Virus record (IMG/VR): IMGVR_UViG_3300034121_000852
Span: 1-25,600 of that record
From: a virus
Reading direction: 5' to 3' (one strand)
Length of the DNA: 25,600 bases
Shown here: positions 1-25,600 of the stretch, piece by piece
How the letters are laid out: each line of letters begins with the position of its first letter
Position numbering within the stretch: position 1 is the first letter of the stretch
Notes under the pieces: generated by a model
The model's input: the letters and a program-made list of their open reading frames with translations, nothing else
The model's database searches: none
Told to the model about the DNA's origin: nothing
Program-made: the position numbers and the translations under genes

Positions 1-126
1 ACCTGATTGGTCTTTTGTTTGACCTAATACAGTTGTGATAGATGGAAATAAGCCAATGATTTTATTGTCGTCTGAGACTTCATAAAACCTTAAGCCACCA
101 ATTTCTCTTCTATTAATTGTTTGCAT
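1..126 (-). CDS. N-terminus of a phage PD-(D/E)XK exonuclease (partial)
   Basis: Only the first 42 codons are in the window; the gene runs off the left edge. The start has a variable strand followed by FPSITTVLGQTKDQSG. This resembles the conserved YPSVTTVLG...K..SG opening of MGME1/RecB-like single-strand exonucleases found in T4-like and other large phages, where it precedes the nuclease core. The core itself is not visible, so the family call rests on this motif alone. The ATG overlaps the stop codon of the upstream membrane protein (TAATG), which implies translational coupling. A role in DNA replication or recombination is inferred. Confidence 0.55.
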   Translation of the reverse strand, partial: MQTINRREIGGLRFYEVSDDNKIIGLFPSITTVLGQTKDQSG

Positions 127-581
127 TAAAAAATGTAATTCCAGGTGTTAGAACACATTTGACTAATAGCTTCCCAATGATTGGCAGCTAAGTTAAATCC
201 TAATTTTGCAAGGATGATGATAACTGTAGTCAAAACAGTGTGACCTAGAATAGACCAAAAAGAAAGTCTATCGAATTCTGGCCATAAGACAACTAAAAAG
301 CCATCAGTGCCTTCTATTTTTTCCATAGAAGGAAAGGCTGCTTCAGCAATACCCATTTCCATTAAAACTTTGGTCATTTTTGGAAGTTGTTGAAATACCC
401 AACCTTCTTGAGCTATTTCAGGAGAAGCCAAAACTTCTGGTGGCATATTAAGAACGGTATAGATCCTACCGATCCAATCAACTCGCAAATTGTTATTAGC
501 TAAGAATTCTTCATTAGCTTTGGCTACTTTGCGGAAAATATACCACAATCTTATTTCTTTATACAGTTTATACCAATACAT
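126..581 (-). CDS. Hypothetical protein with a C-terminal membrane segment
   Basis: A 151-residue protein I do not recognise. The N-terminal part is mixed and charged (residues 1-95, with aromatic-rich YWYKLYKEIRLWYIF at the start). Residues about 107-130 form a hydrophobic stretch (FWSILGHTVLTTVIIILAKLGF) consistent with one transmembrane helix near the C terminus. It lies directly downstream of the structured RNA at 610-884 and is coupled by a TAATG overlap to the exonuclease gene, so it may share the RNA's transcript. No catalytic motif is visible. A membrane-anchored accessory protein is the most that can be said. Confidence 0.7.
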   Translation of the reverse strand: MYWYKLYKEIRLWYIFRKVAKANEEFLANNNLRVDWIGRIYTVLNMPPEVLASPEIAQEGWVFQQLPKMTKVLMEMGIAEAAFPSMEKIEGTDGFLVVLWPEFDRLSFWSILGHTVLTTVIIILAKLGFNLAANHWEAISQMCSNTWNYIF

Positions 582-609
582 ATTATTTTCGTTTAATGTT
601 CTTTAAAAT

Positions 610-884
610 AAAAAAGTTTGAAGCTCAGCACTTACCCATTATAAAGCATCTCTTCACAGCATGATGCACGATGATAGTGGTGTACAGAGGGACTAAGCCT
701 GTAGAGGTCGACTAAATTACCTTTACTCTATCATTACCGCGGCCATATCTGAGTCGCTAAACTCAGGTTGCTCCAAACTTGTAGGCAAGGTATAACTTTG
801 TGTGACTGCGTATTCAACTCTGTTATTATACTTTATATCGGTGCAGCGTATACCTTGGGTCCAATATCTTTAAGAACGTTTTCT
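610..884 (-). ncRNA. Candidate novel structured RNA with its own promoter
   Basis: This roughly 275-nt stretch has no ORF and is richer in GC and in helices than its surroundings. It is read on the minus strand from a phage promoter at 891-918. An 8-bp helix pairs 849-856 with 787-794. Hairpins lie at 749-766 (CTGAGT/ACTCAG), 683-703 (TACAG/CTGTA) and 646-667 (GCATC/GATGC). A 7-bp helix pairs 671-677 with 728-734. A T-rich run follows near 603-616. It does not match tmRNA (no tag ORF, no tRNA-Ala ends), RNase P RNA or 6S RNA as I know them. Function unknown; the ends are estimates. Confidence 0.6.
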
Positions 885-890
885 TTGATA

Positions 891-918
891 TTTATATATC
901 ATTCTTTACTTTTGTTTC
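891..918 (-). promoter_or_regulatory. Phage promoter GAAACA-16-TATAAA (upstream of structured RNA)
   Basis: On the minus strand, GAAACA (918-913) is followed after exactly 16 nt by TATAAA (896-891). This matches the recurrent promoter of this window. It lies inside the 3' end of the thioesterase gene and points into the ORF-free structured region below 884, so it most likely drives that RNA. Confidence 0.7.
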
Positions 919-1302
919 ATTAAACTGCTTTTTTACTTTGTCACTGATTGGAATTGGATTGCCATCTTCATCTATACGAACAAATGTAATATTAGTTTCA
1001 AGAATCACCTCTTCACCATGAGTGTAAACATTAAATGATCTGGCTTCCATGTAAAGTTCACAACTTGTAGTGCCAATCTTTTCCATTCGGCCGTAGATCT
1101 TTAATAAACTGCCTTCTTTTGCTGGTTTTTTAAAGATGCATTCATCGATTCTAACAGTAACCATTCTTCTATTGTGACAATATTCCATGGCATAAGAAGC
1201 TGCAGCTGAATCAATCCAGCTCATTAGTTTACCACCAAATAAATTGCCATGAAAGCCCAAATCGGACTTCTTAATAGGGTGTGTGTTTAATAATTGCATC
1301 AT
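892..1302 (-). CDS. Acyl-CoA thioesterase, hotdog fold (YciA/BACH-like)
   Basis: A 136-residue single hotdog domain. The sequence HGNLFGGKLMSWIDSAAASYA (about residues 18-38) is the signature of the YciA/acyl-CoA hydrolase family (N-x-FGG-x-LM-x-x-x-D), with the catalytic Asn/Asp region intact. RMVTVRIDECIFKKPAKEGSLLKIYGR follows as the second strand block. The family hydrolyses acyl-CoA thioesters in the cytoplasm. It follows the glycosyltransferase-like gene immediately (ATG adjoining the upstream TAA). It would be an auxiliary metabolic gene, perhaps altering host lipid or CoA pools; that role is inferred. The promoter at 891-918 overlaps its last codons. Confidence 0.88.
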   Translation of the reverse strand: MMQLLNTHPIKKSDLGFHGNLFGGKLMSWIDSAAASYAMEYCHNRRMVTVRIDECIFKKPAKEGSLLKIYGRMEKIGTTSCELYMEARSFNVYTHGEEVILETNITFVRIDEDGNPIPISDKVKKQFNETKVKNDI

Positions 1303-1926
1303 TTATAAATAATTATAGTATGATAGAATCTTGTCTATGAATAAAAATCTATCTGGGTTGTTTTCGTACAGTCTCTCTATAAATCGACCATCTGCATCAT
1401 ATCTAGCTTCAAACTCAAAATTATTAAAGACAGTTCTGTGTAAAATAAATTGGGCTAGATCAATTTTAGTAACTCGCATATTCTCTGGTTTTGCAAACCT
1501 AACATCAAGATCTGTCCAATCTTTGTATGAAACATCTTGATTAAAAATCATTGCAAATAAGTTAGACTGTTCACAAAAATCTAAATTTAATTTAAAATTG
1601 TCAAACAGCTCTTGGTGTAAAATATTGTCATCATCTAAAGAATATACCCAACCATCTTTGATATTATCAATAATGACATTATTCATTCTTGTGTAAAGAT
1701 AATCATTTTGAGAATATTCAAAGTATAATTTAGCATTATAATCTCGTTGCAATGTGCTAAGAATCTCAGTACTAACATCTTTTAAGACGTTTGCATCAAA
1801 GATAATATGCCATTGTATTCCATCATCTTTTACTGGAATAGATTGACCAACTGTTATGATATTGTTTATTCTACTGCATCGAGTTACAATATGTAGTACT
1901 CGATTTTGGTTTGTATTTGATTGCAT
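1303..1926 (-). CDS. Glycosyltransferase-like protein (DDD motif)
   Basis: A 207-residue protein beginning RVLHIVTRCSRINNI, then a Rossmann-like beta/alpha segment and GWVYSLDDDNILH, with the DDD at residues 98-100. That Asp motif is typical of metal-dependent nucleotide-sugar transferases of GT-A fold, where it binds Mn2+ and UDP. The domain is short, so it may be minimal or divergent. Its start overlaps the stop of the secreted nuclease gene (TAATG). A role in modifying virion or host surface glycans is inferred from the family. The assignment is moderately sure at fold level; the sugar specificity is unknown. Confidence 0.65.
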   Translation of the reverse strand: MQSNTNQNRVLHIVTRCSRINNIITVGQSIPVKDDGIQWHIIFDANVLKDVSTEILSTLQRDYNAKLYFEYSQNDYLYTRMNNVIIDNIKDGWVYSLDDDNILHQELFDNFKLNLDFCEQSNLFAMIFNQDVSYKDWTDLDVRFAKPENMRVTKIDLAQFILHRTVFNNFEFEARYDADGRFIERLYENNPDRFLFIDKILSYYNYL

Positions 1927-2519
1927 TATTTACAGCAATTAGTTTGATATAACATGAAATCTGATTTTGTAGGAGTTACGTTTAGAAAGTAAAATTCATA
2001 AACCTTTCCGTCTGCTTCTATCATTTTCCAAAAGCCTGTTGGGATTGTGGCTCCTGTGGATAATTTCTTTGCATTGGTAAAATCAACTTTAATAGTAACT
2101 TTTACCTTTATGCCACGTAAAGCTAAATTTCTTTCGAAAACTTCTAAGTTTTTCCAAACACCTCTGTTTAAATCTTGGTGTTGCAGAGCACAATTGATAT
2201 AAGTAAATGTTTTGGCTATTGTAAACCTATCACATGCAAAATCGGCAGCTGGTGCCATGTGACCTTTGTCGTAAACATTATTTACGTAATCTGAATCATC
2301 AGATGTTTTAACTTTGGGATAAGATCTAAATTCTAAGCCAGATCTTGGGGCTGTTCCATCTGGACATTCAACATAATATTGAATCCATCTTGGTTGTTCT
2401 AAAACTTCTGAATAAACTACTTCAAAAATATCAGTCTTAATTCTAACTGAGTCTCTTCTGTGTTGTGCGTATGTTAAATTTGTAATTAATAGCAGTGCTA
2501 TCAATAATAGTTTCTTCAT
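1926..2519 (-). CDS. Secreted DNA/RNA non-specific endonuclease (NUC family)
   Basis: A 197-residue protein with a clear signal peptide (MKKLLLIALLLITNLTYAQ, residues 1-19). The mature part carries DKGHMAPAADF (residues 84-94, with His87 in the position of the catalytic base of the D-R-G-H family; Arg replaced by Lys) and INCALQHQDLNRGVWKNLE (about 108-126), which supplies the Asn/Glu metal-site residues. This matches the Serratia-type beta-beta-alpha-Me nuclease. The family degrades DNA and RNA, usually outside the cell or in the periplasm. A phage could use it to degrade extracellular or periplasmic nucleic acid; that role is inferred. The stop is coupled to the next gene by TAATG. Confidence 0.85.
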   Translation of the reverse strand: MKKLLLIALLLITNLTYAQHRRDSVRIKTDIFEVVYSEVLEQPRWIQYYVECPDGTAPRSGLEFRSYPKVKTSDDSDYVNNVYDKGHMAPAADFACDRFTIAKTFTYINCALQHQDLNRGVWKNLEVFERNLALRGIKVKVTIKVDFTNAKKLSTGATIPTGFWKMIEADGKVYEFYFLNVTPTKSDFMLYQTNCCK

Positions 2520-2522
2520 GAC

Positions 2523-2648
2523 TTATTTATTTCTCTCTCGTTCTGCTTTTCTTTTGGCTTTTCTTTTTGCTCGTCTCCATGTTGGATATTCCATTACAAA
2601 TACCAACACCATGAAAACTGCACAAAACATTAAAATTATCTTATACAT
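2523..2648 (-). CDS. Small membrane protein with basic tail
   Basis: A 41-codon ORF: MYKIILMFCAVFMVLVFVME, then a strongly basic tail (RRAKRKAKRKAERERNK). One N-terminal transmembrane helix followed by a cytoplasmic basic helix is predicted. Its ATG overlaps the last 8 nt of the upstream 109-residue gene, which supports real translation. Function unknown. Small TM-plus-basic proteins occur in phage lysis modules, but nothing ties this one specifically to lysis. Confidence 0.6.
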   Translation of the reverse strand: MYKIILMFCAVFMVLVFVMEYPTWRRAKRKAKRKAERERNK

Positions 2649-2970
2649 TTCTGTATTTATGTAAATGTCTTTGAATCTTTTCTTTTAAGGGCTCATCTGA
2701 CACGTGATCCAAAACTTCAGTTAAAATATTCTTAATTACTTTTTGACTTTTGGTTCTGGCATGAGATCTATTAGTATGCTCGACCATGTAAAGATAATAA
2801 GCTGTCTCATCAACTGATTTTAACTTATCTAAGTATTTACCGATTCTGGCATCAATACCTCTGTTACCATGTAGATCTAAGACATTTGGTAATGCTTTGT
2901 AGTAAAGTTCATCTAAGCGTCCTGTTAGATATTGAATCTCACCGAATTTGAAAATTTCGTTTTCAGTCAT
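2641..2970 (-). CDS. Hypothetical helical protein, 109 aa
   Basis: A 109-residue, mostly helical, charged protein (MTENEIFKFGEIQYL ... LHKYRNV) with no recognised motif and no membrane segment. It lies directly downstream of tRNA-Gly(ACC) and overlaps the following small membrane protein by 8 nt, so the two are probably co-translated. Function unknown. Confidence 0.7.
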   Translation of the reverse strand: MTENEIFKFGEIQYLTGRLDELYYKALPNVLDLHGNRGIDARIGKYLDKLKSVDETAYYLYMVEHTNRSHARTKSQKVIKNILTEVLDHVSDEPLKEKIQRHLHKYRNV

Positions 2971-2988
2971 TTTGTTTTGAATTAAAAG

Positions 2989-3064
2989 TGGAGCGAAAGA
3001 CGGGATTCGAACCCGCGACCTCCAGTTTGGTAAACTGGAGCTCTACCAGCTGAGCTACTTTCGC
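2989..3064 (-). tRNA. tRNA-Gly(ACC), CCA encoded
   Basis: All four arms fold well: acceptor GCGAAAG/CTTTCGC, D-stem GCTC/GAGC, anticodon stem CCAGT/ACTGG, T-loop TTCGAAT. U73 and a GCG acceptor start suit glycine, and CCA is encoded. The loop is TTACCAA, giving anticodon ACC with A34, which is unusual for a bacterial glycine tRNA (normally GCC or TCC). Confidence 0.93.
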
Positions 3065-3070
3065 AATGTG

Positions 3071-3097
3071 GGTTGGATCAGAGGCCGTCTGCCAACC
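3071..3097 (-). ncRNA. Strong hairpin upstream of tRNA-Gly(ACC)
   Basis: Between the holin gene and tRNA-Gly the minus strand forms GGTTGG-CAGA-5 nt-TCTG-2 nt-CCAACC, a 10-bp hairpin. The flanking sequence to 3140 is GC-rich with no ORF. It is not followed by a U-tract, so it is unlikely to be an intrinsic terminator. It may be a tRNA-processing element or a small RNA. Confidence 0.4.
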
Positions 3098-3145
3098 GAG
3101 ACCTCGTCGTTAACTTTCGTCAGAGCGTACCGAGACACCATATAA

Positions 3146-3313
3146 TTATACTGTTTTCTTAGAAGCTGCTGACCAAATAAAACCTACAAGAGCAGTAATA
3201 ATACCTGCACCTTCAGCTAACATTGAATCATCCATATAACCTCTTGCTACTAATACACCACCTAATACAGTTAAAGTGTGACGTAAAAATCCTAAAAATT
3301 GTTCTTTGTTCAT
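3146..3313 (-). CDS. Small holin-like membrane protein (Pam3-gp28 type)
   Basis: A 55-residue protein starting MNKEQFLGFLRHTLTVLGGVLVARGYMDDS and ending in a second hydrophobic helix (AGIITALVGFIWSAASKK) with a lysine tail. Two short membrane segments, the RHxLTxxGG pattern and the W-S-x-x-x-K-K end match small phage holins of the Pam3-gp28 kind. Holins perforate the inner membrane so that the endolysin reaches the peptidoglycan; the partner lysozyme is at 22717-23172. A phage promoter ends only 4 nt before the ATG, so the mRNA would be nearly leaderless. A single-gene unit timed separately from its neighbours is inferred. Confidence 0.72.
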   Translation of the reverse strand: MNKEQFLGFLRHTLTVLGGVLVARGYMDDSMLAEGAGIITALVGFIWSAASKKTV

Positions 3314-3317
3314 AATA

Positions 3318-3345
3318 GTTATATTAATTGTTTTTATTTTGTTTC
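3318..3345 (-). promoter_or_regulatory. Phage promoter GAAACA-16-TATAAC (holin)
   Basis: GAAACA at 3345-3340, a 16-nt spacer and TATAAC at 3323-3318 on the minus strand. The holin ATG follows after 4 nt. The element overlaps the last codons of the GIY-YIG gene. Confidence 0.75.
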
Positions 3346-4013
3346 AAAATTTGTTTACGACCTAATTTCCAGCCTTCTGGAATAGAATCGCCTTTGTAAA
3401 TCTTTTGGCTTTCAATTCCATTTGTTATCCAACATTTTCCATATTGGGAATTATTTAAACCAACTTGATGACTATGACCTTTTAATTTTTCAATAGTTTC
3501 TAATTTGTGTTTCCTACCAGTCCAATTACCCCAAGCTTTTGGTATTCTTCTTCCCTCTTCAATCGCCTTATAATATGACTTTGATATAGACTTACTATTT
3601 ATTTTAGCATATTCTGGATCAGTTTCTCTAAGTAATTTTATAATAGCCATAGAATTTTTACCGCCTTTTGCTAATTGTTCTTTAGTTAAAAATTTAGAGC
3701 CATGGCCTCCTTCTCCACCAATTGCAAGATTCATACACATTGAATCATTTAAAAGATCCTGATTAACTAATTGTTTTTCTTTTTCTTTTAAAAGTTCTCT
3801 TGATTCTAAGAACTCTAATATCTCACAAGTATGATTTTCTTTGCCGTATTTGTTTATTGAGTACCAAAGTCTTTTACCTGAACCAATATAACCATCTTCT
3901 AAGTTGTCAGTTGAGTGCATTCCAATATAAAATTTATTTGTAATGATACAGATTGTTTTATAAATGTAATGATATTTTCTTCTAGTGGCTTGTTTCTTTT
4001 TTAACTTTTCCAT
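3324..4013 (-). CDS. GIY-YIG homing endonuclease (Seg-like)
   Basis: A 229-residue protein. The N-terminal GIY-YIG nuclease domain is marked by YHYIYKTICIITNKFYIGMHST (residues 14-35, with YIY and YIG as the two signature strands), DNLEDGYIGSGKRLW, and the conserved Glu region LEFLESRELLKEKE. After about residue 100 come G-rich and K-rich NUMOD-like DNA-binding repeats (GGEGGHGSKFLTKEQL; AWGNWTGRKHKLETIEKLKGHSH). Such free-standing enzymes cut target phage DNA to spread their own gene. It sits between the holin and tRNA-Thr and next to the permuted tRNA-like RNA, so homing could have shaped that region (inference). No intron is visible around it. Confidence 0.88.
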   Translation of the reverse strand: MEKLKKKQATRRKYHYIYKTICIITNKFYIGMHSTDNLEDGYIGSGKRLWYSINKYGKENHTCEILEFLESRELLKEKEKQLVNQDLLNDSMCMNLAIGGEGGHGSKFLTKEQLAKGGKNSMAIIKLLRETDPEYAKINSKSISKSYYKAIEEGRRIPKAWGNWTGRKHKLETIEKLKGHSHQVGLNNSQYGKCWITNGIESQKIYKGDSIPEGWKLGRKQILKQNKNN

Positions 4014-4051
4014 AAACTATATATCTATGTAAAAGGTAAAAAAGTTAGGTG

Positions 4052-4124
4052 AGCCTCCTGCCGGGATCGAACCAGCGACCTACTGATTACAAATCAGTTG
4101 CTCTACCAGCTGAGCTAAGGAGGC
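4052..4124 (-). tRNA. tRNA-Thr(TGT)
   Basis: Perfect acceptor GCCTCCT/AGGAGGC, D-stem GCTC/GAGC, anticodon stem ACTGA/TCAGT with loop TTTGTAA, and T-arm GCTGG-TTCGATC-CCGGC. Anticodon TGT. CCA is not encoded. It is separated from the array near 9-14 kb and lies next to the homing endonuclease. Confidence 0.95.
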
Positions 4125-4132
4125 AAAATAAC

Positions 4133-4191
4133 GGGATACACATTTTGGTTCATTATAGATTGAAGTTTTGTGTAGTTGCTGTAGGTATCCC
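4133..4191 (-). ncRNA. Stem-loop between permuted tRNA-like RNA and tRNA-Thr
   Basis: GGGATAC (4191-4185) pairs with GTATCCC (4139-4133) over a 45-nt loop on the minus strand, placing a 7-bp stem directly 5' of tRNA-Thr. No ORF and no U-tract. It may be part of the same precursor as the RNA at 4201-4323. Confidence 0.4.
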
Positions 4192-4200
4192 AATAAGGTC

Positions 4201-4323
4201 AGGTTTCTGTTTTTGCTTACCAGCGCGTTTACCAATTTCGCCACAATTATCTTTCGATAAGAGGTAGGACTCGAACCTACAATGTACCGGTTCTATATGC
4301 TGTTTTATTGCTGTAAGAAACCT
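4201..4323 (-). ncRNA. Circularly permuted tRNA-like RNA
   Basis: On the minus strand a tRNA 3' half comes first: T-arm GTAGG-TTCGAGT-CCTAC, then CTCTTATC. A tRNA 5' half follows: GATAATTG, TG, then D-arm GCG-AAATTGGTAAA-CGC. The two acceptor strands pair through a GAAA loop (TTATC-GAAA-GATAA; 6 of 8 pairs overall). The outer flanks are complementary: 4317-4323 with 4201-4207 (7 bp), extended by CTTACAGC pairing with GCTG(G)TAAG. This is a tRNA fold whose open ends are at the anticodon arm. I cannot assign an anticodon. Two fused tRNA remnants would be the dull alternative. Confidence 0.5.
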
Positions 4324-4333
4324 TTAATGCGTT

Positions 4334-4510
4334 TTACGCTTCTTTGTTCTTTTCAGAAACTTCTGTGCGTACTGCTTGTGCTAATGCTTTAACATCTTGC
4401 ATTGCTTTACGAACACGTGTGCCAGCTGCTTTATTTCCTTTTTCAAAGAATTTTTCTGCATCTGCTCTAGCTTCTTCTAGAACTGCGATGATTTTGTTGT
4501 AGTTTTCCAT
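4334..4510 (-). CDS. Histone H1-like protein (Hc1-type)
   Basis: A 58-residue protein of MENYNKIIAVLEEARADAE, then KFFEKGNKAAGTRVRKAMQD, then VKALAQAVRTEVSEKN. The KGNxAAGTRVRKAMQD core is characteristic of the histone H1/Hc1-like proteins common in flavobacteria and related bacteria, which bind DNA and help compact the nucleoid. In a phage it could act on host or phage DNA structure; that role is inferred. It was found by translating the minus strand after a phage promoter (4516-4543) whose -10 ends 5 nt before the ATG. The permuted tRNA-like RNA follows about 10 nt after its stop, probably on the same transcript. Confidence 0.82.
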   Translation of the reverse strand: MENYNKIIAVLEEARADAEKFFEKGNKAAGTRVRKAMQDVKALAQAVRTEVSEKNKEA

Positions 4511-4515
4511 TGTTA

Positions 4516-4543
4516 ATTATATATTTGTTTTCTTTTTTGTTTC
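4516..4543 (-). promoter_or_regulatory. Phage promoter GAAACA-16-TATAAT (histone-like gene)
   Basis: GAAACA (4543-4538), a 16-nt A-rich spacer and TATAAT (4521-4516) on the minus strand. Only TAACA separates the -10 from the ATG, so the transcript should be leaderless or nearly so. Confidence 0.8.
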
Positions 4544-4547
4544 AAAA

Positions 4548-4802
4548 TTATTGTGCAGTGTCTGTTTTTATTTCACAGTGTTGTTTACGACATGGAATTT
4601 TAATTGTAACTGTGTCATGAACATAAACTGGCACTTTTACTTCTTTGATCTCAATTGCTACTGAATCTTTCTTTTCTTTGACTGATTGAAATGGTACATT
4701 ATCGCTTTTAGTAATAAATGCCCAAATAATCATGCCACAAAAGCCAACAATTAATAATATGGTAAATGCGCCTCCTAGGAATAGCAGTTTAGATTGCTTC
4801 AT
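4548..4802 (-). CDS. Small single-pass membrane protein, 84 aa
   Basis: An 84-residue protein with an N-terminal transmembrane helix (LLFLGGAFTILLIVGFCGMIIWAF is the hydrophobic stretch, about residues 6-29), followed by a charged segment with KVPVYVHDTVTIK and two cysteines near the C terminus. Single-pass topology is likely, with the tail on either face. The start overlaps the upstream gene by 14 nt. Function unknown. A spanin-like role could be imagined, but no diagnostic feature supports it. Confidence 0.65.
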   Translation of the reverse strand: MKQSKLLFLGGAFTILLIVGFCGMIIWAFITKSDNVPFQSVKEKKDSVAIEIKEVKVPVYVHDTVTIKIPCRKQHCEIKTDTAQ

Positions 4803-5208
4803 TTGAAAGTGTTTGAAAAATGGTTTTTAATGAATGCTTTACATTTGATCTGATCTCATCTTCCATTTCTTGGCGACGAGATTCTACTTCCATATCAAAG
4901 GCATTAACCAAACGCTGATAAGCCTTTAAAGTAATTTTGACATTATAAGAATAAGTGTGATTAATAATATCAACCATGCCATCTTGAATAATAAAGTAGA
5001 TTTGTGAATCTGAATTTTTGATAAATCTTTTACCAGATAATGGTGAAATTAACAATTCTGAATTAGATCTATTAATTAGTGATCTGCAAATTGCTAAAGT
5101 TTCAAATTCAAACTCTGTTGGCTGAGTGTGCTGTGCAGGATCCATAGCCCTATGCATTCTAATTGCCAACTTCTGTGATAATCTCTTAAATGAATGGTAA
5201 ACGGTCAT
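4789..5208 (-). CDS. Hypothetical protein, 139 aa
   Basis: A 139-residue soluble protein. MTVYHSFKRLSQKLAIRMHRAMDP is followed by a mixed domain with LLISPLSGKRFIKNSDSQIYFIIQDGMVDIINHTYSYNVKITL (about 53-95) and a C-terminal amphipathic helix ending KTIFQTLSNEAI. Not recognised. It heads a unit driven by the promoter at 5232-5259 and overlaps the next membrane protein gene by 14 nt, so the two are likely to be made together. Confidence 0.7.
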   Translation of the reverse strand: MTVYHSFKRLSQKLAIRMHRAMDPAQHTQPTEFEFETLAICRSLINRSNSELLISPLSGKRFIKNSDSQIYFIIQDGMVDIINHTYSYNVKITLKAYQRLVNAFDMEVESRRQEMEDEIRSNVKHSLKTIFQTLSNEAI

Positions 5209-5231
5209 ACTTTATTTTTTAAGTTACAGAT

Positions 5232-5259
5232 TTTATACGAAGCTGTTTGGAATTGTTTC
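5232..5259 (-). promoter_or_regulatory. Phage promoter GAAACA-16-TATAAA (139-aa gene)
   Basis: GAAACA (5259-5254), 16-nt spacer and TATAAA (5237-5232), minus strand, giving a short A-rich leader to the ATG at 5208. The -35 touches the stop codon of the preceding 60-aa gene. Confidence 0.75.
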
Positions 5260-5440
5260 ATTTGATAGTTCTGATCGTATAAACATGACCTGAATCACTA
5301 TTTTCTTGTAGCATTTGCCTGGTATCTTCAGCTTTTTCTAAATCGTCAAATTCTAATATTTCAGAGTGACCATCTAGAATTAGGACTGGAAGTGTGCCAG
5401 TTTCAGTTGTGATGTTTTTTACAATAATGTAGGTTTCCAT
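5258..5440 (-). CDS. Small hypothetical protein, 60 aa
   Basis: A 60-residue protein, METYIIVKNITTETGTLPVL ... HVYTIRTIK, of predicted beta-alpha-beta type with no known motif. Its ATG overlaps the TAA of the M42 peptidase (TAATG), so it is translated with it. Small proteins with this length and fold are common phage accessory genes. Function unknown. Confidence 0.7.
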   Translation of the reverse strand: METYIIVKNITTETGTLPVLILDGHSEILEFDDLEKAEDTRQMLQENSDSGHVYTIRTIK

Positions 5441-6534
5441 TAGATTCTAGGATTTTTTATAGATTCGATTTCATAAACCGTTAGGTTTAATAAAGTATTG
5501 ACAAATAGTGTAATAGCGTTTTCAACGTCATCTTTATGTGCCATTTCAACCGTTGTGTGCATGTATTTCAATGGTGTTGCTAAAATTGCAGTCGGAGTAT
5601 TCTCTAAGAAGAAAGAAACTGTATCATTTCCATAAGATCCAACTGTTAATTGAAGTGGTATCTCAAGATCATGGGCTGTATCGCGATAAAGTTTGATCAG
5701 TTTGCGATGGTTTTGTGCAGTATATTCAACACAAGGTCCTTTGCCACCTTCAATATCGCCATCTTTGGCTTTATTCATCATTGGATGATTCGTATTGTGA
5801 CAAACATCATGTACTAATGCAATATCAGCTTTGATAGTTTGAGCAATCATACGAGCTCCAAATAAGCCAACCTCTTCTTGGACTGAGTTAACTACATATA
5901 AGTCAAATGGTAAACGATGATTCATTTTTGAAATGCGTAAAAGAGCTTCAGCGATGATATAACCACCAATCTTATTATCCAATGAACGACCAACATAATA
6001 GTCACCTAACTCACTAAACTGATCGTCAAAAGTAACCATACAGCCAACTTCAACTCCAAGTTCTTTTACTTTGTCAGCTGAATCAACTCCAAAATCCAAC
6101 CATAATTCATGCTGATCTGGTCCCATTTCGGTGTATTTTTCTCTAACATGAACTGCTGGAGAACCAAAGAATGCTTTAACTTTTTGACCTTTATGAGTAT
6201 GTACGATCACAGATTTTGAAGCTGCGATCATATTATCAGATCCACCAGCTCTTTTAACTCGAACGTAACCGTCTTTTTCGATTTGAGTAATGATCCATGC
6301 AATTTCATCACAATGTGCTTCTAAAACTACTCGATATGGCTCAGCGTATCTGTGCGATAAATCTTGGTCAGCTGTGCTGCCTTTTAAGATGCCATAAGCA
6401 GTACCATAAGCATCGACTTTTACTTGATCGGCAAATGGTCTAATATAATCTGCCCAAATTTTCTGTCCTTCGGTCTCTTGACCAACTGGTGAAAATGCGT
6501 TTAGATAATTGTAAAGAAATTCTTTTGAGTCCAT
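5440..6534 (-). CDS. M42-family metallo-aminopeptidase
   Basis: A 364-residue co-catalytic zinc aminopeptidase of family M42. Ligands are visible in order: His74 in EAHCDEIAW, Asp186 in GRSLDNKIGG (bridging), Glu220/Glu221 in QEEVG (catalytic base plus ligand), Asp243 in LVHDV, and His326 in KYMHTTVE. Length and order match family members such as glutamyl aminopeptidase/TET proteases, which trim peptides in the cytoplasm as large oligomers. No signal peptide, so intracellular. Driven by its own phage promoter (6551-6578) and coupled to the 60-aa gene by TAATG. A phage copy would recycle host peptides or process a phage protein; which is unknown. Confidence 0.93.
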   Translation of the reverse strand: MDSKEFLYNYLNAFSPVGQETEGQKIWADYIRPFADQVKVDAYGTAYGILKGSTADQDLSHRYAEPYRVVLEAHCDEIAWIITQIEKDGYVRVKRAGGSDNMIAASKSVIVHTHKGQKVKAFFGSPAVHVREKYTEMGPDQHELWLDFGVDSADKVKELGVEVGCMVTFDDQFSELGDYYVGRSLDNKIGGYIIAEALLRISKMNHRLPFDLYVVNSVQEEVGLFGARMIAQTIKADIALVHDVCHNTNHPMMNKAKDGDIEGGKGPCVEYTAQNHRKLIKLYRDTAHDLEIPLQLTVGSYGNDTVSFFLENTPTAILATPLKYMHTTVEMAHKDDVENAITLFVNTLLNLTVYEIESIKNPRI

Positions 6535-6550
6535 GTAATTTTATTTTAGA

Positions 6551-6578
6551 GTTATACTCCCTAATAAAATAATGTTTC
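6551..6578 (-). promoter_or_regulatory. Phage promoter GAAACA-16-TATAAC (M42 peptidase)
   Basis: GAAACA (6578-6573), 16-nt spacer and TATAAC (6556-6551) on the minus strand, with about 16 nt from the -10 to the peptidase ATG. Confidence 0.78.
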
Positions 6579-6580
6579 AG

Positions 6581-7624
6581 TTAGGCTTCAGCTTTGTCGT
6601 GACCTTCTTCATCGCCATCTTTTTTAGCGATAAGCGCTTCAACAATACCAACAACGGCTAATGCCATTGCAACGTTAGATATAATAGAAGCCATTAAACC
6701 TAATCCAGGAACAGCGTGTAAAACTGCATGTTTTGCAATACCTTTAAACTGTACTTCAGCTATAATACCAATAATGGCGGCCAGAGCAACAAATTTAAAT
6801 GGGCCTGGAGCACCTGCTAATTCAGTTGCATAATATGAAAGTTTATTTAAAACTCCGGAGGCAACTTTCTCAGCTCCTTGTTTTACTTTGTCTAATAGAT
6901 TAAATGGAGGAATATGGTGCATTTTATGTGCAATAGCACTAACAAACGGAATTCCAGCACTGTGACCATCAGATTCTAAAAGATCTGTAAAGTCCAATTC
7001 ACCTGATAAAACAGCTTCATTAATAGATTCTAAAATTACCAATTCAAATGATTCTTTAACATCTTCTTTAGCAGCTTCAGCCGCAGCTTTAGTTGCATCT
7101 TTAGAAAATCCACTCATTACCCATGAAGCAGTAGAAGAAGTAACTGTTTTTAAATGTCCTATTTCTTTAATCATTAAATTCTTTGTATCATCGCTTGCTT
7201 TACTAACCATATCCTTAATATCAGCTGATTTAGCTTGAGCAGCTTTGGCATAAAATCCTTTAGCAGCTGTAAATGCAGCTGAAATCCATTCTTTTAATTT
7301 ACCAATCATTAATTTAATAACACTACCAATACTTCCACCTAATTGAATAATTTTTTGTTGAGCTCCAGTCAAGGCTTCTTTGCCTTTTTCTTTTGCAACA
7401 GCAACAGCTTGAGCTAATTTATCTTTCATTTTAGCCATGATGCTTTCTTCATTGATTTCTCCTTCGAAAGCCTCGTCTAAAGATCCAAGTTCTATGATAG
7501 CAATAGCCTCGTTCATAATCGGCTTAATATCTTCAAATTGATTAAAGATGTTTATTAGTAGTTGTCTTCTAGATTCAACGATCTTAGAACTGTTTATAAA
7601 TGATTCGTAAGTTAATAATTCCAC
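6581..7624 (-). CDS. Ala-rich membrane protein, possible virion-packaged protein
   Basis: A 347-residue protein starting with GTG. It opens with ELLTYESFINSSKIVESRR, then an acidic segment, a long Ala/Lys-rich helical region (residues about 60-195) and a C-terminal part with two hydrophobic helices (FKFVALAAIIGIIAEVQF, LGLMASIISNVAMALAVVGIVEALIA) before a short acidic tail. Not recognised. The opening x-L-x-(T/S)-(Y/F)-x-x-F resembles the start of the PAP2-type protein at 8636-9334 (LKSFSEFAGF) and the short N-terminal tags that route proteins into phage heads. A virion-internal or membrane-active role is therefore suggested but unproven. Confidence 0.7.
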   Translation of the reverse strand: MELLTYESFINSSKIVESRRQLLINIFNQFEDIKPIMNEAIAIIELGSLDEAFEGEINEESIMAKMKDKLAQAVAVAKEKGKEALTGAQQKIIQLGGSIGSVIKLMIGKLKEWISAAFTAAKGFYAKAAQAKSADIKDMVSKASDDTKNLMIKEIGHLKTVTSSTASWVMSGFSKDATKAAAEAAKEDVKESFELVILESINEAVLSGELDFTDLLESDGHSAGIPFVSAIAHKMHHIPPFNLLDKVKQGAEKVASGVLNKLSYYATELAGAPGPFKFVALAAIIGIIAEVQFKGIAKHAVLHAVPGLGLMASIISNVAMALAVVGIVEALIAKKDGDEEGHDKAEA

Positions 7625-7687
7625 GGTAGATGTACTTTGTTTTTCTATATATCTTTTTGAATATATAGAAGAAAATAATCATATTAA
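7625..7687. promoter_or_regulatory. Divergent intergenic region
   Basis: The 63 bp separates the only plus-strand gene from the minus-strand gene at 6581-7624. It contains TATATA-type boxes on both strands (7647-7652 and 7663-7668) suitable as -10 elements. No GAAACA box at the usual spacing is visible, so promoters of another class are implied. Confidence 0.4.
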
Positions 7688-8644
7688 ATGGCACAATTTA
7701 GACCCTTTGCAATCACACAAAATCCTGGAAGTCCTCCTATTGGAACATCTGTAGTGGGAAATATCGTTATCGGTGTGGATAATCAAAATTACGATGGCTT
7801 AGGTGGATTAGATTGGTATGCTGGTCCAGATGAAGTTCCAGGATATATCATTGCTGTATATAATACCAATAATAATCAACCTACTCAATTTCCAGTCGAT
7901 AATCTTTATTTAGATCCAAATGTAATGGGTAGTAATATTACATTAAGTAATTCTAATACAACAGCTACTCAAGGAACCACAGTAATTCAATCAGTGCTTA
8001 CATTAAGCCCACTTGATGGATCATCAATAATGTTTAGTGTCAAATGTACTTCCGGAACTGGATTGTCTTATATTGGTATTGGTAATGATGGAACAAAGAC
8101 TAATAGTCCTCTAGGAAATAATACAGCTAGTATTGGATTTTCTAGTAATGGAAACTTTTGGCATGCCAACGCAATTCAATTCGCGGGCCTAGGCATGTCG
8201 TCAGGTACTCCAACTTGGGTAAATGGAGATATTATTGATATGGCAATATCACCCACAGATGATGCATGTTGGATTAGAGTAAATGGTGGCAATTGGAATA
8301 ATTCACCAACTGCATCTCCAGCAGGTGCAGGTGGTTTAAACTTATTTGGCATAGACGCAGGTGGCGCTGCGATATATCCTGGTTTATCTCCAGCTCAAAA
8401 CGGTGTTATGACTATTGAAAGTAATTCAAAATACAGTGTTCCAAATGGCTTTAACTTTCTTGGTAACAAGAATGCCAATATCAAGTTTTTAAGATGTGCA
8501 AAGAATGATACAGCTTTTTTACAATTAGCACAAACTCTAGTAACAGTTAGTCCAGCTAACGCAGCAACTGCCAAAACTGAATTAAACGCTAATGGCTATT
8601 GGACTTCTTATAATGAAGCGAATTGGGCTTTTGGCTTACAATAA
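7688..8644 (+). CDS. Surface/tail protein with SPRY-like segment
   Basis: A 318-residue protein, the only one on the plus strand. It is rich in Gly, Asn, Ser and Thr. The middle part (about residues 95-215) resembles lectin-like SPRY/ConA jelly-roll repeats: SIMFSVKCTSGTGLSYIGIGNDG, SIGFSSNGNFWHANAIQFAGLG, WVNGDIIDMAISPTDDACWIRVNGGNW. The C-terminal part is an alpha/beta tail. Such composition fits a tail-fibre or capsid-decoration protein that binds the host surface; that role is inferred from composition. Its end overlaps by 9 nt with the convergent phosphatase gene. The opposite orientation suggests independent expression or transfer as a cassette. Confidence 0.7.
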   Translation: MAQFRPFAITQNPGSPPIGTSVVGNIVIGVDNQNYDGLGGLDWYAGPDEVPGYIIAVYNTNNNQPTQFPVDNLYLDPNVMGSNITLSNSNTTATQGTTVIQSVLTLSPLDGSSIMFSVKCTSGTGLSYIGIGNDGTKTNSPLGNNTASIGFSSNGNFWHANAIQFAGLGMSSGTPTWVNGDIIDMAISPTDDACWIRVNGGNWNNSPTASPAGAGGLNLFGIDAGGAAIYPGLSPAQNGVMTIESNSKYSVPNGFNFLGNKNANIKFLRCAKNDTAFLQLAQTLVTVSPANAATAKTELNANGYWTSYNEANWAFGLQ

Positions 8645-9334
8645 AAAATAATCCAAGGTTATTGTCTGTGATTCTACTAATTTATCAAAGATGATTTTAG
8701 AAAAATCAGCATCAGATCTGTAGTGTACACCAGCCTGAATTCTGGTAAAAGCTACTTCTTCACAAAAAGTTGAAATTTGATCAGCTAATTCAGGATATTT
8801 TTGACCAATGATCCAACCACATGTATATGAATCAAGAGCATGTCCACTTGGATAAGCTGCACTTGAGGCATTAGTAGGAATTACAGGATACAATTCTAAA
8901 TCTAATGCTCTTGCTAATTGAGCAGGTCTTGGTCTATTATAAAAATGTTTTAACTTATAAAGCAAAGGATCTGTAAATGCAGTTACTGCTTGTAGAAGAA
9001 GCATCTCATCAGTTCCACCTAGTTCAATTAATCTTTCATTGATTAAAAGTAACATGTCAGTTTCAGCTCTTTTAATAAACTCAATTTCTGAATCGCTTAA
9101 TTCTTTTTGCAAAGATATATTTTCTTCTATTTCAGAAAGAGTTTCTTGACTTGAATTTCTTGGATTTTGAAAGTGTAAGAGTTGTTCATAGACACCATTT
9201 TCTTTGGTCATCTTAATGATAACTGGTTTTTCTTTGGAATATGTTAAGCGATGTTTCTTAGCTTCGTTGCCGTAACCAAGAGCATCGACTTCTTTAAATC
9301 CAGCGAATTCAGAAAATGATTTTAACTTTGACAT
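8636..9334 (-). CDS. PAP2-type acid phosphatase / vanadium-peroxidase-like protein
   Basis: A 232-residue protein with all three PAP2 phosphatase motifs: K-x6-RP in KLKHFYNRPRP (residues 127-137), PSGH (162-165) and R-x5-H-x3-D in RIQAGVHYRSD (198-208), whose His204 is the expected nucleophile. No transmembrane helices are evident, so it is a soluble class A/VCPO-like phosphatase rather than a membrane lipid phosphatase. The N terminus (SKLKSFSEFAGF) resembles that of the protein at 6581-7624 and might be a virion-targeting tag. It is not known whether it acts on lipids, nucleotides or sugars. It converges with the plus-strand gene. Confidence 0.88.
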   Translation of the reverse strand: MSKLKSFSEFAGFKEVDALGYGNEAKKHRLTYSKEKPVIIKMTKENGVYEQLLHFQNPRNSSQETLSEIEENISLQKELSDSEIEFIKRAETDMLLLINERLIELGGTDEMLLLQAVTAFTDPLLYKLKHFYNRPRPAQLARALDLELYPVIPTNASSAAYPSGHALDSYTCGWIIGQKYPELADQISTFCEEVAFTRIQAGVHYRSDADFSKIIFDKLVESQTITLDYFLL

Positions 9335-9339
9335 ATTGG
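9326..9339 (+). repeat. 14-bp motif CTTTGACATATTGG, inverted copy
   Basis: The same 14-mer that occurs three times on the minus strand near 11.3, 13.74 and 14.1 kb occurs here on the plus strand, overlapping the start codon of the PAP2 gene. Its role is unknown. Confidence 0.5.
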
Positions 9340-9360
9340 CTTATATATCTATTATTTTTG

Positions 9361-9442
9361 TACCCAAGGTCGGACTCGAACCGACACGCCTTTCGGCACC
9401 AGATCCTAAATCTGGCGTGACTACCAATTCCACCACTCAGGC
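9361..9442 (-). tRNA. tRNA-Leu(TAG)
   Basis: Class II tRNA with a long variable arm. Acceptor GCCTGAG/CTTGGGT contains several G-U pairs; anticodon stem CCAGA/TCTGG has loop TTTAGGA; T-arm GTCGG-TTCGAGT-CCGAC. A73; CCA not encoded. Confidence 0.94.
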
Positions 9443-9466
9443 ATTTATTTACATATTGGTAAAATT

Positions 9467-9542
9467 TGGAGCGAATACTCAGAATCGAACTGAGATCTCC
9501 AACTTGGAAGGCTGGAGTAATAAGCCATTATACGATATTCGC
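9467..9542 (-). tRNA. tRNA-Gly(TCC), CCA encoded
   Basis: Acceptor GCGAATA/TATTCGC, anticodon stem CCAGC/GTTGG with loop CTTCCAA, T-arm CTCAG-TTCGATT-CTGAG, U73 typical of Gly, CCA encoded. It reads GGN in an AT-rich genome and complements the odd Gly(ACC) at 2989. Confidence 0.94.
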
Positions 9543-9652
9543 AATTAGAAGGTCACCGATGACACCTTCAATGATGGATATTTAATGACGTTTTGTCTAT
9601 ATTTCAAGGCGCAGGATCCATTTTACGTCGAACCCGAATCGGTTTTAAGTTG
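9543..9652 (-). ncRNA. Structured spacer RNA between tRNA-Asn and tRNA-Gly
   Basis: No ORF. On the minus strand a hairpin GAAGG-(TG)-TCA-TCGG-TGA-CCTTC lies next to tRNA-Gly. GACGT pairs with ACGTC, and ATGGAT pairs with ATCCAT in a crossing arrangement that could form a pseudoknot. A short TTCGAC-containing arm resembles a T-arm but has no partner acceptor. Candidate stable RNA or processing spacer. Confidence 0.4.
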
Positions 9653-9724
9653 CTCCCCGGGTAGGATTTGAACCTACGACCACACGATTAACAGTCGCGT
9701 GCTCTACCGCTGAGCTACCGAGGA
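9653..9724 (-). tRNA. tRNA-Asn(GTT)
   Basis: Acceptor TCCTCGG/CCGGGGA, D-stem GCTC/GAGC, anticodon stem CGCGA/TCGTG with loop CTGTTAA, T-arm GTAGG-TTCAAAT-CCTAC, G73 as expected for Asn. CCA not encoded. Confidence 0.95.
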
Positions 9725-9932
9725 ATTTATTGATGAGTCGACCATTTTTCTTACCATTGCGGGATAAAGAGAGCTATTGGTATGTACTCTTCATACTCGA
9801 TTACAGATTGCGGCCTGTGTGAGTTCCCGATGCGCCATTGTCTTTCATTAACTTTTCTCCGTCCTATCTGTTGTGGGATTCTGGCAGTGTTCCCTCTGGA
9901 TACTCGTTTAATTACTATTTCATCATCAATAG
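9725..9932 (-). ncRNA. Unexplained 208-nt GC-richer spacer in the tRNA array
   Basis: No credible ORF on either strand. The base composition is more balanced than in coding neighbours, as in the other structured spacers. One clear hairpin (GTATG-7 nt-CATAC, minus strand) is visible, with several short complementary segments around it. Probably part of the tRNA precursor transcript. A stable RNA is possible but less well supported than at 10011-10151. Confidence 0.35.
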
Positions 9933-10006
9933 TGGAGAATATCGGAGTCGAACCGATGACCTCCTGCGTGCAAGGCAGGCGCTCTAGCCAGCTGAGCTAA
10001 TTCCCC
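9933..10006 (-). tRNA. tRNA-Ala(TGC)
   Basis: Acceptor GGGGAAT/ATTCTCC, D-stem GCTC/GAGC, anticodon stem CCTGC/GCAGG with loop CTTGCAC, T-arm ATCGG-TTCGACT-CCGAT, A73. CCA not encoded. The alanine-determining G3-U70 pair is present. Confidence 0.95.
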
Positions 10007-10010
10007 ATTT

Positions 10011-10151
10011 AAGAATAACTTTGGAGTACCCGTCTCGCTCCAATCTTAACAGCTTCATTAGAGTTTTCTCTAGGCCTAGGCTGAGGGTGATGAACACTTT
10101 GATCCATTCGTGATTGTCGACATCACATTGAATGGAGTGACAGTTATTCTT
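10011..10151 (-). ncRNA. Candidate stable RNA closed by a perfect 10-bp stem
   Basis: AAGAATAACT and AGTTATTCTT (10011-10020 and 10142-10151) are perfect complements enclosing 121 nt without an ORF. Inside are a nested hairpin (CCATTC/GAATGG 10104-10135 around GTGAT/ATCAC 10110-10126), TAGAG-AAAA-CTCTA (10059-10072), TTCAT/ATGAA enclosing it, and TTGGAG/CTCCAA (10021-10043). The result is a compact multi-arm junction between tRNA-Ala and tRNA-Glu. T4 encodes stable non-tRNA RNAs (species 1 and 2) in its tRNA cluster, and this could be a functional analogue. No sequence family recognised. Confidence 0.6.
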
Positions 10152-10153
10152 AG

Positions 10154-10225
10154 TAGTCCCACCGGGAGTCGAACCCGACTTTTCAGGATGAAAACCTGAT
10201 GTCCTAACCGATAGACGATGGGACC
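10154..10225 (-). tRNA. tRNA-Glu(TTC)
   Basis: Acceptor GGTCCCA/TGGGACT, anticodon stem TCAGG/CCTGA with loop TTTTCAT, T-loop TTCGACT, A73. CCA not encoded. Confidence 0.94.
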
Positions 10226-10229
10226 AAAT

Positions 10230-10306
10230 ATGAAGTGGGAGGAATTCAACCTACCGTCACGGTCTTTTACGACTTGCTCTCATTAATGTCACTGAGCTAC
10301 ACTTCA
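10230..10306 (-). pseudogene. tRNA-like element with abnormal D, anticodon and T loops
   Basis: A perfect acceptor TGAAGTG/CACTTCA and D-stem GCTC/GAGC are retained. The D-loop is enlarged and lacks the GG pair, the anticodon arm reduces to a 3-bp GTC/GAC stem without U33, and the T-loop reads TTGAATT instead of TTCGAAT with one T-stem mismatch. It sits between good tRNA-Glu and tRNA-Met genes. It is either a decaying tRNA or a tRNA-shaped RNA with another job. No anticodon can be assigned. Confidence 0.55.
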
Positions 10307-10308
10307 TT

Positions 10309-10384
10309 TGGTTGCGGGTGAGGGATTCGAACCCCCGACCTCGAGCTTATGAGGCTCGCGAGATACCACTTCTACCAACCCGCT
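10309..10384 (-). tRNA. tRNA-Met(CAT), initiator-like, CCA encoded
   Basis: The anticodon loop is CTCATAA in stem CGAGC/GCTCG. Position 1-72 is an A-A mismatch before a GCGGGT/ACCCGC stem, the hallmark of initiator tRNA, and the 3' end reads CGCAACCA as in fMet tRNAs. However, the three G-C pairs that initiators carry next to the anticodon loop are not complete. The D-arm is slightly irregular. Initiator identity is likely but not certain. Confidence 0.85.
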
Positions 10385-10389
10385 ATGTT

Positions 10390-10463
10390 TGGTTACCCCT
10401 CAAGGACTCGAACCTCGATTAGCTGGACCAAAACCAGCTGTCCTGCCATTAGACGAAAGGGTA
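10390..10463 (-). tRNA. tRNA-Gln(TTG), CCA encoded
   Basis: Acceptor TACCCTT/AGGGGTA, anticodon stem GCTGG/CCAGC with loop TTTTGGT, T-arm CGAGG-TTCGAGT-CCTTG, A73, CCA encoded. Confidence 0.94.
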
Positions 10464-10511
10464 ATAACGATTATTGTCTTTAACGATTTATTTATTATGT
10501 CTTATGACTCG

Positions 10512-10862
10512 TTAATTATTTTTAACAGGATCACAACCGTTTTTAATTGTGTCTGTCAATTTAGTTTCCAATTTATCTAATCGAGAATCTAATTGGGAAA
10601 AGATTTCTCTTTCTGTGTTATCAATTCTACGATTTAATTCATTGCCTTCTTCATCAATTCTACGATTTAAATCATTATTTACATAATTTATATTATCGTG
10701 AATTTCTTTTGTTCTACTATCAAACTCAACCATAAAGTTTTGTTCGTAGTTATTGAATTGTTTCTCAACATTTCTGACCTTAAAAAATCCTGTGACAGCA
10801 ACCACCGCAATTGCGATAACCACCACCGAGGACATTCCTAAAATAAATGATATTGTATCCAT
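10512..10862 (-). CDS. Membrane-anchored coiled-coil protein inside the tRNA array
   Basis: A 116-residue protein with an N-terminal transmembrane helix (ISFILGMSSVVVIAIAVVAV, about residues 4-23) and a long charged coiled coil containing a repeated NRRID unit (NDLNRRIDEEGNELNRRIDNTERE). Type II topology is likely. It interrupts the tRNA cluster between tRNA-Asp and tRNA-Gln. The upstream TTCTTTGACATA element near 10887-10899 may be its promoter. Function unknown; an inner-membrane spanin or a superinfection factor would fit the architecture, without direct evidence. Confidence 0.72.
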   Translation of the reverse strand: MDTISFILGMSSVVVIAIAVVAVTGFFKVRNVEKQFNNYEQNFMVEFDSRTKEIHDNINYVNNDLNRRIDEEGNELNRRIDNTEREIFSQLDSRLDKLETKLTDTIKNGCDPVKNN

Positions 10863-10910
10863 ATTTTTTAATTTTTATTTTTTAGTATGTCAAAGAACAA
10901 CAATCGTTTG

Positions 10911-10982
10911 CGGTCCCACCGGGAATCGAACCCGGCACTTTGCCGTGACAGGGCAATATTATAGCCGATTAACTATGAGACC
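10911..10982 (-). tRNA. tRNA-Asp(GTC)
   Basis: Acceptor GGTCTCA/TGGGACC, anticodon stem TTGCC/GGCAA with loop CTGTCAC, T-arm CCGGG-TTCGATT-CCCGG, G73 as expected for Asp. CCA not encoded. Confidence 0.94.
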
Positions 10983-11147
10983 AAAATTATCAGTCTTTCC
11001 TGATCGTCACCTTTAATCCACAAGTATTAGCTCGTATCATAATATAGGTTGGTTGCCTACCAGTGCACGTTCCAAATCATACTTGGATGACTGCTTCTAT
11101 CACTAGAATACTTTGTTTGCAAGTCGTCGTTGTGTTGGATTTCTGCG
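10983..11147 (-). ncRNA. Structured spacer between tRNA-Ile and tRNA-Asp
   Basis: 165 nt without an ORF. Minus-strand hairpins include TCCAA-7 nt-TTGGA, TAGG-7 nt-CCTA and ATCAG-6 nt-CTGAT followed by AATTTT just before tRNA-Asp. The last could be a weak terminator or processing site. No long closing stem is evident, so the case for a stable RNA is weaker than for 10011-10151. Confidence 0.35.
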
Positions 11148-11221
11148 TAGACACTACAAGAATCGAACTTGTAACCTTTCGCGTATCAGGCGAATGCTCT
11201 AACCAATTGAGCTAAGTGTCT
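11148..11221 (-). tRNA. tRNA-Ile(GAT)
   Basis: Perfect acceptor AGACACT/AGTGTCT, D-stem GCTC/GAGC, anticodon stem TTCGC/GCGAA with loop CTGATAC, T-arm ACAAG-TTCGATT-CTTGT, A73. CCA not encoded. Confidence 0.95.
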
Positions 11222-11228
11222 ATTTAAC

Positions 11229-11283
11229 AGGATGCAGTTTTGCTTTTTCCAATAAAAGTTTTTAAATTTGCTGTATGCATCCT
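11229..11283 (-). ncRNA. 55-nt stem-loop between epimerase gene and tRNA-Ile
   Basis: AGGATGCA (11283-11276) pairs perfectly with TGCATCCT (11236-11229) over an A/T-rich loop that contains a further CTTTT/AAAAAG helix. It follows the epimerase stop and precedes tRNA-Ile by 8 nt. No U-tract follows, so a processing or stability element is more likely than a terminator. Confidence 0.45.
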
Positions 11284-11294
11284 AATTTCTTTAT

Positions 11295-11316
11295 TTTACC
11301 AATATGTCAAAGATCT
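11295..11316 (-). repeat. Repeat element AGATCTTTGACATATTGGTAAA, copy 1
   Basis: Overlaps the end of the epimerase gene (CTT TGA are its last codon and stop). The same core recurs at 13738-13759 and 14101-14121 on the same strand, each time shortly upstream of tRNA genes. TTGACA resembles a -35 box but no good -10 follows here. Confidence 0.5.
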
Positions 11317-12179
11317 AAATTATGTTTGATCCATTCAAAGATATTTTCCTTTGGTCTCCATGCTAATTTACTTTTAATTAAAGTAATATCAGCTCCAGAT
11401 CTCATTGGTTCTTTTCTTTTATCAATGAATGTTATATTTGTTTCAAAGGCTTTTGCTATGTCTAAGATAGCTATTTCTTTGCCTGATCCAACATTCATTA
11501 TTAAGAATGGTCCAATTCTTTTTCCAGATTCATATAGTGCTGAACATATATCATTAACATTGACATAATCTCTGGTTTGTAAGCCAGAACCTGTCACTGT
11601 TATTGGTTGTTCAGATCTATATTGATCTAAAAATCTTGCAACAGCTGGAGCATAACTTCCAGTGCTACTTTGACCGTTGCCATAGACATTAAAGAATCTG
11701 AGTGCTGTACATGTAAAATATGATTTGTACATGCTTAAACAATCTTCAGCTTTTAATTTCCATTCAGCGTATGGAGAAATAGGATTCAATTCATCTGTTT
11801 CTTTAACAGGTATTTGTTCTGTTTCTCCATACACAGCAGCGGTCGATGCTAACGTAAAGCTCTTAGCACTATTTCTTCTAGACCAATCTAACATTCTATA
11901 AGTTGTACCAAAACAACCATACATATATTTAGATGGATTTTCCAAAGATTCTTGAACAGATACTGGTGCTGCTAAGTGAAATACCCAATCAACTTCAATA
12001 TCTGGTAGAACATCTCTAGTTAAGTCTAATCTTTTGAATTCTACTTCTTTAGAAAGTCTTTCAAGTTTACCAGTGGATAAGTCATCCCAAACCTCAACTT
12101 CGTGTCCTTCCTTTAATAAGAAGTCGACCAAATTAGATCCAATAAAACCTGCTCCACCTGTAACTAATGCTTTTGCCAT
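11307..12179 (-). CDS. NAD-dependent sugar-nucleotide epimerase/dehydratase (extended SDR)
   Basis: A 290-residue extended short-chain dehydrogenase. ALVTGGAGFIGSNLVDFLL holds the NAD-binding GxxGxxG (about residues 5-14), FHLAAPVSVQESLENP the typical H-x-A-A segment, LASTAAVYGE the catalytic Ser/Thr region, SPYAEWKLKAED the Y-x-x-x-K motif, and RFFNVYGNGQ with TRDYVNVNDIC the substrate part. This matches UDP-glucose 4-epimerase / dTDP-glucose dehydratase relatives. I chose the ATG at 12179; upstream in-frame codons fall inside tRNA-Leu. It may supply sugars for glycan modification along with the glycosyltransferase-like protein and methyltransferase. It is embedded in the tRNA array. Confidence 0.92.
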   Translation of the reverse strand: MAKALVTGGAGFIGSNLVDFLLKEGHEVEVWDDLSTGKLERLSKEVEFKRLDLTRDVLPDIEVDWVFHLAAPVSVQESLENPSKYMYGCFGTTYRMLDWSRRNSAKSFTLASTAAVYGETEQIPVKETDELNPISPYAEWKLKAEDCLSMYKSYFTCTALRFFNVYGNGQSSTGSYAPAVARFLDQYRSEQPITVTGSGLQTRDYVNVNDICSALYESGKRIGPFLIMNVGSGKEIAILDIAKAFETNITFIDKRKEPMRSGADITLIKSKLAWRPKENIFEWIKHNLDL

Positions 12180-12187
12180 ACTTTTTG

Positions 12188-12273
12188 TACACTCGGCCGG
12201 AATCGAACCGGCACGACCATCACTGGCCAAGGGATTTTAAGTCCCTCGTGTCTACCTATTTCACCACGAGTGC
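12188..12273 (-). tRNA. tRNA-Leu(TAA)
   Basis: Class II. Acceptor GCACTCG/CGAGTGT, anticodon stem AGGGA/TCCCT with loop CTTAAAA, long variable arm, T-arm GCCGG-TTCGATT-CCGGC, A73. CCA not encoded. Lies 8 nt upstream of the epimerase ATG. Confidence 0.95.
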
Positions 12274-12310
12274 ATTTTAATTCGTTTATAATTTTAAGAA
12301 CGTTATGTTA

Positions 12311-12338
12311 GTTATACAGACCAAAGCTTGTATGTTTC
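12311..12338 (-). promoter_or_regulatory. Phage promoter GAAACA-16-TATAAC (tRNA-Leu and epimerase)
   Basis: GAAACA (12338-12333), 16-nt spacer and TATAAC (12316-12311) on the minus strand, about 38 nt upstream of tRNA-Leu(TAA). It would initiate a tRNA-Leu/epimerase/tRNA-Ile transcript. Confidence 0.78.
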
Positions 12339-12369
12339 AAAACTTCATTTATTATTTATCAAAATTAAG

Positions 12370-12456
12370 CGGAAGATAAAGGATTCGAACCTCTGGGCCG
12401 CTTTCGCGACCATCTCTTTAGCAAAGAGATACGATAGACCACTCTGACAATCTTCC
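12370..12456 (-). tRNA. tRNA-Ser(GCT)
   Basis: Class II. Acceptor GGAAGAT/ATCTTCC, anticodon stem TCTCT/AGAGA with loop TTGCTAA, variable arm GGTCGC-GAAA-GCGGCC, G73 as expected for Ser. CCA not encoded. Confidence 0.95.
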
Positions 12457-12461
12457 ATTTG

Positions 12462-12535
12462 GGTGAATGATGGGTTTCGATCCCACTACCTTTGGTTCCA
12501 CAAACCAACGCTCTCCCGATTGAGCTACATCCACC
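12462..12535 (-). tRNA. tRNA-His(GTG)
   Basis: Acceptor GTGGATG/CATTCAC plus the extra G-1:C73 pair diagnostic of His, anticodon stem TTGGT/ACCAA with loop TTGTGGA. The T-loop starts with A instead of T (ATCGAAA). CCA not encoded. Confidence 0.94.
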
Positions 12536-12540
12536 ATAAA

Positions 12541-12629
12541 GCCCATCCCGTAGATGGGCAGCTCGACTTTCGGCATCGAGTTTGCAAGAATAAATCTCTG
12601 GCCAGTTCCTCCACACTTTGTGCGGCGAG
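12541..12629 (-). ncRNA. Three-hairpin structured spacer RNA
   Basis: Three consecutive stable hairpins without an ORF: GCCCATC-5 nt-GATGGGC (12541-12559), CTCGA/TCGAG (12562-12580) and CCACAC-3 nt-GTGCGG (12611-12625). It lies between tRNA-Val and tRNA-His. It is too regular for plain spacer, so a small stable RNA or a maturation element is likely. Confidence 0.5.
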
Positions 12630-12704
12630 TGCTCTCTGTAGGATTCGAACCTACGACATCTGCCTTGTAAGGGCAGCGCTCTAAACCAACTGAGCTAAGA
12701 GAGC
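12630..12704 (-). tRNA. tRNA-Val(TAC)
   Basis: Perfect acceptor GCTCTCT/AGAGAGC, D-stem GCTC/GAGC, anticodon stem CTGCC/GGCAG with loop CTTACAA, T-arm GTAGG-TTCGAAT-CCTAC, A73. CCA not encoded. Confidence 0.95.
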
Positions 12705-12708
12705 AAAT

Positions 12709-12795
12709 ACTTCATTATAACCAATAGCCATGTCGGACTATAACTTTACTCTACGACAGCTTTTAACTGAGAGATCGTAGTATTATAAATGAAGT
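12709..12795 (-). ncRNA. Candidate stable RNA closed by a 12-13 bp stem
   Basis: On the minus strand ACTTCAT(T)TATAA (12795-12783) pairs with TTATAATGAAGT (12720-12709), closing an 87-nt RNA with two inner arms. One is CTACGA/TCGTAG (12751-12780) capped by CAG/CTG; the other is ATAGTC/GGCTAT (12724-12741, one G-U pair). The size and the two-arm shape are tRNA-like in outline, but there is no T-loop or D-loop. It lies between tRNA-Lys and tRNA-Val. Confidence 0.6.
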
Positions 12796-12798
12796 TTG

Positions 12799-12872
12799 TG
12801 ATCCCGAAGGGACTCGAACCCTTGACTCCCTCATTAAAAGTGAGGTGCTCTAGCCAACTGAGCTACGAGATC
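12799..12872 (-). tRNA. tRNA-Lys(TTT)
   Basis: Acceptor GATCTCG/CGGGATC, D-stem GCTC/GAGC, anticodon stem CCTCA/TGAGG with loop CTTTTAA, T-arm AAGGG-TTCGAGT-CCCTT, A73. CCA not encoded. Confidence 0.95.
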
Positions 12873-12881
12873 AAATTTTTG

Positions 12882-12955
12882 TTGCGACAACTGGACTCGA
12901 ACCAGTGTCTATGCCTTATGAGAGCATCGTAAGAAACCAACTCTACCATATCGCA
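12882..12955 (-). tRNA. tRNA-Met(CAT), elongator type
   Basis: Acceptor TGCGATA/TGTCGCA, anticodon stem ATGCT/GGCAT with loop CTCATAA, T-arm ACTGG-TTCGAGT-CCAGT, A73. Position 1-72 is paired, so this is not an initiator; elongator Met is the likely identity. CCA not encoded. Confidence 0.9.
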
Positions 12956-12961
12956 ATTTAG

Positions 12962-13033
12962 TAGTTTATAAAGGATTCGAACCCTTATCTCTTGATCCGT
13001 AGTCAAGTGTTCTATCCATTGAACTAATAAACT
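12962..13033 (-). tRNA. tRNA-Arg(ACG)
   Basis: Acceptor AGTTTAT/ATAAACT, D-stem GTTC/GAAC, anticodon stem CTTGA/TCAAG with loop CTACGGA, A73. A34 would need conversion to inosine by the host enzyme TadA to read CGN codons. CCA not encoded. Confidence 0.94.
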
Positions 13034-13037
13034 ATGT

Positions 13038-13114
13038 TGGTGGTCCCTACAGGATTTGAACCTGTGACCCTCGCATTATGAGTGCGGCGCTCTAACCAAC
13101 TGAGCTAAAGGACC
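13038..13114 (-). tRNA. tRNA-Ile2(CAT) likely, CCA encoded
   Basis: Acceptor GGTCCTT/AGGGACC, anticodon stem CCGCA/TGCGA with loop CTCATAA, A73, CCA encoded. Of the three CAT tRNAs here, this one most resembles minor isoleucine tRNA (GG-start, GGGACCACCA end), whose C34 is changed to lysidine. Elongator Met is the alternative. Confidence 0.85.
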
Positions 13115-13119
13115 ATTTG

Positions 13120-13190
13120 CACGCTTGGAGGGATTCGAACCCCCATCAACGGTTTTGGAGACCGGTATGCTACCATTGCACCACAAACGT
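13120..13190 (-). tRNA. tRNA-Trp(CCA)
   Basis: Acceptor ACGTTTG/CAAGCGT, anticodon stem CCGGT/ACCGT with loop CTCCAAA, G73 as expected for Trp. CCA end not encoded. Confidence 0.94.
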
Positions 13191-13199
13191 GTAAAAAGA

Positions 13200-13236
13200 A
13201 AGAAAACAGAAGATGGTTCAGTGGACATCTGTTTTT
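13200..13236 (-). terminator. Terminator-like hairpin upstream of tRNA-Trp
   Basis: On the minus strand AAAACAG...CTGTTTT, with an inner GATG/CATC and a short bulge, is followed by a T-rich tract running to 13193. The hairpin falls between tRNA-Tyr and tRNA-Trp and may end or attenuate the upstream transcript, or serve as a cleavage site. Confidence 0.5.
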
Positions 13237-13320
13237 ACGATTGGCATTACTAAGATGATTCCAAACTCTTATATACCACCTCCATCATCAGGTTACAGTA
13301 TACTATTCCCCAATCAACTT
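13237..13320 (-). ncRNA. Structured spacer upstream of tRNA-Trp
   Basis: GATTGG/CCAATC segments at the two ends and GATGAT/ATCATC inside can form a nested stem enclosing GGTGGTATATAAG. No ORF. Similar in style to the other array spacers; weaker evidence. Confidence 0.35.
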
Positions 13321-13323
13321 TCT

Positions 13324-13409
13324 TGGTGGACCGGGTAGGACTCGAACCTACATGCTCGTAAGAGGGCGGATTTACAGTCCGCTGAGCCAACCAATTGCTC
13401 AACCGATCC
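13324..13409 (-). tRNA. tRNA-Tyr(GTA), CCA encoded
   Basis: Class II. Acceptor GGATCGG/CCGGTCC, anticodon stem GCGGA/TCCGC with loop CTGTAAA, extended variable arm, T-arm GTAGG-TTCGAGT-CCTAC, A73, CCA encoded. Confidence 0.95.
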
Positions 13410-13415
13410 AAATTG

Positions 13416-13488
13416 CTGACTAAAAAGGAATTGAACCTTAATCTTGCGTCCCTATTACGTTCTGCTGTGCACCTTTACACCATAATCA
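13416..13488 (-). pseudogene. tRNA-like element with no valid anticodon arm (1)
   Basis: Near-complete acceptor TGATTAT/TTAGTCA, D-arm GTGT-AAAGGT-GCAC and T-loop TTCAATT are present. The anticodon region offers only CGT-7 nt-ACG without U33, and the T-stem is four base pairs. First of three adjacent abnormal tRNA-like units. Confidence 0.5.
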
Positions 13489-13539
13489 ATCGAGGTTTTC
13501 GAACACCTCAGGTACCAAGTTAATTACTCCTGGACTTTG

Positions 13540-13636
13540 TAGTCAGTGTAGGATTCGAACCTACAGCCACAAGATTGACTTTCTGAGCCTTGTGGTTTAT
13601 CATGTAGTCATACAGATACCATTCTGAAGACTGACT
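13540..13636 (-). ncRNA. 97-nt tRNA-like gene with expanded anticodon domain (2)
   Basis: Perfect acceptor AGTCAGT/ACTGACT, D-arm CAGA-ATGGTA-TCTG and T-arm GTAGG-TTCGAAT-CCTAC, with A73. Between them lie extra bases. One fold uses TGACT/AGTCA as anticodon stem with a 25-nt loop that ends in CTCAGAA (a normal-looking loop with anticodon CAG plus an 18-nt insert). The other uses CCACAAG/CTTGTGG, a 7-bp stem with a 15-nt loop. The two are mutually exclusive or knotted. Either a tRNA with a tiny intron-like insert or a non-decoding tRNA mimic. Confidence 0.5.
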
Positions 13637-13641
13637 GTTTG

Positions 13642-13735
13642 TAATCATAATTGGATTCGAACCAATTCCAGCTTTACAATAAAGAATCCAAAGATTCAAC
13701 CTTGAGGGGTGCTCCCAACCAATGGGCTTATGATT
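13642..13735 (-). ncRNA. 94-nt tRNA-like gene with abnormal anticodon domain (3)
   Basis: Perfect acceptor AATCATA/TATGATT, D-stem CCC/GGG, T-arm ATTGG-TTCGAAT-CCAAT and A73. A class II-like variable hairpin CTTTA-TTG-TAAAG is possible. The anticodon arm is poor: the best loop, CCTCAAG, has only three of five stem pairs and lacks U33. A competing hairpin GAATC-TTTG-GATTC occupies the same segment. First unit downstream of the promoter at 13768-13807. Confidence 0.5.
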
Positions 13736-13737
13736 AT

Positions 13738-13759
13738 TTTACCAATATGTCAAAGATCT
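13738..13759 (-). repeat. Repeat element AGATCTTTGACATATTGGTAAA, copy 2
   Basis: Identical over 22 nt to the copy at 11295-11316. It lies between the class 2 promoter and the tRNA-like gene at 13642-13735, so it would be in the 5' leader of that transcript. Confidence 0.55.
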
Positions 13760-13767
13760 TTTGTTTT

Positions 13768-13807
13768 TAATTATACAGTAAATATAAACGAAATACTTGA
13801 CAATAAA
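13768..13807 (-). promoter_or_regulatory. Class 2 conserved promoter-like block, copy A
   Basis: On the minus strand: TTATTGTCAAGTATTTC, then GTTTATATTTACTG, then TATAATTAAAA. The same arrangement and spacing recur at 16479-16520 and 19576-19618. A -10 (TATAAT) is clear, while the GAAACA box of class 1 is absent. It likely starts the tRNA-like/tRNA transcript below 13760. Confidence 0.65.
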
Positions 13808-13832
13808 AAATTTATTTGCAACTATTTTTCAG

Positions 13833-13848
13833 AAGTTACGAACATTTT
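13833..13848 (-). repeat. 12-mer TGTTCGTAACTT, copy 1
   Basis: TGTTCGTAACTT occurs here and at 16227-16242 and 19652-19663. Here it lies between tRNA-Pro and class 2 block A. Possibly a regulatory or RNA motif; no dyad symmetry. Confidence 0.45.
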
Positions 13849-13850
13849 TG

Positions 13851-13926
13851 TCGGGATACCAGGACTCGAACCTGGATGATGTCCACTTCCCAAAAGTGGC
13901 GACTTAGCCAATTAGTCCACATCCCG
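13851..13926 (-). tRNA. tRNA-Pro(TGG)
   Basis: Acceptor CGGGATG/TATCCCG, D-stem GAC/GTC, anticodon stem CCACT/AGTGG with loop TTTGGGA, T-arm CCAGG-TTCGAGT-CCTGG, A73. CCA end not encoded. Confidence 0.95.
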
Positions 13927-14027
13927 ATAGTGCACTTATTCTCTTACCCCTTTATTTCGTGCTGTCCTGCTTATCCACAGTCAATCATACTAACTTGATA
14001 CGAGTTTCTCAAGGGTACAGGACATTG
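13927..14027 (-). ncRNA. Structured spacer between tRNA-Cys and tRNA-Pro
   Basis: GTCCTG (13964-13969) and CAGGAC (14018-14023) close a stem. Inside, CTTGA/TCAAG (13994-14013) and GAG-AAA-CTC give alternative hairpins. No ORF. Confidence 0.38.
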
Positions 14028-14097
14028 AGTATAAGGTTGGAATCGAACCAACTCCGTAGATTTTGCAGACCTACTGACCTCCAAGATCAACTTATAC
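14028..14097 (-). tRNA. tRNA-Cys(GCA)
   Basis: Perfect acceptor GTATAAG/CTTATAC, six-pair anticodon stem GTAGGT/ATCTAC with loop CTGCAAA, T-arm GTTGG-TTCGATT-CCAAC, U73 as expected for Cys. CCA not encoded. Confidence 0.93.
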
Positions 14098-14100
14098 AAA

Positions 14101-14121
14101 TTTACCAATATGTCAAAGAAC
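14101..14121 (-). repeat. Repeat element TTCTTTGACATATTGGTAAA, copy 3
   Basis: Shares 19 nt with the copies at 11295 and 13738. It ends 3 nt before tRNA-Cys. A further partial copy (TTCTTTGACATA) is at 10886-10899 upstream of the coiled-coil gene. Confidence 0.5.
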
Positions 14122-14129
14122 ATTTATTC

Positions 14130-14205
14130 TGGTGGTGCGGGGCGGGATCGAACCGCCGACACCAGGATTTTCAGTCCTGTGCTCTACCATCTGAGCTACC
14201 GCACC
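14130..14205 (-). tRNA. tRNA-Phe(GAA), CCA encoded
   Basis: Perfect acceptor GGTGCGG/CCGCACC, D-stem GCTC/GAGC, anticodon stem CAGGA/TCCTG with loop CTGAAAA, T-arm GGCGG-TTCGATC-CCGCC, A73, CCA encoded. Confidence 0.96.
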
Positions 14206-14214
14206 ATTTAGGGC

Positions 14215-14252
14215 CAATAAAAAACCCAAGCTTTTTGAGGGCTTGGGTTTTA
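14215..14252 (-). terminator. Intrinsic terminator (bidirectional)
   Basis: AAAACCCAAGC (14221-14231) pairs with GCTTGGGTTTT (14241-14251), with a 9-nt loop and T-runs on both sides. It closes the transcript of the 31-aa ORF before the tRNA array. Confidence 0.85.
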
Positions 14253-14276
14253 ACTTTAAGTTTAAATAATTTCTTA

Positions 14277-14372
14277 TCAACTCACAGATAAAGCACGCCC
14301 ATGACTAGTTCCCGGTATAAATGCCCAGCTAATCACTTGTAGATAATTCTTATGTAAATCTATGCGTTTCAT
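14277..14372 (-). CDS. 31-aa peptide ORF between a promoter and a terminator
   Basis: A 31-codon ORF (MKRIDLHKNYLQVISWAFIP, then GTSHGRALSVS) is the only coding content between the class 1 promoter at 14397-14424 and the strong terminator at 14215-14252. It has 24 nt between the -10 and the ATG. The peptide is neutral to basic with no signal peptide. That tight monocistronic arrangement suggests either a real micropeptide or a short regulatory RNA of about 170 nt. No homolog recognised. Confidence 0.5.
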   Translation of the reverse strand: MKRIDLHKNYLQVISWAFIPGTSHGRALSVS

Positions 14373-14396
14373 CTTGTGTTTTATTGTTGTTTGAGG

Positions 14397-14424
14397 ATTA
14401 TATATCTGTCGAATCGTTTGTTTC
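14397..14424 (-). promoter_or_regulatory. Phage promoter GAAACA-16-TATAAT (31-aa ORF)
   Basis: GAAACA (14424-14419), 16-nt spacer and TATAAT (14402-14397), preceded by an ATA as in several other copies. It lies just downstream of the stop of the basic 48-aa protein. Confidence 0.8.
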
Positions 14425-14448
14425 AACGTTTTTTAAACTTTTTCTAAA

Positions 14449-14595
14449 TTATTTTCCTTGACCTCTGTTCTTCTTACGATAATTCTTACTTCTTTTGTGT
14501 GAAGAATTTTTCTTTTTAGAGTGAACTCCTGGTCTTGTTGTTTTTGTGGTTGCTCTAAATCCTGTAGAAGCAGCCCCGGTTTTTGCTTTTGCCAT
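14449..14595 (-). CDS. Small, highly basic protein, 48 aa
   Basis: A 48-residue Lys/Arg-rich protein: MAKAKTGAASTGFRATTKTT, RPGVHSKKKNSSHKRSKNYR, KKNRGQGK. The (R)PGVH(S/A)KKK ... SKNYRKKNRGQG pattern looks familiar from small basic proteins of Bacteroidota and their phages, but I know no function. The charge suggests nucleic-acid or ribosome binding. It stands alone between the promoter at 14397 and the 218-aa gene. Confidence 0.65.
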   Translation of the reverse strand: MAKAKTGAASTGFRATTKTTRPGVHSKKKNSSHKRSKNYRKKNRGQGK

Positions 14596-14661
14596 CTGAT
14601 TGAACTTTTGTTATTTTATGCGCGTTGATGCGTAACATATATAACTCAGCTGAATCAAATT

Positions 14662-15318
14662 TTAGTCCCACCATTTTTCGATGTTTTCTTCCATCAATTT
14701 AAAGAGTAATTTTCTTGCTCTGTTATGATTATAGTGACCAATATTCATTGCGATTCTTTGTTTAGCATCAGTTTCAGTTTCACCATCTCTTGGTTCTATT
14801 CCAAAGATCTGTAGTTTTTCATCTGCTAAAACCTTTTTATAAGCTGATGGATGTTTCTTAAAGAAGTCATCAAAGTTTTCTTTAAGTTGTCTTGACTCCC
14901 ATGAACTATAACCTTCTTTGTCAGGTACTGGTTCAAACCAATGTTTAGTTTCATGATAATCCATATATTCTGAACTGTAATGCTCGTCTTTAACTAATTT
15001 CATTAGACGAACACAAGTCATCATAATTTCAGCATCTCTTTGTGACCTTGTATGCCAATCTCTGTCACCAATATATTTAGATTGGGCTTTAAGTTTGTGC
15101 ATCATAACTTCAAAGATATAATGGTCATCCCAATGGCGATCTTTCCAGATAATAGGAAACCAATACCAAAGATTCTTTAGTCCAGTCCAAATAGTCTTAT
15201 GTAAATACATGCCATCATTGCTCCACCACATTGGAATGAACTCAAGTTTTCTAATGATCCATGATTTACTTTCACGTTCTTCAGCCCATTGGTCGAATAT
15301 GTCTTTTTCTGGTTCCAT
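14662..15318 (-). CDS. Hypothetical Trp-rich phage protein, 218 aa
   Basis: A 218-residue soluble, Trp- and His-rich protein (IPMWWSNDGMYLHKTIWTGLKNLWYWFPIIWKDRHWDDH near the N terminus; NIGHYNHNRARKLLFKLMEENIEKWWD at the end). The middle is charged and helical. This kind of protein is a recurrent uncharacterised family in large phages. The H-x-x-D/H-rich segments could bind metal, but no established motif is seen. It is directly downstream of the 68-aa gene and probably in one operon with the sigma factor. Confidence 0.7.
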   Translation of the reverse strand: MEPEKDIFDQWAEERESKSWIIRKLEFIPMWWSNDGMYLHKTIWTGLKNLWYWFPIIWKDRHWDDHYIFEVMMHKLKAQSKYIGDRDWHTRSQRDAEIMMTCVRLMKLVKDEHYSSEYMDYHETKHWFEPVPDKEGYSSWESRQLKENFDDFFKKHPSAYKKVLADEKLQIFGIEPRDGETETDAKQRIAMNIGHYNHNRARKLLFKLMEENIEKWWD

Positions 15319-15321
15319 AAT

Positions 15322-15528
15322 TTATTTCTTTTTTGACCAAATGGTTTGCCTACTAATTGTAGATTCTCCAGTTGAATCCCATGCTATGTTTACTAACTCA
15401 ATTTTATCTGCATTAAGATCTTTTGCCTTTTTAAAAGCAGTTTCACTAGTCATGCAAGTTTCTAATGCATTGCCCTCGCTCATGATGTGGTACATTTGCA
15501 TGCTTCTTTGTTTGTTTGGTTGTTCCAT
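15322..15528 (-). CDS. Small hypothetical protein, 68 aa
   Basis: A 68-residue protein, MEQPNKQRSMQMYHIMSEGN ... TIWSKKK, with a predicted beta-alpha-beta core and Lys tail. No motif. Its ATG overlaps the sigma factor stop, so they are translated in series. Function unknown; the link to the sigma factor is positional only. Confidence 0.65.
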   Translation of the reverse strand: MEQPNKQRSMQMYHIMSEGNALETCMTSETAFKKAKDLNADKIELVNIAWDSTGESTISRQTIWSKKK

Positions 15529-16178
15529 TATGCTTCGACCATCTCGATCACCAATAAGCGACCTCGACGAATTCTATTTTTGATAGTTTGCAAAGGTAAT
15601 TTATACTTATCAGCCAAATCTTCGTATTTCATTTCATTGATGATTCGATCAACAAGTATATTCTTATATATTGGTTTCAACTTATCCATTGCCATCAAAG
15701 TAGATTCATAAACTCTATCAAGTTCTGCATCTTCAGCTAAATAATCAGCTTCAGATTTCATTTCGTAATCTTCCATCAAATCAGAAATGTTACTTGTAAG
15801 TTTACCAGTTGATTCTTCAATGTCTAAACCAAATTCTTGCATAGAATCCAAAGAATACTTACGATTACGTTCACGAATCCAACCAAGACACTCGTTGAAT
15901 GCAATGCGATATAACCATGTTGTAATTTGATACTGAGGATCATACTGATCAATCTTGGTCCACAACTTAGTCAATGTATTAGTCAAAATATCTTCAGCTG
16001 CAGCAGAGTCCTTAACAGTTTTAAAGATATAAGATCTTAAACCTGGTTTAACTTTTTTATACAATTGCACATAATCTGATTCAGATTTAGTTGCTACAAA
16101 ATTTTCTGCTAATTCACGATAGCTTAGGTTATTGTTTTTTACTTTCATACGTTTGCTGTTTTTATTTTGGTTATTCAT
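15528..16178 (-). CDS. RNA polymerase sigma factor (sigma-70/ECF-like)
   Basis: A 216-residue sigma factor. Region 2 is visible as SAAAEDILTNTLTKLWTKID...QITTWLYRIAFNECLGWIRERNRK (core binding and -10 recognition). After a variable acidic linker, region 4 appears as LDRVYESTLMAMDKLKPIYKNILVDRIINEMKYEDLADKYKLPLQTIKNRIRRGR, a helix-turn-helix for the -35. I prefer the ATG at 16178; an upstream in-frame GTG at 16214 is possible. Such a factor would direct host polymerase to phage promoters. The class 1 or class 2 elements in this window are candidate targets, an inference not shown by sequence. Confidence 0.92.
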   Translation of the reverse strand: MNNQNKNSKRMKVKNNNLSYRELAENFVATKSESDYVQLYKKVKPGLRSYIFKTVKDSAAAEDILTNTLTKLWTKIDQYDPQYQITTWLYRIAFNECLGWIRERNRKYSLDSMQEFGLDIEESTGKLTSNISDLMEDYEMKSEADYLAEDAELDRVYESTLMAMDKLKPIYKNILVDRIINEMKYEDLADKYKLPLQTIKNRIRRGRLLVIEMVEA

Positions 16179-16226
16179 ACTGCTAATATAATACATTCTT
16201 TTTAAACCGGACACTTTTATTTTAAA

Positions 16227-16242
16227 AAGTTACGAACATTTT
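16227..16242 (-). repeat. 12-mer TGTTCGTAACTT, copy 2
   Basis: Contains the stop codon of the 79-aa gene (TGT TCG TAA). Identical 12-mers are at 13833 and 19652. Confidence 0.45.
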
Positions 16243-16469
16243 CTAACAAAGACCATTTCTTCTTTACATGAATTGAACCCAATCTCTAAATTAAGCTTAT
16301 TCAAGACATCTTTATATTTTTCAGGATTCTGAGCAATATATGTAGCTATCGTTGTAAATTCACCAGAGTCAGAAGGATTTGTGTTTAAAAAACCATAATA
16401 CTCTGGATGGGTTGGATCCAATTGATAATCTTCGTTGATAAGATTCAAATACTTTTCCGATTGTTTCAT
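16230..16469 (-). CDS. Small hypothetical protein, 79 aa
   Basis: A 79-residue protein (MKQSEKYLNLINEDYQLDPT ... EEMVFVRKCS), soluble and acidic. It is transcribed from class 2 block B, which starts about 10 nt upstream of its ATG, and leads into the sigma factor gene. Not recognised. Confidence 0.65.
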   Translation of the reverse strand: MKQSEKYLNLINEDYQLDPTHPEYYGFLNTNPSDSGEFTTIATYIAQNPEKYKDVLNKLNLEIGFNSCKEEMVFVRKCS

Positions 16470-16478
16470 ATTGTTTTT

Positions 16479-16520
16479 AAGTTATAGTGTAAATATACAC
16501 AAAAAACTTGACATAAAAAA
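16479..16520 (-). promoter_or_regulatory. Class 2 conserved promoter-like block, copy B
   Basis: Minus strand: TTATGTCAAGTTTTTTG, TGTATATTTACAC, TATAACTTAAAA. Same layout as copies A and C; placed between a terminator (16514-16549) and the ATG at 16469. It would drive the 79-aa gene, the sigma factor and the genes below. Confidence 0.7.
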
Positions 16521-16549
16521 ATTTATTTTCAGTTTTTTTGAAAATAAAT
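16514..16549 (-). terminator. Intrinsic terminator
   Basis: ATTTATTTTCA (16521-16531) and TGAAAATAAAT (16539-16549) form an 11-bp stem followed on the minus strand by seven T. It ends the 16566-19196 gene block. Confidence 0.85.
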
Positions 16550-16565
16550 GTTAAAGAGTTGGTAA

Positions 16566-17099
16566 TCAATCAGTAAATTCTTCGTTGAGATTTACCAACT
16601 CTTTAACTGTTTCTAATTCGATGGGCTTGTAGCCCCAGAAATCACATGCCACATTTAGGCTTTTAGATTTGTGATTTGATAAGTGCTTTTTGCTTGGGTA
16701 AGCATGCACATTGTAATAACGTCTACTTTGTTTAGGCCACACAGTCATGGGCCAATAAGACAATACTGATTCTAATTCACTGATTTCATTGATTGTGTCA
16801 ATAACAACTGCATGCTTAGGCACGCTTTTGTTTTTAACAAGATCTAAAATGGCATTGTCATCTTCGCCTGGAATTAAATAAATGTTACCATTAAGTTTGT
16901 TTAACATAGTTTCTGCAGTATCAGGATCCCATGCAAAGTTGCCACAATGGTACACTGTATCGTTTATGGCGACAACCGCATTCCATTTTTTAATCAACTC
17001 TTCGTGCATCTCTTCAAGAGACTCAAAGGGTCTTTTCATCTTCTTGATAATACTTGGTCGGCCAAACTGTAAGTTGCCTGTTACAAAAATTTTGCTCAT
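16566..17099 (-). CDS. Metallophosphoesterase-fold protein lacking catalytic residues
   Basis: A 177-residue protein whose framework follows the calcineurin-like phosphoesterases: MSKIFVTGNLQFGRPSIIKK, FESLEEMHEELIKKWNAVVAINDTVYHCGNF, LNKLNGNIYLIPGEDD, NVACDFWGYKPIEL. The metal ligands are replaced: the usual D-x-H is N9-x-Q11, GD is G53-N54, and GNHD is G78-E79-D80-D81. It should therefore be a pseudoenzyme that binds rather than hydrolyses. I chose the ATG at 17099, which overlaps the upstream stop (TAATG). Role unknown; interference with host cyclic-nucleotide or RNA signalling is speculation. Confidence 0.75.
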   Translation of the reverse strand: MSKIFVTGNLQFGRPSIIKKMKRPFESLEEMHEELIKKWNAVVAINDTVYHCGNFAWDPDTAETMLNKLNGNIYLIPGEDDNAILDLVKNKSVPKHAVVIDTINEISELESVLSYWPMTVWPKQSRRYYNVHAYPSKKHLSNHKSKSLNVACDFWGYKPIELETVKELVNLNEEFTD

Positions 17100-17635
17100 T
17101 AAACTATTGCGAATCTTATGTTCCAATTCTTCCAAATTGTTTCTACGAAATCAACTTCATTTCCACCTGTACTTGAGTTCAGGATTTTCTTGTCTTTACT
17201 GGTATCGATGAAGAGATACAATACAAAGTCATAAACAGTTGCATAAACCATTGATTGACCAAAGCCAGATCTTAAATCAGAACCAGTTTCTCCACGTTTA
17301 ATTTCAATAGCAATTCTTACGTCACCCAATTCAACAACCATGTCTGGTCGGTTTTGAGTGCCCATAAACATCATGTTTTTGACTGTAGTTTTCTTGTTAC
17401 CTTCCCAAAGTAAACTTTGTTTGGATTTCATATCAGCTACATTTGCGTCATATCCTCTTTGTTCCATTAAAAACTTCTTAAAAGAAGATAAAATGTTAGG
17501 ATACATGAATTGCTTGATTTTATCTTCAGACTGAGTCTGATAATTAATTGTTTCAAATATACGGTCACTAGTAACTGCTTCAGTCACCATGTCCAAAAGT
17601 TCTAATCTATTCTTGCTCTTGCTTGTATTCTTCAT
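17099..17635 (-). CDS. PD-(D/E)XK nuclease-like protein
   Basis: A 178-residue protein with a recognisable restriction-like nuclease core: D98 in NRPDMVVELGD, E111-x-K113 in IAIEIKRG, and Q127 in SGFGQSMVYATVYDFVLYLFID (the D-(E-x-K)-Q arrangement of this fold). The N-terminal half is helical and may bind a partner or DNA. It would be a metal-dependent DNA endonuclease acting in the cytoplasm on host or competitor DNA, or in recombination; the target is unknown. It is coupled downstream to the pseudo-phosphoesterase by TAATG. Confidence 0.72.
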   Translation of the reverse strand: MKNTSKSKNRLELLDMVTEAVTSDRIFETINYQTQSEDKIKQFMYPNILSSFKKFLMEQRGYDANVADMKSKQSLLWEGNKKTTVKNMMFMGTQNRPDMVVELGDVRIAIEIKRGETGSDLRSGFGQSMVYATVYDFVLYLFIDTSKDKKILNSSTGGNEVDFVETIWKNWNIRFAIV

Positions 17636-17651
17636 CGTTTAAAGTAATGTT

Positions 17652-18209
17652 TTAAGCTTTTTGATCTGCTTCAATCTCAACTGGATTGTTAGCGCGATCT
17701 TGAGCTTCTAATCTTTCAGCTAGTTCAGCATCTTCGATTCTTGCGATCTCGTTCTCAACTTCTGAAATTTCTTTGTGAATTTCCATCACTTTTTGGTTAA
17801 CAACAGCCATAGATTGCATTGCCTCTGTAACTTGTTTACCAATACTTGTTAATAATCTTGCGAAAGTACGAGCATTTTCAACTCCTGTGCCTTTCATGTT
17901 TAACATTGCTTGGTAAAGACCATTCAATTCAATTCCTTTCATTTGGATTGTAATTGTGCCATCTTCACTAGCTTCTGCTACACTAATACGTTTACGTTCT
18001 TCTGACAAACGATCATGTAAATGTACAACTACGGCAGCAGTACGAGACTCCCATTCGTAATCTTTGTTAATTCTATCTTGAATTTGTTTGATGGTTTTTG
18101 GACTTTCCAATACCAAATCATACAAAGTTTCAGATGATTCTTTTTGAGCTGCTTCAGCTTTTACCTCTAATTCAGCTAGTTGTGATTTTAAATCTTCGAT
18201 TTTTTTCAT
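17652..18209 (-). CDS. Coiled-coil hypothetical protein, 185 aa
   Basis: A 185-residue helical protein with coiled coils at both ends (MKKIEDLKSQLAELEVKAEA; VMEIHKEISEVENEIARIED). Between them is a short mixed segment (SEDGTITIQMKGIELNGLYQAML) and a Met/Ala-rich helix. The C terminus is acidic. Not recognised. It is the first gene after a class 1 promoter (18237-18264). A structural or scaffold role is conceivable from the composition alone. Confidence 0.7.
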   Translation of the reverse strand: MKKIEDLKSQLAELEVKAEAAQKESSETLYDLVLESPKTIKQIQDRINKDYEWESRTAAVVVHLHDRLSEERKRISVAEASEDGTITIQMKGIELNGLYQAMLNMKGTGVENARTFARLLTSIGKQVTEAMQSMAVVNQKVMEIHKEISEVENEIARIEDAELAERLEAQDRANNPVEIEADQKA

Positions 18210-18236
18210 TTTTTAAAATTTTAAGAAATTATGTTT

Positions 18237-18264
18237 TTTATATATCCTTCGACTTGAAAGTTTC
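18237..18264 (-). promoter_or_regulatory. Phage promoter GAAACT-16-TATAAA (coiled-coil gene)
   Basis: GAAACT (18264-18259, one change from GAAACA), 16-nt spacer and TATAAA (18242-18237) on the minus strand, about 27 nt upstream of the ATG. Confidence 0.72.
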
Positions 18265-18267
18265 TTT

Positions 18268-18747
18268 TTAAAAGTTAGGATCAGAAATCCTAACGTCATA
18301 GTTTGTAAATCCGGCAAATAAATCTCTGTCGGCTTGTAATCTGGCTTCGACTGAATGTCCTGGCATTACTCTGGCTGCTAATCGTTCCATTCTTATTGAT
18401 TCTTCAATGTCAAAGAACATAACTAATGAGGTCGCGCGATCTTCAGTCTTTAAGTGTTCTAAACCTGAAGGTGTCATGATAAAAACATCATCATTATAAA
18501 ATTGGGCCAAAGAAGTTCCATAAGACCAACCATTAAAGTCTATCACTTCATAAAATAGACCAGCATCTTTCATTTGTTGACATTGTTCTTTTGTTAAAAA
18601 GTAATAGTCGACTCCTTCTATTTCACCTGGTCTTGGTGGTCTTGTTGTGTAACTTACAGCGTATTTGAAACCTCTAGATTCCAATAGCTTTCTCATGTGA
18701 TCCTTACCCGATGCTCCCGGTCCTGCTAATATGATTCGTTTGTGCAT
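18268..18747 (-). CDS. Guanylate kinase-like (deoxy)nucleoside monophosphate kinase
   Basis: A 159-residue protein with the P-loop GPGASGKD (residues 9-16) and the GMP-binding block YAVSYTTRPPRPGEIEGVDYYFLTKEQCQQM, including the S-x-T-T-R-x-x-R signature, then FYEVIDFNGWSYGT. This is guanylate kinase architecture with a shortened lid and C terminus. It would phosphorylate GMP/dGMP to the diphosphate for phage DNA synthesis. The start codon lies almost at the P-loop and overlaps the preceding gene by 44 nt. Confidence 0.88.
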   Translation of the reverse strand: MHKRIILAGPGASGKDHMRKLLESRGFKYAVSYTTRPPRPGEIEGVDYYFLTKEQCQQMKDAGLFYEVIDFNGWSYGTSLAQFYNDDVFIMTPSGLEHLKTEDRATSLVMFFDIEESIRMERLAARVMPGHSVEARLQADRDLFAGFTNYDVRISDPNF

Positions 18748-18937
18748 ATACTTCTATACTTCTATTTTGAATTGTTTTTGCTAGTGTTCTTACTTTTTTA
18801 TCATACTCTTCATCATTAAAAAGAGTTTTCATGTGCTCTAGGGCTCTAAAAGACCAATTAATGAATCTAACATTCATTTGATCTGGAGTTTCACAAGATT
18901 CTACGATCTTAATAAGTTTATCGAAATGATTTTCCAT
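18704..18937 (-). CDS. Small hypothetical helical protein, 77 aa
   Basis: I place the start at MENHFDKLIKIVES (18937), 4 nt after the upstream stop; a longer ORF from 18991 would overlap the upstream gene by 50 nt. The protein is helical and charged (ALEHMKTLFNDEEYDKKVRT). It overlaps the guanylate kinase start by 44 nt. Function unknown. Confidence 0.6.
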   Translation of the reverse strand: MENHFDKLIKIVESCETPDQMNVRFINWSFRALEHMKTLFNDEEYDKKVRTLAKTIQNRSIEVYAQTNHISRTGSIG

Positions 18938-18941
18938 GGTT

Positions 18942-19196
18942 TTAAAAATTTGATGCTGGACCCTTTGAGTATCCTGGCGATTTAACTTCATATAGCGTTT
19001 CAGATTCTTCTGTGCTAAATGTATTGGTAATCTCTAAAGAAGTTCCAGTAAGAAACTCAACTACTTCATTGATTTTATTATATTGATTTTCGGGTATTAA
19101 ACCATCGATTGGTGATTTCCAGTCTTCTTGATTCTTAAGAATTGGTTTAATGTGTTGATCCCAAATTTGGTCAAATGTTTCGATTTCTTTGCTCAT
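18942..19196 (-). CDS. Small acidic hypothetical protein, 84 aa
   Basis: An 84-residue acidic protein (MSKEIETFDQIWDQHIKPIL ... SPGYSKGPASNF), soluble. First gene of the block that continues to guanylate kinase, with a weak class 1 promoter at 19207-19234. Not recognised. Confidence 0.62.
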   Translation of the reverse strand: MSKEIETFDQIWDQHIKPILKNQEDWKSPIDGLIPENQYNKINEVVEFLTGTSLEITNTFSTEESETLYEVKSPGYSKGPASNF

Positions 19197-19206
19197 CTTT
19201 TTATTA

Positions 19207-19234
19207 TCTTATGGTTAAATTGCTGTTTTGTTTC
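19207..19234 (-). promoter_or_regulatory. Weak phage promoter-like element GAAACA...CATAAG
   Basis: GAAACA (19234-19229) is intact, but the -10 at the expected place is only CATAAG/ATAAGA with a 15-16 nt spacer. It is positioned 12 nt before the ATG at 19196, as for other copies, so it may be a degenerate member. Confidence 0.45.
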
Positions 19235-19274
19235 AGAAGTCATTAGAAGCTCTCTGGCGCTTTAAGTCTCTTTG

Positions 19275-19298
19275 CTTAGTTAACTTATAATAACTAAG
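19275..19298. repeat. Perfect 8-bp inverted repeat (hairpin)
   Basis: CTTAGTTA-8 nt-TAACTAAG lies in the 137-bp gap between the 75-aa and 84-aa genes. It is probably an RNA hairpin that separates the two transcripts. A long U-tract is missing, so termination is uncertain. Confidence 0.45.
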
Positions 19299-19333
19299 AT
19301 TAAAAGAATTGGGTGCAATCTGGTTGTATTGGA

Positions 19334-19561
19334 TTAGTATCCCATTTCTATTGCTAAGTCACGCTTTTCTTTTTCAACCTCAGAATAAACGTTAAGGTTT
19401 AACCAAGTATTGTTCCAATCATTATGAAACAAATATTCTTTAGCTGCCTTAGGCATAAATTCTTTAACCAATTGAGCTTCTTCAGCTGTTAAAACTTCTT
19501 TGCCATAAAAAAGCTCTTGAGCTGCTTGAAAATCGATGTTTTTAAGAGTTTTGTAAATCAT
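19334..19561 (-). CDS. Small acidic hypothetical protein, 75 aa
   Basis: I start at MIYKTLKNIDFQAAQELFYG (19561) because the upstream in-frame ATG would lie within class 2 block C. The rest is helical and acidic (LTAEEAQLVKEFMPKAAKEYLFHNDWNNTWLNLNVYS). No motif. It is the first gene after block C. Function unknown. Confidence 0.65.
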   Translation of the reverse strand: MIYKTLKNIDFQAAQELFYGKEVLTAEEAQLVKEFMPKAAKEYLFHNDWNNTWLNLNVYSEVEKEKRDLAIEMGY

Positions 19562-19575
19562 ATTCTTCTTTCTTT

Positions 19576-19618
19576 TAATTATACTGTAAATATACACCAA
19601 ATATTTGACATAAAAAAA
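19576..19618 (-). promoter_or_regulatory. Class 2 conserved promoter-like block, copy C
   Basis: Minus strand: TTATGTCAAATATTTGG, TGTATATTTACAG, TATAATTAAAA. Same layout as copies A and B. It follows a terminator immediately and precedes the 75-aa gene. Confidence 0.7.
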
Positions 19619-19650
19619 TCCGGACGAAAGTATTTTCACCCGGATTTAAA
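19612..19650 (-). terminator. Intrinsic terminator
   Basis: AAATCCGG (19616-19623) and CCGGATTT (19640-19647), with an inner GAAA/TTTC, are followed on the minus strand by seven T. It ends the 70-aa gene transcript just before block C. Confidence 0.85.
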
Positions 19651-19651
19651 A

Positions 19652-19663
19652 AAGTTACGAACA
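19652..19663 (-). repeat. 12-mer TGTTCGTAACTT, copy 3
   Basis: Directly between the 70-aa gene stop and the terminator. Same 12-mer as at 13833 and 16227. Confidence 0.45.
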
Positions 19664-19664
19664 A

Positions 19665-19877
19665 TTACTTAACTTTTGTTCTGGTTTTTCTTGTCTTCTT
19701 GACCGGCTTGGGAAATAACTTTGCTATGTATTCCTTAGAGTATTCTATTTCTACCTTGATTGGGCCATTCTGAAACTTTGTTAAATCAAAATGCCACGTG
19801 GCAGTTGAATCTTCACTAACATAAACTCGTGTGAATTTTGTTGCTGGTTCTAATGGTTCTTGTTGTTTCTTTGCCAT
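19665..19877 (-). CDS. Small basic hypothetical protein, 70 aa
   Basis: A 70-residue protein, MAKKQQEPLEPATKFTRVYV ... ending KPVKKTRKTRTKVK, with a beta-rich middle and basic tail. Its first codons and leader (19862-19888) are duplicated exactly 818 bp away at 20680-20706, beyond the methyltransferase gene. The leader here may originally have belonged to one uninterrupted copy. Function unknown. Confidence 0.65.
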   Translation of the reverse strand: MAKKQQEPLEPATKFTRVYVSEDSTATWHFDLTKFQNGPIKVEIEYSKEYIAKLFPKPVKKTRKTRTKVK

Positions 19878-19888
19878 ATATTAAAAAT
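19862..19888. repeat. 27-bp perfect direct repeat, copy 1
   Basis: GTTGTTTCTTTGCCATATAT plus TAAAAAT; identical to 20680-20706. It covers the start codon and first five codons (MAKKQ) of the 70-aa gene and its leader, and flanks the methyltransferase gene. Confidence 0.9.
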
Positions 19889-19889
19889 A

Positions 19890-20660
19890 TTATTTTAAAA
19901 TATATTCACTACCGCCATCCCATACGATCCACGGCAATTCCTCCCTATATCCTTTCCAATCTTTAAACCATTTAACATTAGAAATATTTTCGAATTGTCT
20001 TTGATATACTATTAGATATTCATTTGGTTGAAGTGTGTTTATAATTTCATTTCTTAATTCTAATGTTGTTTCTGATATAGACCATGTTGCCATAAATAAT
20101 GTTCTTTTGTTTTCATCCCCTTTAATTGGATTAGTCTCGAATTTTATATTATAATAACTTATAAGATTATTTTTTTGTATTTCATGAACTTCAGGAAGAT
20201 CTATGATAATATATTCACCATCAAACCCCATTTGTTTAATAAACTTACACATATCACCACAGCCACCGCCAAATTCAACAATTCTATCAAAGTCATTTAT
20301 TGATTTTCCAGTATATTCTTCATATTTAAAATAATGGTGTGATTGTTTTATATGCCATGTTGATGATATAATATCATTTAATTTAAATGTAAATTTATTC
20401 CATATATCATAATTATTAAATCCTTCGGTACTTGGAATCATTGCTAATTTCCAAGTATTAAATTTAAGTATATTACTAAATTTTAATTTATTATAAATAT
20501 GTAATGCATAATCGTAATAATCTTTATAAAATTTTGTTTCATAAAATGGCATTGAAGTTATAATGTTTTTACATCTCCAACTTTCATTTCTTCTAGTATC
20601 TTCTAAATATTCTTTTTTAACATCTTTTAAAATGTCAATATATGTTTTTGTATTTTGCAT
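19890..20660 (-). CDS. Putative sugar O-methyltransferase (SAM-dependent)
   Basis: A 256-residue class I methyltransferase. Motif I is visible as IVEFGGGCGDM (127-137), followed by EYIIIDLPEVHEIQ as the acidic strand that binds the SAM ribose. Overall it resembles putative sugar O-methyltransferases of polysaccharide clusters. Base composition is even more AT-rich than its neighbours, with many AAT and ATA codons. It is bracketed by a 27-bp direct repeat, and its ATG is joined (TAATG) to an 11-codon leader ORF made by the duplicated start of the 70-aa gene. Acquisition by insertion is likely. It may modify host or virion glycans together with the epimerase. Confidence 0.8.
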   Translation of the reverse strand: MQNTKTYIDILKDVKKEYLEDTRRNESWRCKNIITSMPFYETKFYKDYYDYALHIYNKLKFSNILKFNTWKLAMIPSTEGFNNYDIWNKFTFKLNDIISSTWHIKQSHHYFKYEEYTGKSINDFDRIVEFGGGCGDMCKFIKQMGFDGEYIIIDLPEVHEIQKNNLISYYNIKFETNPIKGDENKRTLFMATWSISETTLELRNEIINTLQPNEYLIVYQRQFENISNVKWFKDWKGYREELPWIVWDGGSEYILK

Positions 20661-20695
20661 TATTTTATATTTTTATTGAGTTGTTTCTTTGCCAT
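20660..20695 (-). CDS. 11-aa leader peptide from a duplicated gene start
   Basis: ATG GCA AAG AAA CAA is identical to the start of the 70-aa gene, then diverges (LNKNIK) and stops at TAA, which overlaps the methyltransferase ATG. It probably provides translation initiation and coupling for the inserted gene rather than a functional peptide. Confidence 0.5.
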   Translation of the reverse strand: MAKKQLNKNIK

Positions 20696-20706
20696 ATATT
20701 AAAAAT
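20680..20706. repeat. 27-bp perfect direct repeat, copy 2
   Basis: Identical to 19862-19888; the flanking bases differ on both sides. Together they frame 791 bp holding the methyltransferase gene. Confidence 0.9.
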
Positions 20707-20719
20707 TAGGTGCCCACCT
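20702..20719 (-). terminator. Short hairpin with T-tract after the zinc-ribbon gene
   Basis: AGGTGGGCACCT folds to a 4-bp stem followed by AATTTTT on the minus strand. The core GGTGCCCACC is repeated in inverted orientation at 21592-21601 on the other side of the gene. Weak terminator or an end of a cassette. Confidence 0.4.
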
Positions 20720-20724
20720 GAATT

Positions 20725-21510
20725 TTAGTCTAGACTCTCACCACACGATGGGCAGAATTTCCATGACTGTTTTTTAACTCTTGTTCCACATCCAGCACAG
20801 TAGTTTCTCAATTGAGAGACTTCCATTGGTTGGATCGAATGTGGCAATATGTGCCAATTTGAAGTTGCAAATGGAATTGATTCAAAATTCATGTTTATAG
20901 AAACAAAACTTTGATCTGATGCTCCACCTTTTTCAATTCTACCAGTTTCTATACTATCTTGAGATACACTTGACGTAAAAGAAAAATTAGCATTTGAACT
21001 GTTTGTAACAGTTAAGTTTGCATTATTTACAGTACCACCTGTTAGTGAACTACCACACCAAATATTTGGTACGCCTATCGGTGCGCCAATTGGTTGTTGG
21101 TAATATGGTTGATTCCAATTTGGATATGTTGTCCATGAACCTCCAAAAATAGGAGGTTTTGAAAAGATCGAATTAAAACATGTTTCTTTGTAAAATTCAA
21201 CTTTGACTAAACCATTATTTGCAATAGCTCTGCTTGTATCGCCAGAACCATCTACTGCATAGGTTTCATATTTAAATTTGTTGTTGGAATCGATAAAACG
21301 TTCTAAAAAGTAACGTTGTCCTGGTTTAAGAACTAAACCGCTTTCTGAGATCAATTTATTATTGATCCAAATTTTAGCCATTACATTGTCTGTATGACCA
21401 TTAAAAAGTTCTATTTCGAAATTCTCTCCACTTTTCATGTAGACGTTTTCACCGTAGATCTTAAGACGGCTTTTACTTCGCGTAATAAACGCTGTTGTTG
21501 TATTATTCAT
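20725..21510 (-). CDS. Phage protein with C-terminal zinc ribbon
   Basis: A 261-residue protein. Residues 1-115 form a beta-rich domain (RLKIYGENVYMKSGENFEIELFN; IWINNKLISESGLVLKPGQRYFLERFID). A Pro/Gln/Asn-rich linker follows (WTTYPNWNQPYYQQPIGAPI). The C terminus ends in a zinc ribbon, C238-x2-C241 ... C253-x2-C256. The beta domain looks like one found in several large DNA viruses and phages, without known function. The gene is flanked by inverted GGTGCCCACC segments. A nucleic-acid or protein-binding virion component is plausible. Confidence 0.7.
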   Translation of the reverse strand: MNNTTTAFITRSKSRLKIYGENVYMKSGENFEIELFNGHTDNVMAKIWINNKLISESGLVLKPGQRYFLERFIDSNNKFKYETYAVDGSGDTSRAIANNGLVKVEFYKETCFNSIFSKPPIFGGSWTTYPNWNQPYYQQPIGAPIGVPNIWCGSSLTGGTVNNANLTVTNSSNANFSFTSSVSQDSIETGRIEKGGASDQSFVSINMNFESIPFATSNWHILPHSIQPMEVSQLRNYCAGCGTRVKKQSWKFCPSCGESLD

Positions 21511-21588
21511 GATACCTGTTGGTTTTTATTAAAATCCTCTTGTTGCCGTTATGACAACTCTAAAGCCATTATTGACTCAGGACCTCAA

Positions 21589-21605
21589 ATTGGTGGGCAC
21601 CCAAT
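21589..21605. repeat. Inverted partner of GGTGCCCACC, in a hairpin
   Basis: ATTGG-TGGGCAC-CCAAT hairpin. Its GGTGGGCACC (21592-21601) is the reverse complement of GGTGCCCACC at 20709-20718, on the other side of the zinc-ribbon gene. Confidence 0.5.
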
Positions 21606-21611
21606 ATTCTT

Positions 21612-21650
21612 TAAAAATAAAAGGAAAAGGCCCTATGGACCTTTTCCTTC
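21612..21650 (-). terminator. Intrinsic terminator of the lipoprotein gene
   Basis: AAGGAAAAGG (21621-21630) pairs with CCTTTTCCTT (21640-21649). The minus strand continues TTATTTTT. It closes the monocistronic lipoprotein unit. Confidence 0.85.
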
Positions 21651-21657
21651 TTGATAA

Positions 21658-21822
21658 TTACTTGCTTAAAGTATCAGCTACGATAGCTGAGTCAACTGCA
21701 AGTGAATCAACGATAACAGTAGTACTGTCAGTTGTTGACGTAGTTTCCGTTGTTGGAGTAGTTGAACATGCCGTGAAAGCCAATGTCAATACTGCTGCGA
21801 TTGCGAAAATTGCTTTTTTCAT
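21658..21822 (-). CDS. Small lipoprotein, 54 aa
   Basis: A 54-residue protein with an N-terminal signal (MKKAIFAIAAVLTLAFTACS) whose lipobox LAFTAC places the lipidated Cys at residue 19. The mature part is an extended Thr/Ser/Asp-rich segment. It should be anchored in a membrane, probably facing the periplasm or, in Bacteroidota, possibly the surface. It is an isolated unit between the tRNA-Ser/promoter region and a strong terminator. Phage lipoproteins often serve superinfection exclusion or lysis (o-spanin); which applies here is unknown. Confidence 0.8.
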   Translation of the reverse strand: MKKAIFAIAAVLTLAFTACSTTPTTETTSTTDSTTVIVDSLAVDSAIVADTLSK

Positions 21823-21852
21823 CTTTGTTTGTTTTAGTTGTTAATTGAGTTT

Positions 21853-21880
21853 ATTATACTGTAGATATTATCTTTGTTTC
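21853..21880 (-). promoter_or_regulatory. Phage promoter GAAACA-16-TATAAT (lipoprotein)
   Basis: GAAACA (21880-21875), 16-nt spacer and TATAAT (21858-21853) on the minus strand, lying between tRNA-Ser and the lipoprotein ATG. Its spacer ends in CTACAG, like the class 2 blocks. Confidence 0.82.
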
Positions 21881-21890
21881 AAAAAAAGTG

Positions 21891-21978
21891 CGGAAGGAGT
21901 AGGATTCGAACCCACGGTACCCGCTAGGGTACATCAGATTTCAAGTCTGACGCAATCGACCAACTCTGCCATCCTTCC
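21891..21978 (-). tRNA. tRNA-Ser(TGA)
   Basis: Class II. Acceptor GGAAGGA/TCCTTCC, anticodon stem TCAGA/TCTGA with loop CTTGAAA, variable arm TACCC-TAGC-GGGTA, G73 as expected for Ser. CCA not encoded. Outlier from the main array. Confidence 0.95.
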
Positions 21979-21984
21979 GTATTA

Positions 21985-22578
21985 TTATCTTTCAGTGCTA
22001 AAAAAGAACGTTTGGAATAATCTTCCATCGTATATATCACGTCCAAAGTAGTCCATTGACGTATGAAATAAATCTCCACGGTACATTACTAAACGATTAA
22101 ATTTATTGCCGACAAAGTCAACAAGATCCCATTTAGTCATGTCTTGAGAATCTTTATAAATATCGCTCATCCATATATCATCCATTTTGCCATTTGCCAA
22201 TCTTGGTGCCGAGAAAAGTCCAGTTTCTTTATGTCTAAATAAACCTGTACCTCCTGTGATTGGTGCATTTGGTGTTAAATAGCAAACTGCAGCCCATGTT
22301 GTAGTATGATCTGCATGAATCCAACTACGATCTCTTTGAGTAGTATATTGGAATGCTCCATTATAACTGTTTTCTTCTGTCGGCCAATAAATAATTTCAC
22401 CAGCCATTGGTCTAACTGCATTTGCAAGCAGTGTTTTGACAGAATCATTTGTCATGGGAACTGTACGTTGTCCTGGGTAATTACCCCTAACACAGAAATC
22501 TTGTTTTAGAGCTAATTCTCTAACCTGTTCTGCATCATTATAGAAATTATCTATAATTAATAAATTTTGACGAGCCAT
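21985..22578 (-). CDS. 2OG-Fe(II) oxygenase-like protein (DUF6445-like)
   Basis: A 197-residue protein with an H-x-D...H triad: H88 and D90 in SWIHADHTTTWAAVCYLTP, H172 in YRGDLFHTS, and R186 in DGRLFQTFFF as the 2-oxoglutarate anchor. TGGTGLFRHKETG is typical of prolyl-hydroxylase-like members (the GGTGLFRH segment follows the metal site). The family hydroxylates proteins, sugars or nucleic acids using iron and 2-oxoglutarate. Its substrate here is unknown; the collagen-like fibre nearby makes proline or lysine hydroxylation an attractive but untested idea. It lies between tRNA-Arg and tRNA-Ser. Confidence 0.82.
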   Translation of the reverse strand: MARQNLLIIDNFYNDAEQVRELALKQDFCVRGNYPGQRTVPMTNDSVKTLLANAVRPMAGEIIYWPTEENSYNGAFQYTTQRDRSWIHADHTTTWAAVCYLTPNAPITGGTGLFRHKETGLFSAPRLANGKMDDIWMSDIYKDSQDMTKWDLVDFVGNKFNRLVMYRGDLFHTSMDYFGRDIYDGRLFQTFFFSTER

Positions 22579-22604
22579 ATTAATATTATATTTATATTTA
22601 GTTG

Positions 22605-22678
22605 TGATCCCGACAGGATTCGAACCTGTGACCTACTGCTTAGAAGGCAGTTGCTCTATCCAGCTGAGCTACGAGATC
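22605..22678 (-). tRNA. tRNA-Arg(TCT)
   Basis: Acceptor GATCTCG/CGGGATC, D-stem GCTC/GAGC, anticodon stem ACTGC/GCAGT with loop CTTCTAA, T-arm ACAGG-TTCGAAT-CCTGT, A73. CCA not encoded. Acceptor identical to that of tRNA-Lys(TTT). Confidence 0.95.
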
Positions 22679-22684
22679 ATATTG

Positions 22685-22712
22685 ATTATACAACCAAAGA
22701 TCTCTATGTTTC
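22685..22712 (-). promoter_or_regulatory. Phage promoter GAAACA-16-TATAAT (tRNA-Arg and oxygenase)
   Basis: GAAACA (22712-22707), 16-nt spacer and TATAAT (22690-22685), only 7 nt before tRNA-Arg. A tRNA transcript starting at or near the mature 5' end is implied. Confidence 0.8.
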
Positions 22713-22716
22713 AGGA

Positions 22717-23172
22717 TTATGAAAAATAAAGATTAGCTTCAGCTGTTCTTCGTCTGGTTAGACCTGTAAGTGCTCTACCTCCAGCTTTGTTCCATTTTAA
22801 AAACTCAGCTCTAATAGTTGGATCGTTTGGATTAGCATTAACTTTTTTAAGCAATGTACTTGATTTTAGGTTAGCAGGTCCTAGATTGTAACAGAAGCTG
22901 ACTAGCGCATCGAATTGATTTTGAGTAATAGTATCTATACAATATGAATCAACGTATTGCTCAAAGCCCTTTAATGACCAGGCTAGTAGTTCTACTGCAC
23001 GTTGTTCTGTAATAGCCGAGTCCTTTAAAGTGACTTTGGCTTTGTTCTCATAAAATGTATTGCCGTAACCGATAGTTGGTACGTTGGCAGAACATAAATA
23101 TGGTTTTAGTTTTAAACCTTCAAAGGATTTGATTAAATCCAAACCTTTCGAAGCTATTTTTGTAATTTTCAT
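22717..23172 (-). CDS. Endolysin, GH24 lysozyme
   Basis: A 151-residue phage lysozyme of family GH24. The catalytic triad has the pattern E-8aa-(D/C)-5aa-T: Glu18 in KSFEGL, Cys27 in YLCSANV, Thr33 in PTIGYGNT. The downstream NQFDALVSFCYNLG and RALTGLTRRRTAEANLY segments are family-typical. It cleaves the glycan strands of peptidoglycan. There is no signal or SAR helix, so release depends on a holin, probably the one at 3146-3313, which is far away. It is placed directly after the fibre gene. Confidence 0.95.
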   Translation of the reverse strand: MKITKIASKGLDLIKSFEGLKLKPYLCSANVPTIGYGNTFYENKAKVTLKDSAITEQRAVELLAWSLKGFEQYVDSYCIDTITQNQFDALVSFCYNLGPANLKSSTLLKKVNANPNDPTIRAEFLKWNKAGGRALTGLTRRRTAEANLYFS

Positions 23173-23193
23173 ATAATATGTATCTCTTTAATT

Positions 23194-25600
23194 TTAAGAT
23201 ATTCTATGAGCATATAACCAAGTTACTTTTCCTTTGCCATTCCAATCTTCATTCGTGAAACTATTACCACCTAATTGGACCAGTGGATAATCTTGTGCTA
23301 AAATTGTACAATTACTAGATGCGACTAAATTTATTAATGCCAATTGTCGATTGTCATTAGGTCTTATTATAGCACTAATATGACATGTTACTGGATGATC
23401 TTGAAAACCAGGTATCTGAGCTGTTTTAATTGGCTCAAAATCCTCGTTTAATGTTCCAGCTCCTGTGACCCATGCTAGTGTTATACCATGTTGAAGCGCG
23501 TTATTAAATGAAGTTACATGCGCTTCAACTTCCCATATTTCACCAGATAAGATGTTAATAGCAGTGTATTGTCCACCCGGACTTGTTACTCTATTTAATG
23601 TATCATGTTCAGTACTAAGTGTCATTGGTAAAAATAAATTAACAGGGTTTGGAATGTTAGCTGCTAATACTAGTTGAACGTAACCTGAAACACCTCCACC
23701 TGCACCAGCGGGTCCAGTTGCACCTTGAGCTCCATCAGATCCTGGTGTTCCACCTGGTCCTGGTGTTCCTGCTCCGGTTGCTCCTTGAGCACCTTTTACA
23801 CCAACTTCACCTTTTGCTCCTTGAGCACCTGTTGTACCTAAGTCACCTTTAGCTCCTTGAGCACCTGTCGGTCCAGTTGTTCCAGTTGGTCCAGTTGGTC
23901 CAGTTGGTCCAGTAGTTCCAGTTCCAGTTGCACCTTGCGCTCCATCAACTCCAGATAAACCAGCGGGTCCTGTTGCTCCTTGAGCACCTTGTGGTCCTAA
24001 ATCGCCTTGAGCACCTTGATCTCCTTTTGTACCTAAGTCACCTTTAGCTCCTTGATCTCCTTTTACACCAATTTCGCCTTTAGCTCCTTGAGCACCTGTA
24101 ACACCGATTTCACCCTTAGCTCCTTGAGCTCCAGTAGTTCCAATTCCAGTATCACCTTTATCTCCTTGAGCACCTGTTGCACCTAAGTCACCTTTAGCTC
24201 CTTGAGCTCCATCAATTCCAATTCCTGTTGCTCCTTGATCTCCTTTTGTACCTAAGTCACCTTTGGCTCCTTGATCTCCTTTTGTACCTAAGTCACCTTT
24301 TGCTCCTTGAGCTCCTGTTGCACCTAAGTCACCTTTTGCTCCTTGAGCACCTGTTGCACCTAAGTCACCTTTTGCTCCTTGAGCTCCTGTTGCACCTAAG
24401 TCACCTTTTGCTCCTTGAGCACCAGTAGTTCCAATTCCAGCATCACCTTTTGCTCCTTGAGCTCCTGTTGCACCTAAATCACCTTTAGCTCCTTGAGCAC
24501 CATCTATTCCAATCCCAGTTGCTCCTTGATCACCTTTAGCTCCTTGAGCACCTGTATTTCCAATATTACCTTGAGGTCCTAGATCACCTTTTGCTCCTTG
24601 AGCACCTGTATTTCCAATATTACCTTGAGGTCCTAGATCACCTTTTGCTCCTTGAGCACCTGTATTTCCAATATTACCTTGAGGTCCTAAATCACCTTTT
24701 GCTCCTTGAGCACCTAAGTCACCTTTAGCTCCTTGAGCACCTGTTGCACCTAAATCACCTTTTGCACCTAAATCACCTTTAGCTCCTTGAGCACCTGTTG
24801 CACCTAAGTCACCTTTGGCTCCTTGAGCACCTGTTGCACCTAAGTCACCTTTTGCTCCTTGAGCACCTAAGTCACCTTTTGCTCCTTGAGCACCTAAGTC
24901 ACCTTTTGCTCCTTGAGCACCTGTTGCACCTAAGTCACCTTTTGCTCCTTGAGCTCCTGTTGCACCTAAGTCACCTTTAGCTCCTGTATTTCCAATATTG
25001 CCTTGAGGTCCTAAATCACCTTTTGCTCCTTGAGCACCTGTATTTCCAATATTACCTTGAGGTCCTAAACTACCTTGAGCACCTAAGTCACCTTTTGCAC
25101 CTTGAGCACCTGTTGCACCTAAGTCACCTTTAGCTCCTTGAGCTCCTATTGCACCTAAGTCACCTTTTGCTCCTTGAGCACCTAAGTCACCTTTTGCTCC
25201 TTGAGCTCCTGTTGCACCTAAGTCACCTTTTGCTCCTTGAGCTCCTGTTGCACCTAAGTCACCTTTGGCTCCTTGAGCTCCTGTATTTCCAATATTGCCT
25301 TGAGGTCCTAAATCACCTTTTGCTCCTTGAGCACCTGTATTTCCAATATTACCTTGAGGTCCTAAATCACCTTTAGCTCCTTGAGCACCTGTATTTCCAA
25401 TATTACCTTGAGGTCCTAAATCACCTTTTGCTCCTTGAGCACCTAAGTCACCTTTAGCTCCTTGAGCACCTGTTGCACCTAAGTCACCTTTTGCTCCTTG
25501 AGCACCTAAGTCACCTTTTGCTCCTTGAGCACCTGTTGCACCTAAGTCACCTTTTGCTCCTTGAGCTCCTGTTGCACCTAAGTCACCTTTAGCTCCTGTA
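23194..25600 (-). CDS. Collagen-like tail-fibre protein (partial, N-terminus beyond window)
   Basis: An open minus-strand frame runs from the right edge to 23194, about 800 codons, with its start outside the window. From 25600 to about 23690 it is almost pure Gly-X-Y repeat (typical units GAQGAKGDLGATGAQ and GPQGNIGNTGAQGAKGD), built from 27- and 36-nt DNA units. It contains hardly any Met, so the frame is missed by ATG-based calling. A short Gly-rich hinge (GPAGAGGGVSGY) and a 150-residue C-terminal globular head follow (VQLVLAANIPNPVNLFLP ... VTWLYAHRIS), probably the trimerising or receptor-binding tip. Collagen-like stalks of this kind occur in phage tail fibres. Confidence 0.88.
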   Translation of the reverse strand, partial: TGAKGDLGATGAQGAKGDLGATGAQGAKGDLGAQGAKGDLGATGAQGAKGDLGAQGAKGDLGPQGNIGNTGAQGAKGDLGPQGNIGNTGAQGAKGDLGPQGNIGNTGAQGAKGDLGATGAQGAKGDLGATGAQGAKGDLGAQGAKGDLGAIGAQGAKGDLGATGAQGAKGDLGAQGSLGPQGNIGNTGAQGAKGDLGPQGNIGNTGAKGDLGATGAQGAKGDLGATGAQGAKGDLGAQGAKGDLGAQGAKGDLGATGAQGAKGDLGATGAQGAKGDLGAKGDLGATGAQGAKGDLGAQGAKGDLGPQGNIGNTGAQGAKGDLGPQGNIGNTGAQGAKGDLGPQGNIGNTGAQGAKGDQGATGIGIDGAQGAKGDLGATGAQGAKGDAGIGTTGAQGAKGDLGATGAQGAKGDLGATGAQGAKGDLGATGAQGAKGDLGTKGDQGAKGDLGTKGDQGATGIGIDGAQGAKGDLGATGAQGDKGDTGIGTTGAQGAKGEIGVTGAQGAKGEIGVKGDQGAKGDLGTKGDQGAQGDLGPQGAQGATGPAGLSGVDGAQGATGTGTTGPTGPTGPTGTTGPTGAQGAKGDLGTTGAQGAKGEVGVKGAQGATGAGTPGPGGTPGSDGAQGATGPAGAGGGVSGYVQLVLAANIPNPVNLFLPMTLSTEHDTLNRVTSPGGQYTAINILSGEIWEVEAHVTSFNNALQHGITLAWVTGAGTLNEDFEPIKTAQIPGFQDHPVTCHISAIIRPNDNRQLALINLVASSNCTILAQDYPLVQLGGNSFTNEDWNGKGKVTWLYAHRIS
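23700..25600 (-). repeat. Tandem Gly-X-Y coding repeat array
   Basis: About 1.9 kb of imperfect tandem repeats, each triplet block encoding Gly-X-Y. The 9-nt phase (ACC/TCC every 9 nt on plus) is kept throughout, and longer 27- and 36-nt units are duplicated many times. Slippage or recombination could change the stalk length. The pattern is protein-coding, not CRISPR. Confidence 0.9.

What the first reader, a model, noticed from the sequence alone, without database searches (positions are those of the whole stretch)
4201..4323. A circularly permuted tRNA-like RNA in a phage
On the minus strand the T-arm and 3' acceptor strand precede the 5' acceptor strand and D-arm. The acceptor is closed by a GAAA loop (TTATC-GAAA-GATAA), and the flanks that would carry the anticodon arm are complementary to each other (a 7-bp AGGTTTC/GAAACCT stem plus CTTACAGC/GCTG(G)TAAG). 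Permuted tRNA genes are known from some algae and archaea; I know of none in phages. Aminoacylation would require opening of the GAAA loop. A non-decoding tRNA mimic is equally possible.
Basis: partly seen in the sequence, partly recalled or inferred. Interest (0 to 1): 0.8.

Follow-up and report, generated by a model that had tools for sequence, protein, structure and literature searches.

The report
Phage RNA hairpin carrying inside-out tRNA
This phage, and dozens of other large phages, encode a small RNA hairpin with a conserved CAGCAA motif whose tip is a tRNA-like fold read in circularly permuted order; it resembles the tRNA-mimicking bacterial Y RNAs but lacks their stem motif and their partner protein, so it looks like an undescribed phage tRNA mimic.

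Summary
On the minus strand, 4323-4201 encodes a hairpin whose interior is a tRNA-Leu-like fold in permuted order: T-arm, 3' acceptor, GAAA loop, 5' acceptor, D-arm. One detail is wrong: the inner stem is the anticodon stem CTGGT/ACCGG, not CTTACAGC/GCTGGTAAG. ACAGCA is an invariant, apparently unpaired motif next to the outer stem.

It is not a deletion scar. At least 27 non-redundant phage elements of several tRNA types share the layout. Acceptor and anticodon stems covary at every pair. The frame (outer stem plus CAGCAA) also occurs without a tRNA inside, twice in this window. A covariance model of it hits 28 of 32 phage records and none of 85 control loci.

The closest known thing is YrlA, the tRNA-mimicking bacterial Y RNA. 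These elements fall below the YrlA cut-off, have a different stem, and come from phages without a detectable Ro60 gene. My best reading is an unprocessed tRNA mimic excised from tRNA operons. The window's copy has no usable anticodon, but some relatives keep a complete anticodon arm, so true permuted tRNAs are not excluded there. No expression data exist.

The parts
4317..4323 (-). P1 outer stem, 5' strand AGGTTTC
   Evidence: P1 covaries in standalone relatives, 8 of 8 pairs changed on both sides
4308..4316 (-). conserved UUACAGCAA motif beside the P1 5' strand
   Evidence: ACAGCA invariant in 21 aligned permuted elements; CAGCAA nearly invariant in standalone hairpins
4287..4291 (-). anticodon-stem 3' strand ACCGG (tRNA positions 39-43)
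   Evidence: 5 of 5 pairs covary with 4219-4223
4281..4286 (-). short variable region TACATT; several relatives have a class II variable arm here
4264..4280 (-). T-arm GTAGG-TTCGAGT-CCTAC
   Evidence: 19-base match to the window's tRNA-Tyr T-arm region
4256..4263 (-). acceptor 3' strand CTCTTATC
4252..4255 (-). GAAA loop closing the acceptor
   Evidence: loop varies from a few to about 30 nt in relatives
4244..4251 (-). acceptor 5' strand GATAATTG
4225..4241 (-). Leu-type D-arm GCG-AAATTGGTAAA-CGC
4219..4223 (-). anticodon-stem 5' strand CTGGT (positions 27-31)
4208..4218 (-). A-rich tail AAGCAAAAACA before the P1 3' strand
   Evidence: A-rich in most relatives
4201..4207 (-). P1 outer stem, 3' strand GAAACCT
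4128..4196 (-). standalone CAGCAA hairpin directly downstream, ending 7 nt before tRNA-Thr
   Evidence: R1 67.4 bits, a training sequence; position
11224..11288 (-). second standalone CAGCAA hairpin, ending 6 nt before tRNA-Ile
   Evidence: R1 71.1 bits, a training sequence; RF01414 28.5 bits; position
4051..4124 (-). ordinary tRNA-Thr(UGU) downstream; RNase P cleavage at its 5' end would free the hairpins (inferred)
4334..4510 (-). 58-aa Hc1 histone H1-like ORF directly upstream, same strand
   Evidence: PF07432 E 2e-22

Best explanation
The element is a small structured RNA of a so far undescribed phage family. A closing stem (P1) with an unpaired CAGCAA motif beside its 5' strand acts as a scaffold. 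The scaffold displays either a short hairpin or, as here, a tRNA-like domain joined through its anticodon stem. Because the RNA's ends lie in P1, the tRNA must be encoded in circularly permuted order, with its acceptor closed by a loop. It is transcribed with the phage tRNAs; RNase P and 3' tRNA processing would free it (inferred). It works without being opened or ligated, as a tRNA mimic: the elbow and acceptor region would engage tRNA-binding enzymes as decoy or recruiter, while P1-CAGCAA binds an unknown partner (inferred). Shown: structure, conservation, permutation, covariation, tRNA-array context. Inferred: transcription, excision, lack of maturation, partner, function.
For: Acceptor (7 of 7 pairs) and anticodon stem (5 of 5) change on both sides; 94.4% of cells paired against 71.6% in shuffles. 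P1 is equally supported. R1 hits 28 of 32 phage records and 0 of 85 control loci. All 30 inspected R1 hits lie on the tRNA strand, 11 of them within 20 nt upstream of a tRNA. Several tRNA types share the same frame. Acceptor loops range from tetraloops to about 20 nt among close relatives of the window element, and none encodes a correctly placed CCA. In the window's Leu group no decodable anticodon arm can be re-joined.
Against: No transcript, partner or phenotype is known. About 9-11 of 27 non-redundant elements, mostly of other tRNA types, keep a complete anticodon arm when the halves are joined (control mean 1.25, maximum 4), which a pure elbow mimic would not need. In one 68.5-kb contig tRNA-Leu(UAA) exists only in permuted form. 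The window's own acceptor has two mismatches, so this copy could be decaying. The relatives were found with a Leu-type pattern, so the survey is biased in tRNA type.
Confidence: 0.58

Rival explanations
1. True permuted tRNA genes: the P1-CAGCAA frame is a circularisation or splicing element, the anticodon halves are ligated, RNase P and RNase Z open the acceptor loop, CCA is added, and a decoding tRNA results.
For: Asn GUU, Ile GAU, Thr UGU, Gly UCC, Pro UGG and Leu UAA members have complete anticodon arms, with a compensatory AGG/CCT to AGA/TCT change in the Asn members. The break repeatedly falls at position 28/29 or 29/30. Leu(UAA) is present only in permuted form in G037. 11 of 20 larger records encode an Rnl2-type RNA ligase.
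Against: The Leu group, including the window, gives no decodable anticodon arm. Tetraloop-closed acceptors leave no trailer. No CCA is encoded. Most inferred anticodons duplicate an ordinary tRNA where the record is large enough to tell.
Confidence: 0.2
2. A genuine YrlA-type Y RNA that works with a Ro60 protein supplied by the host or by an unsequenced part of the phage.
For: Same permuted tRNA-like topology; the YrlA model reaches 48.9 bits on relatives.
Against: 0 of 30 records over the YrlA cut-off, and 9 of 14 control genomes also ring below it because tandem tRNAs imitate the pattern. The YrlA terminal stem differs and CAGCAA is not in its consensus. TROVE absent in 42 records including 354-371 kb genomes.
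Confidence: 0.1
3. A cis-acting processing, regulatory or mobile element of tRNA operons, with the permuted tRNA as cargo captured by duplication.
For: The frame exists without a tRNA and sits 4-12 nt upstream of tRNAs in many cases; its interior is interchangeable.
Against: Many copies are not next to a tRNA. The tRNA domains keep long-range covarying stems, so they are not passive cargo.
Confidence: 0.09
4. A chance juxtaposition or deletion remnant of two ordinary tRNAs.
For: The window copy has an imperfect acceptor; tRNA arrays recombine.
Against: Homologous and independent elements keep the permuted layout with compensatory changes.
Confidence: 0.03

Closest known systems
YrlA, bacterial Y RNA (Rfam RF02553)
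   Same: Circularly permuted tRNA-like domain (T-arm, closed acceptor, D-arm) carried on a stem formed by the RNA's two ends; permutation of a bacterial Y RNA relative to tRNA is documented in PMC11472068
   Different: Different terminal stem motif (CAGCAA), no detectable Ro60, below the family cut-off, several tRNA types, found in tRNA arrays, some members with an intact anticodon arm
Circularly permuted tRNA genes of algae and archaea (PMC3978253)
   Same: 3' half encoded upstream of 5' half
   Different: Those are processed to ordinary tRNAs through a bulge-helix-bulge motif; here no such motif was identified, the window copy has no usable anticodon, and the frame is P1-CAGCAA
Dictyostelium Class I RNA (Rfam RF01414)
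   Same: Short covarying terminal stem, CUUACAGCAA-like motif beside its 5' strand, variable AU-rich interior, CUG(U) end; the model scores phage hairpins at up to 33.7 bits
   Different: Below the 41.5-bit cut-off; eukaryotic; no tRNA-like interior described; reported as unique to dictyostelids (PMC7919456); homology not shown
Permuted two-piece tmRNA
   Same: T-arm and 3' acceptor precede 5' acceptor
   Different: Here there is a canonical D-stem and no tag reading frame was recognised; no tmRNA match in Rfam or ARAGORN

Membership tests
YrlA / bacterial Y RNA | Permuted tRNA-like module on a stem formed by the RNA ends | tested here: met
YrlA / bacterial Y RNA | Match to the Rfam YrlA model above its cut-off of 69 bits | tested here: not met
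   0 of 30 records over cut-off, best 48.9 bits; window element not matched at E up to 5
YrlA / bacterial Y RNA | Ro60 (TROVE) partner encoded near by | tested here: not met
   0 of 42 phage records, control genome rings; many records are fragments
YrlA / bacterial Y RNA | Binding to Ro60 | not testable with these tools
   needs a binding assay
Permuted tRNA gene | Complete anticodon loop with U33 on re-joining | tested here: not met
   Not met for the window's Leu group; met for Asn, Ile, Thr, Gly, Pro and Leu(UAA) members elsewhere
Permuted tRNA gene | Processing to a joined, CCA-bearing tRNA | not testable with these tools
   no RNA data
Dictyostelium Class I RNA | Terminal stem plus motif beside its 5' strand | tested here: met
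   standalone hairpins
Dictyostelium Class I RNA | Rfam RF01414 score at or above 41.5 bits | tested here: not met
   best 33.7 bits; 4 of 14 control genomes also have weak hits
tmRNA | tmRNA model match and tag reading frame | tested here: not met
   no tmRNA match

The most novel reading that the evidence does not exclude
Phages carry an undescribed RNA family (P1-CAGCAA scaffold) in which circularly permuted tRNAs of several types, some with complete anticodons, are matured by a bacterial route of tRNA circularisation unlike the archaeal and eukaryotic one, while others have become Ro60-independent tRNA mimics.
Probability: 0.2. Interest if true: 0.92.

Novelty: new variant of a known kind. 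Interest (0 to 1): 0.74.

Why it matters
It extends permuted tRNA mimicry from Ro60-linked Y RNAs to a large set of phages in which no Ro60 was found, on a different and strongly conserved stem. Phage tRNA arrays would then contain a second class of gene that tRNA finders miss: the element is unannotated in the isolated phages GAP32, CBB, Kaldavass and XbC2. If the RNAs are decoys, they may bear on how phages survive tRNA-cutting defences. If they are processed, they would be a bacterial route to permuted tRNAs. The likeness to Dictyostelium Class I RNAs, if not convergence, would be unexpected.

Tried and rejected
Single-sequence folding: z -0.89, not informative. Rfam scan of the window element: only weak chance-level hits. 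ARAGORN with introns on rotated elements gave scattered anticodons, discarded as artefacts. RNAalifold on the first standalone alignment found nothing because P1 was misaligned; re-aligned. RRM proteins as a possible partner: none in 20 records. RtcB: 1 of 20. Mycobacteriophage Bxz1 as a Ro60 positive control was not held. Chen et al. 2014 on YrlA is not in the library.

Full report
What is there. The window is a 25.6-kb IMG/VR virus record with 26 ordinary tRNAs, all on the minus strand. On that strand 4323-4201 reads P1 AGGTTTC, UUACAGCAA, a linker, ACCGG, TACATT, a T-arm, CTCTTATC, GAAA, GATAATTG, a Leu-type D-arm, CTGGT, an A-rich tail and P1' GAAACCT. This is a tRNA-Leu-like fold opened at the anticodon loop and closed at the acceptor. 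The single sequence is not unusually stable, and the proposed fold completed by free folding lies about 2.5 kcal/mol above the free minimum. The case therefore rests on comparison.

Relatives. A pattern scan without any pairing condition returned two classes. Tandem ordinary tRNAs mostly show 2-4 of 7 acceptor pairs; elements with ACAGCA and a P1 stem mostly show 6-7. Exact copies of the window's acceptor hairpin occur in L008, L069 and L075; L168 differs slightly. Close relatives keep the layout with compensatory acceptor changes: CTCTCCA/TGGAGAG, CTCCTCA/TGAGGAG, CTCCCTA/TAGGGAG, CCCTTCA/TGAAGGG. In a 21-sequence alignment, selected by sequence pattern and P1 only, all 7 acceptor and all 5 anticodon-stem pairs show changes on both sides. 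94.4% of cells pair, against 71.6% in shuffles and 44% at most when slid.

The frame. ACAGCA motifs with a P1 stem occur three times on the window's minus strand and not on the plus strand. Two are standalone hairpins that end 6-7 nt before tRNA-Ile and tRNA-Thr. Sixteen standalone hairpins give 8 of 8 covarying P1 pairs. The model built from them, R1, finds 77 hits in 28 of 32 phage records (some are training sequences) and none in 703 kb of control tRNA-array loci. All 30 R1 hits inspected are on the tRNA strand; 11 lie within 20 nt upstream of a tRNA. I infer that tRNA processing releases these RNAs; this was not tested.

Diversity. Parsing gave 38 permuted elements in phages, 27 after 90% de-duplication. 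D-arms of Leu, GCTC, GTCT, Gly-like and other types occur. The parser required pairing in P1, T-stem, acceptor and D-stem, so its pairing percentages are partly circular; one search is the cleaner test. Re-joining the halves gives a 5-bp anticodon stem with U33 and a purine at 37 in 11 of 27 (control mean 1.25, maximum 4). I regard two of these as doubtful: a near-duplicate L167 pair and L191:5054. The clear ones are Asn GUU, Ile GAU, Thr UGU, Gly UCC, Pro UGG and Leu UAA. Three Asn members keep the arm through an AGG/CCT to AGA/TCT change. The window's Leu group gives none. Most inferred anticodons also exist as ordinary tRNAs in the same record; in contig G037 Leu(UAA) exists only permuted, but that contig is probably incomplete.

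Comparison with known RNAs. Relatives score up to 48.9 bits with YrlA, but the match covers the tRNA-like module and not the stem. No record passes the 69-bit cut-off, and 9 of 14 control genomes ring below it. Ro60 is absent from 42 records, including five of 354-371 kb. The topology is that of the Y RNA whose solved structure superposes on tRNA with a circular permutation (PMC11472068). Phage Y RNAs have been proposed: a Listeria phage study suggests them beside an Rsr-like gene and cites predictions in mycobacteriophages (PMC12282133). The role of YrlA is itself open; one suggestion is competitive inhibition of an anticodon nuclease (PMC7790460). The standalone hairpins also resemble Dictyostelium Class I RNAs. 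The RF01414 model hits 23 of 30 phage records at E 0.1 or better, the best at 33.7 bits, against 4 of 14 controls, and most of the strongest hits coincide with R1 hairpins. Class I RNAs are described as unique to dictyostelids (PMC7919456). I report the likeness without claiming homology.

Mechanism. The mimic reading is preferred for the window copy for four reasons. It has no usable anticodon. Its acceptor is capped by a tetraloop. No parsed member encodes a correctly placed CCA. Close relatives tolerate very different acceptor loops. The permuted-tRNA reading stays open for the members with intact anticodon arms. The two may coexist, for example functional ancestors and mimic descendants.

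Limits. No expression data; many records are fragments; the survey is biased towards Leu-type D-arms by its search pattern; the key Y RNA paper could not be read here.

Noticed in passing
L108 near 5774, L080 near 237, L024 near 7576: A permuted tRNA-Leu-like module appears to sit inside the anticodon loop of another, otherwise complete tRNA; no CAGCAA frame was noted and no Ro60 was found in these records.
   Followed up: partly
L111, L107, L004, L097, L074: Further permuted Leu-like elements on other outer sequences, some flanked by AAGCTCAAGCTC-like repeats; L111 has TCCA after the acceptor 3' strand.
   Followed up: partly
window 11224-11288, L034:4536-4591, L034:5934-5987, G022:15401-15455: Phage standalone hairpins resemble Dictyostelium Class I RNA (RF01414) in stem, motif and CUG end, below the family cut-off.
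   Followed up: partly
window 4334-4510 (-): Histone H1-like Hc1 protein encoded directly upstream of the element.
   Followed up: no
L316 (contig G037): tRNA-Leu(UAA) found only as a permuted element in a contig with 32 ordinary tRNA calls.
   Followed up: partly
window 3801-4134: BLAST matches to phage homing-endonuclease records (73-79% identity, e.g. HY03) run over the start of the 229-aa ORF 3324-4013 (no Pfam hit) and the tRNA-Thr region.
   Followed up: no

Follow-up and report, generated by a model that had tools for sequence, protein, structure and literature searches.

We conclude that four tRNA-like units lying inside a viral tRNA array are probably working RNAs that do not decode, and in which the insert, rather than the tRNA body, would be the active part. 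The window analysed here, 25.6 kb of an IMG/VR virus record, holds 26 tRNA genes by ARAGORN, which cover all 20 amino acids, together with protein genes for an endolysin, a sigma factor, a guanylate kinase, and a nucleotide-sugar epimerase. The units, designated A (13416..13488, 73 nt), B (13540..13636, 97 nt), C (13642..13735, 94 nt), and D (10230..10306, 77 nt), are all on the minus strand. Comparison among homologues shows that the tRNA body is kept by base pairing and that each family has its own conserved, predicted fold where a tRNA has its anticodon/variable domain: a split stem with two hairpins in C, a pseudoknot in B, a hairpin flanked by AGUA/GAA in A, and, in D, a short hairpin together with an altered core. 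There are four such families in this one window and many more outside it.

None of the four units is among the 26 tRNA calls made by ARAGORN on the window. The Rfam tRNA model (RF00005) reaches 15–16 bits over A, B, and C, compared with its gathering score of 29; the Rfam scan of the window placed no family at gathering score over the units and, beyond tRNA, none that covers them. A canonical anticodon arm (5-bp stem, 7-nt loop, U33) is absent from all four, as an earlier sequence-only reading of this DNA had noted, though C has a split 5-bp stem with a 6-nt loop lacking U33; A has no anticodon arm, B has a 25-nt loop, and D has a 3-bp hairpin. The same reading had called the acceptor and T-arms normal and the D-arms kept. 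That holds for B and C, where tRNA-type pairing is complete, but not for A, whose acceptor stem has 6 bp plus a U:U mismatch, nor for D, whose T-stem is bulged and whose D-loop has no GG. Phage tRNA arrays are annotated by programs that require an anticodon arm, and units of this kind are therefore invisible to them.

An open reading frame beside the units (14662–15318) led to 80 related contigs. Single-sequence folding energies (z of +0.6, −1.8, −0.2, and −1.5 for A, B, C, and D, respectively) do not make the signal visible, and the case for non-chance structure thus depends upon comparative evidence, in the form of compensatory changes, rather than on thermodynamic folding of lone sequences. 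Since the members of a family share descent, the shuffle-based counts given below overstate independence. Covariance models were built for C (R1), A (R2), and B (R3); they return exactly the spans that the sequence-only reading had assigned to these units, correct to the base, with the window copies being part of the training sequences.

Unit C comprises a 7-bp acceptor stem (AATCATA/TATGATT), the D-arm CCC-ATTGGTT-GGG, the split anticodon stem, a T-arm (ATTGG-TTCGAAT-CCAAT, with loop TTCGAAT), and discriminator A followed by CAA. Its insert of 26 nt (13673..13698, minus strand) enters at anticodon-stem positions 41/42, splitting the 3′ strand, and consists of the hairpins GAATC-TTTG-GATTC and TTT-ATTGT-AAA; the loop at the anticodon position is CCTCAA (13702..13707, minus strand). 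Model R1 scores the window copy, on which it was partly trained, at 95.5 bits, and 46 matches fall at 95–124 bits, with the next at 56. The pattern CAAGGTTKART..TTTATKGYAAAG collected 36 distinct sequences, 29 of which were aligned (alignment A1) with 27 pairs. Their common fold has the acceptor, a 3-bp D-stem, the stem N27-C-A-C-C/G-G-T-[insert]-G-N43, and the T-arm, the insert being a covarying hairpin plus TTT-ATGGY-AAA. In this alignment 99.9% of pair cells are paired, and 12 pairs are changed on both sides, in 77 cells, compared with 20.7 in shuffles (0 of 500 reach the observed value) and 0–5 in slid controls. The helix of the insert (40–43/58–61) covaries, and the flanking pair 24:74 (tRNA 27:43) is GC in 20 sequences, UA in 7, and AU in 2. 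The ACC/GGT and TTT/AAA pairs are invariant, and so are read rather than proven. The insert-and-loop core has 96.8% pairwise identity, compared with ~76% for the acceptor and T-stem (76.1% for the acceptor), making it the best-conserved part of the family outside the T-loop. Of the 29 sequences, 25 have TCCCCAA as their loop, and C has A8 where a tRNA has U8.

One copy of C occurs in a 318-kb phage record. A blastn search of 50,697 cultured phages found neither C nor A in any, and C was found in none of 199 genomes of one bacterial family, where 20 candidates per genome were scored without a positive control. Two ideas concerning C were abandoned. Its relatives carry CACCTCC, a sequence also present at the 16S rRNA 3′ end, but the window copy does not have it; and a pairing of GGGGA in A with TCCCC in C fails in L259, where A has GAGG though C keeps CCCC.

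Unit A is a shortened member of its family, with the acceptor described above, a D-arm (GTGT/GCAC), a 2-bp inner stem, and a T-arm; the acceptor mismatch, U7:U66, is common to most relatives. Model R2 gives the window copy, again a training sequence, 78.7 bits, other members 54–104, and the next match 31. Homologues were found in L105, L112, L135, and L139, and by pattern in 20 stretches. Among 22 aligned sequences (alignment A2, 17 pairs), 96.0% of cells are paired and 9 pairs are doubly changed, in 33 cells versus 8.0 in shuffles. The core of the family reads GAACGGAGTA-[variable hairpin]-GAAAGGGGAC, and the AGUA/GAA around the hairpin may be the signature of a loop E (sarcin-ricin) motif. 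The short form is found in the window and in L015; the variable hairpin that most relatives possess has been lost from the window copy.

Unit B has a 7-bp acceptor (AGTCAGT/ACTGACT), a D-stem (CAG/CTG), a T-arm (GTAGG-TTCGAAT-CCTAC), and discriminator A followed by CAA. The sequence-only reading had offered either a 25-nt loop or a 7-bp stem for its middle. Both helices proved to be real; they are not alternatives, since they coexist. The stem at the anticodon position (13576..13610, minus strand) pairs TGACT (13606–13610) with AGTCA (13576–13580) around the 25-nt loop, and within that loop CCACAAG (13589–13595) pairs with CTTGTGG (13567–13573) of the variable region, forming a second helix (13567..13595, minus strand). 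Because the two cross, B is a pseudoknot. Family B has two distinct sequences, that of the window and one carried by both L209 and L228, which R3 scores at 118.6 bits (the window copy being in its training set) and 117.2 bits, respectively, with the next match at 53. Relative to B, L209 has 8 of 27 pairs doubly compensated, 1 singly, and none broken. Both inner helices take part: the first becomes TGCCT/AGGCA, and the second TCGTAAA/TTTACGA, with 4 of its 7 pairs changed on both sides. The small inserts that had been suggested for these units are thus seen in C and in the A family, and in B they take the form of the pseudoknot.

Unit D, which had been listed as a fourth such element, is likewise real. 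It has a 7-bp acceptor, a D-stem (GCTC/GAGC) with a 14-nt D-loop, the hairpin GTC/GAC, and a T-arm with loop TTGAATT. A first search returned no relative and D was considered a decayed tRNA, a view dropped when a wider scan with a D-arm pattern found homologues in L304, L305, L306, L307, and L261 (records of 122–254 kb and others). These have the same T-stem bulge, the same D-loop, and the T-loop TTGGATT, and every member lacks the residues of the D-loop/T-loop contact (no GG in the D-loop, no C56). The five sequences (alignment A4, 19 pairs) are 95.8% paired, with 8 pairs doubly changed versus 3.1 in shuffles. In both the window and L304, D directly follows a tRNA-Met.

Between the window and its close relative L015, units A, B, and C together differ at 1 of 264 sites, compared with 115 of 747 in the spacers (Fisher p = 4e-15). 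Some canonical tRNAs (Pro, Tyr, Val, Arg) have changed more than the three units, perhaps due to exchange. The interval between B and A in L015 is ~250 nt longer and contains two additional T-arm-like pieces, which suggests that whole units are gained and lost. More widely, the strand is that of the nearest tRNA for 34/34 C units and 21/21 A units, at a median gap of 177 and 81 nt, respectively; A and C co-occur in 10 loci, on the same strand every time. The order C-A just before (Asn) Tyr-Trp-Met-Arg-Met-Lys-Val is common to the window, L242, and L249, and L261 has C in that place.

Downstream of the homologue of the gene at 14662–15318, L018, L027, and L083 contain arrays of ~80–174-nt units without ARAGORN calls. 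Most have constant ends, AGTCAGG plus GTGGCGGAATTGGTAGACGC on the 5′ side and ACAGG-TTCGAAT-CCTGT plus CCTGACT-A-CAA on the 3′ side, enclosing unrelated middles. The exact 3′ pattern occurs in at least 120 IMG/VR stretches, with up to 7 copies per stretch among the matches listed. There are at least 167 distinct units, spanning 55–192 nt among the matches listed with a 5′ acceptor strand. A set with the AGTCAGG acceptor and hypervariable middles is common in IMG/VR; it was searched for with one acceptor, so that its constancy is partly a matter of ascertainment, the L018, L027, and L083 arrays having been found otherwise. The same pattern was present in only 8 stretches from ~85,000 bacterial and archaeal genomes, all of them MAG contigs and 6 named Bacteroidota. 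Some of the units have an additional hairpin in the D-loop, and some elsewhere exceed the Rfam tRNA threshold, mainly through their ends. Sixteen small clusters of related middles yielded 41 doubly compensated pairs versus 11.1 expected from column shuffles; hypervariable, therefore, does not mean unstructured.

Further elements were also noted. Units of 156–168 nt at 588 in L107, 5303 in L130, and 991 in L175 have a near-normal anticodon stem; their loop reads TCGTCTC/TCGTCTA, and their insert, GGGTTGACCACAAAGCCGGC..ATTTTGT, is conserved. A short unit (~57–62 nt) in L015 (9960–9990) and L034 (12000–12055), in which TTTGGTTAAAGC or TCTGGTTAAAGC follows the 5′ acceptor strand, is possibly a further family. 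At 18230–18307 of L018, the Rfam model YrlA, which describes the tRNA-like module of bacterial Y RNA, matches weakly (32 bits, gathering score 69).

In the explanation that we favor, the units would be co-transcribed with the neighboring tRNAs, and host tRNA enzymes would mature them by trimming both the 5′ and 3′ ends and adding CCA after the discriminator. Maturation of this type is suggested by the N73-CAA ends, as found in many tRNAs of these phages; of 155 units without an ARAGORN call, 76 have CAA directly after the discriminator, as do 102 of 236 called ones. The tRNA body would permit maturation, lend stability, and provide a tRNA-like shape, and the insert would bind a target in trans. 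In favor of this explanation are the compensatory changes in homologues of A, B, C, and D from distant, uncultured phages, the near-identity of A, B, and C to L015, the conserved core of C, the tRNA strand, the conserved order, and the phage's own tRNAs serving all 20 amino acids. Tentatively, the partner of the insert could be a host factor related to translation or tRNA, tRNA-targeting defenses included. The tRNA enzymes might not take every unit, given the departures from the standard chassis in C (A8) and D (no GG, no C56). We stop just short of favoring the broader proposal that Bacteroidota phages use the tRNA body as a general chassis for a modular class of non-coding RNA, with many folded cargoes, each having its own target.

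The retained acceptor, D-arm, and T-arm could instead mean that the units are decoys through the tRNA body alone, with the acceptor and T-arm soaking up a tRNA-targeting enzyme and the remainder being filler. A full 20-amino-acid tRNA set would suit life under tRNA attack, and phages have been argued to escape tRNA-depleting defenses (PMC10264068). Filler should not be the best-conserved part, however, yet in C the core is at 96.8% and the acceptor at 76%, and we consider this reading unlikely. As to the enzymes that the sequence-only reading had named, a decoy for anticodon nucleases would need the very anticodon loop that is absent, and a decoy for synthetases is at odds with acceptor stems that vary freely provided they pair: there are 10 acceptor sequences across the 29 C units, which would speak for a structural role and not for recognition by one synthetase. 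It is less probable again that the units are antisense or guide RNAs whose middles pair with mRNAs of the host or of rival phages, with the tRNA body acting as carrier. The constant ends and hypervariable middles of the AGTCAGG set are what such RNAs might look like, but those middles are structured (the 41 compensated pairs noted above), the cores of A, C, and D are conserved rather than variable, and antisense matches of at least 14 nt to the unit's own locus occur in just 5 of 176 units, where 0.6% would be expected.

Three further readings keep the units closer to ordinary tRNAs, and we hold each to be more improbable than those above. Removal of the insert from C leaves a tidy cloverleaf whose anticodon stem has 5 bp and whose loop, in most relatives, has 7 nt, as though it were a tRNA precursor with a small intron that decodes once spliced. 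However, the loop TCCCCAA lacks U33, and window C and two relatives have only 6 nt there. Nor would an anticodon arm be left in A or D, B is a pseudoknot, and all 20 isotypes are already encoded by the phage; moreover, bacteria are not known to have an enzyme for such introns. Unorthodox decoding, for example by odd-loop frameshift suppressors, is very improbable: some relatives (L135, L193, L125) do appear with a 5-, 6-, or 8-nt loop on a 5-bp stem, but A, B, and D have no such loop and no anticodon is conserved. Finally, ARAGORN passes the units over and the T-loops of A and D are imperfect, as might be expected of decaying tRNA genes. The sequence-only reading had argued from the intact acceptors that the units are not merely decaying, and had proposed that related phages be compared for compensatory acceptor changes. 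That comparison, now made, found such changes in families A–D which, along with the near-zero change relative to L015, refute decay, and we give it practically no credence.

The closest known RNAs are species 1 RNA (rnaC, NC_000866 70908–71046) and species 2 RNA (rnaD) of phage T4. The T4 record annotates both as small stable RNAs; like our units, they lie in a tRNA cluster, on the tRNA strand. In rnaC, the T-arm (CCGGG-TTCGAAT-CCCGG) is as far from the end as in a tRNA, CAA follows that end, and no anticodon arm is recognizable. An Enterobacter phage has compensatory changes in the T-stem and in one acceptor pair of rnaC, but, unlike in the units, the acceptor stem of rnaC is weak. It shows no homology to A or C (R1 and R2 give at most 16 bits, below ordinary T4 tRNAs). 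Among cultured phages, 716 records contain rnaC, 692 of them over most of its length, whereas A and C were found in none. By layout, then, the units appear to be of the species 1 RNA kind, an unexplained kind, with A and C not being its homologues. Ordinary tRNA (RF00005) has the acceptor stem, D-arm, T-arm, location, and 3′ context in common with the units and differs by its canonical anticodon arm. Both tmRNA and permuted tmRNA resemble them in having tRNA-like ends and other RNA in place of the anticodon domain, but the units are only 72–112 nt long and do not have the G3:U70 pair of tmRNA (in C, U-A in 28 of 29 and U-G in 1; in A, A-U in 19 of 22, G-U in 2, and G-C in 1). The TMER RNAs of gammaherpesvirus 68 also have a viral tRNA-like body that yields a non-tRNA product; they are eukaryotic, however, and their hairpins are outside the tRNA body. 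We found no description of such units in the open-licence literature. If our interpretation is correct, some “tRNA-rich” phage loci would also harbor RNA regulators or antagonists, species 1 RNA, long a puzzle, would acquire many relatives in kind, and the engineered tRNA scaffold would have a natural counterpart.

Several other elements were observed around the arrays. The motif TTTGACATATTGGTAAA occurs in three exact copies on the minus strand, 2 nt upstream of unit C (13738–13754), 3 nt upstream of tRNA-Cys (14101–14117), and at 11295–11311; allowing up to 3 mismatches there are 5 matches versus 0.35 expected, and it is possible that the motif is a promoter or processing signal. Stem-loops with a YACAGCAA-type motif, located near tRNA genes at 11228–11282 (minus strand) of the window, 17797–17937 of L018, and 15140–15200 of L089, recur in related phages and have a weak likeness to Rfam Dicty_Class_I_RNA (E of 0.026 and 0.37). 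A circularly permuted tRNA-like element is found at ~4150–4310 (minus strand) of the window, 15020–15130 of L089, and 17790–17930 of L018, in which the T-arm and 3′ acceptor strand (GTAGG-TTCGAGT-CCTAC CTCTTATC GAAA GATAATT) come before a Leu-like D-arm. The Rfam tmRNA_permuted model does not match this element in the window, and scores 64.6 bits at 8755–9020 of L200, a related phage. Lastly, repeats at 24228–25376 of the window give plus-strand frames of the LLLEHLLHLSHL type, and probably encode a repetitive protein on the opposite strand.
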